Source: Nocardioides conyzicola
GTDB taxonomy: Bacteria; Actinomycetota; Actinomycetes; Propionibacteriales; Nocardioidaceae
Direction: 5' to 3'
Assembly (NCBI RefSeq): GCF_039543825.1
Contig: NZ_BAABKM010000002.1
Span: forward strand, 404,133 to 468,132
Length of the DNA: 64,000 nt
Positions 1 to 64,000 of this stretch are shown here, one piece after another (within the stretch, counting starts at the first letter, position 1; each line of letters opens with the position of its first letter). Under the pieces are notes generated by a model. That model was not told the origin of the DNA. It did no database searches and saw only the letters and a program-made list of their open reading frames with translations. Made by a program: the position numbers and the translations under genes.

Positions 1-2
1 GT

Positions 3-42
3 GAAAACTGGCGCCGACTGGACCGAAAACTGGCGCCGACTC
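3..42. repeat. Direct repeat of a 17-bp unit at the window edge
   Basis: The unit GAAAACTGGCGCCGACT occurs at 3-19 and again at 26-42. The second copy runs into an inverted repeat (CGCCGACT at 34-41, AGTCGGCG at 51-58) that overlaps the stop codon of the minus-strand DUF5130 gene. It could be part of a longer repeat array outside the window, or a weak terminator for that gene. No further copy was seen elsewhere in the window. Confidence 0.5.
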
Positions 43-48
43 GGCGTT

Positions 49-438
49 TCAGTCGGCGTGCAGGGTCTCCGGCGCGCGGGCGTGGTCGGCGAGCATCTGG
101 ATGCCGTGACGGAGCCCGCCGACGAGGTCGCCCGAGGAGAAGTACGACTGCATCTGCAGCGTCGTCAGCTCGACCTCCTGGTCGGTGATGTTGCGGCGCA
201 CGGTGCCGCCGGTGACGATCTCGAGGACCCGTGAGGCGGGGTCGAGCATGATCAGCACGCTGCGCGAGGGTGCGACCAGGGAGTTGTGCAGCTGCGTGGC
301 GAAGGCGCGGGCGTCCGTGCCCGAGCGACCGACGAAGACGCTGAACTCGAAGCGCGAGGTCTGCTCGGCCGCGCGGATCGCCTCGTCGATCTGGAACCGC
401 TCGGCGCTGTTGAACTCACCAACGGCCACTTGCTCCAC
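49..438 (-). CDS. DUF5130 family protein (TPM-domain-like)
   Basis: This 129-residue protein has no signal peptide. It matches my recollection of the actinobacterial DUF5130 family, which resembles TPM domains (residues about 10-115), including the central run R-A-F-A-T-Q-L-H-N and the pattern LIMLDP near residue 65. The biochemical role is unknown. Its ATG lies inside the 3' end of the upstream membrane-protein gene (23-bp overlap), so the two are translationally coupled and probably act together. An alternative GTG start exists at 429. The family assignment is moderately secure; any function would be a guess. Confidence 0.7.
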   Translation of the reverse strand: MEQVAVGEFNSAERFQIDEAIRAAEQTSRFEFSVFVGRSGTDARAFATQLHNSLVAPSRSVLIMLDPASRVLEIVTGGTVRRNITDQEVELTTLQMQSYFSSGDLVGGLRHGIQMLADHARAPETLHAD

Positions 439-772
439 CAGCCTTCGACTCGTCGTTGTCCGGTGCGGGCAGCGCGGTGGTGCCCTTGCTCGGGCCGCCG
501 AACCACTGGTCCTCGGTGGCCTGGCCGCCCGGCGTGAACCGCTCGCCCTTGATGACCCCGGGGATCACGACGAGCGCCGTGATGACCAGGAAGAGCAGGA
601 TCGGGATGCCGGCCAGGACCAGCACGGCCTCCCACGGGTCGACCGCGGACGGGTTGCTCCAGCCCTCCGGCACGTCCGCGCCGGCCGGGCCGCCGGCGGC
701 GACGACGAGCGCCACCCCCACGAGCAGGACGACGGCGGTACGACGGGCGCGGCGGGCGAGCTTCGTGGTCAC
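416..772 (-). CDS. Small membrane protein with signal sequence, partner of DUF5130
   Basis: The 118-residue product starts with a basic stretch and a hydrophobic segment ending in an AGA-type cleavage site near residue 33. A second hydrophobic helix lies near residues 48-72, followed by a charged, Gly/Asp-rich tail, so it is probably a single-pass membrane protein after cleavage. The GTG at 772 is preferred because a TACGAT hexamer lies exactly six bases upstream and no ribosome binding site is visible. It is co-transcribed with the DUF5130 gene. Function unknown. Confidence 0.65.
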   Translation of the reverse strand: MTTKLARRARRTAVVLLVGVALVVAAGGPAGADVPEGWSNPSAVDPWEAVLVLAGIPILLFLVITALVVIPGVIKGERFTPGGQATEDQWFGGPSKGTTALPAPDNDESKAGGASGRW

Positions 773-778
773 GGGGGA

Positions 779-784
779 ATCGTA
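779..784 (-). promoter_or_regulatory. Leaderless -10 element for the 772 gene
   Basis: TACGAT on the minus strand is followed by six bases and then the GTG start codon. This is the spacing expected when transcription begins at the start codon. No -35 consensus is obvious. Confidence 0.5.
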
Positions 785-867
785 TCGGGTCGGATAGGTC
801 ACACGCCCCACGGGGACGGGCCGGTGCGGCTCGTGCGGCGTCGTCCGGTGCGGTAGACATGGGGCCC

Positions 868-1905
868 ATGTTGGGCTTCGACGACACGTCCTGCGACACC
901 TCCGATGCACTCTGCAAGACCGTCTTCAGCTGGACCGACAACCAGAAGCTCGCCAACGTCTCCGACATCGTCATCGGCAAGCCGCTGGCGCTCCTCTGGC
1001 TGCTGGTCCTCTTCTTCGTCGTCCGGTGGGTGCTCCACCGCCTGATCGACCGGCTCTCCTCGCGGGCCGAGGACGGCGTGCTGCCCGACCGGATGAGCAG
1101 GTTCGGGTCCCGCGGCAAGGCCGCCGAGGCCCGCGACCTCGCGACCGCGACCCGGCGGGTCCAGCGCGCGAAGACGATGGGCGACCTCCTCAAGAGCGTC
1201 ATCACCGGTCTGCTGATCGCCGTCTTCGGGACCATGGCGCTCAGCGAGCTCGGCGTCAACATCGCCCCGATCATCGCGTCCGCCGGCATCATCGGCCTCG
1301 CCCTCGGCTTCGGCGCCCAGTCGCTGGTCAAGGACTTCCTGTCCGGCATCTTCATGATCTTCGAGGACCAGTACGGCGTGGGCGACGTCGTCGACGTCGG
1401 CGAGGCCAGCGGCACCGTGGAGGCGGTCAGCCTGCGGGTCACCCGACTGCGCGACCTCAACGGCACCGTCTGGTACGTCCCCAACGGCGAGATCCTCCGC
1501 GTCGGCAACATGAGCCAGAACTGGTCCCGCGCGGTCGTCGACATCACCGTCGGCTACCAGGAGGACCTCGCCCGCGCCGAGCGCGTGCTGCGCGAGGTCG
1601 CCCACGACCTGTGGGACGACGACGAGTACCGCGGGATCATCATCGAGGAGCCCGAGGTCACCGGCGTCGAGATGTTCACCGCCGACGGCGTGACGCTGCG
1701 GGTGCTGATCAAGACCGCCCCGATGGAGCAGTGGGGCGTCGCCCGCACCCTGCGGCAGCGGATCAAGGCCCGCCTCGACCACGAGGGCATCGAGATCGCG
1801 CTCCCCCAGCGGGTCGTCTGGCACCGCGAGGAGCCGACCCCGGACGCCCCGGAGACGCCGACGGGCTCCTCCCCCGAAGAGGAAGAGCCCGTCAGCGGTG
1901 GGTGA
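868..1905 (+). CDS. MscS family mechanosensitive ion channel
   Basis: This 345-residue protein (from the second ATG; one at 859 is also in frame) should open under membrane tension and release solutes during hypo-osmotic shock. A first transmembrane helix lies near residues 35-55. It is followed by a basic loop and then the glycine/alanine-rich pore helix with the pattern GLALGFGAQSLVKDF near residues 145-160. The MscS beta domain follows, with G-T-V-E-A-V-S-L-R-V-T and V-P-N-G-E. The C-terminal 30 residues are acidic and Pro-rich. The gene converges on osmC and has no operon partners. A hairpin (1861-1868 with 1885-1892) lies inside its 3' end. Confidence 0.9.
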   Translation: MLGFDDTSCDTSDALCKTVFSWTDNQKLANVSDIVIGKPLALLWLLVLFFVVRWVLHRLIDRLSSRAEDGVLPDRMSRFGSRGKAAEARDLATATRRVQRAKTMGDLLKSVITGLLIAVFGTMALSELGVNIAPIIASAGIIGLALGFGAQSLVKDFLSGIFMIFEDQYGVGDVVDVGEASGTVEAVSLRVTRLRDLNGTVWYVPNGEILRVGNMSQNWSRAVVDITVGYQEDLARAERVLREVAHDLWDDDEYRGIIIEEPEVTGVEMFTADGVTLRVLIKTAPMEQWGVARTLRQRIKARLDHEGIEIALPQRVVWHREEPTPDAPETPTGSSPEEEEPVSGG

Positions 1906-1907
1906 GC

Positions 1908-2333
1908 TCAGGCGAGCGACGCCTCGAGCTTGATCGGTACGGCGGCCAGCGCCTGGCTGACCGGGCACCCGACCTTCGCGGCCTCGGCGGCGGCGACGAA
2001 GTCCTCGTTGCTGAGGCCCTCGACGACGGCCTTGACCGTCAGGCGGATCTCGGTGATGCCGGTGCCGGGCACGAAGTCGACGGCGGCGTTGGTGTCCAGC
2101 GAGGTCGCCGGCGTGCCGGCCTTGGCGAGGCCGTTCGAGAGCGCCATGGAGAAGCACGACGAGTGGGCGGCCGCGATCAGCTCCTCGGGGCTGGTCTTGC
2201 CGTTGGCCTCCTCGGCCCGCGAGGCCCAGGAGACGTCGTACGTGCCGGTGCCGGATGACTCCAGCGTGACCTTGCCGGCGCCCTCGAAGAGGGTGCCTTC
2301 CCAGTGCGTGCTGGCGTTGCGGGTCGTAGCCAT
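1908..2333 (-). CDS. OsmC family peroxiredoxin
   Basis: The 141-residue product is a thiol-dependent peroxidase of the OsmC/Ohr superfamily that reduces organic hydroperoxides in the cytoplasm. The peroxidatic cysteine is in AAAHSSCFSMAL (about residue 56) and the resolving cysteine is in GCPVSQAL (about residue 123), the usual OsmC arrangement. Length fits the family. The ATG at 2333 has GAGGAG about 12 bases upstream, somewhat far. The OsmC subgroup is favoured over Ohr because of the HSSCF context. It is convergent with mscS. Confidence 0.9.
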   Translation of the reverse strand: MATTRNASTHWEGTLFEGAGKVTLESSGTGTYDVSWASRAEEANGKTSPEELIAAAHSSCFSMALSNGLAKAGTPATSLDTNAAVDFVPGTGITEIRLTVKAVVEGLSNEDFVAAAEAAKVGCPVSQALAAVPIKLEASLA

Positions 2334-2432
2334 GTGCGGATCACTCCTCGTGCGTTGCTCGAAAAGATGCGGTGTCCGCGAGTCTGGCACGCCGGTGTCG
2401 GACGGTCACCGGGGCCTCGTCACAATGGGACG

Positions 2433-2807
2433 GTGACGACCTTCTACGACGAGATCGGTGGCTTCGAGACGTTCCGGCGGATCGTCGCGAAGTTCTACGA
2501 GGGCGTCGGTGAGGACCCGGTGCTGCGCCCGTTGTACCCCGAGGAGGACCTCGGCCCGGCTGAGGAGCGCTTCCTCCTCTTCCTGGTGCAGTACTGGGGC
2601 GGACCCACGACGTACTCCGATACCCGCGGCCACCCGCGCCTGCGGATGCGGCACGCGCCGTTCGCGGTCACGCCGGAGGCCAAGGAGCACTGGCTCAGCC
2701 ACTTCCGCGCGGGGCTCGACGAGGTCGCCCTGACGCCGGAGCAGGACCAGCAGTTCTGGGACTACGTCACGCACGCCGCGCAGTTCATGGTCAACTCGTT
2801 CGAGTGA
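2433..2807 (+). CDS. glbO: Truncated haemoglobin, group II (GlbO type)
   Basis: This 124-residue protein is a 2-on-2 haem globin that binds O2, implicated in redox or respiratory protection. Visible markers are Phe-Tyr in the B helix (KFYEGV), the CD-region YWGGP, the proximal histidine in RMRHAPF and the group II tryptophan in EHWLSHF. The start is GTG, with CACAAT six bases upstream as a possible leaderless -10 element. Its last 17 bp overlap the convergent thioesterase gene, so the two mRNAs are antisense at their 3' ends. Confidence 0.92.
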   Translation: MTTFYDEIGGFETFRRIVAKFYEGVGEDPVLRPLYPEEDLGPAEERFLLFLVQYWGGPTTYSDTRGHPRLRMRHAPFAVTPEAKEHWLSHFRAGLDEVALTPEQDQQFWDYVTHAAQFMVNSFE

Positions 2808-3657
2808 GCTCGAGCGTGCGCAGCCGGTCCAGGTAGACCTCCGGCGGCACCGTCGACCGCTGGGTCTCCTGGTCGAAGAAGACGATCGTCACCCGGGCGC
2901 GGGCGAGCGTGGTGTCGCCGTCGCAGATGACGGACTCGATGGTCGCGGACCGTTGGCCCACGCGGGCGACCCACGACCACGCGTCGTACGGCTCCGGGCG
3001 GAAGAGGATCGGCACGCGGTAGTCCACGTCCGTCTGCGCGACGACGAGGGCGGCCTGGTCGAGGCCCTCCCACAGCTGGGCGATGCCCGAGATGCGGGCC
3101 TCCTGGAAGTACTCGAAGTACTTGACGTTGTTGACGTGACCGTAGACGTCGACGTCGGAGAACCGCACGTGGACGGGGTAGTGCAGCGTCGCGGCCGGCC
3201 GCTCCCGGGGGAACGGCGCCGGGCGGACGACGTCCTCCGGCTCGAGGAAGAGGCCGAGCATCTCGCGCTCCTCGTCGGTGATCCGACGGGGCTGCTCGGT
3301 GGTGAAGACGTACGGCGTCAGGACGGTCTTGGCCCGCAGGTAGACCTGGCGCAGGCCGTCGGGGTCCTCGTGGAAGACCTCGTAGGCGACGGTGAACGAC
3401 GCGGCGCGGACCTGGGTGACCCAGCACTCGATGCTGACGGGCCGGTAGCCGAAGTGGAGGGGGGCGGCGTAGGTCACCTCGTGGCGGACCACGACCGTGC
3501 CCTCGGCCAGCTGGCCCGTCCGGGCCGCGGCCGGGCCGTGCGTGCGAAGCATGTCCACGCGGGCCTCTTGGAGGTAGTCCACGTAGACGACGTTGTTGAT
3601 GTGCCCGAGCAGGTCCATGTCGGCCCACCGCATCGGGCACTCGTAGAGGTGCCGCAC
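2791..3657 (-). CDS. Double-hotdog acyl-CoA thioesterase
   Basis: The 288 residues contain two 4HBT-type hotdog domains. Each opens with the same catalytic pattern, RWADMDLLGHINNV near residue 10 and RFSDVDVYGHVNNV near residue 165, with Asp, His and Asn-Asn in the expected places. Such tandem proteins hydrolyse acyl-CoA thioesters in the cytoplasm; chain-length preference cannot be read from sequence. Start is GTG. The gene stands alone, with its 3' end overlapping glbO. Confidence 0.88.
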   Translation of the reverse strand: MRHLYECPMRWADMDLLGHINNVVYVDYLQEARVDMLRTHGPAAARTGQLAEGTVVVRHEVTYAAPLHFGYRPVSIECWVTQVRAASFTVAYEVFHEDPDGLRQVYLRAKTVLTPYVFTTEQPRRITDEEREMLGLFLEPEDVVRPAPFPRERPAATLHYPVHVRFSDVDVYGHVNNVKYFEYFQEARISGIAQLWEGLDQAALVVAQTDVDYRVPILFRPEPYDAWSWVARVGQRSATIESVICDGDTTLARARVTIVFFDQETQRSTVPPEVYLDRLRTLELTRTS

Positions 3658-3717
3658 TCCCCTGATGCTGCCAGACGCCGGTCGGTCGGGCGGACCGGCG
3701 TCCGCGTCAGGGATGGA

Positions 3718-3897
3718 TCAGTGGGTGAGCACGAAGCCGCGGTAGTAGCTGCGGATCGACTCGTGGCGGGCCAGGCGGGCGCGGCGGTTGCTGACGACGA
3801 GCTCGCCGACGGTGGCGATCGAGGCGACGGCTGCGATGGCGGCGACGACCAGGAAGGCGATGGCGAGGGCGAAGATCGTGGTGCTGACGATGGTCAT
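3718..3897 (-). CDS. Small single-pass membrane protein, TetR-controlled
   Basis: This 59-residue product has one long hydrophobic helix (residues 2-33, Ala/Val/Ile rich), then a basic cytoplasmic-type tail with Arg-Arg-Ala-Arg and Tyr-Tyr-Arg. The ribosome binding site AGGAG lies seven bases before the ATG. It is divergent from a TetR gene and the shared intergenic region holds three palindromic operators, the nearest ending 12 bases from its ATG. It is therefore probably the main target of that repressor. I recognise no family. Confidence 0.7.
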   Translation of the reverse strand: MTIVSTTIFALAIAFLVVAAIAAVASIATVGELVVSNRRARLARHESIRSYYRGFVLTH

Positions 3898-3908
3898 TAC
3901 GACTCCTT

Positions 3909-3952
3909 CTACGTTTGTAGGATCTCTACTTCTGTAGAATCTACGCTTGTAG
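3909..3952. promoter_or_regulatory. Triple TetR operator: three CTAC-N4-GTAG palindromes
   Basis: Three 12-bp palindromes with identical half-sites lie in tandem: CTACGTTTGTAG (3909-3920), CTACTTCTGTAG (3926-3937) and CTACGCTTGTAG (3941-3952). Start-to-start spacings are 17 and 15 bp. They sit between the divergent small membrane protein and TetR genes, the usual place for autoregulatory TetR operators. Only the inner four bases vary, as expected for a constrained binding site. Confidence 0.8.
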
Positions 3953-4010
3953 AAGCACCGCGGCAAGCCCTCGTTGTAGTGTCTCCAGTCACAGCCCATC
4001 GAAGGACTCC

Positions 4011-4634
4011 ATGCCGCACGCCCCGACCGACGCAGCGCCCGACGCAGCGACCGCGACACCGCTCTCGCCGCGCCGCCGCACGCTCCTCGACGCGGCCCTG
4101 CACGTCATCGCCGACGAGGGCCTCAAGGGCCTCACCCACCGGGCGGTCGACCGTCGCGCGGGCCTGCCGGAGGGCAGCTGCTCGGCGTACTGGCGCACCC
4201 GCAACGCGCTCCAGGCCGCCCTGACGGAGTACGTCGCGGGTGCCCTGCTCACCGACGTCGACGAGCTCACGGCGCGGATCACGCAGTGCGACGGGGACGC
4301 CCGCAAGGTGGAGGAGACGCTGGCCCTCTTCCTGCGCTGGCTCGACCAGCGCGAGCTCCTCGTCGCCCGGCTCGAGCTGACCATGGCGGCGACCCGGGAC
4401 GAGGAGCTCCGCCTGCTCCTGGTCGACCACCGCTCCCGGCTGGTCGACATCGTCGACGGCATCATGACCGCGGCCGGCAAGGAGCACGGGGGCGCGCGCG
4501 CGGAGGCGCTGGTGGCGTCGTACGACGGCATCCTGCTGGCCGGGCTGCTCCAGCCGGCCGAGGGCCGACGCGACTTCCTGATCCGCTCGCTCGAGCTGCT
4601 GAGCGCCTCCCTCACGGCGCCCGACGGAGAGTGA
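4011..4634 (+). CDS. TetR family transcriptional repressor
   Basis: The 207-residue protein has an N-terminal TetR helix-turn-helix at residues about 22-68 (RRTLLDAALHVIADEGLKG, then LTHRAVDRRAGLPEGSCSAYW) and an all-helical ligand-binding C-terminal domain. It should bind the three palindromes just upstream, repressing itself and the divergent 59-residue membrane protein. The ligand is not evident, because no enzyme or exporter lies in the controlled unit. The ATG was chosen for good coding character and position after the operators. Confidence 0.9.
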   Translation: MPHAPTDAAPDAATATPLSPRRRTLLDAALHVIADEGLKGLTHRAVDRRAGLPEGSCSAYWRTRNALQAALTEYVAGALLTDVDELTARITQCDGDARKVEETLALFLRWLDQRELLVARLELTMAATRDEELRLLLVDHRSRLVDIVDGIMTAAGKEHGGARAEALVASYDGILLAGLLQPAEGRRDFLIRSLELLSASLTAPDGE

Positions 4635-4656
4635 CGTACGCCGCACCGACCGGCAC

Positions 4657-4670
4657 TAGAACACGGTCTA
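4657..4670. promoter_or_regulatory. KstR-like operator upstream of the thiolase
   Basis: TAGAACACGGTCTA is an imperfect palindrome. It differs by one base from the KstR consensus TNNAACNNGTTNNA of actinobacterial sterol and lipid catabolism regulons. It lies 46 bp before the thiolase start and 23 bp after the TetR stop, the right place to control the thiolase. The adjacent TetR gene uses a different palindrome, so the regulator is probably encoded elsewhere. Confidence 0.45.
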
Positions 4671-4716
4671 CTGTGGCTCTCGCAGCAGCACCGACCCCTT
4701 GAAACGGAGTTCCACC

Positions 4717-5931
4717 ATGCCCGAGGCAGTCATCGTTTCCGCAGCCCGCACCCCGATCGGTCGGGCCAACAAGGGGTCCATGACCGAGTTCCGGCCCGAT
4801 GACCTGACCGCGTTCATCGTGAGGACCGCCCTGGACAAGATCCCGGCGCTGGACCCGAGCACGATCGACGACCACTACCTCGGTTGTGGTCTGCCGGGCG
4901 GCGAGTCCGGCAACAACATGGCCCGCGTGGTCAACGTGCTCAACGGTCTCGACGACGTGCCCGGTGCGACCATCACCCGCTACTGCTCCTCCTCGGTCCA
5001 GACCACCCGGATGGCCTTCCACGCGATCAAGGCCGGCGAGGGCGACGTCTTCATCTCCTCGGGCGTCGAGACCGTGTCGCGGTTCGCCAAGGGCACCTCC
5101 GACCACTGGCCCGACACCCACAACCACGAGTTCGACGAGGCCAAGGCGCGCACCGACAAGACCGCGGAGGGCGGCCAGGGTTGGCACGACCCGCGCGAGG
5201 ACGGGCAGCTGCCCGACGTCTACATCGCGATGGGCCAGACCGCCGAGAACGTCGCCAAGCTCCGCGGCCTGAGCCGCCAGGAGCTCGACGAGTTCGGCGT
5301 GCGCTCGCAGAACCTCGCCGAGAAGGCGATCAACGACGGCTTCTGGGCTCGGGAGATCACGCCCGTCACCACCCCGAGCGGCACGGTCGTCAGCACCGAC
5401 GACGGTCCCCGCGCCGGCGTGACGTACGACGGGATCAAGGACCTCAAGCCGGTCTTCCGCCCCGACGGCGTGGTCACGGCCGGCAATTGCTGCGCGCTCA
5501 ACGACGGCGCTGCCGCCGTCATCATCATGTCCGACACGAAGGCCGCTGAGCTGGGCCTGAAGCCGCTGGCGCGCATCGTCTCCACCGGCGTCTCCGGCCT
5601 GTCCCCCGAGATCATGGGCCTCGGCCCGGTCGAGGCGACCAAGAACGCCCTCAAGTACGCCGGCATGAGCATCGGCGACATCGACCTGGTCGAGATCAAC
5701 GAGGCGTTCGCGGCGCAGGTCGTGCCGTCCTACCAGGACCTCGGCATCGACCTGGACCGCCTCAACGTCAACGGCGGCGCGATCGCGGTCGGCCACCCGT
5801 TCGGCATGACCGGCGCCCGGCTGCAGAACACGATGCTCAACTCCCTCGACTGGCACGACAAGACCACGGGCCTGATCACCATGTGTGTCGGTGGCGGCCA
5901 GGGCATGGCGCTGATCCTCGAGCGGCTCTGA
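4717..5931 (+). CDS. Thiolase (acetyl-CoA C-acyltransferase)
   Basis: This 404-residue enzyme performs the thiolytic cleavage of 3-ketoacyl-CoA or its reversal. Both catalytic cysteines are visible: the nucleophile in ITRYCSSSVQTTRMA (about residue 90) and the acid/base cysteine in CVGGGQG near the C-terminus. The histidine motif GGAIAVGHPFGMTG and NEAFAAQ are also present. CSSS-V-Q replaces the more usual C-x-S-G-x-Q. The ATG at 4717 begins the normal thiolase strand MPEAVIVSAARTPIG. A KstR-like box upstream suggests lipid or sterol catabolism. The substrate class is inferred only. Confidence 0.92.
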   Translation: MPEAVIVSAARTPIGRANKGSMTEFRPDDLTAFIVRTALDKIPALDPSTIDDHYLGCGLPGGESGNNMARVVNVLNGLDDVPGATITRYCSSSVQTTRMAFHAIKAGEGDVFISSGVETVSRFAKGTSDHWPDTHNHEFDEAKARTDKTAEGGQGWHDPREDGQLPDVYIAMGQTAENVAKLRGLSRQELDEFGVRSQNLAEKAINDGFWAREITPVTTPSGTVVSTDDGPRAGVTYDGIKDLKPVFRPDGVVTAGNCCALNDGAAAVIIMSDTKAAELGLKPLARIVSTGVSGLSPEIMGLGPVEATKNALKYAGMSIGDIDLVEINEAFAAQVVPSYQDLGIDLDRLNVNGGAIAVGHPFGMTGARLQNTMLNSLDWHDKTTGLITMCVGGGQGMALILERL

Positions 5932-5935
5932 CCCT

Positions 5936-5941
5936 TACACT
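5936..5941 (+). promoter_or_regulatory. Leaderless -10 element for marR-type gene
   Basis: TACACT followed by exactly six bases and the GTG at 5948. No Shine-Dalgarno sequence is visible. It starts five bases after the thiolase stop codon. Confidence 0.5.
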
Positions 5942-5947
5942 GCCCGG

Positions 5948-6448
5948 GTGACGGACTCGGGAGACGGCCAAACGGTGTGGCTGGACGCAGATGAGCAACG
6001 TTCGTGGCGCGCGCTCATCATGGGGATGACGCTCCTGCTCGACCGCCTGGACGACGACCTGCGCCGCAGCTGCGACCTCTCGCTCGTCGAGTACGAGATC
6101 CTCGTCCGGCTCTCCGAGAGCGAGGGCCGGCGGATGCGGATGGCGCAGCTGGCCGACGCGCTCGCCCACAGCCGCAGCCGGGTGACCCACACGATCACCC
6201 GGATGGAGCGCTCCGGCCTGGTGGTCCGGAGCAGCTCCCCCGAAGACGGTCGCGGGGTCATCGCGAGCATGACCGACAAGGGCTACGAGCTGCTGACGCG
6301 GATGGCGCCGATGCACGTCGCCGGGGTGCGCGAGCACCTCGTGGACCTGGCCAGCCGCGAGGACTTCGCCGCGGTCGGTCGGGTGATGGACGCCGTCTCG
6401 GACAACCTGATCGCCGGCCACCCCGAGATGGAGATCCGCCGGAGCTGA
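5948..6448 (+). CDS. MarR family transcriptional regulator
   Basis: The 166-residue product shows a MarR winged helix at residues about 45-115: the recognition region LADALAHSRSRVTHTITRMERSGLV, followed by the wing with SSPEDGRGVIASMTDKG, containing the conserved D-x-R. Flanking helices would form the dimer interface. It follows the thiolase by 16 bp on the same strand but appears to have its own leaderless promoter. Target genes cannot be deduced; thiolase or ettA are candidates only by proximity. Confidence 0.9.
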   Translation: MTDSGDGQTVWLDADEQRSWRALIMGMTLLLDRLDDDLRRSCDLSLVEYEILVRLSESEGRRMRMAQLADALAHSRSRVTHTITRMERSGLVVRSSSPEDGRGVIASMTDKGYELLTRMAPMHVAGVREHLVDLASREDFAAVGRVMDAVSDNLIAGHPEMEIRRS

Positions 6449-6462
6449 GACGCGTCAGCGGC

Positions 6463-8145
<1,683 letters not shown>

Positions 8146-8151
8146 GATCCG

Positions 8152-8157
8152 AGCCTA
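8152..8157 (-). promoter_or_regulatory. Leaderless -10 element for ettA
   Basis: TAGGCT on the minus strand, six bases before the ATG at 8145. Confidence 0.5.
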
Positions 8158-8250
8158 GTTGGCGAACGGGGTTGAGACCTGATCGGGGGCCGTCCGCGTC
8201 TGTAGGGTGACGGCCTCCACCGGGGAGTCCGGTGACGCGATGGAGGGCAC

Positions 8251-8766
8251 GTGCGTCGATCCGACCGCACCGACGACGAGTTCGCGGAGTTCGTGGCCGC
8301 GCGCTCGGGCCAGCTGTACCGGAGCGCCTACCTGCTCACGACCTCCCCGCATGCCGCGGAGGACCTGGTGCAGACGGCGCTGGCCAAGACGTACGCCGCC
8401 TGGTGGCGGGTGCGCGCGACCGACGACCCGGTGGCCTACGTGCACGGCGTGCTCGTGAAGTCGTTCCTCTCGGAACGCCGTCGCAAGAGCTCGCGCGAGC
8501 TGCCGGTCCCCGAGACGCCCGACCTGGCCGTCACCGATGCGGACCCGACCGAACGAGCGGCACTGGTGGCGGCGCTCGCCGAACTGGCCCCGCTCGACCG
8601 TGCCGTCGTGGTGCTCCGGTTCTGGGAGGACCACAGCGTCAGCCACACCGCGAGCCAGCTCCACCTCACCGAGGCAGCCGTCAAGAACCGCAGCCTCCGG
8701 GCCCTGCGCTCGCTGCGCGGGCTCCTCTCCGAAACCTCCTCTCACTCGAACGGAAGCGCACGATGA
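8251..8766 (+). CDS. SigE-family RNA polymerase sigma factor (ECF group)
   Basis: This 171-residue ECF-like sigma factor has region 2 at residues about 8-75 (LYRSAYLLTTSPHAAEDLVQ and TYAAWWRV) and region 4 at about 105-160 (APLDRAVVVLRFWEDHSV, then AAVKNRSLRALRSLR). These match the actinobacterial SigE family. GTG start with GGAGGG six bases upstream. Its stop overlaps the next gene's ATG (ATGA), which is the classical arrangement with a regulator of sigma activity. The promoters it serves are unknown. Confidence 0.9.
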   Translation: MRRSDRTDDEFAEFVAARSGQLYRSAYLLTTSPHAAEDLVQTALAKTYAAWWRVRATDDPVAYVHGVLVKSFLSERRRKSSRELPVPETPDLAVTDADPTERAALVAALAELAPLDRAVVVLRFWEDHSVSHTASQLHLTEAAVKNRSLRALRSLRGLLSETSSHSNGSAR

Positions 8767-9584
8767 CCGACCTCGACTCCGGCGCCGACCTGCACGACCT
8801 GATGGACCGCGCTCTCACCGACCTGCCCACCCCCACCGCCCGCCTGCGGGAAGGCGCGTTGCGCCAGGGCCGACCGCTGCGCCGCCGCCGGCGGGTGGTC
8901 ACCGGACTCGCGGGCTTCGCCGTCGTGGCCGCCACGGCCGCCGTGCTGGTCCCGATCGTGGGGAGTGACGGTCCGACAACCGGCGGCGTCGCCACGGAGA
9001 CCCCGCCGACGCCCCAGCCGAAGCAGCCGGACGACTTCGTCGCACACCCCGGCTGGTGGGACATGCCGGTCGGCGAGATGCGCACGCGGCTGCTCGCCCT
9101 GCTCCCCAACGACGTGGAGATCTCGTCGTACGCCAAGATCAGCACCGACCACGCTCCGGGTGAGTCCTCGGTCTTGTCCGGCGTCTTCAGGGGCACCCTC
9201 CGGGACGCCTCCGGCGACGGGCCCGGCAGCATCGAGATCTTCCTCACCGAGCTGCCCCAGGACCCCACGGCGCTGGCCGACGTCCGCGCCCAGCACCTGA
9301 GCTGCGACCTGAGCGACTGGGAACTCGACGACCTGGCGGCCCCGGTGCAGTGCGAGCTCGGCGACCGGCACGACGGCAGCCCTCACCAGCGGACGATCAC
9401 CTTCACGAACAACGGGATCACCTATACCGAGGTGCGGCGCTGGTCCGGTGCCGGCGAGATCTATGCGGCCACCGCCAACTCGACGCAGCGCAAGTGGGGA
9501 CCGCCCGCGTCCGCGGCCCGACCGCCGTTGACGCTGTCGGAGCTGACCGCGGTCGTCGACAGCCCGTCCTGGGTCACCGAGTAG
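8763..9584 (+). CDS. Single-pass membrane protein, probable sigma-factor partner
   Basis: The 273-residue protein has a cytoplasmic N-terminus (residues 1-43, ending in a run of six arginines), one transmembrane helix (about 44-66) and an extracytoplasmic domain of about 200 residues. The latter contains two cysteines near residue 180 and one near 200. There is no H-x3-C-x2-C zinc anti-sigma motif. Translational coupling to the sigma gene and the topology argue for a membrane-anchored regulator of that sigma factor. This is inference from context; the outer domain is not one I recognise. Confidence 0.7.
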   Translation: MTDLDSGADLHDLMDRALTDLPTPTARLREGALRQGRPLRRRRRVVTGLAGFAVVAATAAVLVPIVGSDGPTTGGVATETPPTPQPKQPDDFVAHPGWWDMPVGEMRTRLLALLPNDVEISSYAKISTDHAPGESSVLSGVFRGTLRDASGDGPGSIEIFLTELPQDPTALADVRAQHLSCDLSDWELDDLAAPVQCELGDRHDGSPHQRTITFTNNGITYTEVRRWSGAGEIYAATANSTQRKWGPPASAARPPLTLSELTAVVDSPSWVTE

Positions 9585-9596
9585 GTCACTGGGCAG

Positions 9597-10007
9597 CTAG
9601 GCCGCCTCCTCGGACGCCACCTCCTCGACCATCGGCGCCTGCGTCTCGCGCTGCCTGCGGGTGAATGCGCTCGTGCCGCGGCTGAGGTCGTGGCCGACGT
9701 GCAGCGCGTCGATCTCGAAGCTGAGCACCTCGACGTTGTTGCCGTTGACGTAGGTGCGGGTCTCGAGCCGGCCGTGCACCACGACGGGGTCGCCGCGGTG
9801 CAGCGAACCCGCGCAGTTCTCCGCCAGGGCCCGCCAGGCGGTCACGCTGTACCACTGCGTCATGCCGTCCGACCACGTGTCGGTCCGGCGGTTGTACTTC
9901 CGCGGGGTGCAGGCGAGCCGGAAGCTCGCGACCGGCACGTCGCCGGCCTCGCGCAGTGCGACGTCGCCGCCGAGGTAGCCGCGCACGGTGATGGTGCTGT
10001 CGGACAT
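9597..10007 (-). CDS. Single-stranded DNA-binding protein, atypical short form
   Basis: The 136-residue product carries one OB-fold SSB domain (residues about 3-105), with FRLACTPRKYN, the tryptophan-containing QWYSVTAWRALAENC and VVVHGRLETRTYVNG. It lacks the glycine-rich linker and the acidic tip ending in Asp-Ile-Pro-Phe of housekeeping SSB; the C-terminus reads VEEVASEEAA. It is probably an accessory SSB of the kind linked to competence or stress in actinomycetes. A clear AAGGAG site precedes the ATG by six bases. It stands alone in the convergent gap after the sigma operon. Confidence 0.88.
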   Translation of the reverse strand: MSDSTITVRGYLGGDVALREAGDVPVASFRLACTPRKYNRRTDTWSDGMTQWYSVTAWRALAENCAGSLHRGDPVVVHGRLETRTYVNGNNVEVLSFEIDALHVGHDLSRGTSAFTRRQRETQAPMVEEVASEEAA

Positions 10008-10143
10008 GTCTGTCTCCTTGTCTCGATCCGGTAGGACGAGACGAGACTCCGCGCCGGCACCGACAGCAGGACGGTGTGCCGAGGACGGCTGGGGACAACG
10101 CAGTGGGAGGCCGCCCTGTGGACGGAAGGTGGGCCGGAAGGGG

Positions 10144-11799
10144 TCAGGCCTGAGCGCGGGCCAGGCCGTCGCGCACGGCGGCGTACGCCGCGAGCTCGGC
10201 CTCCACGGGCTCGATGACGAGCTCGTGGGTCACCGTGTTCACGCCCTCGCGCAGCCGCTCGTCGGCGCGGGCGGCGCGCGTGCGCGCCGCGCTCCCCACC
10301 AGCAGCCGGCAGACGAGCGCGAGCACCAGGCCGCCCACGACCCCACCGACCAGCAGCACGACCGCGAGCGCGACGCCGCCGACCGAGATGGTGTCCGGGT
10401 CCGAGAGACGACCGAGGCCGGCCAGCGCAGCGGTCCACCCGAGGCCGACGACGGCCGCCAGCAGCAGGAGCCACTGGAGCACGCGCACGATGCCCACCCA
10501 GGCGGGCAGCCGGGCGACCCCGAGGTCGGTGTCGGCGAGCGCCTGGTCGAGGCGGTCGCCGAGCTGGTCGAGCCGAGAGCCAGCGGCTCGGCGTACGGCC
10601 GTGACCCAGCCCGGCGTCATGCCGCTCGTCAGCCTGTCCGCGAAGGACCGCACCTCGTCGTCCACCTGCGCGCGCTGCACCTGGGTGGCCTCGGGCAGGG
10701 CCGCACGGGTGCGCCCGCTCAGCCGGCGCCCGTCCTCCCCGAGGTCGAGGTCGAGCCGCTTCAGCGGGTCGGACTTGATGCCGGCGAGCAGGCCCAGGAC
10801 GGGCCAGGTGGTGGCCCGGTTGCCCCGGACCCGGACGGAGCGTTCGAGCGCCTCGACGACGACCGGCACGCCGGCCGCCTCGGCGAAGGCCTCGTCGAGA
10901 TCGGCCACCTGGGCCGGCTCGACGACGCGCGTCTGCACGTCGCCGTTGGCCTCGGCCAGCTTGTCCGTCACCTCGCGGATGTCGGCGTCGAGCCGCCCTC
11001 GCGTCGCCTGCTTCTCGGCCGACCTGCGCGCGATCTCCGCGCGCAGCTCGGGGATCCCGGTGCCGAGCCGGGCGCTGACGGCGAGCACCGGCACCCGGTC
11101 GAGGCCGTCCTCGTCGAGCAACCGGCGTACGTCGTCGAGCATCGACTGACGACGCTCCTCCGGCACCGTGTCGATGTGGTTGAGCACCACGAGCATGACG
11201 TCCTGCTGCTCCACGTACGGCTTCAGGTAGCGGTCGTGGATCGCGGCGTCGGCGTACTTCTGCGGGTCCACCACCCACACCAGCAGGTCGGCCAGCGACA
11301 CCAGGCGGTCGACCTCGAGGTGGTGGGCGACCTCGGTGGAGTCGTGGTCGGGCAGGTCCAGGAGCACGACGCCGTCGAGCTCCGCCTGCTGGTCGCTGCG
11401 CCCGAGGTCGAGCATGGAGTCACGCGTCGTCTGGTGCCGGGGCGCGATGCCGAGCCACTCGAGGAGCTCTTCTGCTCCCTCGCGTCCCCACACGCAGGCG
11501 GTCGCCCACGACGTGGTCGGACGGCGTACGCCGACGGCCGAGAGCTCCAGGCCGGTCAGCGCGTTGAAGGTCGAGGACTTGCCGGACCCGGTCGCCCCGG
11601 CGATGCCGACGACGGTGTGGTCGGCGGACAGGCGGAGCCGCCCGGCGGCGCGCTCGACCACCGCGGCGGCAGCGTCGACCAGCCCGTCATCCAGGCGTCC
11701 ACGGGCGGCCTGGGCAGCGCCGTCGAGGCCGTCGATGCGGGCACCGATCTCGGTACCGCGGGTGACCAACCGGTCAGTCCCCTCGAGCAAGGACGTCAT
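10144..11799 (-). CDS. Membrane-associated GTPase (YfjP/dynamin-like), second of a pair
   Basis: This 551-residue P-loop GTPase has a P loop GIAGATGSGKSSTFNALTG (about residues 55-73), a G3 region LLDLPDHDS in place of D-x-x-G, and G4-like LNHIDTV. Two adjacent hydrophobic helices lie near residues 430-510, so the C-terminal part is membrane-inserted. A long helical region lies between GTPase and membrane domains. The ATG at 11799 has GGGAG eight bases upstream. It follows another GTPase by 83 bp in the same direction, suggesting a two-GTPase system, perhaps heteromeric. Physiological role unknown. Confidence 0.85.
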   Translation of the reverse strand: MTSLLEGTDRLVTRGTEIGARIDGLDGAAQAARGRLDDGLVDAAAAVVERAAGRLRLSADHTVVGIAGATGSGKSSTFNALTGLELSAVGVRRPTTSWATACVWGREGAEELLEWLGIAPRHQTTRDSMLDLGRSDQQAELDGVVLLDLPDHDSTEVAHHLEVDRLVSLADLLVWVVDPQKYADAAIHDRYLKPYVEQQDVMLVVLNHIDTVPEERRQSMLDDVRRLLDEDGLDRVPVLAVSARLGTGIPELRAEIARRSAEKQATRGRLDADIREVTDKLAEANGDVQTRVVEPAQVADLDEAFAEAAGVPVVVEALERSVRVRGNRATTWPVLGLLAGIKSDPLKRLDLDLGEDGRRLSGRTRAALPEATQVQRAQVDDEVRSFADRLTSGMTPGWVTAVRRAAGSRLDQLGDRLDQALADTDLGVARLPAWVGIVRVLQWLLLLAAVVGLGWTAALAGLGRLSDPDTISVGGVALAVVLLVGGVVGGLVLALVCRLLVGSAARTRAARADERLREGVNTVTHELVIEPVEAELAAYAAVRDGLARAQA

Positions 11800-11882
11800 C
11801 TTCTCCCTCGACTGCCCGGAGCAGGGCGCGTCTTCGTACAGTGCACCTCCCACCCTAGGGCCTGAGCCGGGCGAGGACGGGA

Positions 11883-13598
11883 TCAGGGCAGGGGTGCGTC
11901 GTCGACGCGGCTCTGCTCGTAGCGCCGGTCGTCGACCCGGCGGGCCGCCGCGCGCACCTGACGCCCGACCTCGGCATCGAGCCCGAGACCGTCCAGGATC
12001 CCCAGCGCGCGGGCCCGCTCACCGCCCAGCAGCGTGCCGATGCGGCGCCGGAGGTCGGCCCGGCCGCGCGCGACGAGGGTGGCGGTGTGCTCGGCGCCGA
12101 AGACCGCGTCGAGCAGGGTGCGGCCGACCTCGGCGCCGCTCTCGGTGTCGTCGGGCGCCGCGTCCGCGAGCACGCACACCGCGAGGGTGACGGCGAGCCC
12201 GCGCGCGCCGTACGCCAGGTAGCGAGAGGTACGGCGCTCCGCGTCGTCGGCCTTCACCAGGTCGGTGAGCTGCTGCTGCCAGGCCCGGACCTCGCCCTCG
12301 ACGCTGCGGCGCAGGCTGCCGGACGCGCGGCCGAGGTCGTCGGCGTCGCCGAGGAGGGGGCCGGCCGTGCCGAGCTCCGCCCACGCGGCGGCGGTGGCGG
12401 TGGCGGCGTCCTCCGCGTGGTCGACCACCATCAGCTCGACCGCCGACTCGATCGCCACCGAGACCCGCTCGGCCTGCTGGCCGGAGCCCTTGACGGCGTT
12501 GACGAGGCGGTCGCGGATCAGGCCGACGCGCCCCTCGAGCGAGCGCAGCAGCTCGCCGTTGCCCGCGAACTCGCGCCAGCGCACGGCGACCTCACCGCGC
12601 AGCAGGGACCCGTCGGTCGCCGCGACCACGGCCCGCTCCCCCGCGTCGGCGTACGCCGTGACGGCCGCCTGCCGGAGCGCGTCCGCGGCTTCGAGCTGCT
12701 GGGCGAGGGCGTCGGCGAGACCGTGCGCCTGGCGGGCCAGGGAGCGCACCGTGCCGTCGAGGGTCTGGCGGACGACGGCCGAGCGCGCGCCCGGGTCCTC
12801 GGCCAGCGAGACGAGCCAGGCACGCACGTCGGCGACCACGCGCGCATCGAGCAGGCCCTCCTCGGACACGGGCGCCTCGGCGACGGTGAAGAGCGGCGAG
12901 TCCTTCAGGCCGCGGCTCGCGAGCATCCGGGCGAGGTGCGCTGCCACGGTGCGTACGGCGTCGGCGGGGGTGCGGTCGAGGACGATCGCGACCGAGGTGG
13001 AGCGCTCGGCGGCCACCTTGAGGTGCTGCCACGGGACCTGGTCGGAGTAGCGCGCCGCGGAGGTGACGAACAGCCACAGGTCGGCGGCCGCGAGCAGCTG
13101 GGCCGCGAGGAGGCGGTTGCCCTCCTCCACCGAGTCGACGTCGGGGGCGTCCAGCAGGGCCAGGCCCGGCGGGATCGTGTCCGAGGGCACGAGCTGGAGC
13201 GAGTGCCGGTCGTCGGTCGCCTCGGTGACCCGGACCAGGTCGGGCAGCAGCCGGTCCTGGCCGAACCACTTCGCGTCGTCGGGGTGGTGGACCAGGACGG
13301 CCGACCGGGTCGTCGGGCGGAGCAGGCCGGGAGCGGTCACCCGGCGGCCGACGATCGAGTTGACCAGGGTCGACTTGCCCGAGCCGGTCGAGCCCCCGAC
13401 CACCGCGAGCAGCGGCGCCTCCACCGTCATCTGACGGGGCAGCACGTAGTCCTCGAGCTGGCTGATCAGCTGCTGCCGGGCCGCACGGAGCTCGACCGCA
13501 CCCGGGACGTCCAGCGTCAGCGGCGCGGCCCGCAGCGCGTCGTGCAGCTGCACGAGCGCCGTGAGCATCCGCGAGTCGTGGTCGGGAGCGACCGTCAT
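11883..13598 (-). CDS. GTPase-domain protein, first of a pair
   Basis: The 571-residue protein has a P loop VVGGSTGSGKSTLVNSIVG (about residues 64-82) and a G3 region LLDAPDVDS. A further segment, VLDRTPADAV, stands where N/T-K-x-D is normally found, so guanine specificity is uncertain. The rest is mostly helical with one hydrophobic segment near residue 470. The ATG at 13598 overlaps the stop of the PrsW-like gene by four bases. P-loop and G3 style match the downstream GTPase, indicating an old duplication. Bacterial dynamin-like membrane remodelling is possible but unproven. Confidence 0.82.
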   Translation of the reverse strand: MTVAPDHDSRMLTALVQLHDALRAAPLTLDVPGAVELRAARQQLISQLEDYVLPRQMTVEAPLLAVVGGSTGSGKSTLVNSIVGRRVTAPGLLRPTTRSAVLVHHPDDAKWFGQDRLLPDLVRVTEATDDRHSLQLVPSDTIPPGLALLDAPDVDSVEEGNRLLAAQLLAAADLWLFVTSAARYSDQVPWQHLKVAAERSTSVAIVLDRTPADAVRTVAAHLARMLASRGLKDSPLFTVAEAPVSEEGLLDARVVADVRAWLVSLAEDPGARSAVVRQTLDGTVRSLARQAHGLADALAQQLEAADALRQAAVTAYADAGERAVVAATDGSLLRGEVAVRWREFAGNGELLRSLEGRVGLIRDRLVNAVKGSGQQAERVSVAIESAVELMVVDHAEDAATATAAAWAELGTAGPLLGDADDLGRASGSLRRSVEGEVRAWQQQLTDLVKADDAERRTSRYLAYGARGLAVTLAVCVLADAAPDDTESGAEVGRTLLDAVFGAEHTATLVARGRADLRRRIGTLLGGERARALGILDGLGLDAEVGRQVRAAARRVDDRRYEQSRVDDAPLP

Positions 13599-14728
13599 CT
13601 TGTCGGAACCACCTGTCCGGGGAACGCGATCGACGGACGGAGCGCGTCGATCCTCTGGAGGAACTGTTGGCCGCGGGCCGCGTAGTCGGGCGGCGGCGTG
13701 CCTCGCAGGTAACGGTAGTGGAGGAACCCGAGCTCGATGGTCGCCTGCTGGTAGTCGCGCATGGCGCGTTCGCCGGCGCGGCCCCCGAGCTGGCGGGCGT
13801 AGGCACGGCTGCGCCGACGCGCGGAGAGGTCCACGACCCATCCGATGTCGGTCGCCGGGACCAGTCCGCGGGAGGCCGCGTCGGAGAGGGCGGAGGCCAG
13901 CATCCGGCGCTCGGAGCGCCGCGACCAGACCGCCAGGCTGACCACCGCGACGAGGGCGGGCGCCATGATCACGCCGTACGCGAGCGCGAAGTGCCCGAAG
14001 CCGTACGCCGTCGACGCGTTCCACACGGCGTGGGCGGTCACGGCGCAGGCGTAGCCCGCGAGCGGCCACAGCACGCGACCGAGCCCGCTGCGCGCACTGA
14101 CCGCGAGTCCGACCCCGATGCCGGTGAACGTCGTGAAGAGCGGGTGCGCGAACGGGCTGATCAGGCAGCGCAGCACGAAGGTCGACGTCACGGCCTCGGT
14201 GCCGCCGGGGCCTAGACCGTCGGTGCCGTTGTACGCCGCGGCCAGGTAGAAGATGTTCTCGGTGAACGCGAAGCCGACGCCGACCATCCCGGCGTACACG
14301 ATGCCGTCGAGGACGCCGTCGAGCTCGGCGCGGCGCCACCACAGGAGCAGCAGCAGGAAGAGCCCCTTGCAGGCCTCCTCCGTCACCGGGGCGACCACCT
14401 CGAGCGTCTGGCGCTCCGTGAAGCCCGCGACCACGCCGCCGATGCCCTGCAGCAGGATCGCCGCGGCGGTGGCGACGAAGCCGCCCCACAGCAGGCCGGA
14501 CGCCAGCAGCATCCGTGGCTCCGGCTCGTAGCGGTCCAGCCACAGGTAGCACGCGACGATCGGGCCGACCGGTACGGCGGCGAGCAGGGTCGCCAGCGCG
14601 ATGCTGGTGGGGGCGCCGGAGAAGGCGACGATCGCGAGGATGACGAGCGCTCCGACGAGCACCAGGACCGTCACCACGACCGTGAACGCGACCGACGATG
14701 CGGCGCTGACGCGGCGGGTTCCGGGCAT
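13595..14728 (-). CDS. PrsW family intramembrane metalloprotease
   Basis: This 377-residue polytopic protein has about seven to eight hydrophobic helices. It carries the PrsW hallmarks: EEACKG (glutamate pair, about residues 115-120), FAFTENIFYL (about 150-160), and two histidine motifs, HPLFTTFTG and HAVWNAST. These form the proposed zinc site. PrsW proteins cleave membrane substrates such as anti-sigma factors. The C-terminal 100 residues are soluble and basic. It is the first gene of a unit with the two GTPases, and TAGGCT lies seven bases before the ATG. The nearby sigma partner (8763) is a conceivable but untested substrate. Confidence 0.88.
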   Translation of the reverse strand: MPGTRRVSAASSVAFTVVVTVLVLVGALVILAIVAFSGAPTSIALATLLAAVPVGPIVACYLWLDRYEPEPRMLLASGLLWGGFVATAAAILLQGIGGVVAGFTERQTLEVVAPVTEEACKGLFLLLLLWWRRAELDGVLDGIVYAGMVGVGFAFTENIFYLAAAYNGTDGLGPGGTEAVTSTFVLRCLISPFAHPLFTTFTGIGVGLAVSARSGLGRVLWPLAGYACAVTAHAVWNASTAYGFGHFALAYGVIMAPALVAVVSLAVWSRRSERRMLASALSDAASRGLVPATDIGWVVDLSARRRSRAYARQLGGRAGERAMRDYQQATIELGFLHYRYLRGTPPPDYAARGQQFLQRIDALRPSIAFPGQVVPTR

Positions 14729-14774
14729 GGGCGGCAGCCTATCGGGGCTCGCCGGGCAGGCCGGAAACGCGGCG

Positions 14775-14780
14775 TACAGT
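14775..14780 (+). promoter_or_regulatory. Leaderless -10 element for aminopeptidase P
   Basis: TACAGT, then six bases, then the GTG at 14787; no ribosome binding site is visible. Confidence 0.5.
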
Positions 14781-14786
14781 GGCCGT

Positions 14787-16154
<1,368 letters not shown>

Positions 16155-16175
16155 GCGCAGGCGGACCGACCTCGC

Positions 16176-16496
16176 TCAGGCGCAGCTGGGCCAGGCGCCC
16201 CAGCCCTGGCCGTTCTTGATCCGCTCGGCGACGCGGATCTGCTCCCGCTTGGTCGCGCCGTGCGGGTAGCGGGCGAACTTCCGGCCGCCGTACGCGTTCC
16301 AGGTGCTCTTGCTGATCTGCAGGCCGCCGAAGTAGCCGTTGCCGGTGTTGATGTGCCAGCGGCCGCCGGACTCGCAGTGGGCGATCCGGTCCCACTTCCG
16401 CATGGGCGCCGCGTGGGCGGGACCGTCCATCGCGACGACCGGGACGAGGGTGGCCGCCGTCAGGGCAGCCGTGGACACGAGAGTGCGCATGCGCAT
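16176..16496 (-). CDS. Resuscitation-promoting factor (transglycosylase-like)
   Basis: The 106-residue secreted protein has a signal peptide (cleavage near AHA-AP, residue 30) and a single Rpf domain of about 75 residues. The catalytic glutamate is in AHCESGG, followed by NTGNGYFGGLQISKSTWNAYGG. Rpf enzymes cleave peptidoglycan and promote regrowth of dormant cells. There is no LysM or other wall-binding module, so this is a minimal form. The ribosome binding site GAGGAG is seven bases from the ATG. A c-di-AMP riboswitch directly upstream should lower its expression when c-di-AMP is high. Confidence 0.93.
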   Translation of the reverse strand: MRMRTLVSTAALTAATLVPVVAMDGPAHAAPMRKWDRIAHCESGGRWHINTGNGYFGGLQISKSTWNAYGGRKFARYPHGATKREQIRVAERIKNGQGWGAWPSCA

Positions 16497-16504
16497 GGTT
16501 TCTC

Positions 16505-16650
16505 CTCGACGCCTGCGGAGTTAGCTGTCGGGTTCGGGCGGAGACTGCCCGGCCGCACGTGGCGGCTGCACCCCGAGGGACGTCGTACGACGACCCGGAG
16601 ACCTGGGTCCCCCGTCCCCGTCCTCGGTGTTCGTGTCACTCGCGACCGGA
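16505..16650 (-). promoter_or_regulatory. c-di-AMP riboswitch (ydaO/yuaA class) upstream of rpf
   Basis: Read on the minus strand, the rpf leader contains the conserved blocks of the ydaO-yuaA aptamer in the correct order: ACGGGGGACCCAGG, then TCGGGGTGCAGCC, then CCCGAACCCGACAGCTAAC and CGCAGGCG just before the ribosome binding site. In actinomycetes this riboswitch is typically found before wall hydrolase genes. A GTCGTACGAC stem (16580-16589) appears as a variable arm. The 5' limit is approximate. Confidence 0.9.
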
Positions 16651-16770
16651 CGGGGCTCGGCGTGGCCTGCGGGTGGCCCCGGGGTGCCGGGACCCGACGA
16701 CCGTAGGCGGCGACGCGGCTCGACTCAAGCTCGCTCAGTCGGCTCTCAGACCGGGCTGGGACCCTGAGGC

Positions 16771-17172
16771 GTGACCGATCACTCTCTCTCGCCGCGTGCC
16801 CACGCTCTGCTGACCCGCATCGAGGCGTGGTCGGACGCCGGTCCCGTCCGGGCCGTTGTGGTGAAGGTCATGGTGACGGTGGGCGGTCCGCTGGTCATCG
16901 CCGCCGGCGTCGCGATGCTGGTGCTGCCCGGTCCCGGGCTCGTCGTGATCGCGCTCGGCTTCGCCCTGCTCGCGCTCGAGTACGACTGGGCGCGGCACGC
17001 GCTCGGCCTCCTGGGCCGCGGGCTCTCCCGGGTCCGCGCCGTGGTCTTCCCCCGCGACGGATCCCGCGCGCGCCGACTGGTCGGCCTCGTCGCCACCGCG
17101 GGCTTCATCGTCGCCACGACCGTGCTGACCTCGGCGGTCACCGCCCTGGTCGGGACGCAGGCCATCGCCTGA
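16771..17172 (+). CDS. PGPGW-motif membrane protein
   Basis: This 133-residue membrane protein has two hydrophobic segments near residues 30-70 and one near 105-128. The family signature is LVLPGPGLVVIALGFALLALEYDWA. Members are small actinobacterial proteins of unknown role (TIGR02611-type). The GTG at 16771 fits the expected N-terminal length. It is divergent from the rpf riboswitch and converges on the GH6 gene with a 9-bp gap. Confidence 0.8.
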   Translation: MTDHSLSPRAHALLTRIEAWSDAGPVRAVVVKVMVTVGGPLVIAAGVAMLVLPGPGLVVIALGFALLALEYDWARHALGLLGRGLSRVRAVVFPRDGSRARRLVGLVATAGFIVATTVLTSAVTALVGTQAIA

Positions 17173-17181
17173 GTCGCGAGC

Positions 17182-18354
17182 TCAGGGCACCGTGATCAGC
17201 GGTCCCGGGTACGGCGTCGACCTGGCCATCGTGAGCGCCCGCTTCAGCACGAAGGGGTCCGCCTGGTTGTAGAGCCAGGGGCGCCCGAACCACACGAACC
17301 CGTCGACGTACCTCCTCGCCAGCGCCCGGTCGTCGGACGACAGCAGCCACTTCGGATCGGCCGTGCGGACGGTCGGCGGGATGCCGAGCGTGACGCAGCG
17401 GGTCTGGACCTGGGTCTTGCAGACCCGGGCGTTGTCCTTGAGGTCCTTCTTGGTCGCGGGGACCATGTCCTCCCACATCGTCGGACGGCCGCTCTTGGCG
17501 GTGTCGATGATGAAGTGCTTGACGCCGTACCCGTCACGCTGGAGGGCGGCCGCGATCCTCGCCCCGTGCTCGATGTTGTCGGCCGGCCCCGTGTAGTGGG
17601 TCGAGTCGAGCGCGAAGCCGCGGGCGTACTCGATGCCGGTCCGCTCGAGGATCTGGGCACAGCGCTCGGGGTCGGCGCCGGCGCCGTTCTCGCACCAGTC
17701 CGCGGCCCCGGCATCGATGTAGACGCTGGTGCGGGACAGCGCCGACAGCTTCTGCGTGGCCCACGTCAGCAGCTTCGACTTCGCCCCCTTGTCCGGCGTG
17801 CACCACAGGAACGGCCCGTCCGGCTGCATCACGACGAGCATCGGGGTGCCCGCGATCCCGGCGGCCAGCTGGTTGATCCAACGCCGGTAGCTGCGCTTCT
17901 CCGCCGGCGTCGAGCGCCGCTCGCACGCCTCCTGCTCCCACGGCTTCATCCGGAAGACCGCGATCTGGACGAGCTTGTCCGGGTCGCCCGCCTGAGACGT
18001 CGCGATGTAGCTCTGGACGGTGGAGCGGATCCTGTCGTCAGCGACGAACGCGCCGTACCACTTGGTCCTCGGCCGGAGCCCGATCTTGGAGAGCAGCGCC
18101 TGCCGGGTCCCGTGCGACGAGAGGAACGGCCCGGAGACCTGGTCCTGCGGGCCCTGGTAGACGCCCCACACGCGGTCGGCCAGCGGGTTCGACGGGTTCT
18201 CGTCGTACGCGTGCTCCGCCTTCTGCCACACCTCGGTGACCGACGTCAGCGGTCCCCGCGCGTGCGGTGTCGCGGACTGCGAGGCGCCGGCGAGCAGGCC
18301 GATGCAGGTGAGCGTGAGCGCGCAGGTCGCGGCACGTCGTACGCCGAGTCGCAT
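17182..18354 (-). CDS. Secreted glycoside hydrolase family 6-like protein, divergent
   Basis: The 390-residue product has a signal peptide (residues 1-28) and a GH6-like barrel. Landmarks are VYIDAGAADW, ARGFALDSTHY, MLVVMQPDGPFLW and GVKHFIIDTAKSGR, corresponding to cellulase/cellobiohydrolase strands. The usual R-D-C-A-A acid loop is replaced by a segment containing P-W-E-Q-E-A-C-E-R. VMQPD takes the place of V-x-E-P-D, so the catalytic residues are changed. It may act on another beta-glucan or be non-hydrolytic. The ribosome binding site GGGAGGA is good. No binding module or sugar operon is nearby. Confidence 0.7.
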   Translation of the reverse strand: MRLGVRRAATCALTLTCIGLLAGASQSATPHARGPLTSVTEVWQKAEHAYDENPSNPLADRVWGVYQGPQDQVSGPFLSSHGTRQALLSKIGLRPRTKWYGAFVADDRIRSTVQSYIATSQAGDPDKLVQIAVFRMKPWEQEACERRSTPAEKRSYRRWINQLAAGIAGTPMLVVMQPDGPFLWCTPDKGAKSKLLTWATQKLSALSRTSVYIDAGAADWCENGAGADPERCAQILERTGIEYARGFALDSTHYTGPADNIEHGARIAAALQRDGYGVKHFIIDTAKSGRPTMWEDMVPATKKDLKDNARVCKTQVQTRCVTLGIPPTVRTADPKWLLSSDDRALARRYVDGFVWFGRPWLYNQADPFVLKRALTMARSTPYPGPLITVP

Positions 18355-18524
18355 GGTCCGTCCTCCCGAGACAGCGTGGTGAGGGCCGAGGGTTCCGTCA
18401 CAGACTCCCTCCCGGACCCCGCCCGTGTTCACCGATCGGCAGAAGTCGGCTCCCTCGACCCGGCGACCAGGGACCAGCAACGCCGACGACTTCAAGCGGA
18501 CCACGACCCTGCTCGGCCTCACTC

Positions 18525-19364
18525 TCACTTCACGACGAAGCGCACCGCCTTGGCCTTGTCACGGCTGACGGTCGAGCTGCCCAGGAAGGCGACGTGCACG
18601 CTGTGCTTGCCCGCCTTCAGCTTCGGGAGCTTGATGCTGATCCGGCCGTGCTCGAAGGCTCCGATGTGACGCGTGACCGTCTTGCCTCCAACGCGCACCT
18701 GCACCTTGCCGGTCACGTTGGTGACGAAGGGGCTCGTGACGCGTACGCGCAAGGTGCCGCGCTTGCCTGCCGCCACCCGTCGCTTCGCGGCCTTCGCGGT
18801 GATGGTCGAGGCGACCCGTCCCTGGCGAGCCAGCTGGACGGTGCCCAGCTCCAGGGTGCGTCCGGGGACCGCGAGCAGCGCCTGGCGGGAGCCGGTGCGC
18901 GCCATGATCGGCGCGCCGCCACCGATGGACGACATCCGGAACTGGTCGCCGTCCTCGCGACCACCGACGGTGGAGATGGTGATGCGGTACGCCCTGCCGG
19001 AGGGCACCTCGACCCTGAAGACGCCGCTCTGGTGGGCGACATCTGCCGGGGTGCCGGCGTAGCTGAGGTTCGACGCGACCGGCGTGGCGGCGTTCGGGTC
19101 GTTCGGCCACACCTCGACGTTGACGTTGTTGAGCGGGTTGCCGGCCTGGTCGGTGAGGACCCCCTGGATCCAGGAGGACCCGGCAGCCGGCTGGAGGGCG
19201 GTGAGCGCCCCTGCCCGCGCCGCGTGGGGAGAGGAGTCGGCGAAGGCCGGCAGCACCTCCGGCGCGAGCACGAGGCTGCCGATCGCGGCGCTGGCGATGA
19301 CGATCGTGGTGCGGCGACGCCAGTGCCGGCGGGCTGCAGGGGCGGGACGGGGAGAGGGGGACAT
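18525..19364 (-). CDS. Secreted Ig-like surface protein
   Basis: The 279-residue product begins with a basic stretch and hydrophobic signal (residues 20-45, cleavage near AFA-DS). A carboxypeptidase-regulatory-like beta domain follows at about 65-165 (IQGVLTDQAGNPLNNVNVEVWP). The last 90 residues form a bacterial Ig-like domain (RRVAAGKRGTLRVRVTS to RFVVK), as found in actinobacterial extracellular proteins. No sortase motif or catalytic site is seen. Function is probably structural or adhesive. It is preceded by AAGGAAAG and by a 48-residue membrane protein gene in the same direction. Confidence 0.7.
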   Translation of the reverse strand: MSPSPRPAPAARRHWRRRTTIVIASAAIGSLVLAPEVLPAFADSSPHAARAGALTALQPAAGSSWIQGVLTDQAGNPLNNVNVEVWPNDPNAATPVASNLSYAGTPADVAHQSGVFRVEVPSGRAYRITISTVGGREDGDQFRMSSIGGGAPIMARTGSRQALLAVPGRTLELGTVQLARQGRVASTITAKAAKRRVAAGKRGTLRVRVTSPFVTNVTGKVQVRVGGKTVTRHIGAFEHGRISIKLPKLKAGKHSVHVAFLGSSTVSRDKAKAVRFVVK

Positions 19365-19396
19365 CAGACTTTCCTTTCGTGCTGACAACGAGCGGG

Positions 19397-19543
19397 TCAG
19401 CCGGCGACGGCCGACACGAGATGGCGGACAAGGGCGATCATCAGGAGCGCGGTGAGCGTGCTGACGGCCACGACGAAGCGCGTCTCAGGTGCGGTCAGCC
19501 GCTGCTTCGGCGTCCCCCGGTGACGGTGAACGGTTGAGGACAC
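19397..19543 (-). CDS. 48-residue membrane protein
   Basis: A GTG with a strong AAGGAGAAGG site five bases upstream opens a 48-codon frame. It has a polar, basic N-terminus (VSSTVHRHRGTPKQRLTAPE) and one hydrophobic helix (residues about 22-46, with VVAVSTLTALLMIALV). It ends 33 bp before the secreted Ig-like protein gene, so the two are likely co-transcribed. I recognise no family. The ribosome binding site and hydrophobic pattern are the evidence for translation. Confidence 0.55.
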   Translation of the reverse strand: MSSTVHRHRGTPKQRLTAPETRFVVAVSTLTALLMIALVRHLVSAVAG

Positions 19544-19656
19544 TTGCCTTCTCCTTGGGTTCTGCTTCGGTGTGTTCTGGTGAGGTCAACGGTGTCGCTG
19601 GACCCGACTCCCGGGCTACGCGGGTAGCGGCCATCCCGGCACCCGGCCAGCCACCA

Positions 19657-20394
19657 TCAGCGGTGGCCGTCGGCCCCCGCCGTGACCCGACGGGCGGCGC
19701 CGACGAGCACGACGAGCTCGACCGCGAACGGCGCGAGCGGCGCAACGCCGTGCGCGTCGTCGATCACCTCGGCCCCGACGAGCGCACCGAGCACGACCGC
19801 CACGAGCACGAGGGCGAGACGTAGGGGCATTCCGGCCGGCTGGCGCTGCCCACCGGCGCGGCCGGCGAGCAACGCGAGCGTCGCGGTGAAGGCGGTCGTC
19901 GAGACGCCGGCCACGTCCAGCGCGCGTACGGCACTCATCTGGAGCCCCATCGACAGCGCACCCAGGGCGACCAGGACGCCGATGCGCTCGTCGGGCTGCG
20001 ACGTCGTGGTCCAGGTCAGCACGAAGACCACCTGGACGGCGAGGCCCAGCGCGAGGGTCGTGACCACCCGCGTCGGCCAGCGGCGGCCCGCCGGGGCCGC
20101 ACCGCGCAGAAGCGGTACGGCCACGACGCAGCCCACGACGAACCCGACCAGAGACACGAGCACGGTCTGGGGCTCGGGGCCGGCCGGGGGTCGGGTGCCG
20201 GCGGCACCCAGACCGAGGAAGACCAGGTTGCCGGTCTGGAAGGCCGTGAACACCTTGCCGAAGGTCAGGAACGCGATCGCCTCGTAGGCGCCGGCCGAGA
20301 AGGACAACCCGGCGAGCAGCCAGTCCGAGCCCGCCAGCGACCTGCCTGGCCGGCGTACGACGAGGTCGGCCGACCCCGGCGCGTCGGCGGTCAT
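19657..20394 (-). CDS. DUF1275 (YoaK) family membrane protein
   Basis: The 245-residue integral membrane protein has about six helices. Family marks include LSFSAGAYEAIAFLTFGKVFTAFQTGNLVFLGLG and LSMGLQMSAVRALDVAGVSTTAFTATL. Transport activity is suspected for the family but not established. Its start overlaps the stop of the CoA-transferase gene by four bases, and it is the last gene of the oxalate operon. It may serve as a transporter in that pathway, possibly oxalate/formate exchange; this is inference from position. Confidence 0.85.
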   Translation of the reverse strand: MTADAPGSADLVVRRPGRSLAGSDWLLAGLSFSAGAYEAIAFLTFGKVFTAFQTGNLVFLGLGAAGTRPPAGPEPQTVLVSLVGFVVGCVVAVPLLRGAAPAGRRWPTRVVTTLALGLAVQVVFVLTWTTTSQPDERIGVLVALGALSMGLQMSAVRALDVAGVSTTAFTATLALLAGRAGGQRQPAGMPLRLALVLVAVVLGALVGAEVIDDAHGVAPLAPFAVELVVLVGAARRVTAGADGHR

Positions 20395-21569
20395 CGAGCC
20401 GTCGCGGCGCCGAACTCAGCCCGCAGCCGGTCGCTGTGCTCGCCGAGCGCGGGAGAGGGGAGCATGGTGCCCATCGAGTTCCAGGTGCCCCACTTCATCG
20501 GCGAGCCGGGCACGTCGAAGCCACCCACCTGCTTGACCATGCCGCGAGCCTTGATCTGGCCGAGCTTGCGGGTGTCGTCGATGTTGAGGACGAGGCTCGA
20601 CGGGATGCCCGCGTCCTGCAGACGCTGGTGCCACGTCTCGGCGGGCTCGGTGCGCAGCTTTGCCTGGAGCTCGTCCTTCAGCTCGGCCTGGTTGTCGGTG
20701 CGGTCGACGTTGCTGGAGAAGCGTGGGTCGTCGGACAGCCCGGGCAGGTCGAGCGTCTTCGCGAGGATGCCGAAGAGGTGGTCGTTGCCGCAGCAGATCG
20801 CGATCGGCTGGTCCTGGCAGTCGAACGTGTCGAACGGTGCCATCGAGGGGTGTCGGTTGCCGATCCGGGTGGGCCGCTCCCCTGTGCCCAGTGCCTCCAT
20901 CAGGCTCTGCTCCATGACCGAGAACGTCGCGTCGAGCATCGAGATGTCGACGGTGCTCCCCCGGCCGGTGCGCTCCCGCGCACAGAGGGCGGTGACCACG
21001 CCGCAGTAGCCGAAGATGCCACCCAGGATGTCGGCGATCGAGGTGCCGACCCGTGTGGGTCCGCGGTCCGGCTCCCCGGTGCCGTCCATCATCCCGGAGA
21101 TCGCCTGGATGACGGTGTCGTACGCCGCCTCCTGGTGGAGCGGTCCGTACTGGCCGAAGCCGGAGACCGAGCAGACGACCAGGTGCGGGAACTCCTCGAC
21201 GAGCTCGGCCGGGTCCAGGCCGAGCCGGGCCATCACGCCGGGCCGGAAGTTCTCGACGACCACATCGGCCCGCGCGATCACCTGCTTGACGAACGCGCGG
21301 TCGTCCGGGTCCTTGAGGTCCAGGCAGATGCTCTCCTTGCCGAGGTTGGCGAACCGGTAGTACTCGGACGACCCGTCCTGGGCGAACGGCCCCATCAGGC
21401 GCGTGTCGTCGCCGGTGTCAGGTCGCTCCACCTTGATCACCCGGGCCCCCGCATCCGCGAGCATCCGCCCGCAGGTGGGGCCGGCGAGGACCCGGCTGAA
21501 GTCGACCACGGTGATCCCCTCCAGCGGGTAGGGCTGGTCGGGGTTGAGGTGGTCGAGCTGCTCGGTCAT
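20391..21569 (-). CDS. frc: Class III CoA transferase, probable formyl-CoA:oxalate CoA-transferase
   Basis: The 392-residue CaiB/BaiF-type enzyme moves CoA between carboxylic acids through aspartyl-CoA intermediates. Visible are the N-terminal VVDFSRVLAGPTCGRMLADAGARVIKVE, the VVENFRPG element and the catalytic-aspartate segment DISMLDATFS. Its position 23 bp after an oxalyl-CoA decarboxylase gene makes formyl-CoA:oxalate transfer the likely reaction. The family covers many acids, so the substrate is inferred from context. The ribosome binding site GAGGAG lies before the ATG. Confidence 0.87.
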   Translation of the reverse strand: MTEQLDHLNPDQPYPLEGITVVDFSRVLAGPTCGRMLADAGARVIKVERPDTGDDTRLMGPFAQDGSSEYYRFANLGKESICLDLKDPDDRAFVKQVIARADVVVENFRPGVMARLGLDPAELVEEFPHLVVCSVSGFGQYGPLHQEAAYDTVIQAISGMMDGTGEPDRGPTRVGTSIADILGGIFGYCGVVTALCARERTGRGSTVDISMLDATFSVMEQSLMEALGTGERPTRIGNRHPSMAPFDTFDCQDQPIAICCGNDHLFGILAKTLDLPGLSDDPRFSSNVDRTDNQAELKDELQAKLRTEPAETWHQRLQDAGIPSSLVLNIDDTRKLGQIKARGMVKQVGGFDVPGSPMKWGTWNSMGTMLPSPALGEHSDRLRAEFGAATAR

Positions 21570-21592
21570 GGCTTCTCCTCAGGGTGGGTGGG

Positions 21593-23302
21593 TCAGGACG
21601 CGGCGGACGCCGCGCGCTGGGGGTTGAGGCCGCCGATGTGGCCGCTCTCGGTGCCGGCGGTGGGATCGATGACGCAGTTGACGACGGCCGGACGCCCCTC
21701 GGCGTACGCCGCCTCGAGCGCCTTGGTGAGCTCCGTCGGGGTCTCGACGTGGTAGCCGCTCCCCCCGAACGCCTCGGCGAGCTGGTCGTAGCGCGCCGAC
21801 GGGCTCAGCGCGGTGGGAGCCGGCTGCGGTGGCGCCTGGCTCGGGTCGTCCCCGCGGTAGATGCCGCCGTTGTTGAGGACGACAGTCGTGACGGGCAGGC
21901 CGTAGCGGCAGATCGTCTCGACCTCCATGCCGCTGAACCCGAAGGCGCTGTCGCCCTCGATCGCGAGGACCGGCAGCCCGGTCTCCACGGCGGCGGCGAC
22001 CGCGTAGCCCAGTCCGACGCCCATCACGCCCCACGTCCCACAGTCCAGGCGACGTCGCGGCATCGTCATCGGCAGGATGTCGCGGGCGAAGTCGAGCGCG
22101 TTCGCGCCCTCGTTGACGAGGATGGTCCCCGGGTGCGCCGCCAGCACGTCGCGGACGGCACCGAGCGCCGTCGAGAAGTTCATGGGGCTCACGTCGGCCG
22201 CGAGCCGCGCTGCCATCTTCGCCGCGTTCCGCGCGGCGTGCTCCGACAGACGGTCGAGCCAGCCCTGGTCGATCCTGATGCCGCCGGGGCGCAGCGCCGT
22301 CGCCAGCTGGCCGACCACCGACACCAGGTCACCGACCAGGGGCGCGGCGATCGGCCGGTTGCTGTCCAGCTCCTCGGGCTCGACCTCGACCTGCACGAAG
22401 CGGGCGTCCTCGGCCCACTGCGGCGAGCGTCCGTGGCCGAGCAGCCAGTTGAGCCGAGCGCCGAGCAGGACCACGACGTCCGCCTCGGCGATCGCCATCG
22501 ACCGCGCCGCCGCCACCGACTGCGGGTGGCCGTCGGGCAGCACGCCCTTGGCCATGGACATCGGCAGGAACGGCATGCCGGTGCGCTCCACGAGCTCGGT
22601 GACGACGTGCTCGGCGCGCGCCTGGGCGACGCCCTTGCCGATGACGACGAGAGGCCGACGGGCACTCTCGATGACCTCGACCGCCCGGTTCAACGCATCG
22701 AGCGAGACGAGCTGGCGTGGCGCCGGATCGACCACGGTGATGACGGAGCGGGCGGCCTCGTCGGCCGCGATCGCAGCGCCGAGGGTCGTCGACGGGAGGT
22801 CGAGGTAGACACCTCCGGGGCGACCGGACATCGCGGTGCGCACCGCGCGGGCGACCCCGAGACCGACGTCCTCGACCCGCTCGACGCGGAAGGCCGCCTT
22901 GACCAGGGGGCGCGCCGTCGCGAGCTGGTCCAGCTCCTCGTAGCCGCCCCGCTGGAGGTCGACCACGGCCCGGTCGCTCGATCCGCTGATCTGGATCATC
23001 GGGAAGCAGTTCGTCGTGGCGTTCGCCGTGGCCACCAGCCCGTTGAGGAAGCCGGGCGCCGAGACCGTGAGACACACACCCGGGCGGCCGCCGAGGAAGC
23101 CGGCGGCAGCCGCGGCGTGCCCGGCCGACTGCTCGTGGCGGAATCCGATGTACCGCATGCCCCTGGCCTGGGCGACCCGGGCCACGTCGGTGACCGGGAT
23201 CCCGACCACGCCGTACACCGTGTCGATGCCGTTCGCGACCAGCGCGTCGACGACGAGCTCGATGCCGTCGCTGAGCGGTGCCTGCGTCTCCGAGACTGTC
23301 AT
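21593..23302 (-). CDS. oxc: Oxalyl-CoA decarboxylase
   Basis: This 569-residue thiamine-diphosphate enzyme decarboxylates oxalyl-CoA to formyl-CoA and CO2. The activating glutamate lies in GFRHEQSAGHAAAAAGF. The ThDP motif runs from GDSAFGFSGMEVETI to VVLNNGGIYRGDDPSQ, characteristic of Oxc rather than acetolactate synthase. Starts at ATG with ACGGAGGA seven bases upstream. With the CoA transferase it forms the oxalate-degrading cycle, yielding formate and CO2 and consuming a proton. The 227-bp upstream gap is shared with a divergent response regulator. Confidence 0.94.
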   Translation of the reverse strand: MTVSETQAPLSDGIELVVDALVANGIDTVYGVVGIPVTDVARVAQARGMRYIGFRHEQSAGHAAAAAGFLGGRPGVCLTVSAPGFLNGLVATANATTNCFPMIQISGSSDRAVVDLQRGGYEELDQLATARPLVKAAFRVERVEDVGLGVARAVRTAMSGRPGGVYLDLPSTTLGAAIAADEAARSVITVVDPAPRQLVSLDALNRAVEVIESARRPLVVIGKGVAQARAEHVVTELVERTGMPFLPMSMAKGVLPDGHPQSVAAARSMAIAEADVVVLLGARLNWLLGHGRSPQWAEDARFVQVEVEPEELDSNRPIAAPLVGDLVSVVGQLATALRPGGIRIDQGWLDRLSEHAARNAAKMAARLAADVSPMNFSTALGAVRDVLAAHPGTILVNEGANALDFARDILPMTMPRRRLDCGTWGVMGVGLGYAVAAAVETGLPVLAIEGDSAFGFSGMEVETICRYGLPVTTVVLNNGGIYRGDDPSQAPPQPAPTALSPSARYDQLAEAFGGSGYHVETPTELTKALEAAYAEGRPAVVNCVIDPTAGTESGHIGGLNPQRAASAAS

Positions 23303-23392
23303 GGGTTCCTCCGTCACACGGTGGGTGGCGTTGCCTGGGCCACCGAGTCTCCTGAGACCTGCGGACGATGTCGTTGCCGCTGACCGCCGTTG

Positions 23393-23415
23393 CCGCTGGC
23401 GGGTAACGGGTAGTC
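23393..23415 (+). promoter_or_regulatory. Repeated signalling-island motif, copy 1
   Basis: CCGCTGGCGGGTA (23393-23405) is followed at once by GGGTAGTC (23408-23415). The 13-base block is identical to the start of the 28231 copy. It lies 114 bp before the response regulator at 23529 and 90 bp before the divergent oxc start. It may bind a NarL-type regulator or be a promoter element. Confidence 0.4.
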
Positions 23416-23528
23416 CCGGGGGTAGTGAGCCCAACCAGTCATCTGACGGATGCAGGTGCTCGACCGAGCGCGGAGGATGAGCCGGACGGAGGTCGAGCAG
23501 GTCCTCGTGCGGGAGAGGGAGGCATGTC

Positions 23529-24275
23529 GTGTCCGTCGACGACAAGGTCGTGGTCACACCACGAGAACACACCACACGCATCGTCATCGCTGACGGCGAC
23601 GTCCTGACGCGCACCGGCCTCGCGGGCCTGCTCGAGCAGCGCCACGGGCACCAGGTCGTGGGGACGGCCAGCGACGCCGACGGGGTCATGGAGCTCGTCA
23701 GCCGCCACGGCCCGGACCTCGTGGTCCTGGACGCGGGACTGCGGCCCACGCGCACCGTCGAAGGTCTCGAGGCCGCCGCGCGGATCAGGGCCGAGCGGCC
23801 GGAGACGGCGATCATGGTGCTCGCCGCACATGTGGAGATCGAGTCGTCAGCCGAGCTCCTGGCGAGTGGACGAGGGGTCGGCTACCTCCTCAAGCACCGG
23901 GTCGTCGACGTCGACGACTTCATCGATGCTCTGCACCGGGTCGTCCGCGGCGGATGCGTGCTCGACCCCGTGCTCGTGCACGAGCTGATGGTCGCGCGCG
24001 ACCGGGACGACCCGTTCTCCCAGCTGAGCAGGCGGGAGCACGACGTGCTCGCCCTGATGGCCCAGGGCCGTTCGAACCTCGGGATCGCCCACGAGCTGTG
24101 GGTCGCCGAGGGCACCGTCGAGAAGCACGTCCGGAGCATCCTCACGAAGCTCGGGCTCGGCGACAGTCCCGCCGACCATCGCCGCGTGCTCGCTGTGATC
24201 GCGTTCCTCGCCGGCACGGCCGGCGATGCTGGGGGCACCCACGACCATCCCCGACTGGCGGCTGCGTCGGCGTGA
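23529..24275 (+). CDS. NarL/LuxR-type response regulator, paralogue A
   Basis: The 248-residue protein has a receiver domain (about 17-135) and a GerE/LuxR helix-turn-helix (about 165-225, LSRREHDVLALMAQGRSNLGIA and TVEKHVRSILTKLGL). The phospho-acceptor aspartate is in LVVLDAGLRP and the lysine in YLLKHRV. The acidic pocket reads A-D-G-D rather than D-D. GTG start with GGAGG upstream. It aligns without gaps over most of its length to the regulator at 34052, so the two arose by duplication. No kinase is adjacent; the kinase at 35620 may serve both. Confidence 0.92.
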   Translation: MSVDDKVVVTPREHTTRIVIADGDVLTRTGLAGLLEQRHGHQVVGTASDADGVMELVSRHGPDLVVLDAGLRPTRTVEGLEAAARIRAERPETAIMVLAAHVEIESSAELLASGRGVGYLLKHRVVDVDDFIDALHRVVRGGCVLDPVLVHELMVARDRDDPFSQLSRREHDVLALMAQGRSNLGIAHELWVAEGTVEKHVRSILTKLGLGDSPADHRRVLAVIAFLAGTAGDAGGTHDHPRLAAASA

Positions 24276-24276
24276 C

Positions 24277-25236
24277 CTAGGCGACCTCCACCGGCGCCCG
24301 ACGGACGCCGCGCGGCGTGGCCAGGCCACGGAGCTGGACGCTCGGGGGGACGTAGAAGAGCCCCCCGCTCACCGCCGTCGAGAAGTCGAGCAGGGGGTCG
24401 TAGGTGCCGAGCGGTACGCCGACGAACCGCCTCCGCACACTCGCCTCGAGGACGTCGGGCGACGCGGCGTACGCGACGGACACGGTGCCGAACTCCCCCA
24501 GCGCCGGCGAGCCGAACGCCATGTCGTGCCGCAGCGGCTGCGTCCCCTGGTGACGGGTCAGCCGGTGCCGGTCGACGTCCTGGGCCGGGATCGGGGTGTT
24601 GGTGAGCTTGTCGCGCCCCATGACCCGCTCCTGCTCGCACACGTGCAGCCGTTCCCACGCCGTCAGGTCGTGCAGGAAGGTCTGCACGAGCGCGAAGCTG
24701 CCGCCGGCGTGCTCGGGATCGTCCGCACCGATGAGCGCGGCCACCTCAGCGGCCGCGCCGGTGGGGTTGTCGACGTCCTCGACGAAGCCCAGGAGGCTGC
24801 GGTTGTCGAAGGAGCGGAACGCCTGCACCTCGAGCTCGACCCGGACCGCGTCGCGGAGCTCGGCGACCACCCGGGTCACGAGCTCGAAGCAGAGCCCCCT
24901 GCTTGCGGTCCGGACGTGGACGAGGAGGTCGCCGGGTGACGCCGGTGCGGTCTGGGTGACGCCGTGGACCGGCTCGAACGGTCGCATCCCTGACGGTGCG
25001 GTCCGGCCCGCGACCCGCAGCCATCCGTCGTACGAGAAGCCGATGACGCACGCCAGCTCCGCGTCCGGTGCGCGCGCCCCTACCGCTCGCACCAAGAGGG
25101 GAAGCGCGCAGGCGAGGCCACGCACGACGGCCTCGGCGCCGGGACGTATCGAGACCACGAGCACGTGCGACACCCGACCGGGCGCCGCCAGCACGGCCTG
25201 CGCCTCGCTGCCGACGTCGGAGGGAACGATGGTCAC
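24277..25236 (-). CDS. DyP-type peroxidase family protein with altered distal motif
   Basis: The 319-residue product aligns with the YfeX-like branch of dye-decolorising peroxidases. There is an N-terminal ferredoxin-like half, then GFVEDVDNPTG where GxxDG normally reads G-F-V-D-G-T-E-N-P, and a C-terminal half with DRHRLTRH (candidate proximal haem histidine) and RHDMAFGSPALGEFGTVSVAYA. The catalytic Asp is thus Glu and the following Gly is Asp, so peroxidase activity may be reduced or changed. No Tat signal is seen, so it is cytoplasmic or an encapsulin cargo. It converges on the regulator at 23529 with one base between stops. Confidence 0.78.
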   Translation of the reverse strand: MTIVPSDVGSEAQAVLAAPGRVSHVLVVSIRPGAEAVVRGLACALPLLVRAVGARAPDAELACVIGFSYDGWLRVAGRTAPSGMRPFEPVHGVTQTAPASPGDLLVHVRTASRGLCFELVTRVVAELRDAVRVELEVQAFRSFDNRSLLGFVEDVDNPTGAAAEVAALIGADDPEHAGGSFALVQTFLHDLTAWERLHVCEQERVMGRDKLTNTPIPAQDVDRHRLTRHQGTQPLRHDMAFGSPALGEFGTVSVAYAASPDVLEASVRRRFVGVPLGTYDPLLDFSTAVSGGLFYVPPSVQLRGLATPRGVRRAPVEVA

Positions 25237-25335
25237 GCACCGACCGTCTCAGGGCGACGCGTCCCGGCGCCATGCCGCCAGCACCCCCTGACGATGGCGG
25301 ATCTCCCACCCGCTCGAGGGAGGTCAGCATGCCCG

Positions 25336-28113
25336 TCAGTTCGCGGTGCCCGACCGGCCGAGGTCCTCCGACGTCTCCAGCCCGGCGAGTGCAGCGCCGA
25401 GCTGGCCCCGCGACGAGATCCCGAGCTTCGGGAAGATGTGGTAGAGGTGCGAGCTCACCGTGCGATGCGAGAGGAACAACCGCTCGCCGATCTGGCGGTT
25501 GGTCAGACCGGCGGCGGCGAGCGCGGCGATCTGGATCTCCTGGGCGGTCAGGTGCTCCCACGCAGCCGTGACCTGCTCGGGGGGCAGGTCCCCCGCGGCG
25601 CGGAGCTCGACCGCCGCGCGCTCGGCCCACGGCACCGCGCCGAGTCCGGCGAAGGTCTCGTGCGCCAGGCGCAGAGGCCCGCGAGCCTCGGCGATGCGCC
25701 GGCCGCGGCGCAGCCACGCCCCGTAGTGGAGCTGCACCCGCGCGCGATGCATCGGCCACGCCGCCAGCCCGTCGCGCAGCGCCTCCTCGAAGAGGTCCGC
25801 CTTGGCGCTCTCCTCCGCGAGCAGCGGCCTGGCGACCAGCGCGCCTGCCGCCAGGACCGGCGACCCGGTGCGTAGTCGTCGGTCGAGCACCGCGTCGATC
25901 GCCTCGCGGGCGGCCTCGGCCCGGGTGCCGAGCGCCCCCGCCTCGGCCAGCTCGGCGACCAGGAACGTGCAGTGGTGCTGGTGGAAGGCGACGTCGTGCG
26001 GGTCGAAGACGGCGTACAGCTGGGTGAACGCCTCGTCGTACTGGCCCCGGGCCAGCGCCGCGTAGCCGCGGACGGTCCGCACGAGGGCGAGCATCGGGTC
26101 GGCGCCGACCGCCAGGAACACCTCCTCGGCGCGATCGGCGTCCATCAGCGCTGTCTCGACGTCACCGCGCAGGCTGCGCGACGCCGCCACCGCCAGCGAG
26201 GAGGTGGCCTCCCAGAGCGGCTGCATCGTCTCGAGCGCGAGCCGTCGGCCCTCCTCGCCAGCCACCTCGGCCCGGCGCAGCCGGCCGAGATGCAGCTCGC
26301 ACCAGGCCGACCCGGCCAGGGCCTGGGTGAGGCTGCTCAGCCGCCCCTGCCGCCGGCCGTCGGCCACGGCAAGCGCATAGAGCTGGCGTCCCCTGGGGTG
26401 GTCACCGAGCCCGGCGGCCCCCAGCCCGAGCCCGAGCATGACCTCGGCGTTGCGATCGGCGAGGGAGAGGTCGAGCCGGTCGTACGCCGCCAGCGACTTC
26501 GCTCCGCGTTCCTCGGGCGCCGCGAGCGAGGTCACGATCAGGTGCACCGCGCTGTCGGCCGCCGTGACCTCGTCGGCCGACTCGGCCAGCAGCCGCGACG
26601 TGTCCGCGTCGACGTTGGACCACCACGACCGCAGCGCGATGCCGACCAGCATCGCTGTCGCCCTGCGGGTGTCGCCATCGGCGTGCATTCGGCGGGCGAT
26701 CTGCGCGAACAGGCGCACGCGGTCGCCACCGCTCCACGCGCCGGTGGTCAGCAGCTCGTGCATCCAGTTGAGGCGGGTCCGCTCCCCCGCGTCAAGGACG
26801 GCCGGGTCGAGGAGCTCGAGCACGGTCAGCGCTCGGTCGCGCTGGCCCATCTCGTCGAGCATCTCGAGGAGGAGCAGCTGTCGGGTAGCGCGCCGACGCG
26901 GGTCGGCACTGAGCCGTGCTGCCTCCTCGTACGCCCGGGCCGCTGTCTCCAGCGCTCCTCCCTGCAGCGCCGCGACGGCAGCCTGGTCGAGCTGGTCGGC
27001 CACCGCCTCGTCCGGGGCCTCGGCCGCCGCGGCCGCGTGCCACACCCGCCGATCGGGCGAGCGCGCCGTCCGGGCGAGGACGCGGTGCGCTTCCTGGCGC
27101 GTCGCCGGGCCGGCGTCCTGGGAGACGGCCGAGCGCACCAGCGGGTGCCCGAACCGCACCTTGTCGCGGTCGATCTCCACGAGGCCGACCTCGACGGCGG
27201 GCTCGAAGTCGCGCAGGGACACCGCCATCCCGGTCAGCACCCGACCGGCCGCCAGCACCTCGCCCACCGCGTCGCTGTCGTGGAGCGCCGCCAGCAGCAC
27301 CAGCCGCCGCGTGCGCTCGGGCAGCACCGCCATCCGGGACGCGAACGCCGACTCCAACCGGCGGCTGACGGGCAGCAGGTCGCCGCCATCGATGTACGCC
27401 GCATCGGTGATGGTCTTCGGGAGCTCCTTGATCGCCAACGGGTTGCCCGCCGCCTCGTCGAGCACTCGCCGTCGGGCGTCGGCGGGCAGGTCGGGTGCGA
27501 CCCGGTCGAGCAGCGCCGCCGCCGCGACGTCGTCGAGCCGGCTCAGGCGCACGGTGTGCCATCCCTGGCCGAGGGCGACCTCCTCCAACGGGTCCGGCTG
27601 CTCGTCGCGTCCCGCCAGCGCCAGGCGCACCGGCTCCGGACCGAGCCGTCGGGCGACGAACGTCAGCACGTCGCGGGTCGGGCCGTCGACCCACTGGACG
27701 TCGTCGACGGCCACGAAGAGTCCCGTCTCCCGGGCCACGTCGGTGAGCAGCTCGAGCACGCTCATCGCCGTGCCGACCATCGCCGCGCCGGCGGCCTCCG
27801 GCGCGTCCAGGGCATTCAGGGCGTCCGCCACCGCCCGGCGCCACCGCGGTGTCTTCTCGTCGGTGCCGAGCGGGTGGAGCAGCTGGTGCAGCGTCGCGAA
27901 GGGAAGTCCTCGCTCTGTCGGCGTGCCCGCGGCGCTCAACGTGACCATCCCGCGCGAGGCAGCCACGTCGCGCGCCCACGCGACCAGCGAGGTCTTGCCG
28001 ATCCCGGGCTCGCCGCGCACCAGCACCACCGGCGAGGCGGAGGCGCCCGTGACGAGGTCGTCCATGAGCCCGCACTCGGCCCGGCGCCCGGTGAGCGCGT
28101 CGACGGAACCCAT
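25336..28113 (-). CDS. LAL-type regulator: AAA ATPase with C-terminal LuxR domain
   Basis: This 925-residue regulator has an N-terminal STAND/AAA ATPase (Walker A RGEPGIGKTSL near residue 35, Walker B LFVAVDDVQW near 130), a long TPR-like helical middle and a LuxR helix-turn-helix at the extreme C-terminus (LTAQEIQIAALAAAGLTNRQIGERLFLSHRTVSSHL). LAL proteins activate transcription after binding an unknown ligand and ATP. GGAGG precedes the ATG. It is divergent from a secreted-protein/LCP operon whose promoter carries the island motif. A long open frame on the opposite strand is a compositional shadow. Confidence 0.92.
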   Translation of the reverse strand: MGSVDALTGRRAECGLMDDLVTGASASPVVLVRGEPGIGKTSLVAWARDVAASRGMVTLSAAGTPTERGLPFATLHQLLHPLGTDEKTPRWRRAVADALNALDAPEAAGAAMVGTAMSVLELLTDVARETGLFVAVDDVQWVDGPTRDVLTFVARRLGPEPVRLALAGRDEQPDPLEEVALGQGWHTVRLSRLDDVAAAALLDRVAPDLPADARRRVLDEAAGNPLAIKELPKTITDAAYIDGGDLLPVSRRLESAFASRMAVLPERTRRLVLLAALHDSDAVGEVLAAGRVLTGMAVSLRDFEPAVEVGLVEIDRDKVRFGHPLVRSAVSQDAGPATRQEAHRVLARTARSPDRRVWHAAAAAEAPDEAVADQLDQAAVAALQGGALETAARAYEEAARLSADPRRRATRQLLLLEMLDEMGQRDRALTVLELLDPAVLDAGERTRLNWMHELLTTGAWSGGDRVRLFAQIARRMHADGDTRRATAMLVGIALRSWWSNVDADTSRLLAESADEVTAADSAVHLIVTSLAAPEERGAKSLAAYDRLDLSLADRNAEVMLGLGLGAAGLGDHPRGRQLYALAVADGRRQGRLSSLTQALAGSAWCELHLGRLRRAEVAGEEGRRLALETMQPLWEATSSLAVAASRSLRGDVETALMDADRAEEVFLAVGADPMLALVRTVRGYAALARGQYDEAFTQLYAVFDPHDVAFHQHHCTFLVAELAEAGALGTRAEAAREAIDAVLDRRLRTGSPVLAAGALVARPLLAEESAKADLFEEALRDGLAAWPMHRARVQLHYGAWLRRGRRIAEARGPLRLAHETFAGLGAVPWAERAAVELRAAGDLPPEQVTAAWEHLTAQEIQIAALAAAGLTNRQIGERLFLSHRTVSSHLYHIFPKLGISSRGQLGAALAGLETSEDLGRSGTAN

Positions 28114-28230
28114 CCCCTCCACCCGTCCGATCCGGGCAGGAAGCAACCAGCCCCGATCTCCCTCTCCGGCGATCGTACGGCGGGGGAACGACGTGCGGCC
28201 TCCCCAATTCGGGTGATGGGGAGCACCCTC

Positions 28231-28246
28231 CCGCTGGCGGGTAGTC
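28231..28246 (+). promoter_or_regulatory. Repeated signalling-island motif, copy 2
   Basis: CCGCTGGCGGGTAGTC lies 87 bp before the secreted-protein gene at 28333. A second, shorter AGGTAGTC occurs at 28298-28305. It shares 13 bases with copy 1 and 13 of 16 with the copy at 34745. Confidence 0.4.
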
Positions 28247-28332
28247 GAGTTGGCGGCTGGCGGCGAGGTGCGGACCGGCCCTCGCGGACGACAGTGCAGG
28301 TAGTCGCAGATCACCCCACCGAGGACGAAGCC

Positions 28333-29058
28333 ATGAACACCCACTCCCTCCCCCACCGCACCAGCCGCCCCGTCCGTCGTGCCGCCGTTGTCGGAGGCGT
28401 CGTGCTGGCGGTCGCCCTGAGCGGGCTGGTCGCGCCGACCACGTCGGCCGCAGACAGCCCGCGCCGAGCCACGCCGCCCACGACCTCCTCGCGCGCCGCT
28501 GCTGCGGCCACCCCCCTCTCCCGCGCGACGGCGGCGCTCACGCTCGCCCTCGCCGAGCTGCACAAGGGTCACCCGGGGAAGGCCGCGGCCGCGTTCAACG
28601 CGCTGGCGCGCCGGACCGACCGTGCGCACGCCGCGGCCGTCGGGCTCATCGGCAAGCCGCCCGCCGACCCCGAGAGCGACGAGCCTCCGGGCCCGGGCGC
28701 GGTGCTGAAGATGCTGGGCTTCGACCACAAGGTCACGACGACCCTGGTGCCGCTGCTGAACCGCCAGAAGGGGACGCGGGTGGTCCGCTCGATGGCCAAC
28801 GCCCTGAACCGCACCCACGTCCGCCGCAACGGCATGATCTCGCGGGTCGTCGCGCTTCCCCCGGAGGGGGCCGGCGACGACTACACGGACGGCATGTCGG
28901 ACATCCTCGGGACCTTCCCCGCCGAGATCAAGCTGATCGACACCGCGCTGTCGACGTACGTGCTCACGACCGCCGGGCGCAGCTCACTCACCAGCACCCG
29001 TGCGCGGGTCGTGGTGGCGAACCGGCTCATGAACGGCGCGTACGGCGGTGGCGAGTGA
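28333..29058 (+). CDS. Secreted protein of unknown function
   Basis: The 241-residue product has a signal peptide (twin Arg-Arg at 17-18, hydrophobic 20-36, cleavage near TSA-AD). A Thr/Ala-rich stretch follows, then a helical domain (about 65-235) without cysteines. The pattern ALAELHKGHPGKAAAAFNALARR resembles a TPR-like helix pair. Its stop overlaps the GTG of the LCP-family gene, so both act in one envelope process. The island motif lies upstream. I do not recognise the family. Confidence 0.75.
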   Translation: MNTHSLPHRTSRPVRRAAVVGGVVLAVALSGLVAPTTSAADSPRRATPPTTSSRAAAAATPLSRATAALTLALAELHKGHPGKAAAAFNALARRTDRAHAAAVGLIGKPPADPESDEPPGPGAVLKMLGFDHKVTTTLVPLLNRQKGTRVVRSMANALNRTHVRRNGMISRVVALPPEGAGDDYTDGMSDILGTFPAEIKLIDTALSTYVLTTAGRSSLTSTRARVVVANRLMNGAYGGGE

Positions 29059-30104
29059 CCCTGCACCGCCCCGGCGCTCCACGCACCCACCGCCGCCGGG
29101 GCAGCAGGGTCGTCCTGCTGGGCGTGGCCCTGGTGACGCTGGCCGCGGCGGCGTACCTCGCGGTCGTGCCCGGCGTCGCGTGGACCAACGTCACCCGGGT
29201 CGACGCCGAGCCCGACGGGCCCCGGCCGGCGGACCAGCCCGGCACGACGTACCTCCTGGTCGGCCTCGACAGCCGGTCCGACCTGTCGTCGGCCGATCGG
29301 CGACGGCTCGGCACCGGCAACGGCGACGGGGGGAACAGGGCCGACACGGTGATGCTCCTCCACGTCGGCGCCGGCCCGGCCCTCCTGCTGTCGGTGCCGC
29401 GCGCATCGCTCGTCGACGTGCCGGGGCACGGCACGTCGATGATCAACGCCGCCTACGCGTACGGCGGTGCGCCGCTGCTGGTGCAGACCGTCGAGGCGGC
29501 CACGGGAGTCCGGGTCGACCACTACGTCGAGGTCGGCCTGGGCGGCGTGGTGAGGAGCGTCGACGCCGTTGGCGGCATCGTCATCTGTCCGGAGACCCGG
29601 ATGGACGACGCACGCGCCGGCCTGCACGTCGACGCCGGGTGCGCGCGGGCCGACGGCCCGACCGCGTTGGCCTACGCGCGTTCGCGGCACGCACAGCGGC
29701 TCGATGACCTGGACCGCGCCGCCCACCAGCGCGAGGTCGTCTCCGCACTCGCCGACGCGGCCCTGTCCCCGCGCACGTTCGTCAGCCCCCGGCGCTACTG
29801 GCGGGTCGCCTCCGGCGCCGTGGCGTCGGTCCGGGTGGGCGACGACGTCGGTCCGGTGGCGATGGCGCGGCTCGCCTGGGCACTGCGCCACGTCGACGGT
29901 GACGGCGGCCTGACCTGCGGGGTGCCGATCACCGACGCGGATGTCGCGGTCGTGCACTGGGACCGCGAGCGGGCCGCCGAGATGTTCGCCCTCGTCCAGG
30001 AGGACCGGGTGGCTGACCTCGACGAGTCGCTGTGTCGGCGGTCGGGTCTCGCGACGGTCACGGCCGGTGGGGCGCACCCGGCGCCGTCGCGGCAGCAGCG
30101 TTGA
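29055..30104 (+). CDS. LytR-CpsA-Psr (LCP) family protein
   Basis: The 349-residue protein has one N-terminal transmembrane helix (about 20-42) and an extracytoplasmic LCP domain (about 66-250). It shows RADTVMLLHV, LLSVPRASLVDVPG, MINAAYAYGG and the aspartate in VRSVDAVGGI; S-V-P-R is the phosphate-binding arginine motif. LCP enzymes transfer glycopolymers from lipid carriers to peptidoglycan or arabinogalactan. It is translationally coupled to the upstream secreted protein. Its last 47 bp overlap the convergent subtilisin gene, giving antisense 3' ends. Confidence 0.9.
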   Translation: MTLHRPGAPRTHRRRGSRVVLLGVALVTLAAAAYLAVVPGVAWTNVTRVDAEPDGPRPADQPGTTYLLVGLDSRSDLSSADRRRLGTGNGDGGNRADTVMLLHVGAGPALLLSVPRASLVDVPGHGTSMINAAYAYGGAPLLVQTVEAATGVRVDHYVEVGLGGVVRSVDAVGGIVICPETRMDDARAGLHVDAGCARADGPTALAYARSRHAQRLDDLDRAAHQREVVSALADAALSPRTFVSPRRYWRVASGAVASVRVGDDVGPVAMARLAWALRHVDGDGGLTCGVPITDADVAVVHWDRERAAEMFALVQEDRVADLDESLCRRSGLATVTAGGAHPAPSRQQR

Positions 30105-31230
30105 CCAGGCCCCAGCCGTAGAGCGGATCGGGGCCCGGGGCGCCCAGGTCGCGGGCGGTCGCCCGCAGTCGGTCGGCGACGGCGTCCGGCGACGGGTGTT
30201 CGCCGAGGACGCCGCTGGCGATCACGAGGGCCGCCGTGGCGGCGACGTGCGGAGCGGCCATCGAGGTGCCCTGGTAGCCGGCCAGGTCGAAGCCGACGTA
30301 CGGCGCCGCCGCGCGCGTCACCTGGAAGACCCGCGCACCGATCCGTCCCAGCCCGCAGTGCGGGTCGTCCGCGTGTGCGTCGCCTCCCCCGCCCGGGGCC
30401 ACGAGGTCAAGACCCTCGCCGTAGTCGGAGTAGCTGGCCAGGCAACCGGAGTCGGTCGTCGCGCCCACGGCGAGGACGTCGGGCGCCGACGCCGGGTACG
30501 CCACCGAGTCCTCGCCACGGTTGCCGGCGCCGACCACCACGAGCGTGCCGCGGTCGTGCGCCTCGGCGAGCGCGTCGGCCAGGTCGTGCACCGAGGCCGG
30601 GCGCGGGTCGGAGACGAAGTTCAGGCTGAGGTTGATGACCTGGGCGCCGTGGTCGACCGCGTACCGCACCCCGCGCGCGATGGCGCCGGGCTCGCCCTCA
30701 CCGTAGTTGTCGAGCACCCGCACCGGCATCAGCCGCACGCCGTACGCGAGGCCGGTCAGGCCCACGCCGTTGCCGGTCCGCTCCGCGATGGTGGACGCGA
30801 CGTGGGTGCCGTGGCCGTTGCGGTCGAAGGGATCATCGTCGTCCCCGACGAAGTCGTAGCCCGGCACCAGCAGATCCGGGTCGAGGTCGGGCGAGCCCGG
30901 CTCCGACTCGTCGCCGCCCGGGTACGCCACTCCGGTGTCGAGGACCGCGACGGTGACGCCCTGCCCACCCGGGGCGCCGGCAGCCACGAGGTTCCCCCAC
31001 GCGTCGGGTGCGTCGACGCCGTACGGGCCGGCGAAGTTCCACTGGAGCTCGGCCCAGCCGCCGGCGCTCCCGCTGCGGCCGGGGTCGTCGGGCACCAGCG
31101 GACGAGCGACGGCGCCGGTGCCGGCGCCGGACGTCGCGGTGAGCACGGCGGCGACTCCCGCACCCAGGGCCAGGCACGCACCGAGGCACCCCAGCAGGCC
31201 GGGCCCGTGCGTCGCACGCCGGCCGCTCAT
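30058..31230 (-). CDS. Secreted S8 (subtilisin-like) serine protease
   Basis: The 390-residue subtilase has a hydrophobic signal or anchor (residues 10-35) and the full triad: Asp in VAVLDTGVA, His in NGHGTHVAS and Ser in GYQGTSMAAPHVAA, plus the oxyanion Asn in GAGNRG. There is no C-terminal transmembrane helix, so it is not a typical mycosin of a type VII system. The propeptide is short. Its ATG overlaps the stop of the lysyl oxidase/sugar dehydrogenase fusion, implying a shared transcript and perhaps processing of that protein. Confidence 0.93.
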   Translation of the reverse strand: MSGRRATHGPGLLGCLGACLALGAGVAAVLTATSGAGTGAVARPLVPDDPGRSGSAGGWAELQWNFAGPYGVDAPDAWGNLVAAGAPGGQGVTVAVLDTGVAYPGGDESEPGSPDLDPDLLVPGYDFVGDDDDPFDRNGHGTHVASTIAERTGNGVGLTGLAYGVRLMPVRVLDNYGEGEPGAIARGVRYAVDHGAQVINLSLNFVSDPRPASVHDLADALAEAHDRGTLVVVGAGNRGEDSVAYPASAPDVLAVGATTDSGCLASYSDYGEGLDLVAPGGGGDAHADDPHCGLGRIGARVFQVTRAAAPYVGFDLAGYQGTSMAAPHVAATAALVIASGVLGEHPSPDAVADRLRATARDLGAPGPDPLYGWGLVNAAAATAPGAPHRP

Positions 31231-33056
31231 GGCTGCGGGAGCTCCACGCGGAGGATCCGGTCGTCGCCCGGGCGCGGCTCGCCGCGCCCGTCGCGGTTGC
31301 TGGTCAGCACGTACAGGCTCCCGTCGGGAGCCTCCCTCACCGTGCGCAATCGACCGTAGGTGCCTTCGAGCATCGGCTCGTCGACGACGACGCGGCCGTC
31401 CTCGAACTGGAGACGACGCAGCTCCTGGCCACGCAGCGCGGCCAGCACGTAGTCGCCCTGCCACGCGGACCGCCCGGTGAGGAAGACGCCTCCGGACGGC
31501 GCGATCGCGTCGAGGTAGATCCGACCCGGCGTGCGGAACCGACCGCCGCCGGTGTCGTCGCCGATCGCGGCGGGCCACCCGTAGTTGCCACCGGGCTCGA
31601 TCACGTCGACCTCGTCGTAGCCCTCCGGCCCGTCGAAGCCGGTCGGCCCGTGGTCGTTCGCCACGAGCATCCCCGACTTCGGCTGCCAGTCGAAGCCCTG
31701 GGAGTTCCGCAGCCCGCTCGCGACGATCTCGGGTCGCGCCGGGCCGCCTCCGCGGTACTGCTCGGGCGTCAGCGCGAGCATCTTCCCGTTCAGCGACGCG
31801 GGATCCTGCGCGAGATCGGGCTTGCCGGCGTCCCCCGTGGCAAGGAAGAGCCGCCCGTCTGGCGCGAAGCCGAGACGACCCGAGTCGTGGACGTCGCCGG
31901 ACCGGATGTCGTCGACGAGGGTGGCGTCGGGCACGAGCCGCCTACCCGTCCACCGCCACCGCTCCAGCCGCATCGAGTCGGCCGCGGTCCAGTAGAGGTA
32001 GACGAAGTCTTTCTTCGCGAACTCGGGGTCGACGACCACGCCCAGCAGACCGCCCTCGCCGCGCGGTGAGACCGGCACCCGCGCGACCGGCGCCGGGTCG
32101 AGCCGGCCAGCCGGCGTGAGGCGCCGGACGCGGCCGGCCCGTTCGGTGATGAGCGCCGAGCCATCGGGCATGAAGGCGAGGTCCCACGGCACCTCCAGGC
32201 CGGTGGCGACGGTCGTCACCGTCGGCTGCTGGTCGCACCGGTCGGTGTCCGGGCAGCTCTGCAGGACCGTGACATCGGGCGCTCCGTCTCGCCAGCGGAG
32301 GTCGATGAGGAGCGAGGCTGCATTGTTGGCGTAGGTCAGCTCGTGCAGCGAGCCGTCGGCGTTGACGTGGTGCACCAGGACGTACGTGCCGTCGGTGAGC
32401 CCGGAGAGGTCGAGCTCCTGGTACTCGAGGTTCGCTGCGTACTTGTCGCCGTACCCCACCGAGATGCCCTCCACGAGGTGCGTGAGCTCGGCATCACCGA
32501 GGCCGCACTCCTCGGTGTAGACCGCGGTCGGCGCGGCCGCCGTCACGACGCGGCTGTCGACGGCGTAGCGGTCGCCGAGGCAGAAGCCCGACTTGCGGTC
32601 GCGCACGACCACCTCGCCGCCGCCGGGTCGCCGCAGCTCGTACCTGTCGAAGCCGACGTAGTGCCAGTGTCGGTGGTCGGGCGAGACCACGAAGGTCAGG
32701 TTGCCGACCTCGGGGACGACCGCCCGTCCGCCGTCCTGCATGGCGAGCACCTGGTTGACCGGCATCGGTTCCGACGCGCCACCCGTGGTGCGGTTGCCCT
32801 CGAGGACCATCGGGCCGTCGCCGATGTTGCGGATGGCGGATGCGAACCCGAGCACCCACGCGCCGTCGCCGCCGCGACGCACCACGAGCTGGCTGGGCGT
32901 CTCCTGATCCAGGTCGGGCAGGAGCGCACCGCTCGGAGGCCCGGCGTCAGCGGTGCGTCCGGACTGGCTGCCCAGGAGAACGGCACCACCCAACAGCAGG
33001 CTCGCGGCGGCCACGGCCGCCGCGAGCCGCACCCTGGCTGCGTGCGTCTCACCCAC
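31227..33056 (-). CDS. Fusion of lysyl-oxidase domain and PQQ-dependent sugar dehydrogenase
   Basis: This 609-residue secreted protein joins two oxidoreductase domains. Residues about 40-255 resemble lysyl oxidase, with the copper talon H128-x-H130-x-H132 in DHRHWHY and the later VNADGSLHELTYANN. Residues about 275-605 form a six-bladed GSDH-type propeller, with VPWDLAFMPDGSALITERAG, GEGGLLGVVVDPEF, HDSGRLGFAPDGRLFLATGD (catalytic-type His) and GGNYGWPAAIG. Both activities would yield aldehydes or lactones and reduced acceptors outside the cell. The first gene upstream ends two bases before its GTG. PQQ could equally be replaced or absent. Confidence 0.82.
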   Translation of the reverse strand: MGETHAARVRLAAAVAAASLLLGGAVLLGSQSGRTADAGPPSGALLPDLDQETPSQLVVRRGGDGAWVLGFASAIRNIGDGPMVLEGNRTTGGASEPMPVNQVLAMQDGGRAVVPEVGNLTFVVSPDHRHWHYVGFDRYELRRPGGGEVVVRDRKSGFCLGDRYAVDSRVVTAAAPTAVYTEECGLGDAELTHLVEGISVGYGDKYAANLEYQELDLSGLTDGTYVLVHHVNADGSLHELTYANNAASLLIDLRWRDGAPDVTVLQSCPDTDRCDQQPTVTTVATGLEVPWDLAFMPDGSALITERAGRVRRLTPAGRLDPAPVARVPVSPRGEGGLLGVVVDPEFAKKDFVYLYWTAADSMRLERWRWTGRRLVPDATLVDDIRSGDVHDSGRLGFAPDGRLFLATGDAGKPDLAQDPASLNGKMLALTPEQYRGGGPARPEIVASGLRNSQGFDWQPKSGMLVANDHGPTGFDGPEGYDEVDVIEPGGNYGWPAAIGDDTGGGRFRTPGRIYLDAIAPSGGVFLTGRSAWQGDYVLAALRGQELRRLQFEDGRVVVDEPMLEGTYGRLRTVREAPDGSLYVLTSNRDGRGEPRPGDDRILRVELPQP

Positions 33057-33058
33057 CC

Positions 33059-33886
33059 CTAGTCGTCGGCCGGAAGCGGCGGCCAGTAGGTGTTGATCTT
33101 CGTCTCGGTCGCCTTGGCCTTGGTGATCAACGACCGCAGGGCGGTGACGACGTCGGCCGGCAGGACCTTCTTGTTGGTGGCGATCGTGCCCTTCAGAGCG
33201 ACGATCTCGTCATCGAGGTACACCACTACCGTCGGCATCACGCTCCCGATGGTGGTGGCGACGGGCGCACCGCCTGCGCTCGCGCTGTCGTCGGCCGGTG
33301 GCGGAGCCGGAGGCTCCGTGGTGTGGATGTACTCGATCGCCCGGTCACGGAGGGTCGCGTTCGCCTGGAGGGCGGCGACCAGCTTGGCGTTCAGCACCGG
33401 ACGAGCGCTGAGGAGACCGGCCGACGCAGCGGCGAGGTCGTGCTGGATCGAGAAGAACTGCTGCGCGGTCGCGGGTGGTGCCGCGTAGCCCGCACCGCCT
33501 CCGTCACCGCCGGCTCCAGCGCGGTCCGCCGGAGGAGGCGGCGGCGGCGTGGTCCGGATCAGGTAGCGCGTCCCCGCCCAGGAGGCCTTGATCTGGGCGC
33601 GGGCCGCCTGCACGCTGCGGCCGGCACCGGTCACGTCGCCGATGTCGGCCTTGGTCGACGCCGCAGCCAGGGCGGCAGCGGTCCGGTCGAAGTGAACGCT
33701 CACCAGACCTGGGTAGAGAGTGGCGCCGCCGCCGTCGCCGCCTGCGACTGCGAGCGGGGCGCTCTGCGAGACGCCGGGGCGGGAGGGCTGCTCCGCCTCC
33801 GAGGCGGTGACGACGGCGGCCGCTGCGGTCAGTCCGACCAGGCCGGCTGCTAGGCCCGCGAGCATGGTGAGTCTGTGGGAACGCAT
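33059..33886 (-). CDS. Secreted protein of unknown function, Pro/Gly-rich linkers
   Basis: The 275-residue product has a signal peptide (hydrophobic 8-28) and two helical, Ala-rich segments. They are separated by flexible stretches with a six-proline run and Gly/Asp-rich parts (about residues 115-135 and 195-210). No cysteine lies in the mature part and no catalytic motif is seen. The ribosome binding site GGAGGAG precedes the ATG. It leads an operon with the lysyl oxidase/sugar dehydrogenase fusion and the subtilisin, so it may be a scaffold or substrate for them; this is inference. Confidence 0.72.
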   Translation of the reverse strand: MRSHRLTMLAGLAAGLVGLTAAAAVVTASEAEQPSRPGVSQSAPLAVAGGDGGGATLYPGLVSVHFDRTAAALAAASTKADIGDVTGAGRSVQAARAQIKASWAGTRYLIRTTPPPPPPADRAGAGGDGGGAGYAAPPATAQQFFSIQHDLAAASAGLLSARPVLNAKLVAALQANATLRDRAIEYIHTTEPPAPPPADDSASAGGAPVATTIGSVMPTVVVYLDDEIVALKGTIATNKKVLPADVVTALRSLITKAKATETKINTYWPPLPADD

Positions 33887-33975
33887 CTCGGACTCCTCCG
33901 GGTGGCACGAGTAGGGAACCCCACCAAGACTTCGGCACGGCCCCGGAACCAGCCACCCCGGCAGCGGCCCACTTC

Positions 33976-33989
33976 TGCTGCGGGTGTCC
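33976..33989 (+). promoter_or_regulatory. Signalling-island motif, weak copy
   Basis: CTGCTGCGGGTGTC resembles CCGCTGGCGGGTAGTC if two single-base gaps are allowed. It lies 62 bp before the regulator at 34052, in the same orientation as the better copies. It is included only as a candidate. Confidence 0.2.
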
Positions 33990-34051
33990 CCCACTCCGAA
34001 TACCGGTCAACAGGTGGGTGTCACGGCGCTGCGACGTCCATACTCAGGTTC

Positions 34052-34729
34052 ATGTCGCATGCCCCGAACGACGCGGACCGGAACCTCCGGGTCGTCGTCG
34101 CCGATGATGACGTCCTGCTGCGGGCCGGACTCGCCAGCCTCCTCAGCAGGCCCGGCTTCGAGGTGGTCGGCGAGGCGGGTGACGCCGTCACCCTGCTCGA
34201 CCTCGTACGGGAGCGCGTGCCCGACCTGGTGCTCACCGACATCCGGATGCCGCCGACGCAGACGGTCGAGGGCCTGGACGCGGCCCGCACCATCCGTGAG
34301 GAGCTGCCCGACGTCGCCGTGCTCGTGCTGTCGGCGCACGTCGAGGTCGAGCACGCGATGACGCTGCTCGCCGGCGGCCAGGGCATCGGCTACCTCCTGA
34401 AGACCCGGGTCGTCGATGTCGACGACTTCCTGGACTCCGCACGACGCGTCGCACGAGGCGGGTCGATCGTCGACCCGGCCCTCGTGCAGGAGCTCGTCTC
34501 CGCGCAGCGGCGTGACGACCCGTTGGACGCGCTCAGCCCGCGCGAGCGGGAGGTGCTCGCGCTGATGGCCGAGGGCCGCTCGAACGCGGGCATCGGCCAG
34601 GTGCTCTGGGTGACGCCCGGCACCGTCGAGAAGCACGTCAAGAGCATCATGCACAAGCTCGACCTCCAGGAGGACGTCGCCGACCACCGCCGGGTGCTCG
34701 CCGTCGTCGCCTACCTCCAGGCGCTCTGA
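34052..34729 (+). CDS. NarL/LuxR-type response regulator, paralogue B
   Basis: The 225-residue regulator has a canonical receiver (acidic pair in VVVADDDVLL, phospho-acceptor Asp in LVLTDIRMPP, Lys in YLLKTRV) and a LuxR helix-turn-helix (LSPREREVLALMAEGRSNAGI and TVEKHVKSIMHKLDL). It is co-linear with the regulator at 23529, sharing blocks such as RVVDVDDF and ADHRRVLAV. The ATG at 34052 has CATACT seven bases upstream, possibly leaderless. The cognate kinase is probably the GAF-type enzyme at 35620. Confidence 0.93.
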   Translation: MSHAPNDADRNLRVVVADDDVLLRAGLASLLSRPGFEVVGEAGDAVTLLDLVRERVPDLVLTDIRMPPTQTVEGLDAARTIREELPDVAVLVLSAHVEVEHAMTLLAGGQGIGYLLKTRVVDVDDFLDSARRVARGGSIVDPALVQELVSAQRRDDPLDALSPREREVLALMAEGRSNAGIGQVLWVTPGTVEKHVKSIMHKLDLQEDVADHRRVLAVVAYLQAL

Positions 34730-34744
34730 GGTCCGACCCTCTTC

Positions 34745-34760
34745 CCGATAGCCGGTAGTC
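34745..34760 (+). promoter_or_regulatory. Repeated signalling-island motif, copy 3
   Basis: CCGATAGCCGGTAGTC matches the 28231 copy at 13 of 16 positions. It lies 112 bp before the gene at 34873. ACCCTC also precedes both copies 2 and 3. Confidence 0.4.
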
Positions 34761-34872
34761 CCACCGGCCCGCCGTCGGGAACCACGGTTGGTCGCTGTCC
34801 GCGACGCGGTGAGACCCCCGTCGTCGCGATGCTGGAACGGTCCACACAGCAACGGCGACCAGAGGACCGGTC

Positions 34873-35661
34873 ATGGCGATCTCAGCGGCGACAGCCACCT
34901 CCACCCGGGTGTGGGACGTCCTGCGCGAGCGCGAGCTCACCGTGGCCGGTGTCCTCGCCACGACGGTCAAGGTCACGGCGCAGCAGGCCCTCAGCCAGGC
35001 CGCCGGCGACGCCGCGCGGACGCTGGCGTCGGTGGCGGACGCGCTGCCGCTGCCCGCCGGTGGGAGTCTCGACTGGCTGTCCGGCGGGCTGGTCGCCGCA
35101 GCGGCCCTCGCGAACGCGTGGACCTTCGGGTTGGCCGGTGTCGTCCTCCTGCTCCTGCTCCCCGTGGGTGGGCCGGTGTGGGCCGGACTCGTCCCCGTCG
35201 GTACGACGGCGTCGGGCCTGCGGAGCTGCGCCGACTGGGCGAGAGTTCGGGTTATCCGCAATGCGCGGGACGAGGCGACCGCGGATGATGGAGGTGTGAG
35301 CATGAGCATCTTGATCGTCGACGACAGCGCACCCTTCCGCGAGCTGGCCCGGCGGATTCTGGCGAGGGACGGCTTCGACGTCGTGGGAACGGCATCCAGC
35401 AGCGCGGAGGCCCTCTCCAGCGTGGCGGTGCTCCACCCGCAGGTCGCGCTCGTCGACATCAACCTCGGCACCGACAGCGGCTTCGATCTCGCCCGCCGAC
35501 TCGATGCCGGCCAGCCGCACCGCCCCTCGGTCGTGCTGATGTCCACGCACTCGGCGGACGAGTTCGCCGACCTCATCGAGGCGAGCCCCGCGAACGGCTT
35601 CGTGCCGAAGGAACGCCTGTCAGGCGACGCCGTCCGTCTCCTGGTCGCCGATGCCGGGTGA
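34873..35661 (+). CDS. Membrane-segment/receiver fusion, or two in-frame genes
   Basis: One open frame of 262 codons runs through two distinct parts. Residues 1-140 are unrecognised, with a hydrophobic segment at about 72-108 (LVAAAALANAWTFGLAGVVLL). Residues 144-262 are a stand-alone receiver (SILIVDDSAPF, Asp in VALVDINLG, Lys in FVPKERL) with no output domain. A strong GGAGGT seven bases before the internal ATG at 35302 means the receiver could be made alone as a CheY-like protein. No stop separates the parts. The last 42 bp overlap the convergent histidine kinase, its likely partner. Confidence 0.7.
   Translation: MAISAATATSTRVWDVLRERELTVAGVLATTVKVTAQQALSQAAGDAARTLASVADALPLPAGGSLDWLSGGLVAAAALANAWTFGLAGVVLLLLLPVGGPVWAGLVPVGTTASGLRSCADWARVRVIRNARDEATADDGGVSMSILIVDDSAPFRELARRILARDGFDVVGTASSSAEALSSVAVLHPQVALVDINLGTDSGFDLARRLDAGQPHRPSVVLMSTHSADEFADLIEASPANGFVPKERLSGDAVRLLVADAG
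35302..35661 (+). other. Internal start for the receiver-only product
   Basis: ATG at 35302 is preceded by GGAGGTGTGAGC, the best Shine-Dalgarno match in the neighbourhood. It opens exactly at the receiver's first beta strand (MSILIVDD), giving a 119-residue product of normal CheY-like length. Confidence 0.6.
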
Positions 35662-37161
35662 CTCGTCCCGCGGAAGCGGGAGCACGGCGACGATCGTGGT
35701 GCCCACCCCTGGCGGGCTGCTGACCTCGAGGCGTCCCCCGAGCGCGTGCACGCGGTCCTCGAGACCAGTCAGTCCCGACCCTCGGTCACGATCGGCCCCA
35801 CCGACACCGTCGTCCGCGACGGTGAGGCGTACGTCGGTCTCGGTCACCTCGAGCGCGACCCGGACCACCGACGCCCCAGCGTGCTTCGCGATGTTGGTCA
35901 GCGCCTCCGAGGTCACGTAGTAGACGCCGACCTCGACGGGTGCAGCGAGACGCCCCACGGCGCCGATGTCCAGCTCCACAGGCACGCCCGACCGACGACC
36001 CAGCACTCCCAGTGCGGGTCGGAGACCGCCCTCCGTCAGGATCGCGGGGTGGATGCCGTGGGAGAGCTCGCGGAGCTCGTCCACCGCGCTGACCAGGCTC
36101 GTCTCCACCTCGGTGAGCTGCGGCGTGATGTCCGTGCCGTCGCGGGCCATCTCCCGGGTGAGACGCACGTTCAGGGCGAGGCCCACCAGGCGCTGCTGGA
36201 CACCGTCGTGCAGGTCGCGCTCGATGCGCCGGCGGGACTCGTCGGCAGCCCTCACAAGCCGGGACCGGGAGGAGATGAGGTCGGTGCGCGCCTGCGCGTT
36301 GGCCACGGCCGTCGCGACGAGCTCGGTGAACTCCCCGAGACGCGTCTCGATGCCCTCGGGGACCGGTAGGTCCGACCGCGACGAGACGACCATGACGCCC
36401 CACACGGTCCCGTCAACCGTGATCGGGCTTCCCGCACTGGAGCGCACACCGAGCTCACGCAGCGAGGCCGCCCACGGTCCGCGTGCGTGCTCGAAGCTGT
36501 CCATGCGCGCCGGGCGCCGGGTGCGGTGCACCATCTCGGCGACGTTGTCGCCCTCGAGGCTCAGTCGGGTCCCCGGCGTCGCCCTGGCCCCGGACGTCGA
36601 CCACGCCGCGACGACGGTCGCCGTGCCGTCGGTGTGGTAGCGGACCATCGTCGCGAGATCGGCACGCAGGTGTCGCCCGACCTCCTCGGTCACGACGGCG
36701 AAGACCTCGTCCGGAGCGGTCTGCCGCGCCACCAGTGTCGCCACCCGGCGCAGCGCGGCCTGCTCGTCGGCCAGCGCGCTCCGCGCGACCTCGGCACGGA
36801 CGGCGAGGCGCCGGGCCCGGACCGCCAGCTCGCCCAGCAGGGACGCCATGAGCAGATAGCTCACCAACGCGAGCATGTTGCGTGCGTCGGGGAGCTCGAC
36901 GTCGTGGGTCGGCGGGATGAAGTACCAGTCGAGGGCTACGACGCTCGCAACGCCGATCGTCACGGCGTACGCGATGTCCCAGACCCGGGCGACCACGACG
37001 ACGAGGCCGACATCGAACGCGATCATCGCAAGGGACACCGCGAGCGACTCGGGCAAGGGCTTCGCGAGCAGCACCGTCGTGGTCGCGAACCAGGCCGCGC
37101 CGACCAGGAAGGCGAGCGTCATCTCGACGCCCCTCGGCGGCGGCGTGCCCAGCCTGGTCAT
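35620..37161 (-). CDS. Sensor histidine kinase (DUF4118-GAF-HisKA_3-HATPase)
   Basis: The 513-residue kinase begins with three to four transmembrane helices of the KdpD-like DUF4118 type (to about residue 115, with LDWYFIPPTHDVELPD). A GAF domain (about 150-300) follows, then a HisKA_3 dimerisation helix with the phospho-histidine in RRRIERDLHDGVQQRLVGLAL. The ATPase domain has TNIAKHAGASVV, VADDGVGG and GLTGLEDRVHALGG. This class pairs with NarL-type regulators, of which two lie nearby, and its 3' end overlaps the receiver gene. A leaderless-type promoter precedes the ATG. Confidence 0.94.
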   Translation of the reverse strand: MTRLGTPPPRGVEMTLAFLVGAAWFATTTVLLAKPLPESLAVSLAMIAFDVGLVVVVARVWDIAYAVTIGVASVVALDWYFIPPTHDVELPDARNMLALVSYLLMASLLGELAVRARRLAVRAEVARSALADEQAALRRVATLVARQTAPDEVFAVVTEEVGRHLRADLATMVRYHTDGTATVVAAWSTSGARATPGTRLSLEGDNVAEMVHRTRRPARMDSFEHARGPWAASLRELGVRSSAGSPITVDGTVWGVMVVSSRSDLPVPEGIETRLGEFTELVATAVANAQARTDLISSRSRLVRAADESRRRIERDLHDGVQQRLVGLALNVRLTREMARDGTDITPQLTEVETSLVSAVDELRELSHGIHPAILTEGGLRPALGVLGRRSGVPVELDIGAVGRLAAPVEVGVYYVTSEALTNIAKHAGASVVRVALEVTETDVRLTVADDGVGGADRDRGSGLTGLEDRVHALGGRLEVSSPPGVGTTIVAVLPLPRDESPGIGDQETDGVA

Positions 37162-37167
37162 GGCGGC

Positions 37168-37173
37168 AGGCTA
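37168..37173 (-). promoter_or_regulatory. Leaderless -10 element for the histidine kinase
   Basis: TAGCCT on the minus strand, six bases before the ATG at 37161, in the short gap after the CaCA antiporter gene. Confidence 0.5.
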
Positions 37174-37186
37174 GCGGAGCGCGCGG

Positions 37187-38398
37187 CTACGGTCGTGCGC
37201 TCTGGCGGCGGCCCCAGACGGCACGGAGCATCGGTCGGACGGTACGGCGACGGTGGACCAGCAGGTCGATGGCGAAGACGAACAGGACGAACGTCGCCGC
37301 CACACGCAGCACGACGACCGGGTAGACGACCTGAGCCACGAAGATCGTGGTCACCATGAGCGCGTCGATGCGTTGCGGCTGCATGGTGGCCAGGGCTGCG
37401 ACCACGAAGAGGGTCATCGCGATGGTGAACGCCAGCTCTACCTGCTCCCTCGGCGCGAGCGGCATCACCGGACCGCCGCCGCCCGCGAGGTAGGCGACGG
37501 GCAGCGCGCCGAGCCCGAGCGTCCACTGGCTGACGGACGACGCGAGGAAGAGCGCCATGCCCTGCGCCGGGCGGTGGTTGGCGATGAGGACCGCGACGAC
37601 GACGAACTCCGGGGACTCGGTCGCGATCGGCACCACCGACTGGATCAGGAGGTAAGGGTCGATGCCGACCGAGGCCCCGGTCGCCAGCAGAGCGTCGGCG
37701 AACGGGTTGGCGACCAGGAGGACGACCAGACCGGGCCCCACGATCAGCCCGATGATCGCGAGCTGTCGTCGCCGCCCGGACAGGGCCACGAGACCGGCGG
37801 CGACTCCGACGGCGCCTGCCTCCTCGCCGTGCGTGCCCTGCACCCGCCGCGTGTAGAGCACGTAGAGCGTGATGAGCACGACCGACTCGAAGACGGACAG
37901 GTTGCCCCGGATCGTGAACTGGATGGCGAACACAGCGGTGACCAGCAGCACGCCGAGCTCGAGCCGGCGGTTGTCCGCGAGTCGCACCGGAGCCGCCTCG
38001 TCGCCACGGGCGTGCGCCAGCATGAGCACCACCAGCGGCAGCGACACCGCCCCCGCCAGCAGGAGCCGGGTGGCGCCGGTGAGGTTGGCGGTCACCAGCT
38101 CGGCGGCCTGGATGAAGGCGAAGCGGATCTCGATCACGAACTCCGGCAGCACCGTGACCAGCGCGACGACCGCGAGCACGAGCCCGCCGGAGAACACAGC
38201 CTCCCCGGCGTCGGCGGCCCACGCGAGCATGAAGGCCGCACCGATGAGACCGATCCCCAGGAAGATGACGGCCAGCTGCACCGGCACCACCGGGCCGAGG
38301 AAGTGGACGACGACACCGACGAGCGAGCACATCGACGCGACCAGGATCGACCGGTGCCACGAACGATCGACCGCAGCTCCAGGCTCCGCCCCGCTCAC
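37187..38398 (-). CDS. Sodium/calcium exchanger (CaCA) family antiporter
   Basis: The 403-residue membrane protein has about ten helices and the two inverted alpha repeats of CaCA transporters. These are ALVTVLPEFVIEI followed by ANLTGATRLLLAGAVSLPL near residues 85-120, and PIATESPEFVVVAVLIANHR followed by SSVSQWTLGLGALPV near 240-290. The repeated P-E-F and Asn/Ser motifs carry the ion-binding acids. It would exchange Ca2+ or another cation for H+ or Na+. Its GTG overlaps the stop of the UPF0182 gene (GTGA), so the two are co-transcribed. Confidence 0.85.
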   Translation of the reverse strand: MSGAEPGAAVDRSWHRSILVASMCSLVGVVVHFLGPVVPVQLAVIFLGIGLIGAAFMLAWAADAGEAVFSGGLVLAVVALVTVLPEFVIEIRFAFIQAAELVTANLTGATRLLLAGAVSLPLVVLMLAHARGDEAAPVRLADNRRLELGVLLVTAVFAIQFTIRGNLSVFESVVLITLYVLYTRRVQGTHGEEAGAVGVAAGLVALSGRRRQLAIIGLIVGPGLVVLLVANPFADALLATGASVGIDPYLLIQSVVPIATESPEFVVVAVLIANHRPAQGMALFLASSVSQWTLGLGALPVAYLAGGGGPVMPLAPREQVELAFTIAMTLFVVAALATMQPQRIDALMVTTIFVAQVVYPVVVLRVAATFVLFVFAIDLLVHRRRTVRPMLRAVWGRRQSARP

Positions 38399-41300
38399 AC
38401 CGGCTCCAGCACGGTCACGGGGACCGACATCTGGCTGGAGGCTCCGCCGCCGCGGGCGATCACCGTGAAGGTGAAGTCACCAGGCGCCGCCGGCGTCCAG
38501 ACAACTCGGGCGGCGTCGGCGGGACACGCGAACCGCCATTCCTGGAGGACCGTCCCGTCGTCGTCGGAGAGCTGCGCGAGCACGCTCTGGCAACCGCTGG
38601 CGCGGACATCGAAGCGCGCCGCCTCTCCGACCGTCGCGCTCCGCGGGGCCTTCGTGATCGTGACGGTCGGCGGCATCACCGCCGTGCTCGGCCCGACCTC
38701 GATGCGGAGCTTCTGGCGCACGACCTGTCCCTCCGTGCCGCGCACCCGGACGACCAGCGTCGAGGCCCCGGTCGCGTCCGGCACCCAGGCGACGACGCCA
38801 CGCCCGTCGCGCACCTCGTACTTCCGCTGGAACACGATGCCCGCGCGCGTCGAGACCTCGGCGACCTCGGTCACGCCGTTCGCGACCTCGAACCGCACCC
38901 GCACCGGCTTGCCGACCTCGCCTGTCGTCGGCAGGTCGAGGAGCTGCAGGCGCGGCGCCGGCCCGAGCACCTCGACCGTGATGACGTCGGAGGTGCGGGT
39001 GCCGTCGAGCCCGACGACCGAGATCCGGACGCGCGTCTCGCCCGGCTCGGTCGGCAGCCAGCGCACCGAGCCGGTGCCCGACGCCACCTTCAGCCTCGCC
39101 CGGACCCGCCCGGTCGCCGAGGTGATCGTCACGTCCTCTTGACGGGCGTTGACGACCCGGAAGTCGAGGTCGGTCCACTCCCCCACGACCGGTGGATCGT
39201 CCGGGGCGGCGAGCTCGACCTCCGGCGGCTCGTTGAGCGCCTGCCGGACGGCGCTCTCGACATCGGGGCCGAGACCCGCCCGTCCGTTGACGTACGCCGT
39301 GACCCCGAGCAGCCGTGCGGCTCCCGGGCCACGCGATCCCTCGTAGAGGTTCTGCACCTGCACCAGCCCGCCCCGGAGGAGCATGATCCGAGGACGGCCG
39401 AGCAGCACGGCGTCGATGGACGACTTGTCGAGGTCGCGGATCTCGAGGTTGCGCAGGCCCAGCAGGTTGCTCACCCGCGGCGTGGCGAACACGAGCCGAC
39501 TGACCTGGGCCGGGCCGAGCGTGACCGGGTCGCGTGGCAGACCCCGTGCGATCAGCCGCGCTTGACCGTCGTCGTCGATCCATCCGTTGAGCGAGCCGAC
39601 CAGGTTCTGCCCCTGGCTCGGCGTGTAGTACGTCGCCAGCACCACCCGGGCCCCTTGGCCACTCGTGGGCGGGATCCAGATGTAGACGGGCGGCATGGTG
39701 AGCCGCAGGTCGTCCTCGTCGGACTCGTCGAAGTCGACGTCGCCCGCGACCTCGATCGGGCCGGACAGGGCCAGCGGACGGGCCCACGTGTCGGCCCCGC
39801 TGACGAAGACGTCAGCGCGCGTGGTGTGGTAGCGCTCGTACGCCGTCGACTGCGCGTTGAAGAGCTCCGCCGGGTAGCGCAGCCGGCCGCGCAGCTTGTC
39901 GGGCAGCGAGGAGAACGGCTTGAAGAGGCTCGGGAAGATCTCCCGCCACGCCCGCAGCACCGGCTCGTCGTCGTCGGTCACGTACAGCGACACCTTGCCG
40001 TCGAAAGCGTCGACCGTGGCGACCACCGAGGCACGTGCGTAGTTGACCTGGCTGTGACCCAGGGCGACCTTCTGGGCATAGGGATAGCTGGTGCTGGTGG
40101 TGTAGCCGTCGACGACGAAGACGACGTGTCCGTTCGCGGTCAGCGGCATGGCCTCGGAGTCCCAGTGGATGAAAGGTGCGAGGGTCTTGAGCCGGTCGTG
40201 CACGTCCCGGTGCAGCAGCAGCCGCGAGTCGGGCGTGATCTCCTCGGACAGCAGCAGCTCCTTGCTGCCGAGCGCGAGGGCGAACACAGCGCGACGAGCA
40301 GAGCTGGACAGCTTGATGCCGCCAGAGCCGTCGTAGTGGTAGGTCGAGCTGCCGGCAGCGCCCTGGGTCGCGGGGATGTCGACCTCCGGCCGGCGGGTGT
40401 TGGCGACGACCCACTGGGAGTCGGCGACGTCCTCGTCGAGGGTCGGCTTCAGCAGCCGGACCTGTGTCTCGGGCGCGTCGTCGTCGGACGCGAGCCGGGG
40501 CAGGTTGCCGAAGTAGATGCGGGGCTGGGTGACACCGAGCCCGGAGTCGAGGAGGCGCGGCTCCCGGTCGTCGCCGACGTCGGTGCTGGAGAAGCGGATC
40601 AGCCCCAGCCCGTGCGTGTAGGACAGCCGGTTGCTGACCCAGGTGTCCCCCTCGCTGGGCACCTTGTTGAGGTCGAGCTCGCGCGCACTCACCGCGGTCA
40701 GCTGTCGCTTGCCCTTCGACCTCACGACGTCGATCTGCGGGTCGTCCGGGCTGAAGTACGGCGGCTCCGTGACGAGCTGACGCATCCGGGCACCCAGGAT
40801 GTAGGTGTCCCAGGTCGGCACCCGGGAGAAGCGCTGCCGTGAGTCGGCGAAGTCGGCGGCGTTGAAGGTGCCCTCGGGCTCGTAGGACCGGACGTCGATC
40901 TCGTCGAGCCCCAGGGCGGCCTGGGTGCTCCGGAGGGAGCTCGCCAGGTAGGGCTTCTCGGTGACCAACGGGTTCGGGTCGACGACGTAGCGCTGCACGA
41001 TGATCGGTGCGACGGCCCCGATCAGTGCCCCCAGGGCCGTGAACCCGACGACGGAGCCGAGCACGAACAGCCGACCGGCACGGGCGAACCGGGTCCGAGC
41101 CACCACCGGTGCCAGGAGGCAGAGGACGGCGAGGACCAGCGCGGTGGCGGCCAACGCACGCAGGATCGGGATCGTGACGTTGACGTCGACGTAGCCGGCG
41201 CCGGCGAACGAGTGGCTGTCCTTCGACGAGGGCTGCCCGAGCTCGAGCACGTACTGCTGGAGCTGCAGGCGCCACGCCACGACCAGGAGGACGGCCGCGG

Positions 41301-42273
41301 CCAGGCCGGCGAGGTGTATCCGCGCCTCGGGCCGCACCCGCAACGGCCGGAGCCCGACGCGCCCCCGCGCCACGTAGACGACGAGCACGATCACCGAGGT
41401 GACCCCGAGCAGCGACAGGAGCCACACCGCGACGTCGAGGTAGAACGGCAGCGAGAAGACGAAGAAGCTGACGTCACGGCCGTGCAACGGATCCACCTCG
41501 CCGAACGACTGCCGGTGGCGCCAGAGGAGGTACGTCGATAGCCGGCTGGTCGCCGCCGACGCGAACAGGTTCCCGAGCGCCAGCGAGATCGCGACGATCG
41601 CGAGCCGGCCCGCGAACCGCCGCACGAGGCGCGTCCCGTGACAGGCGCCGAACAGGTTGACGGCGACGACGGCGGCGGCCACCAGCATGACCCGGAGATG
41701 GAAGTCGACCCGTGCCTCGATCAACCGGCGGAAGACCTCGCCCTGGCCGAGCTCCTCGAACCACAGCGCACCCGGGATCACCCGGGCGTAGAGGTAGGCG
41801 ATGAGCGCCGGGAGACCGACCACCAGCACGACCACGGTCGCTCGACCGCGAACACGGAGGAAGAACGGCAACCGGCGTCGCCGGCGCTCGACCGGCGGGA
41901 GCTGCTCGACGACCGGCTCCGGAAGCTGCTCGTGGACGGGCGTCGGGTCCGGGTCGGAAACCGAGTCGGAAACGGGGTCGGAAACCGAGTCGGAAACGAG
42001 CTCAGGAGCCGACTCCGGGGCGGGGTCCGGGTCCGGTTCCGGAACGGCTTCCGAGCGGACGACCACCTCCCGGGGCGCGCGGCGTCGACCCTCGAGCCGA
42101 CCGTGCTCGGCCAGGAACGCGTCCACCGCCTGACGCGGCACCACCCACACGAAACGGGAGCCCCACGGCTTCCGCTCGCCGCCGAGCTCCCCCTTGCGCA
42201 ACAACGTCCGGACCGTCTGCGGGCTGGTCCCGAGAGCCTCCGCCGCTTCGGCTACGGAGAACTCGTCCTCCAC
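38395..42273 (-). CDS. UPF0182 membrane protein fused to N-terminal HTH and C-terminal Ig-like domains
   Basis: This 1292-residue protein has four parts. Residues 1-57 are an excisionase/MerR-like DNA-binding domain (FSVAEAAEALGTSPQTVRTLL, then KPWGSRFVWVVPRQAV). Residues 58-130 are an acidic Ser-Asp/Pro-rich linker. Residues about 135-1000 are the UPF0182 core: seven hydrophobic helices up to about 440, then a large extracytoplasmic domain with YLASSLRSTQAALGLDEIDVRSY, LSYTHGLGLIRF and TYYTPSQGQNLVGSLNGWID. The last 290 residues look like three Ig-like repeats. Ordinary UPF0182 proteins of about 1000 residues lack both ends. GTG start with leaderless promoter. Function unknown. Confidence 0.85.
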   Translation of the reverse strand: MEDEFSVAEAAEALGTSPQTVRTLLRKGELGGERKPWGSRFVWVVPRQAVDAFLAEHGRLEGRRRAPREVVVRSEAVPEPDPDPAPESAPELVSDSVSDPVSDSVSDPDPTPVHEQLPEPVVEQLPPVERRRRRLPFFLRVRGRATVVVLVVGLPALIAYLYARVIPGALWFEELGQGEVFRRLIEARVDFHLRVMLVAAAVVAVNLFGACHGTRLVRRFAGRLAIVAISLALGNLFASAATSRLSTYLLWRHRQSFGEVDPLHGRDVSFFVFSLPFYLDVAVWLLSLLGVTSVIVLVVYVARGRVGLRPLRVRPEARIHLAGLAAAVLLVVAWRLQLQQYVLELGQPSSKDSHSFAGAGYVDVNVTIPILRALAATALVLAVLCLLAPVVARTRFARAGRLFVLGSVVGFTALGALIGAVAPIIVQRYVVDPNPLVTEKPYLASSLRSTQAALGLDEIDVRSYEPEGTFNAADFADSRQRFSRVPTWDTYILGARMRQLVTEPPYFSPDDPQIDVVRSKGKRQLTAVSARELDLNKVPSEGDTWVSNRLSYTHGLGLIRFSSTDVGDDREPRLLDSGLGVTQPRIYFGNLPRLASDDDAPETQVRLLKPTLDEDVADSQWVVANTRRPEVDIPATQGAAGSSTYHYDGSGGIKLSSSARRAVFALALGSKELLLSEEITPDSRLLLHRDVHDRLKTLAPFIHWDSEAMPLTANGHVVFVVDGYTTSTSYPYAQKVALGHSQVNYARASVVATVDAFDGKVSLYVTDDDEPVLRAWREIFPSLFKPFSSLPDKLRGRLRYPAELFNAQSTAYERYHTTRADVFVSGADTWARPLALSGPIEVAGDVDFDESDEDDLRLTMPPVYIWIPPTSGQGARVVLATYYTPSQGQNLVGSLNGWIDDDGQARLIARGLPRDPVTLGPAQVSRLVFATPRVSNLLGLRNLEIRDLDKSSIDAVLLGRPRIMLLRGGLVQVQNLYEGSRGPGAARLLGVTAYVNGRAGLGPDVESAVRQALNEPPEVELAAPDDPPVVGEWTDLDFRVVNARQEDVTITSATGRVRARLKVASGTGSVRWLPTEPGETRVRISVVGLDGTRTSDVITVEVLGPAPRLQLLDLPTTGEVGKPVRVRFEVANGVTEVAEVSTRAGIVFQRKYEVRDGRGVVAWVPDATGASTLVVRVRGTEGQVVRQKLRIEVGPSTAVMPPTVTITKAPRSATVGEAARFDVRASGCQSVLAQLSDDDGTVLQEWRFACPADAARVVWTPAAPGDFTFTVIARGGGASSQMSVPVTVLEPV
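41950..41997 (-). repeat. 12-bp tandem repeat coding Ser-Asp-Ser/Pro-Val linker
   Basis: Four units of the form (C/G)(A/G)G-GTCGGAAAC-type sequence (for example CGAGTCGGAAAC) alternate in the linker after the DNA-binding domain of the UPF0182 protein. They encode S-D-S-V and S-D-P-V units. Such repeats readily vary in copy number. Confidence 0.7.
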
Positions 42274-42279
42274 CGTGCG

Positions 42280-42285
42280 AAAGTA
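42280..42285 (-). promoter_or_regulatory. Leaderless -10 element for the UPF0182 fusion
   Basis: TACTTT on the minus strand, six bases before the GTG at 42273. No ribosome binding site is visible. Confidence 0.5.
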
Positions 42286-42379
42286 CCGTCAGGAGCGCCG
42301 GGGAGCGACGCTTTCGCAGAAACATGCACCATCCGGAGGACACACCGGTCCTTTCGGACCCGTGGCGAGCCGGGGCGAC

Positions 42380-42682
42380 TCAGCTGTCGTCGCCGTCCTC
42401 GTTCTCGTCGGGCTCGTCCTCGTTCTCGTCGCCCTCGTTCTCGTCGGGCTCGTCCTCGTTCTCGTCGGGCTCGTTCTCGTCGGGCTCGTTCTCGTCGGGC
42501 TCGTTCTCGTCCTCGTCCGGCTCGCCGCCCTCGTTCTCGTCGACCTCGTCCTCGTCCGGCTCGTTCTCGTTCTCGTTCTCCGGCGGATCAGCCGGGTCGG
42601 AGTCGGAGTCACCGCACCCGGAGACACCTACGGCGGCCAGGCCGGTGGCGACGAAGAGCCGCAGCACGGTGCGTCGATTCAT
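42380..42682 (-). CDS. Small acidic repeat lipoprotein
   Basis: The 100-residue product has a twin-arginine-like N-terminus (MNRRTVLRLFVATGL) and a lipobox VSGC (Cys at residue 23). The rest is almost wholly Asp/Glu/Asn/Pro in five-residue units of the E-N-E-P-D kind. The mature part is strongly negative and probably disordered, anchored on the outer membrane face. It could bind Ca2+ or other cations; the CaCA antiporter four kilobases away is suggestive only. A small hairpin (42347-42360) lies after the stop. No family recognised. Confidence 0.65.
   Translation of the reverse strand: MNRRTVLRLFVATGLAAVGVSGCGDSDSDPADPPENENENEPDEDEVDENEGGEPDEDENEPDENEPDENEPDENEDEPDENEGDENEDEPDENEDGDDS
42385..42575 (-). 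repeat. 15-bp degenerate tandem repeats inside the acidic lipoprotein gene
   Basis: On the plus strand the unit reads GTTCTCGTCGGGCTC (reverse complement encodes E-P-D-E-N). It recurs with in-frame insertions and losses of three-base multiples. This is coding low-complexity DNA, not a CRISPR array, as units are contiguous and in frame. Confidence 0.75.
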
Positions 42683-42688
42683 GCCGGA

Positions 42689-42694
42689 AATCTA
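42689..42694 (-). promoter_or_regulatory. Leaderless -10 element for the acidic lipoprotein
   Basis: TAGATT on the minus strand, six bases before the ATG at 42682. Confidence 0.5.
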
Positions 42695-42720
42695 GGGACC
42701 TCCCCCGCGAACCGCAACCG

Positions 42721-43707
42721 TCAGTTGACTGACGAATGCTGCCCCCGTGGGGAGCGATCGGCCACCGAACCGAGCGGTCCTCGGCGACCGCTCTCGTCGG
42801 GAACTCGATCGAGGAAGGGGCATGCGTCCAGCAGGGCGCGGTAGTCGAAGGAGATGGGACGGGCATCGAACGTCAGCTCATCGCGCAACCGTTGCGTCGT
42901 CACGGGAGTGGACAGGTCCAGACGCTGTGCGGTGCGCAGCTTGTCCACCGTGGCGAAGTAGTCGAAGAACTTGAACATCCCTCCATATGCCGTGCGGTGC
43001 AGCACCCAGGCACTGGGGATCCCGTAGGCGTCTGCGATGACCAGCCCGTGCAGGGATCCGGTGACGATCCGCCGGCACGACAGCATGGCCTCGATCACGC
43101 CCTCGACATCGGTGGTCTCCAGGTGGATCAGCCGGACCCCTGGCCCGATCTCCGCGTCGTGCCACCGTCGCTCCAACCAGCGGGCCACGATCCCGTACTC
43201 GTACTGCTTCGGCACGTCGGGCGCGAAGTACGCCGGCGCCAGGAGCGCGGGGTCGCCGTACACCTCCGGGCACTCGATCCCGGCCGTGACCAGCCTTGCC
43301 CGCGACAGGGGGCCCCGCACCGCGGTGTAGGTCGCCTCTCTGTCGAGGCGTGCTGCCTCCTCGACGCCGAAGGAACCTGCTCCCCACACGATCGAGTGCC
43401 GGTTCGCCCGGTACAGGATCGACCCCACCGCGACGTAGTGCGGCCGGGAGCGATCGAAGAAGGTGGTCTCGCGGCCCGTCATCTTGGAGATCAGCCAGGG
43501 CGACAGGAGATCTCCGAAGTTGTCGGCATCGGCCCACCAACGGACGGGGACCCGACCGTCGTTCAGCACCAACGACCCGACCTCGTACTGCTCGACGATC
43601 TGTCGCAGTCGCTCAGGGCGCTGCCGCCGTGCGGCGACCCGGCGGCCGAACGCCGCCTTGGCGAGGCGTCGGACCCGCCTCGTCGAAGACCGGAAAAGTC
43701 CCTTCAC
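42721..43707 (-). CDS. Polysaccharide pyruvyl transferase family protein
   Basis: The 328-residue protein fits the family that adds pyruvyl groups to cell-surface sugars. It has WWADADNFGDLLSPWLISKMTG near residue 60, the AVRGPLSRARL loop, YGDPALLAP and the C-terminal CRRIVTGSLHGLVIADAYGIPSAWV. The N-terminus is basic and no membrane helix is seen. GTG at 43707 follows AAGGAG closely. No other glycan gene is adjacent, which is unusual for the family. Confidence 0.85.
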   Translation of the reverse strand: MKGLFRSSTRRVRRLAKAAFGRRVAARRQRPERLRQIVEQYEVGSLVLNDGRVPVRWWADADNFGDLLSPWLISKMTGRETTFFDRSRPHYVAVGSILYRANRHSIVWGAGSFGVEEAARLDREATYTAVRGPLSRARLVTAGIECPEVYGDPALLAPAYFAPDVPKQYEYGIVARWLERRWHDAEIGPGVRLIHLETTDVEGVIEAMLSCRRIVTGSLHGLVIADAYGIPSAWVLHRTAYGGMFKFFDYFATVDKLRTAQRLDLSTPVTTQRLRDELTFDARPISFDYRALLDACPFLDRVPDESGRRGPLGSVADRSPRGQHSSVN

Positions 43708-43914
43708 ACGCGCTCCTTCCACGCGGCCGCCCGACCCAGCTCCGAACCGATCGGGTGCGGGCACCTTAGCGGCACCCAGACGTCAGGTCAGGTGACGAGC
43801 GACCGCCGGTATGCCCCGGAGGACTGACCTCAGGCATACTGACCGCGGTCGGATCTCAGTTGGCACCACCCCGACGGTCGTCCCTAGGGTCTGTCCGATT
43901 GCCTTCCGATCCCG

Positions 43915-43991
43915 GCCCCTGTAGCTCAGCTGGATAGAGCAAGAGCCTTCTAATCTCTAGGTCGCAGGTTCGAGTCCTGCCGGGGGCGCCA
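43915..43991 (+). tRNA. tRNA-Arg (anticodon TCT)
   Basis: A full cloverleaf is present: acceptor GCCCCTG (43915-43921) pairing with CGGGGGC (43981-43987), D arm, anticodon loop CTTCTAA with TCT at 43949-43951, T arm GCAGG/CCTGC, discriminator G and encoded CCA. One mismatch (C-T) tops the anticodon stem. It reads AGA codons, rare in this GC-rich genome. No integrase or attachment repeat is seen beside it. Confidence 0.95.
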
Positions 43992-44044
43992 TCTGGTACG
44001 CCGTACTCAGGCGTCCGGTGGATCGCCCGTGGGTCAATCAGCCC

Positions 44045-46456
44045 ATGGCCCGGTACGCAGACCCGTTCTCCTGTCCCTCGTGCAGCGCACGGCTCCCTGT
44101 CGCCGTCTCCCGCTGCCCCTCCTGCCGACTCGATCTCGGCCATCCGCTCGCGGCCCAGCTGCTCCAGACGCTGACGACCGCCGACGACCTGCTCGTCCGG
44201 TTGCAGGTCGCGTCCGCGGAGCAGCCGACTGCCACAGCGGTGCCGGTCGAACGGGCGACCTACCCCGCCCAGACGCCCGCTCCCCGCCAGCCGCGCGGCC
44301 TCAGCGGCGCGTCGGTGCCGCGCATCCTCCTGTCGCTCGGCGCCCTGTGCCTGCTCGTCGCGGCCGTCATCTTCCTGGCGGTCGCGTGGACCTGGCTCGG
44401 CATCGGCGGGCGTACGGCGGTCCTCGTCGGCCTGACCCTCGTCAGCGGAGAACTCGGGGTCGTCCTCGCCAGGCGCGGCCTGCGAGTCGCGGGCGAGGCA
44501 CTCACGACCGTCTCCCTGGGCCTGCTGGCGCTCGACGTGATCGGGGCCGACAACGCCGGCTGGCTCGGCCATCTCTCCGACCCCGCCCTGCTCGCCGTCA
44601 CCAGCGGCGCCGTGCTGGCCGCGGCCGTGGCGCTCGCCGCGACCACCCGCCTCGGGGCACCGCAGCTCGTCGCGGCGTTCGCACTCACCGGCCTCGGCAC
44701 CGGCCTGCTGGTCGTGACCGAGCGGTGGCAGCTCGTCGCGGCCCTGGTCGTGGTGGCGTACGCCGTCCTCGCGGCCGCCGGGCGCACGCTGCATCTCACC
44801 GTCCTGCCCGTCGCGGCGATCGCCGGCGGCGCACTCTGGTGGGCGGGACTGGCCGTCGGTGGCCTCGAGGAGGCCACCGACCACGCGACGTGGAGCGAGC
44901 TGTGGCTCGACGGTCACGTCTGTGCGCTGCTGGCCGCAGCGCTCCTGGCGCTGCTTCCGCTCGCGGTCGACCGCAGCCAGGGCCTGGTGGTCCGGGGCCT
45001 CGTCGCCTGCTCCACCGCGATGCTGACGGTCACGGTCGCGCTGCCGGCCGTCGACGAGACCGCGACGACCCTGGCGGTCGCCGGTCTGGCGGTGCTCGCC
45101 TCGTGGACAGTGGTCACGCGTCTGGTCCCCGCGGACTGGCGGGTCGTCCCGGGGGTCTCGATGGCACTCGGCGCCCTCCCGGTGGCGGCGACCGTCCTCG
45201 GCCTCGCCGCTCAGGCCGCCGCCAACGCGCTCGACACCGCCGCGCCCTTCTCGGGCTCGCTCGGCCAGCGGCTCGCCGACCCCGGCCCGCTCGCAGCGCC
45301 CGTCCTCCTGGCGGCGGGTACGACGTCCCTGGTCGCCGCGGTCCTGACCCTCGTGCCGCGATCTGTTACCCGTCTCCTCGCCGGCGGTGGAGTCGTGGCG
45401 GTCAGCCTGGTCGGCACGCTGGCGCTCCACCCGGTCCCGATCTGGACCGTCACCGCCGCCCTCGCCGTCCTGGGCGCGGCCCTGGTCGCGGACGCCGTAC
45501 GGCGATCCGACCAGCTCGGGTCCGCAGAGGCGGCGGCGGGCGGTACGGCGTACCTCGCCGCGACCGCGGTCGGGTTGCCGAGCGCGACCCTGACGGCGGT
45601 GGTCGCGGCCCTGGTCGTGCTGGCCGCGACCGTGGTCCGCTGGCGGGGCGCCTTCCCCGGCGCCCGGGAGGCCGGCGGCCTGGTGCTGCCGGTCGCCGCG
45701 GGCGGGTTCGTCTGGACGGCGCTCACGGCCGCCGACGTCGCGACGGAGTGGCGTGCTCTGCCCGTGCTGGCCGTCGTCGGCCTGCTCGCCATCGCGCTGC
45801 CGCAGCTGGAGCTGGAGCTCGGCGGCGCGCTGACGGCGGCGCTCGCCGCCGGGGTCGCGGTGCCCGAGGCGGTCGACGGCCCGACCTCGCTGGCCGTCCA
45901 CCTGACCGTCGCCGGCGCCCTGGTCACCGCCAGCGCCCTGGTGCACCCGGGTCGACGGGTCCTGGGCTGGCCCGGCGGGGTGCTGCTGGCGGCCGCGACC
46001 TGGGTCCGGCTCGCCGACCTCGGGGTGCAGGCGCCCGAGGGCTACACGCTGCCGAGCGCGGCCGCGCTGCTGGTCCTCGGACTCGTGCGCCTCCACCACG
46101 ACCCGACGGCGACCTCGACCGCTCGGGCTCTCGGACCGGGCCTGACCCTGGCGACGGTCCCGTCACTGCTGTGGGTCCTCCTCGACCCGGTGTCGCCGCG
46201 CGCGGTGCTGCTCGGCGCCGGCTGCCTCGTCCTCGTGCTGCTCGGTGCCCGGCTCCGCTGGAGCGCGCCGATCGTCGTGGGTGCGACGGCGGGGCTGCTG
46301 CTGGTGCTGCGCGAGCTGACGCCGTACGCCGCCGACGTCCCGCAGTGGGTGCTGATCGGGATCGCCGGCACCCTGCTCACGGTCGTCGGCATCACCTGGG
46401 AGCACCGGATGCGCGACGTGCGGTACGCAGCGGGCTACCTGCGCCAGCTCCAGTGA
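44045..46456 (+). CDS. Very large polytopic membrane protein with zinc ribbon
   Basis: The 803-residue product begins with a zinc-ribbon motif (SCPSC, 11 residues, then RCPSC, within the first 30 residues) and a Pro-rich linker. About 20 or more hydrophobic helices rich in Ala/Leu/Val fill the rest. No transporter signature or conserved charged helix residue stands out. Similar SCO-type giant membrane proteins in actinomycetes are uncharacterised. The ATG at 44045 is preferred because MARYADPFSCPSC is a plausible N-terminus; an in-frame GTG at 44018 is possible. No clear ribosome binding site. Confidence 0.75.
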   Translation: MARYADPFSCPSCSARLPVAVSRCPSCRLDLGHPLAAQLLQTLTTADDLLVRLQVASAEQPTATAVPVERATYPAQTPAPRQPRGLSGASVPRILLSLGALCLLVAAVIFLAVAWTWLGIGGRTAVLVGLTLVSGELGVVLARRGLRVAGEALTTVSLGLLALDVIGADNAGWLGHLSDPALLAVTSGAVLAAAVALAATTRLGAPQLVAAFALTGLGTGLLVVTERWQLVAALVVVAYAVLAAAGRTLHLTVLPVAAIAGGALWWAGLAVGGLEEATDHATWSELWLDGHVCALLAAALLALLPLAVDRSQGLVVRGLVACSTAMLTVTVALPAVDETATTLAVAGLAVLASWTVVTRLVPADWRVVPGVSMALGALPVAATVLGLAAQAAANALDTAAPFSGSLGQRLADPGPLAAPVLLAAGTTSLVAAVLTLVPRSVTRLLAGGGVVAVSLVGTLALHPVPIWTVTAALAVLGAALVADAVRRSDQLGSAEAAAGGTAYLAATAVGLPSATLTAVVAALVVLAATVVRWRGAFPGAREAGGLVLPVAAGGFVWTALTAADVATEWRALPVLAVVGLLAIALPQLELELGGALTAALAAGVAVPEAVDGPTSLAVHLTVAGALVTASALVHPGRRVLGWPGGVLLAAATWVRLADLGVQAPEGYTLPSAAALLVLGLVRLHHDPTATSTARALGPGLTLATVPSLLWVLLDPVSPRAVLLGAGCLVLVLLGARLRWSAPIVVGATAGLLLVLRELTPYAADVPQWVLIGIAGTLLTVVGITWEHRMRDVRYAAGYLRQLQ

Positions 46457-46460
46457 CGGG

Positions 46461-47117
46461 TCAGCGCTGGGCGCCGGGCACGACGCTGCGCATCCGGTCG
46501 GGCTCGAAGCCGTGCCGCATGCCCCAGGCGACCGCCTGCGAACGCCGGGTGACCTCGACCTTGCGGTACGCCGTCCGGATGTAGGTCTTCACCGAGTTGA
46601 TCGACAGGTAGGTGCGATCGGCGATCTCCTGGTTGCTCAGGCCCTGGGTGATCAGCGCGAGCACCTCCGACTCGCGCGCGCTCAGCCCGAACTCACGACC
46701 CGGCCACTCGCCCGCGGCATCGCGCTCCGTCACCAGGACCTCGGAGGGCGTGACGGTCTCGCCCCGGTGCACCGCCTCGATGCCGGACACGACCTGCTCG
46801 GCGTCCGATCCCTTGGACAGGTAGCCGGTGGCCCCGCGCTCGATCGCCTTGCGGACCAGCTCGTCGTCGACGTTCCACGAGAAGATCACCACGCGAGCGT
46901 TCCCGCCGCGCACCAGGTCGTCGAGGTCGACGCCATCGCCCTGCACCGCCGCGAACGTGTCGTAGAGGATCACGTCGACGTCACTGATCACGGGCAGGCT
47001 GGAGTCGAGCTCCACCACACGGACGCGTTCGCGGTACGGCGAGAGCATGGCGGCGACACCAGCGACCACGATCTCGTAGTCGTTGACGACTGCGATACGG
47101 ATCGGTCCTGACGGCAT
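46461..47117 (-). CDS. LuxR/NarL-type response regulator with atypical receiver
   Basis: The 218-residue protein has a receiver-like domain (about 6-125) and a LuxR helix-turn-helix (LSARESEVLALITQGLSNQEIADRTYLSINSVKTYI). In the receiver the acidic pair is V-N-D-Y, with one Asp only. The candidate phospho-acceptor is in VILYDTFA, and the lysine in YLSKGSD is kept. Phosphorylation may therefore be weak or absent. No kinase is adjacent. It converges on the giant membrane protein with four bases between stops. Leaderless-type promoter. Confidence 0.9.
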   Translation of the reverse strand: MPSGPIRIAVVNDYEIVVAGVAAMLSPYRERVRVVELDSSLPVISDVDVILYDTFAAVQGDGVDLDDLVRGGNARVVIFSWNVDDELVRKAIERGATGYLSKGSDAEQVVSGIEAVHRGETVTPSEVLVTERDAAGEWPGREFGLSARESEVLALITQGLSNQEIADRTYLSINSVKTYIRTAYRKVEVTRRSQAVAWGMRHGFEPDRMRSVVPGAQR

Positions 47118-47123
47118 GTCGCA

Positions 47124-47129
47124 AGACTA
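47124..47129 (-). promoter_or_regulatory. Leaderless -10 element for the atypical response regulator
   Basis: TAGTCT on the minus strand, six bases before the ATG at 47117. Confidence 0.5.
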
Positions 47130-47187
47130 GTGCCCAGACACGCGCGCCAATCCCCGGATCGGCCCACGCAGGACGATACAAAGGACA

Positions 47188-47218
47188 TGGCCCCGCTTGG
47201 TATGAGCTCGCGGGGCCA
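47188..47218 (-). terminator. Hairpin after the deaminase gene
   Basis: TGGCCCCGC (47188-47196) pairs with GCGGGGCCA (47210-47218), a nine-base stem with a 13-base loop, four bases past the deaminase stop. There is no U tract, which is common for actinobacterial terminators. Confidence 0.6.
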
Positions 47219-47221
47219 CAA

Positions 47222-48244
47222 TCATTTCCCGGCGTACTCGTCGATCTCCCCGAGGATCCGGGACTTCACGTCCTCCTCGGCGAACGAGGCCCGTACGGCG
47301 GTCCGCGCCAGGTCGGCGACCCCGGTCTCGTCGAGACCGAGCAGGTCGGCCGCGATCTCGTACTCGCGGTTGAGCGTCGTGTTGAACATCGGCGGGTCGT
47401 CCGAGTTCACCGTGATGGTGACGCCGGCGTCGCGGAAGGCCCGGATCGGGTGCTCCTCGAGCCGCGCGACCGCCCGGGTCGCGATGTTGGACGACGGGCA
47501 GACCTCCAGCGGCACGCCGGTCTCGGCGAGGTGGGCCAGCAGCGCCGGGTCCTGGGCCGACGACGTGCCGTGGCCGATCCGCTCGGCGCCGAGCAGGCGC
47601 AGGGCGTGCCAGACGGTCTCCGGGCCGGTCGTCTCGCCGGCGTGCGGGACGCTGTGCAGCCCCGCAGCGCGGGCGGCGTCGAAGTGCGGCTGGAACTGCG
47701 GCCGCGGCACCCCGACCTCGGGCCCACCGAGGCCGAAGCCGACCAGCGCGTCCGGGCGGTGCTTGAGCGCGTACTCCAGCGTGGCGTCGGCCGCCGGCAG
47801 GCCCGACTCCCCCGGGATGTCGTAGATCCAGCGCAGCACCAGTCCGAAGTCCCGCTCGACGGCGATCCGCGCGTCCTCGATCGCCTCGGTGTACGCCTCG
47901 ATCGGCATGCCCAGCTCGTCGCTGTCCGGGCGCACCGACGTGTACGGCGTGCACGTGAGCTCGGCGTACCGCAGCCCCTGCTCGGTGGCCATCTCGCGAC
48001 CGACCTCGTGGGTCAGGTAGCGGATGTCCTCCGGCGTCCGGATCAGGCCGACGACGGCGAGGTAGACCTCGATGAAGTGCCCGAAGTCGCGGAACTCGAA
48101 GAAGCGGCGCAGCTCCTCCGGGTCGCTCGGCACCGAGCCGGGGTGCCTCTCGGCGAGCTCGGACACGATCCGGGGCGAGGCGGAGCCGACGTGGTGGACG
48201 TGCAGCTCCGCCTTGGGCAGGCGGGCGATGAAGTCGGACAGCAT
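47222..48244 (-). CDS. Adenosine deaminase family protein
   Basis: The 340-residue zinc hydrolase of the adenosine deaminase superfamily would deaminate adenosine or a related nucleoside. Metal and catalytic motifs are present: HVH in KAELHVHHVG, His-Ala-Gly-Glu (HAGETTG), RIGHGTS and VNSDDPPMF. H-H-V-G replaces the common H-L-D-G after the metal pair, hinting at another substrate. 6-Aminodeoxyfutalosine, in menaquinone synthesis, is one candidate in actinomycetes. No purine or menaquinone gene is adjacent. It precedes a hairpin and follows no operon partner. Confidence 0.85.
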   Translation of the reverse strand: MLSDFIARLPKAELHVHHVGSASPRIVSELAERHPGSVPSDPEELRRFFEFRDFGHFIEVYLAVVGLIRTPEDIRYLTHEVGREMATEQGLRYAELTCTPYTSVRPDSDELGMPIEAYTEAIEDARIAVERDFGLVLRWIYDIPGESGLPAADATLEYALKHRPDALVGFGLGGPEVGVPRPQFQPHFDAARAAGLHSVPHAGETTGPETVWHALRLLGAERIGHGTSSAQDPALLAHLAETGVPLEVCPSSNIATRAVARLEEHPIRAFRDAGVTITVNSDDPPMFNTTLNREYEIAADLLGLDETGVADLARTAVRASFAEEDVKSRILGEIDEYAGK

Positions 48245-48268
48245 CCGAGGATCTTCGCAGGTCCTCGC

Positions 48269-49015
48269 TCAGGACACCTTGTCGACGAGGTTGGCGGCCA
48301 GGTCCTTCATGTCCGTGTAGTCCGTGAAGACCTTGCCGTTGAGCAGCACCGTCGGAGTGCCCTGCACCCCGGCGTCGTCGGCGGCCTTGGTCGCCTTGGT
48401 GACCCAGGCGACGCCCTGGTCGGCCTCGATCGCCGAGCGTACGGCGGACTCGTCCGCCCCGGCCTCGACGGCGAGGTCGGCGAGCTCCGAGCTCTTCGGG
48501 AAGCTCGACGCGGTCTCCTCGGGCTGGTTCTCGAAGAGGAGGTCGTGGAACTTCTTGGTGATCTCGGGGGTGGACTTGTCCTTGACGATCGAGAAGGCGC
48601 TGGCCGACCGGACGGAGTAGCTCGACGCGTCGCCCCCGCCGAGCAGGTCGAACGGCCGGTACTCGACCTGGACCTTGCCGGCGTCGGCGAGCTCGGCCAG
48701 GTCGTTGCGCGACGCGGCCTCGAGCTGACCGCAGTAGGGGCAGAGGAAGTCCTCGTAGATCACGATCTTGTTGGGGGCGTCGTCGGGCCCGATGGTGACG
48801 CCGAACTGGCTGGTCGAGCTCGATGCGTCCGCGTTGACGTCGGTGGTGGTGTCGAGGGCGCGCTGCACGAAGAAGCCGGCCAGCACGATCACCAGGATCA
48901 CGCCGACGACTCCCCCGATCATCAGGTTGCGGCGGCGACGCTCCTCCCGCTCCTGAGCGGCGAGCGCGGCGGCGGCGCGGGCCGCGCGGTCGGTGTCACG
49001 GTTCTTCTTCGACAT
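48269..49015 (-). CDS. DsbA-family thioredoxin-fold protein, membrane anchored
   Basis: The 248-residue protein has a charged N-terminus, one transmembrane helix (about 31-52) and an extracytoplasmic DsbA-like domain. This carries the redox motif CPYC (in EDFLCPYCGQLE) and the cis-proline segment VQGTPTVLL. It would introduce or exchange disulfides in secreted proteins. Its ATG overlaps the stop of the MauE-type gene, which should supply redox equivalents across the membrane. Confidence 0.92.
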   Translation of the reverse strand: MSKKNRDTDRAARAAAALAAQEREERRRRNLMIGGVVGVILVIVLAGFFVQRALDTTTDVNADASSSTSQFGVTIGPDDAPNKIVIYEDFLCPYCGQLEAASRNDLAELADAGKVQVEYRPFDLLGGGDASSYSVRSASAFSIVKDKSTPEITKKFHDLLFENQPEETASSFPKSSELADLAVEAGADESAVRSAIEADQGVAWVTKATKAADDAGVQGTPTVLLNGKVFTDYTDMKDLAANLVDKVS

Positions 49016-49488
49016 CAGGATCCTTCGGACAGGGACGTACGGCGGAACAGGACGGAGTCCAGGGACAGCCTGGTGGACGGCAGCCAGGCGAGGACGAGGG
49101 ACGCGGCCAGCAGGCCGACGTCTCGGGCGATCTCCCACGGGTACTTGGCGGCCGCATCGGGGTCGATGCCACCGCCGCCGAAGCAGCCGCAGTCGATGGT
49201 GATGCCGCGCGCCCAGACCGAGGCGATGCCGATGATGAAGGCGACGAAGAGGACCGCGGAGATCACCGCGGCGCCGCGGGTCAGCAGGCCGATCACCAGC
49301 ATCACTCCGACGACGATCTCGACGACGGGGAGCAGCTGGCCGACCGGCGTCACCAGGCTCCCGGGAAGCAGCTGGTAGGCGCGGACGGCGGCGACGCTCT
49401 GCGCCGGGTCCGGCAGCTTGATGGCCGCCGCGAAGATCCAGACCCCTCCCACCACGAGGCGCAGCAGCAGGCCGACCCATTCCTTCAC
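49015..49488 (-). CDS. MauE/DoxX-type membrane protein
   Basis: The 157-residue product has four hydrophobic helices. A cysteine pair in DCGCFGGGG near residue 100 is typical of MauE-like proteins that pass electrons to thiol partners. Coupled by ATGA overlap to the DsbA-like gene downstream, it probably forms a two-component oxidising or reducing pathway for envelope thiols. GTG start; TAGGGT lies seven bases upstream. Confidence 0.88.
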   Translation of the reverse strand: MKEWVGLLLRLVVGGVWIFAAAIKLPDPAQSVAAVRAYQLLPGSLVTPVGQLLPVVEIVVGVMLVIGLLTRGAAVISAVLFVAFIIGIASVWARGITIDCGCFGGGGIDPDAAAKYPWEIARDVGLLAASLVLAWLPSTRLSLDSVLFRRTSLSEGS

Positions 49489-49560
49489 GCACCTGACCCT
49501 AGAGCCCCAGGCTGAGTCGGGACTGAGAGTGCCGAGCCCCTCCGCGTAAGGTGACGTCTC

Positions 49561-50217
49561 GTGAACGACCGACTCGTGTGGATCGACTGTGAGATGACCG
49601 GGCTCGACCTCGGCGCCGATGCGCTCATCGAGGTCGCGGCCCTGGTCACCGACTTCGACCTCAACGTGCTCGGCGAGGGCATCGACATCATCGTGAAGCC
49701 GCCTCCCGAGGCGATCGAGCAGATGAACGACTTCGTGCGCGACATGCACGAGAAGTCCGGCCTCTCCCGCGAGCTCGACCACGGCGTCACCCTCGAGGAG
49801 GCGGAGGAGCGGGTGCTCGCCTACATCAAGGAGCACTGCCCCGACGGAAGCCGGCCGCCGCTCGCGGGCAACACGGTCGCGACCGACCGGGCCTTCCTGG
49901 CCCGCGACATGCCGACGCTGGAGACCTTCCTGCACTACCGGATCGTCGACGTCTCGTCGATCAAGGAGCTCTCGCGGCGGTGGTTCCCCCGCGCCTACTT
50001 CCAGGCTCCGGCCAAGCGCGGCAACCACCGCGCCCTGGCCGACATCCAGGAGAGCATCGAGGAGCTGCGCTACTACCGCGAGGCCGTCTTCGTGCCCTCT
50101 CCGGGCCCGGAGAGCGAGGCCGCCCGCGCCATCGCGGCGCGCCACGGCGGGGCCCTCACCGGGCTGACCGGCGACGAGAGTCCGGCCGCCGAGGTCGATT
50201 CCACGAACGGCGAGTAG
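49561..50217 (+). CDS. orn: Oligoribonuclease
   Basis: The 218-residue DEDDh exonuclease degrades very short RNAs such as pGpG. All acids are visible: Asp and Glu in WIDCEMTGLD, Asp in TDRAFLARDMP, His in KRGNHRALAD and the final Asp in the same segment. The C-terminal 35 residues extend beyond the usual enzyme and look unstructured. GTG start with TAAGGT eight bases upstream. It is followed by tRNA-His. Confidence 0.95.
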   Translation: MNDRLVWIDCEMTGLDLGADALIEVAALVTDFDLNVLGEGIDIIVKPPPEAIEQMNDFVRDMHEKSGLSRELDHGVTLEEAEERVLAYIKEHCPDGSRPPLAGNTVATDRAFLARDMPTLETFLHYRIVDVSSIKELSRRWFPRAYFQAPAKRGNHRALADIQESIEELRYYREAVFVPSPGPESEAARAIAARHGGALTGLTGDESPAAEVDSTNGE

Positions 50218-50257
50218 TTCCCCTACACTTTCTCCTCGGTCCTCCGGGACCGACCTG

Positions 50258-50333
50258 GTGGGTATAGCTCAGCTGGTAGAGCGCCGCCTTGTGGTGGCGG
50301 ATGTCGCGGGTTCGAGTCCCGTTACTCACCCCA
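50258..50333 (+). tRNA. tRNA-His (anticodon GTG)
   Basis: Acceptor GTGGGTA pairs with TACTCAC (one G-T pair). Anticodon loop TTGTGGT with GTG at 50291-50293; T arm GCGGG/CCCGT; discriminator C; encoded CCA. The extra 5' G needed in tRNA-His can be taken from G50257. Confidence 0.96.
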
Positions 50334-50340
50334 GCCTGAA

Positions 50341-50378
50341 GGCCCTCTGGCTCGCGAGAAGCGAGCCAGAGGGCCTTT
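50341..50378 (+). terminator. Strong bidirectional hairpin after tRNA-His
   Basis: A perfect 15-bp stem, GGCCCTCTGGCTCGC (50341-50355) with its complement (50361-50375), five-base loop, then TTTCT. It ends the tRNA transcript and, read backwards, also faces the small minus-strand gene at 50386. Confidence 0.9.
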
Positions 50379-50385
50379 CTGCTGC

Positions 50386-50538
50386 TCAGCGGACGAAGGA
50401 CGTGACGACGTCGCCGTTCTGCGGGTCGATGGAGGTGTCGTCACCCAGGAGGCTGCCCACCAGGAACATCACCCCGAGGACGACGAGGATGCCGAGCACG
50501 ACGAGGAGGAGCGAGCGGCGATTGCGGATAGCGGACAT
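50386..50538 (-). CDS. 50-residue membrane protein
   Basis: The short product has a basic N-terminus (MSAIRNRRS), one hydrophobic helix (residues 10-33, LLLVVLGILVVLGVMFLVG) and an acidic tail ending in VVTSFVR. No good ribosome binding site precedes the ATG at 50538, and an upstream in-frame ATG exists at 50574. It ends eight bases from the tRNA-His terminator. Divergent from the MarR-GNAT gene. Family not recognised. Confidence 0.55.
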   Translation of the reverse strand: MSAIRNRRSLLLVVLGILVVLGVMFLVGSLLGDDTSIDPQNGDVVTSFVR

Positions 50539-50596
50539 GTCTGGTCGGTACCCGGCGCTGGTCCGGAGATGCAACGCACCTGGCGCTCCCGTTATC

Positions 50597-50614
50597 CTCT
50601 GACTAAGGTCAGAG
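50597..50614. promoter_or_regulatory. Operator overlapping the leaderless promoter of the MarR-GNAT gene
   Basis: A perfect inverted repeat, CTCTGAC-TAAG-GTCAGAG, covers the putative -10 hexamer TAAGGT (50604-50609) and ends one base before the ATG at 50616. A protein bound here would block the polymerase completely, which fits autorepression by the encoded MarR domain. Confidence 0.7.
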
Positions 50615-50615
50615 A

Positions 50616-51482
50616 ATGCCGTCTCCCGAGACCGACACCCTGCGCCGCTTCAACCGGACGTACACGCAGCGCATCGGCGCCCTGGAGGAGTCGTTCCTCG
50701 GCACGGGCCGGCCGCTCGGCGTGTCCCGGTTGCTCTTCGAGATCGGGCCCGACGGCGCCGGCGTACGCGAGCTGCGCGAGCGTCTGGGCATCGACTCCGG
50801 CTACCTGACCCGCCTGCTGCGACGGCTCGACGACGACGGCCTGGTCGACCTCTCCCCCGACCCGGACGACCGACGGCGCCGGGTGGCGACCCTGACGGCT
50901 GCCGGTCGGCGCGCCCGGCGCCAGCTCGACGACCGGTCCGAGGAGCTCGCCCAACGGCTGGTGGCGCCGCTGACCGACCGGCAGCGGGCCCGACTGGTCG
51001 ACGCCCTGGCCACCGCCGACCTGCTCGTGCGCGCGGCCACGATCCGGCTGCGCGAGGTCGAGCCGACCGACCCGGCCGCCATCGACGCCGCCGGGCGCTA
51101 CTTCGCGGAGCTGGACCGCCGGTTCCCGGGCGGGTTCGACCCCGGCGAGCCCGACCACGCGGGCACGTTCCTGCTCGCGACAAGCGACGGTCGTCCGGTG
51201 GCGTACGGCGGCGTCCGCGCACTGTCGGCGGACACCGGCGAGATCAAGCGGATGTGGGTCCACGAGGACTGGCGCGGCGCCGGCCTCGGCTCGCGGATGC
51301 TCCGGGAGCTCGAGGCGCTGGCCGCTCGGCTCGGCCACCGACGGGTCGTCCTCGACACCAACGGCACGCTGACGGAGGCGATCGCGATGTACGGCCGCGC
51401 CGGCTACCGGCCGATCGAGCGCTACAACGACAACCCGTACGCCGAGGCGTTCTTCGCGAAGGACCTAGTCAGCGGGGGCTAG
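50616..51482 (+). CDS. MarR-GNAT fusion: regulator with acetyltransferase domain
   Basis: The 288-residue protein combines a MarR winged helix (residues about 30-140; LRERLGIDSGYLTRLLRRLDDDGLVD, then DPDDRRRRVATLT) with a GNAT acetyltransferase (about 150-288; MWVHEDWRGAGLGSRMLRELEAL, the acetyl-CoA loop R-G-A-G-L-G, and AIAMYGRAGYRPIE). It may acetylate a small molecule and sense it. The ATG sits directly beside the palindromic operator. The last 18 bp overlap the convergent histidine kinase. Confidence 0.92.
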   Translation: MPSPETDTLRRFNRTYTQRIGALEESFLGTGRPLGVSRLLFEIGPDGAGVRELRERLGIDSGYLTRLLRRLDDDGLVDLSPDPDDRRRRVATLTAAGRRARRQLDDRSEELAQRLVAPLTDRQRARLVDALATADLLVRAATIRLREVEPTDPAAIDAAGRYFAELDRRFPGGFDPGEPDHAGTFLLATSDGRPVAYGGVRALSADTGEIKRMWVHEDWRGAGLGSRMLRELEALAARLGHRRVVLDTNGTLTEAIAMYGRAGYRPIERYNDNPYAEAFFAKDLVSGG

Positions 51483-53489
51483 CACCGGCAGCACCACGGT
51501 GAAGGTCGTGCCCTCGCCCTGCTCGGACTCCACCGACATCGAGCCACCGTGCTGCTCGACGATCGCGTGCGCGATGGACAGCCCCAGGCCGCTGCCCGGG
51601 ATCGCGCGCTCCTGCGCGAGCGACGAGCGGAAGAACCGCGTGAACAGCTGCTCCTGCTCCTGCCGCGGGATGCCGATCCCGGTGTCGGCGACCTCGAGCA
51701 CGACCGACTCGGGGCCGACCCTGAGCCGTACGTCGACCCGCCCACCCTCGGGCGTGAACTTCACGGCGTTGCCGACCAGGTTGATCACGACGCGCTCGAG
51801 CATGTCCCGGTCGCCGAGGAACGGCACCGGGTCGTCGGGGAGGTCCACCTCGAGCTGGAGGGACCGGCGTTCGAGCGAGGGCGCGACGACCGCGCACGCG
51901 GCCGAGACGATCTTGCGCAGGTCGACGATCCGGTCGACCATGCCGAGCCCGCCGTCCTGGATGCGCGACAGGGTGAGGAGGTCGTCGATGAGGGACAGCA
52001 GCCGGGAGCTGTTGGTCGAGACGCGCCGTACGGCGTCGAGCTGCTCGGGCCCGAGCTGCCCGTAGGCACCCTCCTGGAGCATCTCGATGTAGCCCAGGAT
52101 GCTGGTGATCGGGGTGCGCAGCTCGTGGCTGACGCTGGACACGAAGGCGTCCTTGACCCGGTCGACCTCGCGCAGCCGCTCGACCGCCTTCCGCTCGGTG
52201 TCGAGGGCCTCGACCAGGCGGTTCTCCGCCTCGACCCGCTCGGTGATGTCCTCGGACGTGCTGACGTAGCCGATGATCGCGCCGCGGTCGTCGACGATCC
52301 GGCTGAGCGACATCGAGTGGCTGCGCTCCTCGCCGTCCTTGCGGACGAACTTCATGTCGCTCGGCCCCTGGCCCATGATGGCCGTCGCGACGTGCGAGAA
52401 GTCGTCGTCGACCCCCAGCTCGGCGGCCTTCTCGGCGATCCCCTCGTCGCTGTGCAGCATCCGGGTCAGCTGGCCCTGCACCTCGTCGGAGGAGTAGCCC
52501 AGCAGCCGCTCGGCCCCGGGGTTGAACAACGTGATCCGGCCGAGCTCGTCGGTGCCGATGATGGCGACGCCGGTGGTGCCGCGGACGATGTTCTGCACCT
52601 TGTCGCGCTCGGCGGCGACCTGGCGGGCGTTCTCGAGCTGCTCGCCGACGCTCAGCACGAACGGCACCACGACGAGGGCGCAGTCGATGATGAAGATCGA
52701 GAGCAGGATCCCCTGCACGTCCGCCGGCAGCCCGTAGCGATCGTCGACGTGGGCGAAGGGACCGTGGCCACGCGTGGTCAGCGCGATCGCGAACCCCAGC
52801 ACCACGAAGAGCTGGGCGATCGACTCGTACGCACCGCTGCGCAGCGCCCCCCACGCGAGCACCGGCATGATCATGAAGACCAGCGCCGGGAAGTCGTTGA
52901 GCAGGAAGACCACCGGGCTGACCGTCAGGATCAGCGCCCACTGGGCGGACCGCTCGATGGTCGGTGCCAGCCCGCGATGCGGGCGCATCTTGCAGAAGAA
53001 CGGCGTGACCGACAGCTGCGACGCGAGGCTCGACGCGCCGATCGCGAGACCCATCAGCCAGGGATTGCCCCATCCGGTCGCAAAGCTGGTGATCACCGCC
53101 GCCACGGCGACCACGGCGTGACCGATGGTGGCCGAGCCGATGTAACGGCCGAGGTCGGCGTTCGTGTAGAGCATCGGGCGGGTCCGGACCCCACCGGTCA
53201 GGATCCACCAGACCGTCCAGCTCTCGGCCGTGAGTCCGAGGGCGAGGCCGAACGCGACGCCCACCGGCCGGTCGGTCCAGATCGTGCCGAACGCGACCAG
53301 GAAGACCAGTGCGAGCACGACGGGGGTCGGGGGGCGCCTCGACACCAGGAGCGTCGAGGACGCGAGCGCGGCCGGCCAGATGCCGATCGCGTCACCGCCG
53401 TTGGGGGCGCCGTACACGGCGAGCAGGCCGAAGACCGCTGTGAGCGCGACCATGCCGAGGGCGGGCAACATCGACGGTTTACCCTCCAC
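51465..53489 (-). CDS. Sensor histidine kinase with multi-pass sensor and PAS domain
   Basis: This kinase of about 674 residues has an N-terminal MASE1-like membrane region of about eight helices (to about residue 285). A PAS domain follows (GVAIIGTDELGRITLFNPGAERLLGY) with a PAC segment. HisKA has the phospho-His in SSVSHELRTPITSILGYI, and the HATPase has VINLVGNAVKFTPEGG, DTGIGIPRQE and GSGLGLSIAHAI. GTG at 53489 has GGAGG five bases upstream; an ATG at 53471 is an alternative. No response regulator is adjacent, making it an orphan kinase. Confidence 0.92.
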   Translation of the reverse strand: MEGKPSMLPALGMVALTAVFGLLAVYGAPNGGDAIGIWPAALASSTLLVSRRPPTPVVLALVFLVAFGTIWTDRPVGVAFGLALGLTAESWTVWWILTGGVRTRPMLYTNADLGRYIGSATIGHAVVAVAAVITSFATGWGNPWLMGLAIGASSLASQLSVTPFFCKMRPHRGLAPTIERSAQWALILTVSPVVFLLNDFPALVFMIMPVLAWGALRSGAYESIAQLFVVLGFAIALTTRGHGPFAHVDDRYGLPADVQGILLSIFIIDCALVVVPFVLSVGEQLENARQVAAERDKVQNIVRGTTGVAIIGTDELGRITLFNPGAERLLGYSSDEVQGQLTRMLHSDEGIAEKAAELGVDDDFSHVATAIMGQGPSDMKFVRKDGEERSHSMSLSRIVDDRGAIIGYVSTSEDITERVEAENRLVEALDTERKAVERLREVDRVKDAFVSSVSHELRTPITSILGYIEMLQEGAYGQLGPEQLDAVRRVSTNSSRLLSLIDDLLTLSRIQDGGLGMVDRIVDLRKIVSAACAVVAPSLERRSLQLEVDLPDDPVPFLGDRDMLERVVINLVGNAVKFTPEGGRVDVRLRVGPESVVLEVADTGIGIPRQEQEQLFTRFFRSSLAQERAIPGSGLGLSIAHAIVEQHGGSMSVESEQGEGTTFTVVLPVLAPAD

Positions 53490-53599
53490 GCCCACCTCCC
53501 GAGCGGTCTGCCCCTCACGACACGGTCGGCTCATCCTCTCGTGAGTCGGGCAGTCTGGCATGCGACTTGCCGGTACCTAGAGGGTGAGGTGCCGTGCCT

Positions 53600-53605
53600 T
53601 AAGTT
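53600..53605 (+). promoter_or_regulatory. Leaderless -10 element for the FAD oxidoreductase
   Basis: TAAGTT, then six bases, then the ATG at 53612. Confidence 0.5.
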
Positions 53606-53611
53606 GATCGG

Positions 53612-55183
53612 ATGACCCCGGAGCGCACGACGTACGACGTCATCGTGGTCGGCGGTGGCCACAACGGCCTCGTCGCCGCCGCCTACCTTGCCCGGGCCGG
53701 GCTCTCGGTGCTGGTGCTGGAGCGCCTCGACCACACCGGAGGCGCCGCGGTGTCCGCACCGGCGTTCCCCGGCCACCCGGCCCGCCTGTCGCGCTACTCC
53801 TACCTGGTCTCGCTGCTGCCCCAGCAGCTGGTGGACGACCTGGGTCTCGAGCTGCGGCTCGCGTCCCGGTCGGTGGCGTCGTACACCCCGACCCTGCGCG
53901 GGGGGCGTGCCGGCGGCCTGCTGGTCGAGCGGCCGGAGGGTCCGCGCACGGAGGCCTCGTTCCGCGAGCTGACCGGAGGCGACGACGAGTTCGCCGCCTG
54001 GCAGCGCTTCTACGGCGAGGTCGCCGGCCTGGCCGAGGTGGTCGCGCCGACGCTGCTCCAGCCGCTCCCGCTCGAGCGGGAGATCCGCGAGCGTGTCGAT
54101 GCCGACCTGTGGCGCGACATCGTCACCAACCCGCTCGGCCAGACCATCGAGGCGCGCTTCACCGACGACACGGTCCGAGGTGTGGTGGCGACCGACGCCC
54201 TCATCGGCACCTTCGCGTCGATGAACGACCCGTCGCTGCTGCAGAACCGCTGCTTCCTCTACCACCTGATCGGCAACGGCACCGGCGAGTGGCGGGTGCC
54301 GATCGGCGGGATGGGCGCCGTCACGGACGCGCTCGCCCGCGCGGCGACCGAGGCCGGGGCCGAGATCCTCACGTCGGCCGGCGTCAGCCACATCGACGCC
54401 TCCGACGACTCGGCGGAGGTCACCTGGGACGACGCGTCGGGCACCCACCGGGCGAGCGCCAGGTGCGTGCTCGCCAACGTCGCTCCGTGGGTGCTCCGCA
54501 TCCTGCTCGGTGGCCCCGAGGACGCCGAGTCGAAGCCGGTCGGCTCCCAGCTGAAGATCAACATGCTGCTCGACCACCTCCCGCAGCTCCGCTCGGGTCT
54601 CGACCCCGCGGTCGCCTTCGCCGGCACCCTCCACCTCGAGGAGGACTACAGCCAGCTGGCCGAGGCGTACGACGACGCCGCCAACCACCACGTCCCGCGG
54701 GTGCTGCCCGGCGAGATCTACTGCCACTCCCTCACCGACCCGTCGATCCTCGGCGACGCGAAGCCGGGCACCCACACCCTGACCTACTTCGGCGTCCACA
54801 CCCCGGCGACGCTCTTCGACCGCGACCCCGAGGGGGCCAAGCGCATGGCCGTCGCCCGGGCGCTCGAATCGCTCAACCTGCACCTCGCCGAGCCGATCGA
54901 GTCCTGTCTCGCCACCGACTCCGACGGCCGGCCCTGCCTGGAGGCGAAGATCCCGCAGGACATCGAGCGCGACCTGGCGATGCCCGGTGGCCACATCTTC
55001 CACGGCGACCTCGAGTGGCCCTGGGCCCCCAACCGCGCCCGCCTGGACACCCCCGCGCAGCAGTGGGGCGTCCAGACCGACGTCGGCTCGGTCCTCGTCT
55101 GCGGCTCCGGATCCCGTCGCGGCGGCGCCGTCTCGGGCCTCGGCGGGCACAGCGCCGCCCAGGCCGTGCTGGCCTCGCTCTGA
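53612..55183 (+). CDS. FAD-dependent oxidoreductase, phytoene-desaturase-like
   Basis: The 523-residue flavoprotein has the N-terminal dinucleotide motif DVIVVGGGHNGLVAAAYLARAGLSV with ERLDHTGGAA. It has an internal substrate domain and the C-terminal FAD closure VLVCGSGSRRGGAVSGLGGHSAA. It resembles the PYROXD2/CrtI-like group, whose bacterial members have no assigned substrate. No carotenoid genes are adjacent, so a desaturase role in pigment synthesis is not supported. Confidence 0.85.
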   Translation: MTPERTTYDVIVVGGGHNGLVAAAYLARAGLSVLVLERLDHTGGAAVSAPAFPGHPARLSRYSYLVSLLPQQLVDDLGLELRLASRSVASYTPTLRGGRAGGLLVERPEGPRTEASFRELTGGDDEFAAWQRFYGEVAGLAEVVAPTLLQPLPLEREIRERVDADLWRDIVTNPLGQTIEARFTDDTVRGVVATDALIGTFASMNDPSLLQNRCFLYHLIGNGTGEWRVPIGGMGAVTDALARAATEAGAEILTSAGVSHIDASDDSAEVTWDDASGTHRASARCVLANVAPWVLRILLGGPEDAESKPVGSQLKINMLLDHLPQLRSGLDPAVAFAGTLHLEEDYSQLAEAYDDAANHHVPRVLPGEIYCHSLTDPSILGDAKPGTHTLTYFGVHTPATLFDRDPEGAKRMAVARALESLNLHLAEPIESCLATDSDGRPCLEAKIPQDIERDLAMPGGHIFHGDLEWPWAPNRARLDTPAQQWGVQTDVGSVLVCGSGSRRGGAVSGLGGHSAAQAVLASL

Positions 55184-55246
55184 CCGGCGCCCCTCGATTT
55201 TTCTCGATGGACCCCCGCTGGTATCGTTCATGTCGCTTCACCACGC

Positions 55247-55322
<76 letters not shown>

Positions 55323-55329
55323 CCACCCA

Positions 55330-55365
55330 CGAAGGGCCGGGAACCACCAGGTTCCCGGCCCTTCG
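55330..55365 (+). terminator. Strong bidirectional hairpin after tRNA-Lys
   Basis: CGAAGGGCCGGGAACC (55330-55345) pairs perfectly with GGTTCCCGGCCCTTCG (55350-55365) around a four-base loop. It serves tRNA-Lys and the convergent transglutaminase-like gene, which ends at 55381. Confidence 0.9.
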
Positions 55366-55380
55366 TGCGTTCCGACGGAC

Positions 55381-56184
55381 TCAGTGCAGGGCGACCAGCT
55401 GGTTGAGGTCGTCGGTCGGCAGCCCGTCGTCGGCGACCGCCGTGACAGAGGACCAGTCGAGGTTGACGTTGCCGGTGACCGTGGTCATGAAGGCCGTGTC
55501 CGCGGCGTCGCGGCCGGTGGCGATCCGCACCAGCGAGGTGCGCGGCGCGAGGGCGGTCGCGTCGACGACGTACCAGGCGCCGGAGACGAAGGCCTCGACG
55601 ACCGCGTGGAAGTCCATCGGGTCGCACCCCGGCGCGTAGACGGCGGTGAGGCGCGCCGGGACCCGGATCGCGCGCAGCAGCGCGATCACCAGGTGGGCGT
55701 AGTCCCGGCAGACGCCGGCGCCGCTCAGTAGAGTGTCGGTCGCGCCGGTCGTCGGCCCGCTGCTGCCCGGGACGTAGACCAGGCGGGTGCCGACCCATGA
55801 CGAGACGGCGGCGAGCAGGTCGCCGTCGCTGACGTTGCCGAACTCGGAGACCGCGAAGCCACCGAACGTGTCGGACTCGATGTAGCGGCTGGGCCGGCGG
55901 TAGAGCGACAGGTCCGCCAGCGAGGGCTCCGGCAGCTCGGCGCTGCCCCGCACCTGGGCCTGGTAGGTGACCCGCGAGAAGCCGGGAGGCAGGGTCACGA
56001 GGTGGAGCCGACCGTCGTGCGGCACGGCCACCTCGACGGGGGTGATCTCGGCGCCGCTCTCGTGCACGACCGAGAACTGCTCGGTGACGTCCAGCCCGGG
56101 AGTCCGGGCGACGGCGATCTGCAGCTCCAGCTGGCACTCGCCGAAGGCGGTGATGCCCAGCTCGGCGCCCACGGTCCTGTCCAT
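55381..56184 (-). CDS. Transglutaminase-like cysteine protein
   Basis: The 267-residue protein has an N-terminal beta domain (to about 110) and a transglutaminase-like core. Its triad is visible: Cys in GAGVCRDYAHLVIALLR (about residue 158), His in MDFHAVVEAFV and Asp in YVVDATALAP. Such bacterial proteins are usually proteases or peptide ligases. No signal peptide, so cytoplasmic. Divergent from the Ser-x-x repeat protein with a 77-bp gap. Substrate unknown. Confidence 0.88.
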   Translation of the reverse strand: MDRTVGAELGITAFGECQLELQIAVARTPGLDVTEQFSVVHESGAEITPVEVAVPHDGRLHLVTLPPGFSRVTYQAQVRGSAELPEPSLADLSLYRRPSRYIESDTFGGFAVSEFGNVSDGDLLAAVSSWVGTRLVYVPGSSGPTTGATDTLLSGAGVCRDYAHLVIALLRAIRVPARLTAVYAPGCDPMDFHAVVEAFVSGAWYVVDATALAPRTSLVRIATGRDAADTAFMTTVTGNVNLDWSSVTAVADDGLPTDDLNQLVALH

Positions 56185-56249
56185 AGGCGGATCGTCACAC
56201 GCTTTCGCCGGTCCCACGACATCGCGACGACAACAGGACGGTGACGTTC

Positions 56250-56255
56250 TACGCT
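56250..56255 (+). promoter_or_regulatory. Leaderless -10 element for the Ser-x-x repeat protein
   Basis: TACGCT, then six bases, then the GTG at 56262. This supports 56262 over the earlier in-frame GTG at 56241, which would lie before the -10. Confidence 0.5.
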
Positions 56256-56261
56256 GATGGC

Positions 56262-56579
56262 GTGGAGAGTCGGCTGTCGTTCCAGTCCCGCAACAGCATC
56301 CTGTCGCTCTGGTCGCACGGATCGGTGCTGAGCATCGGGTCGGTGGGGTCGGCGCTGTCGATCGGCAGCGTCGGCTCGTTCGCGTCGTTCCTCTCGATCG
56401 GCTCCTCGCAGAGCACCCTGTCCGTGCTGTCGCACCAGAGCTCCGGCTCGGTGCTGTCCCACCAGTCCAAGCAGGGCATCCTCGTGTCCCAGCGCAACGG
56501 CGGTCGGGCGCTCGCACCGACCCTGGTCGTCCTGACGGCGCTGACGGCGTACGCCGTCGTGCGGCGCAGCCGCGGTTGA
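56262..56579 (+). CDS. Ser-x-x triplet-repeat protein with C-terminal membrane helix
   Basis: The 105-residue product has serine at every third position from residue 3 to residue 69: 23 consecutive Ser-x-x triplets without a break. The other positions are mostly Ile, Leu, Val, Gly and a few polar residues (for example SVLSIGSVGSALSIGSVGS). After a short QRNGGRA link, a hydrophobic helix (about 83-99) and a basic end (VVRRSRG) suggest a tail-anchored membrane protein. There is no signal peptide. The strict period of three would suit a left-handed beta-solenoid face or a collagen-like rod without proline. I know no characterised family. Third codon positions remain GC-rich, so the frame is real. 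Confidence 0.75.
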   Translation: MESRLSFQSRNSILSLWSHGSVLSIGSVGSALSIGSVGSFASFLSIGSSQSTLSVLSHQSSGSVLSHQSKQGILVSQRNGGRALAPTLVVLTALTAYAVVRRSRG

Positions 56580-56601
56580 CACCGACGAGCATCCTGGAGA
56601 C

Positions 56602-57021
56602 ATGGAGATCCAGCAGGCCCTCGATGCCGTCCGCGCCAACAAGCAGGCGATCCTCACCACCATCAAGCGGGACGGCCGACCGCAGCTGTCCAACGTCCTG
56701 GCCGCCGTCGGCGACGACGGCCTGATCCGGGTCTCGACCACCGCCGACCGGGCGAAGCACGCCAACCTGCGCCGTACGCCGTGGGCGGCGATCCACGTCA
56801 ACGGCGGGGACTTCTGGTCGTACGCCGTCGTCGAGGGCGACGTCACGCTCTCGGACGTCGTCGCGGACGCCCACGACGAGGCCGCCGAGGAGCTGGTCGA
56901 GCTCTACCGCGCCCTGGCGGGCGAGCACGAGGACTGGGACGACTACCGGGCCGCGCTGGTCCGCGACCGCCGCGTGGTGGTCCGGGTCGTCCCGACCCAC
57001 GCCTACGGCATGCTCCGCTGA
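56602..57021 (+). CDS. PPOX-class F420-dependent oxidoreductase-like protein
   Basis: The 139-residue split-barrel flavin/F420-binding protein resembles actinobacterial PPOX-class enzymes. It shows ILTTIKRDGRPQLSNV (strand-loop binding the cofactor), RVSTTADRAKHANLRRTPWAAIHV and the C-terminal RVVVRVVPTHAYGM. It probably reduces an unknown substrate with F420H2. Directly downstream of the Ser-x-x gene (22 bp), likely co-transcribed; GGAG precedes its ATG. Confidence 0.85.
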   Translation: MEIQQALDAVRANKQAILTTIKRDGRPQLSNVLAAVGDDGLIRVSTTADRAKHANLRRTPWAAIHVNGGDFWSYAVVEGDVTLSDVVADAHDEAAEELVELYRALAGEHEDWDDYRAALVRDRRVVVRVVPTHAYGMLR

Positions 57022-57064
57022 CCCCGCGTCGTAACCCCGACCGAGTCGGTCTCGTTGGCCAGGC

Positions 57065-57931
57065 ATGTGGAGAAGCCGGCACGTCGTCCTGGCCATCGCT
57101 CTCGCCACCGGTCTGGGCCTTGCGCTCACCGGTCCGGCGGACGCCAAGCCGAAGCCGGTCCGCTGGGCTGCCGCCGCCGAGGCCAGGATCCACCCCGGCA
57201 CGATGATGTACACGCAGGGCGCCCAGTGCACCGCCAACTTCGTCTACCGCGACCGGGCCGGGCGCGTGTACGTCGGGTACGCCGCCCACTGCGCCGGCCT
57301 CGGTGAGGCCACCGACACCAACGGCTGCCAGGCGAAGTCCGTGCTGCTCGGCACGAAGGTGACCTTCGTCGAGGGCGGCAGCGTCGTCGACGGCGGCACC
57401 CGCATCGCCACCGGCACCCTCGTCTACTCGTCCTGGCGCACCATGCACCGCCTGGGCACCAAGAACGCCAACACCTGCGCCTACAACGACCTGGCGCTGG
57501 TCCGGGTCAAGCCGCGTGACGTCGCCAAGGTGAACCCGTCGATCCCCTTCTGGGGCGGCCCGACCGGCATCGACACCGACGGCACCGCCGCCGGCGACCG
57601 CGTCTACACCTACGGCAACTCCAGCCTCCGCGCCGGCATCGCGCTGCTCTCGCCGCACACCGGCGTCAGCCTCGGTGACGACGCCGCCGACGGCGGCTGG
57701 TCGCACCCGCTCTACACCGTGTCCCCGGGCGTCCCCGGCGACTCCGGCTCGGCGTTCGTGAGCGCCGACGGCAAGGCCATCGGCGTCCTGTCCACCCTCG
57801 GCCTGGCCCCGCTCCCGGCGTCGAACAACATCGGCGACCTCGGCAAGGAGCTCGCCTACGCCAAGGCGCACTCCGGCATCAAGGGCCTGCGTCTGGTGAG
57901 GGGCACCGAGCCGTTCAACCCGGTGCTCTGA
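57065..57931 (+). CDS. Secreted trypsin-like (S1) serine protease
   Basis: The 288-residue protein has a signal peptide (residues 1-27, cleavage near ADA-KP) and a chymotrypsin-type domain. The triad is His in VGYAAHCAG, Asp in AYNDLALVRV and Ser in GVPGDSGSAF. Four cysteines could form two disulfides. Presumably extracellular; the substrate may be proteins or peptidoglycan peptides. No operator or riboswitch seen. It is the last gene of a run from 56262. Confidence 0.87.
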   Translation: MWRSRHVVLAIALATGLGLALTGPADAKPKPVRWAAAAEARIHPGTMMYTQGAQCTANFVYRDRAGRVYVGYAAHCAGLGEATDTNGCQAKSVLLGTKVTFVEGGSVVDGGTRIATGTLVYSSWRTMHRLGTKNANTCAYNDLALVRVKPRDVAKVNPSIPFWGGPTGIDTDGTAAGDRVYTYGNSSLRAGIALLSPHTGVSLGDDAADGGWSHPLYTVSPGVPGDSGSAFVSADGKAIGVLSTLGLAPLPASNNIGDLGKELAYAKAHSGIKGLRLVRGTEPFNPVL

Positions 57932-58083
57932 GGGTCGGCGCGCGCTCCCTCGCGGCCCGTTCCTCAAGGCACCTGCAAGGTTGGTCCACCGGTCGGCCAA
58001 GGCTCGTCCACATCCGGCGACGGGGCGCATTCCCCGTGTGAACCTTCTCGGGCAAGCCGTTCACAGCCTTGGGAGCAACTCGG

Positions 58084-59358
58084 ATGAAGACCCACCTCGT
58101 CAGCACCGCCGCCGCCGTCCTGGTGCCGGTCGTCCTCACGCTCGGCGCGGCCCCGGCCGTCGCCGCAGCCGACCCGGGCGGCAACAACGGCACGATCAAG
58201 CTGAGCGAGGTCGGCGGTCCCGAGGACCAGAGCAACGACCCGAAGCTGTCGTGCTCCTTCGAGGTGCAGTGGTACGGCTTCGACAAGGGCAACCTCTACT
58301 CGACGGTCTCCTTCGAGGGCCAGGGCGCGGACGCGAAGGTCGGCGTCACCGCCAACCACCTCAGCCCCGTCTTCATCGGCGAGGACGCCGCTGGCGGCGG
58401 CACCGACCACGACGCCACCCAGGTGTACACCCTCGCGTTCGACGCCCCGCCCGCGAACGCGAAGGCCGGCTACCACGTCAAGATCACGACCCGCAACGAC
58501 GGGGCGAAGGGCGCCGACACCAAGTTCAAGGTGTTCCACGTCGAGCCCTGCGCCGTCGTCACCCCGCCGGTCGTCACCCCGCCCGTCGTCACCCCGCCGG
58601 TCGTCACCCCGCCCGTGGTCGACCCGCCCGTCGTCACCCCGCCCGTGGTCGACCCCCCCGTCGTCACCCCGCCCGTGGTCGACCCGCCCACCGACCCTGT
58701 GACCAGCGACCCCGGTGTCCCGACGCCGGCCGTCGTGCCGTGGGACTGGAACTGGCAGTACGCCGCGCCCGCCTGTGACGCGCTGACGGTCGACTACCCG
58801 TCCAACATCCCGTCGGGCCAGGCCAACGACGTCAACATCCGCTTCGCCACGTCGACCGGCCAGTTCTCGCTCAACTTCCACGACAACACCGGCACGTGGG
58901 ACGGCCGCACGGTCTTCACCTACGCCAACCACGCGCAGTGGCCGGCCGGCCTCACGGCGTACGACGTCGTCTGGGTCCAGGTCGGCGGCACCAACTACCA
59001 CTGGCAGGGCACGGTCGCCTGCGGCACCTCGGCCCCGACGCCGGCCACGCCGGCGCCGGCCACCCCGGCGCCCGCCGCCGCGGTCGCCGAGGTCCTCGGC
59101 TTCAGCACGACCACCACCGTCGTCCGCCGGGGCACGGCGCCGCAGGCCGACTGGATCACCGTGAGCGCGACCGACGCCGACGTGGTGCAGGTGCAGCAGC
59201 TGAACAAGGGCACGTGGACGTCGAGCCGCACCGCCGCGGTCCGCGCGGACGGCACCGCCAAGGTGACGTTCCCGCGGCTCGCCAAGCGCGGCACCTACAA
59301 GTTCCGCGTCGTCGTCGACGGCACCGCCACCAAGACGCTGAAGGTCAAGGTCCGCTGA
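58084..59358 (+). CDS. Secreted protein with Pro-Val repeat linker and Ig-like C-terminus
   Basis: The 424-residue product has a signal peptide (residues 1-28) and an N-terminal beta domain with two cysteines (to about 155). A repetitive linker of V-V-T-P-P and V-V-D-P-P units follows (about 157-203), then a second domain with W-D-W-N-W and two cysteines (about 215-320), a Thr/Pro/Ala linker and an Ig-like end (ADGTAKVTFPRLAKRGTYKFRV). No enzyme motif. The linker would stretch through the wall. ATG at 58084 with GGGAG eight bases upstream. Probably an adhesin or wall-linked protein. Confidence 0.75.
   Translation: MKTHLVSTAAAVLVPVVLTLGAAPAVAAADPGGNNGTIKLSEVGGPEDQSNDPKLSCSFEVQWYGFDKGNLYSTVSFEGQGADAKVGVTANHLSPVFIGEDAAGGGTDHDATQVYTLAFDAPPANAKAGYHVKITTRNDGAKGADTKFKVFHVEPCAVVTPPVVTPPVVTPPVVTPPVVDPPVVTPPVVDPPVVTPPVVDPPTDPVTSDPGVPTPAVVPWDWNWQYAAPACDALTVDYPSNIPSGQANDVNIRFATSTGQFSLNFHDNTGTWDGRTVFTYANHAQWPAGLTAYDVVWVQVGGTNYHWQGTVACGTSAPTPATPAPATPAPAAAVAEVLGFSTTTTVVRRGTAPQADWITVSATDADVVQVQQLNKGTWTSSRTAAVRADGTAKVTFPRLAKRGTYKFRVVVDGTATKTLKVKVR
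58552..58692 (+). repeat. 15-bp tandem repeats coding V-V-T/D-P-P linker
   Basis: About nine contiguous units of GTCGTCACCCCGCC(C/G) or GTGGTCGACCCGCCC encode alternating P-V-V-T-P and P-V-V-D-P. Copies are nearly identical, so unit number is likely to vary between strains, and misassembly is possible here. Confidence 0.85.
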
Positions 59359-59410
59359 CCACGACCCGGCGCACCAGGTCGGCGGGAAGCGCACCGACGC
59401 GGGTCATGCG

Positions 59411-59746
59411 CTAGAGGTAGAGACCGGTGGCCTGGTCGCCGACCCGCTCGGCGGCGACGGCGTGCACGTCCCGCTCGCGCATCACGACGTAGAGCTCGCC
59501 GTGGACCTCGACCTCGGACTTGTCCTCGGCGTCGAAGAGCACCTTGTCGCCGACCTCGACGGCCCGCGCCTGCGGCCCGACCGCGACCACCTTGGACCAG
59601 GCGAGGCGGCGCGCGCCCATGGCGGCGGTGGCGGGGATGACGATCCCGCCCGAGGAGCGGCGTTCGCCGGCCTCACGGTCGACCTCGACGAGGACCCGGT
59701 CGTGGAGCATCTTGATCGGGGTCTTGCTGCCCAGCGAGTCACTCAC
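59411..59746 (-). CDS. GroES-like co-chaperonin, stand-alone
   Basis: The 111-residue product matches Cpn10/GroES: KMLHDRVLVEVD, the mobile loop with RRSSGGIVIP, SKVVAVGP, VGDKVLFDAED and the end segment YVVMRERDVHAV. It has an extra 12-residue N-terminus and a tail (DQATGLYL). The mobile loop has S-S-G-G-I-V-I-P, able to bind GroEL, but no groEL is adjacent. It is probably a paralogue of the main groES. GTG start; downstream of the DUF3618 gene by four bases. Confidence 0.82.
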   Translation of the reverse strand: MSDSLGSKTPIKMLHDRVLVEVDREAGERRSSGGIVIPATAAMGARRLAWSKVVAVGPQARAVEVGDKVLFDAEDKSEVEVHGELYVVMRERDVHAVAAERVGDQATGLYL

Positions 59747-59750
59747 GGCG

Positions 59751-60005
59751 TCAGTTGACGACCTTGCGGATGACCACGAACAGCGCGACCACGCCGACGA
59801 CGCCACCGACGACCTTGAGGATGTTGTCGGTGCGCGGCGCGCCGGTCTCGGCGTCCACGAAGTGCGCCTTGATGCTGCTGACCTCGCGGCTCACGATCGT
59901 CTTCGGGTGCGCGCGGTAGAGGAGCTGGTCGATCGTCGTCGCCAGTTGCTCCCTGGTCTGCTCGATCTCGCGCTCGAGAGCGGACAACGAATCGTCCTTG
60001 CTCAC
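59751..60005 (-). CDS. DUF3618 family small membrane protein
   Basis: The 84-residue protein has the DUF3618 pattern: an N-terminal coiled helix (LEREIEQTREQLATTIDQLLYRAHPKT) and a C-terminal hydrophobic helix (about 63-82). Common in actinomycetes, function unknown. The GTG at 60005 follows GGAGGAG. It lies just upstream of the GroES-like gene and they may form one unit. Confidence 0.85.
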   Translation of the reverse strand: MSKDDSLSALEREIEQTREQLATTIDQLLYRAHPKTIVSREVSSIKAHFVDAETGAPRTDNILKVVGGVVGVVALFVVIRKVVN

Positions 60006-60061
60006 AGGTTCTCCTCCGTCGACGGGTTCGGGGTGAGGCTATCAACCACGCGGTACCCAGG

Positions 60062-60814
60062 TCAGGGCCGGGGCATCGCCGTACGCGGGTCGAATCCGAA
60101 GGGCAGCTCGAGGCGGTGGGCTCGCATCAGCTCCTCGTCGGTGAGCACGTCGTACGTCGCCCCGTCGGCCACGACCGTGCCGCCGCTGAGCACGACGGAG
60201 CGCGGGCAGAGCTCGAGGGCGTACGGCAGGTCGTGGGTCACCATCAGCACGGTGACGTCGAGCGAGCGCAGGATGTCGGCGAGCTCACGCCGCGAGGCGG
60301 GATCGAGGTTGGAGGAGGGCTCGTCCAGCACCAGGATCTCCGGCTCCATCACGAGCACGGTCGCGACCGCGACCCGGCGGCGCTGCCCGAAGGACAGGTG
60401 GTGCGGCGGGCGGTCGACGTGCTCCGCCATCCCGACCTGCTCCAGTGCGTGCATGACGCGGCGGTCCAGCTCGGCACCCTTGATGCCGAGGTTGGCGGGC
60501 CCGAAGGCGACGTCGGCGCGGACGGTGCCCATGAAGAGCTGGTCGTCGGGGTCCTGGAAGACGATGCCGACGCGGCGGCGGATCTCCGCCAGGTTGGCCT
60601 TCTCGACCGGGAGGCCGCTCACGGAGACGGTGCCGGCACCCGCGGTGTGGATCCCGTTGAGGTGCAGCACGAGTGTCGTCTTGCCGGCGCCGTTGGGCCC
60701 GAGCAGCGCGACCCGCTCGCCGCGGTGGACGTGCAGGTCGACGCCGAAGAGCGCCTGGTGGCCGTCGGGGTAGGCGTAGGCCAGGCCGCGGACGTCGAGG
60801 ACGGGGGTGGTCAC
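60062..60814 (-). CDS. cbiO: ECF-type metal importer ATPase (CbiO family)
   Basis: The 250-residue ATPase has Walker A GPNGAGKTTL, Q-loop VFQDPDDQLF (typical for CbiO), signature LSFGQRRRVAVA, Walker B ILVLDEPSSNLDP and switch His in MVTHD. It drives cobalt or nickel uptake with the membrane subunits encoded just upstream. GTG start four bases after cbiQ's stop; last gene of the operon. Confidence 0.94.
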   Translation of the reverse strand: MTTPVLDVRGLAYAYPDGHQALFGVDLHVHRGERVALLGPNGAGKTTLVLHLNGIHTAGAGTVSVSGLPVEKANLAEIRRRVGIVFQDPDDQLFMGTVRADVAFGPANLGIKGAELDRRVMHALEQVGMAEHVDRPPHHLSFGQRRRVAVATVLVMEPEILVLDEPSSNLDPASRRELADILRSLDVTVLMVTHDLPYALELCPRSVVLSGGTVVADGATYDVLTDEELMRAHRLELPFGFDPRTAMPRP

Positions 60815-60818
60815 GTCG

Positions 60819-61487
60819 TCACCGTGGCATCTTGCCGGTGTAGCCGCGCGACAGCATCGCCAGGTGGACCCGCTCGCCGCGCTCGTAGGACCGGATGAAG
60901 AGCGCGCCGGCCGACCGGGCCAGCACCGGCCAGTGCCGCGGGTTGCGCGCCGTGAAGCCGCGCGACTCCCGGGCGACCTTCATCCGCTGCATCTCACCGG
61001 TGACGACGTCGAGGTAGCGGACCATGAACGCCATGATCTGGACGAGCTGCTGCGGCAGCCGCAGGCGCTCCAGGCCGTGCAGCAGCTCGGTCGGCTCCGT
61101 GGTGGCGGCCAGGGTCAGGCTGGCGAGGACGCCGAGCGTGCCCTTCACGAGCAGCGCGATCCCGGCCTCGAGCCCGTGCTGGCTGACGCTCACCCCGAGC
61201 ACCTCGGTCTGCGGGCCGGTGGCGACGAAGGGCAGCAGCACGGCGAAGAAGACGAAGGGGACCTCCACGACGGTGCGCTTGAGCAGGTACGTCGGGGGCA
61301 CCCGCGAGACGCCGATGACCACGGCGATCGCGAGGGCGTAGACCGCGAACGCGGCGTACCAGTCCCGCGGCGTCGCGACCACGACGATCATGAACGCGAG
61401 CAGCGTGAGGATCTTCAGGTGCGCGGGGACGCGGTGGATCGCCGAGTGGCCGTGGAAGTGCAGCTTGTGACCGTGCCCGGCGCCCAC
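60819..61487 (-). CDS. cbiQ: ECF transporter transmembrane component (CbiQ family)
   Basis: The 222-residue protein has four to five helices and the coupling motif ARESRGF (A-R-x-x-R-G) plus a second SRGYTGKMP that contacts CbiO. The N-terminus is His-rich (GHGHKLHFHGHSAIH), consistent with metal handling. Overlaps its neighbours closely in the cbiMNQO order. Confidence 0.93.
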   Translation of the reverse strand: MGAGHGHKLHFHGHSAIHRVPAHLKILTLLAFMIVVVATPRDWYAAFAVYALAIAVVIGVSRVPPTYLLKRTVVEVPFVFFAVLLPFVATGPQTEVLGVSVSQHGLEAGIALLVKGTLGVLASLTLAATTEPTELLHGLERLRLPQQLVQIMAFMVRYLDVVTGEMQRMKVARESRGFTARNPRHWPVLARSAGALFIRSYERGERVHLAMLSRGYTGKMPR

Positions 61488-61488
61488 G

Positions 61489-61764
61489 TCAGGGACGCTC
61501 GTCCCGCGACCGGCGCCGGCGAGCCAGGTAGGCGAGGCCGCCCGCCAGCGCCAGCACGACGAGCACGCCGATGACGCCGGACACGCTGCCGTAGCCCCCG
61601 AAGACGCTGTCGTGGGTGCGCTCGCTGCCGGCGAAGCCGTGGTCCTGGGAGACCTTGGAGAGACCGTCGGGGCTGCCGCTCGCGAACCGGCTGACGACCC
61701 CCGCCAGGACCAGTGCCACCAGCAGGACGCCGAGCAGCACCGCCTTGGTGCTGGGCCGCCTCAC
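61489..61764 (-). CDS. PDGLE-domain protein (CbiN-like component)
   Basis: The 91-residue product has two hydrophobic helices flanking a loop with S-G-S-P-D-G-L-S, the PDGLE-type signature of the small component in cobalt/nickel ECF importers. Its GTG overlaps the cbiM stop, and it ends two bases before cbiQ begins. Confidence 0.88.
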   Translation of the reverse strand: MRRPSTKAVLLGVLLVALVLAGVVSRFASGSPDGLSKVSQDHGFAGSERTHDSVFGGYGSVSGVIGVLVVLALAGGLAYLARRRRSRDERP

Positions 61765-62465
61765 GCCGCCGCCTCCGTCTCCGAGGCGGTGGTGCGGATC
61801 TCGAGCTCCCGGCGCTCCAGCACCGGGCGCGCGCCGTACACGAGGTCGGGCCGTACGGCGAGGATCGCGCTGACCGCCAGGAACGTGATGACGCCCTCGC
61901 CGATGCCGATGAGGACGTGGACGCCCACCATCGCGGTCGCGAGCTTGTCGAGGTCCAGGTGGGTGGCACCACCGACGGCGTACAGGGCGACGAAGAGGAA
62001 GGCCGCGACCGGGACCGACACGAACGCGCCGACGCCCGCCTGCAGCGGCACCAGCGAGAGCCGCTTCGGCAGGACGGCCTGCATCAGCTTGAACACCAGG
62101 TAGCCGACCGCCACCGTGGTGAGGCCCATCAGCGTGATGTTGGTGCCCAGGGCGGTGATCCCGCCGTCGGCGAAGAAGAGGCACTGGACGAGGAAGACCA
62201 CGCTCATGCACAGCACCGCCGTCCACGGACCTACGAGCACGGCCGCGAGCGCCCCGCCCATCAGGTGACCGCTGGTGCCGACCCCCACCGGGAAGTTGAG
62301 CATCTGGACCGCGAAGACGAACGCCGCGACGAGCCCCGCCATCGGTGCGGTCTTGTCGTCCAGCTCCTTGCGCGCCCGGACGAGGGCGGTGCCGACGCAG
62401 ACGGCGGCGAACGCGCCGGTGGCGGCCGAGGTCGGCGCGTCGAGGAAGCCGTCGGGGACGTGCAT
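61761..62465 (-). CDS. cbiM: Cobalt/nickel ECF substrate-binding membrane protein (CbiM family)
   Basis: The 234-residue protein starts MHVPDGFLD, the metal-binding N-terminus of CbiM/NikM, in which His2 is a ligand. It continues with about six helices and FPVGVGTSGHLMGGALAAVLVG. Cobalt or nickel cannot be told apart from sequence. No cobalamin gene or B12 riboswitch is near, and a Nur-like direct repeat lies upstream, so nickel is a fair alternative. The ribosome binding site AGGAGAG precedes the ATG. Confidence 0.93.
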   Translation of the reverse strand: MHVPDGFLDAPTSAATGAFAAVCVGTALVRARKELDDKTAPMAGLVAAFVFAVQMLNFPVGVGTSGHLMGGALAAVLVGPWTAVLCMSVVFLVQCLFFADGGITALGTNITLMGLTTVAVGYLVFKLMQAVLPKRLSLVPLQAGVGAFVSVPVAAFLFVALYAVGGATHLDLDKLATAMVGVHVLIGIGEGVITFLAVSAILAVRPDLVYGARPVLERRELEIRTTASETEAAA

Positions 62466-62535
62466 GCGCTCTCCTGTCGGCGTGCCGGGGTCGGGCGATA
62501 GGTTGGGCGTGCCCGAGACTGCTCAGCCTACGTTA

Positions 62536-62552
62536 TTGCACATTGTTTGCGA
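62536..62552. promoter_or_regulatory. Nur-like direct repeat between cbiM and bcp
   Basis: TTGCAC-ATTGT-TTGCGA has the TTGC-N7-TTGC spacing described for nickel-responsive Nur boxes (TTGCAA-N5-TTGCAA). It lies between the divergent importer and peroxiredoxin genes. Match is partial. Confidence 0.35.
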
Positions 62553-62568
62553 CAAGGAGTCCACCCCT

Positions 62569-63060
62569 GTGAGCCAGCGCCTCTCCCCCGGTGACACCGC
62601 TCCCGAGTTCACGCTCACCAACGACGCCGGCGAGGAGGTGGGTCTCAGCGACTTCCTCGGTCGCAAGGTGATCGTGTACTTCTACCCCGCCGCGATGACG
62701 CCCGGCTGCACCAAGCAGGCCTGCGACTTCACCGACTCCCTCGACTCGCTGCAGGCCGCGGGCTACGAGGTCGTCGGCATCTCCCCCGACAAGCCGGCCA
62801 AGCTGGCGAAGTTCCGCGAGCGCGACGGCCTCACCATCACGCTGCTCTCGGACCCGGACAAGATGGTCCTCACCGAGTACGGCGCGTTCGGCGAGAAGAA
62901 GCTCTACGGCAAGGTCGTCGAGGGCGTCATCCGCTCCACGGTGGTCGTCGACGAGGACGGCAAGGTCTTCCTGGCGCAGTACAACGTCAAGGCCACCGGC
63001 CACGTCGCCAAGCTGCGGCGCGACCTCGAGCTCAACAACGCGGACGAGGAGCCGCGCTGA
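62569..63060 (+). CDS. bcp: Thioredoxin-dependent thiol peroxidase (Bcp/PrxQ)
   Basis: The 163-residue atypical 2-Cys peroxiredoxin reduces peroxides. The peroxidatic Cys in PAAMTPGCTKQACDF is followed five residues later by the resolving Cys, as in Bcp. GTG start with AAGGAG ten bases upstream. Followed by a tRNA gene after 32 bp. Confidence 0.95.
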   Translation: MSQRLSPGDTAPEFTLTNDAGEEVGLSDFLGRKVIVYFYPAAMTPGCTKQACDFTDSLDSLQAAGYEVVGISPDKPAKLAKFRERDGLTITLLSDPDKMVLTEYGAFGEKKLYGKVVEGVIRSTVVVDEDGKVFLAQYNVKATGHVAKLRRDLELNNADEEPR

Positions 63061-63092
63061 GCGGAGTTCGCGGTCTGAGAGACTGCCGTCGC

Positions 63093-63168
63093 GCGCCCGT
63101 AGCCCAACGGCAGAGGCACCACGTTTAGGTCGTGGCCAGTGAGAGTTCGAATCTCTCCGGGCGCACCA
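63093..63168 (+). tRNA. tRNA with Leu anticodon TAG but short variable arm
   Basis: Acceptor GCGCCCG pairs perfectly with CGGGCGC. Anticodon stem CCACG/CGTGG encloses TTTAGGT, giving TAG (63126-63128) with G37. T arm GAGAG/CTCTC, discriminator A, encoded CCA. Anticodon, G37 and A73 fit leucine (CUA codons), yet the variable region is only five bases (CCAGT), whereas bacterial tRNA-Leu normally has a long variable arm. D arm reads GCCC...GGC with a C-A mismatch. Confidence 0.85.
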
Positions 63169-63205
63169 CATCGGCCAACCCGCCCCGAGATGTGACGGCG
63201 GTCAC

Positions 63206-63211
63206 TAGAGT
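63206..63211 (+). promoter_or_regulatory. Leaderless -10 element for the BASS transporter
   Basis: TAGAGT, then six bases, then the ATG at 63218. Confidence 0.5.
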
Positions 63212-63217
63212 CCGCGC

Positions 63218-64000
63218 ATGGACTCCGCCCTCACCACGGTCGCGCTGCCCCTGGCGCTCGGCATCATCATGTTCGGTCTCGGGCTCTCGCTCACCCCGGA
63301 CGACTTCCGGCGGGTGGCCTCCGCGCCCCGCGCGGTGGCGGTCGCGCTGGGCTGCCAGCTCATCCTGCTGCCGGTGGTCTGCTTCGGCCTGGTGAAGCTG
63401 CTCGACCTGTCGCCGCTGCTGGCCGTCGGCATGATGCTGCTCGCGGCGTCGCCGGGCGGCACCAGCGCCAACCTGTTCAGCCACCTCTTCCGCGGCGACG
63501 TGGCGCTCAACGTCACCCTGACCGCGATCAACTCGATCGTCTCGATCATCTCGCTGCCGCTCATCACCAACTTCGCGATCAACCACTACGACCTGGGCGA
63601 CACGGTCTCCCTGCAGTTCGGCAAGGTCGTGGAGGTGTTCGCGATCGTCCTGGTGCCGGTGCTGCTCGGCATGCTGGTGCGCGCGAAGGCGGCCGCGTTC
63701 GCGGCGCGGATGGACAGGCCGGTCCGGATCGGGTCCGCGGTGATCCTGGCCGTCCTGGTCCTCGGCATCCTGGTCGACCAGCGGGAGGACGCGGCCGGCT
63801 ACCTCGCCGACGTCGGCCTGGCCGCCGGCCTCTTCTGCGCGATCTCGCTCGTGACCGGGTACGTCGTGCCGCGCGCCGCCGGCGTACGCGAGTCCCAGGC
63901 GGTGGCCTCGTCGATGGAGATCGGCGTCCACAACGCGACCCTGGCGATCTACGTCGCCGTCGAGGTCCTCGACAGCACCGAGATCTCGATCCCGGCCGCG
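63218..64000 (+). CDS. Bile acid:sodium symporter (BASS) family transporter, partial
   Basis: The gene runs off the window after 261 codons. The product has at least seven hydrophobic helices and family marks such as MFGLGLSLTPDDFRRV, ASPGGTSANLFSHLFRGDVALNVTLTAINS (the sodium-binding P-G-G-x-x-S-N region) and SSMEIGVHNATLAIYVA. It would import an organic anion with Na+. The substrate is unknown; bacterial members carry diverse acids. Missing only the last part of the family's usual length of about 300. Confidence 0.9.
   Translation, partial: MDSALTTVALPLALGIIMFGLGLSLTPDDFRRVASAPRAVAVALGCQLILLPVVCFGLVKLLDLSPLLAVGMMLLAASPGGTSANLFSHLFRGDVALNVTLTAINSIVSIISLPLITNFAINHYDLGDTVSLQFGKVVEVFAIVLVPVLLGMLVRAKAAAFAARMDRPVRIGSAVILAVLVLGILVDQREDAAGYLADVGLAAGLFCAISLVTGYVVPRAAGVRESQAVASSMEIGVHNATLAIYVAVEVLDSTEISIPAA

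Follow-up and report, generated by a model that had tools for sequence, protein, structure and literature searches.

The RTX nonapeptide repeat (GGxGxDxUx) folds as a beta-roll, left-handed beta-helices are built from hexapeptide repeats, and glycine recurs as Gly-x-x in collagen and the snow flea antifreeze protein. A period of three residues based on serine is seen in HxsA4 (NCBIfam NF038313), which carries Ser at every third position and belongs to the His-Xaa-Ser (Hxs) proteins, whose serines have been proposed to be modified, as those of lanthipeptides are known to be. Class III lanthipeptide precursors of Streptomyces are described as having tandem SXXSXXXC motifs within a hydrophobic core (PMC13380574).

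The gene studied here lies in the window, a 64,000-nucleotide stretch of the Nocardioides conyzicola genome (Table 1). Translation from the GTG at 56262 places Ser at residues 3, 6 and so on up to 69 without a break (23/23), exactly as the first-pass annotation had read it, and only four serines fall out of phase (residues 49, 61, 76 and 103). None of 100,000 shuffles of residues 1-82 reached a 23-Ser run, the longest shuffled run being 11; across the window's 555 stop-to-stop frames of 60 codons or more, the next longest Ser run was likewise 11. The 23 register serines are encoded by a mixture of AGT, AGC, TCG and TCC, that is, by both TCN and AGY codons, so the repeat is not a copied DNA word. 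GC content by codon position (0.58/0.56/0.94) is as expected of a coding frame in GC-rich DNA, and an antisense open reading frame at 56249-56497 was read as a shadow of the S-x-x gene. The window protein reached none of the Pfam or NCBIfam cut-offs.

Table 1. Features at and around the S-x-x gene, in window coordinates.
Feature	Position	Strand	Remarks
FAD oxidoreductase	53612..55183	+	upstream of the S-x-x gene
Transglutaminase-like protein	55381..56184	-	divergent
TACGCT, -10-like element	56250..56255	+	ends 6 nt before GTG; putative leaderless promoter
S-x-x repeat protein gene	56262..56579	+	GTG start, stop included; 105 aa; orthologues found
23 unbroken Ser-x-x triplets, residues 3-69	56268..56468	+	repeat; family-wide unit is a nonapeptide
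Predicted C-terminal membrane helix, residues 85-104	56514..56573	+	AlphaFold2 helix, pLDDT block means 69, 89, 79; best 17-residue mean Kyte-Doolittle hydropathy 2.01
F420-dependent PPOX-class oxidoreductase (TIGR03618)	56602..57021	+	22 nt downstream of the S-x-x gene
Trypsin-like protease	57065..57931	+	weak Pfam match below cut-off, 24.5 vs 27.6 bits

The locus of the window gene is shared with three other genomes of the same genus (L074, L159 and L160). Across these four genomes the Ser columns are invariant in 20 of 23 cases while their codons differ in 16 of 23, whereas the second and third triplet positions are invariant in 6 and 14 of 23, respectively; TCN and AGY codons are mixed among the four orthologues in only 2 of the 20 all-Ser columns. 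The dN/dS of the repeat is 0.25-0.41 and below 1 in all six orthologue pairs, with values of 0.05-0.21 for the Ser codons alone versus 0.37-0.54 for the x codons. In the wider family, dN/dS was below 1 in 34/34 pairs more than 75% identical (0.07-0.51). Ser and x columns differ less clearly in five Terrabacter-type members (24, 23 and 22 of 27 columns invariant at the three triplet positions) and in a Salinispora-type set of six (20, 14 and 22 of 26). The S-x-x open reading frame is a real, selected gene. The first-pass annotation had named missing homologues or a dN/dS of about 1 as grounds for doubt; homologues exist, the ratios lie below 1, and close species indeed keep the strict period of three while other positions change, which places the period itself under selection.

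For family-wide counts we used 78 members, chosen for their Ser register from 79 loci of which one duplicate was dropped. Both TCN and AGY Ser codons are used in 78/78. It is hardly credible that the frame is no gene but a product of GC-rich DNA, whether as a shadow frame or as a simple repeat. Simple SVG- or SAG-repeat frames do occur as weak false matches (e.g. L133, L136, L137 and L142), but the Ser-run shuffles, the mixed codons and the dN/dS values, in both the orthologue pairs and the wider set of close pairs, led us to reject this explanation. Moreover, a cyanobacterial member writes its register serines mostly as AGT (16) together with AGC (3), and the Ser register is therefore not a by-product of GC-rich DNA.

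That member, WP_013334591.1, is carried on a plasmid of Gloeothece verrucosa and was found among the plasmid records searched for the distribution outside Actinomycetota. Only 8 bp separate it (L111:5953-6249) from the next gene downstream, which encodes a CpcT/CpeT chromophore lyase. Nearer to the window gene, homologues at E<=2.6e-9 were found in 16 of the 96 genomes searched as relatives, its own included, and 12 of these belong to the 58 other genomes of the same genus; the tally of 33 at E<=0.1 includes chance matches and was not used as a count. A class-wide search matched 89/394 genomes at E<=1e-5 and 66/394, own included, at E<=5.2e-16, the latter being the safer count because the weak matches include simple SVG or SAG repeats. 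The phylum search matched 31/396 genomes at E<=1e-5. Sixteen matching genomes lie outside the class, of which 14 carry family members as judged by eye (L138 and L141 being short) and two do not (L139 and L140). Named carriers include Terrabacter, Terracoccus, Salinispora, Virgisporangium and Streptomyces plasmids, and some genomes hold two copies (G010, G303).

Several matches were set aside. L133, L136, L137, L139, L140 and L142 were excluded as simple SVG/SAG repeats, and the weak matches L017-L030 on inspection (L017, L018 and L020-L022) or by score (the other nine); L138 and L141, apparently genuine though short, did not enter the member counts. An Alloyangia tblastn match was rejected as the antisense of a TDPTDGTDG repeat. 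A phage origin was also rejected: 25 viral stretches matched the pattern and tblastn confirmed none of them, a result in which low-complexity filtering may hide relatives, and no phage match was found for the cyanobacterial member. Two loci, L210 and L211, have His in several triplets (SHHSILSIGS) and look nearer to the His-Xaa-Ser proteins. In the annotated records seen, members are named only hypothetical protein, no published description of a Ser-x-x family was found in the literature searched, and 25 members other than the window protein gave weak profile matches only (best E 0.0058 in Pfam and 1.4e-4 in NCBIfam). The Ser-x-x proteins are a real, widespread family.

Over the 78 members, Ser occupies 1880 of 1987 triplets (0.946 in phase), a value that is partly circular given that the members were selected for the register. 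The x residues carry a further regularity. Their identity at lag 9 is 0.383 versus 0.17 with the triplets shuffled (z=37), and at lag 18 it is 0.305 versus 0.17 (z=23); at lags 3, 6, 12 and 15 it is at or below chance (z=-1.5 at lag 6). The true unit of the family, a new result of this analysis, is nine residues, not three. It approximates S-V-G-S-V-L-S-I-G, with the position profile S-[VAI]-G-S-[VAI]-L-S-[IV]-G, and is nearly perfect in several members outside the class, for example as repeated SILSIGSAG. Triplets with Trp were seen by eye at the start of the repeat (e.g. SLWS) and, in many members, at its end (SRWSVLSWRS); the ends thus look unlike the middle, as they do in capped folded domains.

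A set of 98 members was used for composition. The number of Ser triplets is 20-28 in 95 of them and ranges from 14 to 29, the shortest (L124, the same gene as L195) appearing frame-shifted and still being counted. Pro makes up 0.3% of the repeat, Gly 12% and Ser 34%. The longest stretch free of K, R, D and E has a median of 49.5 residues and reaches 59 in the window protein; a long charge-free, Pro-poor stretch of this kind is unlike a typical disordered or soluble domain. Cys occurs within the repeat in 38 of the 98 members and is absent from the window protein. In alignments of 2333 pairs, length differences in the repeat were multiples of three in 677 of 743 gaps, a partly circular figure, since the aligner favours the register and the members were picked for it.

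These properties set the family apart from the described repeats. It shares a nine-residue unit, with a strong period of 18, with the RTX proteins, but the Gly-Gly-x-Gly-x-Asp calcium motif is absent (Asp at most 7% among the profile residues listed), no strands are predicted for the repeat, and neither the window protein nor the other members searched matched RTX in Pfam. Likewise, a short period and the combination of Val/Ile/Leu with small residues recall the left-handed beta-helix, yet the six-residue period of the latter is not seen in the x residues and no such Pfam match was obtained. Gly-x-x proteins also have one small residue at every third place; the Ser-x-x family differs from them in having Ser for Gly, almost no Pro and often a membrane tail.

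The window repeat is followed by a hydrophobic stretch and a basic end (RRSRG), and no N-terminal signal peptide is visible by eye, in agreement with the first reading of the sequence. The membrane tail claimed in that reading is predicted for the window protein and for the 48 of 78 members with a segment above the hydropathy threshold, but not for the remaining 30, which include all five Terrabacter/Terracoccus members. Four members of a Cys-containing subgroup (SNCSILS), L079, L080, L082 and L083, are without the segment. In place of the membrane helix, L127 (L202 has the same gene) carries a repeated tail rich in Glu and Pro. Net charge is higher after the segment than before it in 36 of the 48 members and lower in nine; under the positive-inside rule, higher charge after the segment would place the repeat on the outer side of the cytoplasmic membrane. 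The flanking charges of the window protein are equal, 3 and 3, and favour neither orientation.

Leaderless transcripts are known in Actinobacteria, and the leaderless start previously suggested for this gene agrees with the sequence around it. All three orthologues carry a counterpart of the -10-like element, TACGCT or TACGGT, a short way before the start. Family-wide, a TANNNT ending 5-8 nt ahead of the chosen start is present in 19/78 members, compared with 1.2 in shuffles (at most 5 over 500 shuffles); Shine-Dalgarno-like 4-mers were counted in 11/78. The looser [TC]ANNNT precedes the start in 40/78 members, a figure that stands without a shuffled control. The start taken was the one nearest the repeat, with L075 and L168 falling back to the upstream stop. 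The placement of the element would fit leaderless transcripts.

AlphaFold2 gave little confidence to the repeat. With 26 sequences the mean pLDDT was 53, with about 42-48 in the repeat and only the C-terminal helix (85-104) reliable; with 73 sequences and a cleaner homologue (L134) the mean was 56, with 39-50 in the repeat and 93-94 in the C-terminal helix. In both runs the repeat was modelled as low-confidence helices, one of them 20 residues long in the 73-sequence run, and without strands. A solenoid or rod, as the first-pass annotation had suggested, is neither supported nor refuted by these models, in which the repeat scores about 40-50. A search for solved-structure relatives of the window protein returned nine matches (best E 0.55), none of them convincing. 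The 73-sequence profile gave ten at E<=1, the best (3.1e-4) to kinesin-light-chain chimeras, which probably reflect glycine-serine linkers and were rejected.

Our leading inference, offered tentatively, is that the Ser-x-x proteins self-assemble at the membrane, and our best guess is a leaderless, often membrane-anchored, self-assembling Ser-ladder protein. The repeat would be ordered and almost free of charge, with its serine hydroxyls aligned into ladders and its Val/Ile/Leu side chains packed together. Copies of it would associate as a beta-sheet or a three-residue-per-turn helix at the cytoplasmic membrane, held there by the C-terminal helix, and the small membrane protein would serve as a scaffold or structural element rather than as an enzyme. 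Retention of Ser in the window-locus orthologues, while codons and neighbouring residues change, argues for this model, as do the lower dN/dS of the Ser codons, the Ser register with both codon classes across the 78 members, the periods of 9 and 18, the long charge-free and Pro-poor stretches, the mostly 20-28 triplets per member, the hydrophobic tail in 48/78 and the pLDDT block means of the C-terminal helix (up to 89 and 94 in the two runs). However, the low pLDDT of the repeat and its lack of strands, the 30/78 members without a membrane segment, the lack of a convincing solved relative and the lack of a conserved partner argue against it. AlphaFold2 often finds beta-solenoids, which also counts against the model. 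It is possible, though doubtful, that the family represents a new repeat architecture, in which Ser at nonapeptide positions 1, 4 and 7 would build a charge-free, membrane-anchored Ser-ladder fibre or sheet in Actinomycetota and at least one cyanobacterium, with a fold that has no relative found among sequences of solved structure and lies beyond AlphaFold2.

A three-residue-per-turn structure, either a 3-10 or polyproline-II/polyglycine-II-like helix or a bundle of such helices with one all-serine face, perhaps in or on the membrane, seems unlikely. As a matter of geometry, 3.0 residues per turn, or coils a multiple of three residues long, would explain the strict period, which an alpha helix (3.6) does not, and the gap lengths point the same way within the bias of aligner and member choice already mentioned. 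Known polyproline-II bundles are, however, Gly-rich, unlike the Ser-x-x repeat with its almost complete lack of Pro and only 12% Gly, and such a model has no need of the nine-residue unit. The low AlphaFold2 confidence in two runs and the Ser-rich composition could reflect a disordered, low-complexity stretch that has no defined fold and is maintained only because of its composition or stickiness. We consider this improbable: the register is kept over mostly 20-28 triplets, albeit in members chosen for it, the nonapeptide is position-specific, and charge-free stretches of this length with almost no Pro are unusual for disorder.

We regard it as very improbable that the serines are modified, as in the Hxs proteins or lanthipeptides, with the tail holding or exporting the product. 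HxsA4 is matched weakly by 22 of 26 members (best E 1.4e-4), but His is not required in the Ser-x-x family, and the window protein scores only 16.8 bits against a cut-off of 55. The radical SAM maturases HxsB and HxsC (TIGR03978, TIGR03977) were unmatched at E<=1e-5 in the one genome of the window, and membership of the Hxs system was rejected; as a control, loose matches to the two occurred in 12 and 13 of 14 genomes, none over the cut-off. Class III lanthipeptides offer a likeness in Ser residues three apart in a hydrophobic peptide, but there the precursor has two short Cys motifs as opposed to 23 triplets without Cys in the window protein (PMC13380574). A LanC-family gene lies about 750 bp from the Streptomyces plasmid member L115. 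On the other side, Radical_SAM and UPF0004 match four each of 107 nearest-neighbour proteins from 58 loci, which fits a MiaB-like gene, named by eye, near four same-genus loci, and no recurrent modifying enzyme was seen among the 25 of 129 neighbour families listed.

The first-pass annotation had also grouped the S-x-x gene with the F420-type oxidoreductase and the protease in one probable transcript. This order is indeed kept in the four same-genus genomes, with gaps of 22, -1, 1 and 1477 nt between the S-x-x and PPOX genes, but it was not found at the other loci tested, so the suggested grouping is borne out only in part. Further downstream of the protease, the same four genomes have a relative of the secreted-looking protein encoded at 58069-59358 of the window, which contains a TPPVV/DPPVV repeat stretch. 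The transglutaminase gave no match in the 49 other loci tested. On the upstream side, an FAD oxidoreductase is the nearest gene in L159 and L160, at a distance of about 200-235 bp, and also in L092, which comes from another family; in the window, a tRNA-Lys and the transglutaminase gene (55247-56184) separate the two. The FAD-type motif is present in 5/115 nearest neighbours versus 2/464 genes at rank 3 or beyond (Fisher p=0.004, a post hoc test on two gene families). After 40 loci were added, the FAD gene was still seen in only 5/110, including L074 as a partial match left uncalled by the gene caller, and the association is therefore a weak lead.

Such neighbours would allow a flavin/F420 redox unit, in which the Ser-x-x protein would tether the FAD and F420 oxidoreductases to the membrane or arrange them there. 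We judge this quite improbable. The PPOX gene that follows in four genomes, the FAD gene upstream and its enrichment among nearest neighbours speak for it, as does the cNMP-binding pyridine-nucleotide-disulphide oxidoreductase that neighbours the Cys-subgroup gene in both L079 and L082. Against this, the motif test was post hoc and its five matches come from only two gene families, L159 and L160 represent one locus from two genomes, and most loci have other neighbours.

The Cys-subgroup loci L079, L080, L082 and L083 (about 4.5-13 kb) contain an MFS transporter, two alpha/beta hydrolases and a divergent BTAD/AAA-type regulator; the S-x-x gene, the transporter and the two hydrolases apparently form an operon. 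A Pfam check of these neighbours covered the L079 proteins and the L080 regulator. Other members of the subgroup (L154-L156) are without the set. Across the 107 loci with neighbours called by a simple purpose-made gene caller, no gene family occurs within 600 bp in more than seven; the commonest, in seven loci, consists of generic ABC ATPases, and the next, in six, is limited to one genus. Because no neighbour is conserved family-wide, the Ser-x-x protein seems to act alone or in trans.

What characterises this family is a Ser ladder that is strict and under selection, together with a nine-residue unit and, in many members, a predicted membrane anchor. A three-residue Ser register that is selected over great distances represents a sharp physical constraint, and none of the sequence families, solved relatives or structure predictions obtained in this analysis accounts for it. 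These are small genes, and the annotated records seen call their products only hypothetical protein; a class of bacterial proteins may in this way go unstudied. A solved structure of one member would show which structure needs the Ser register.
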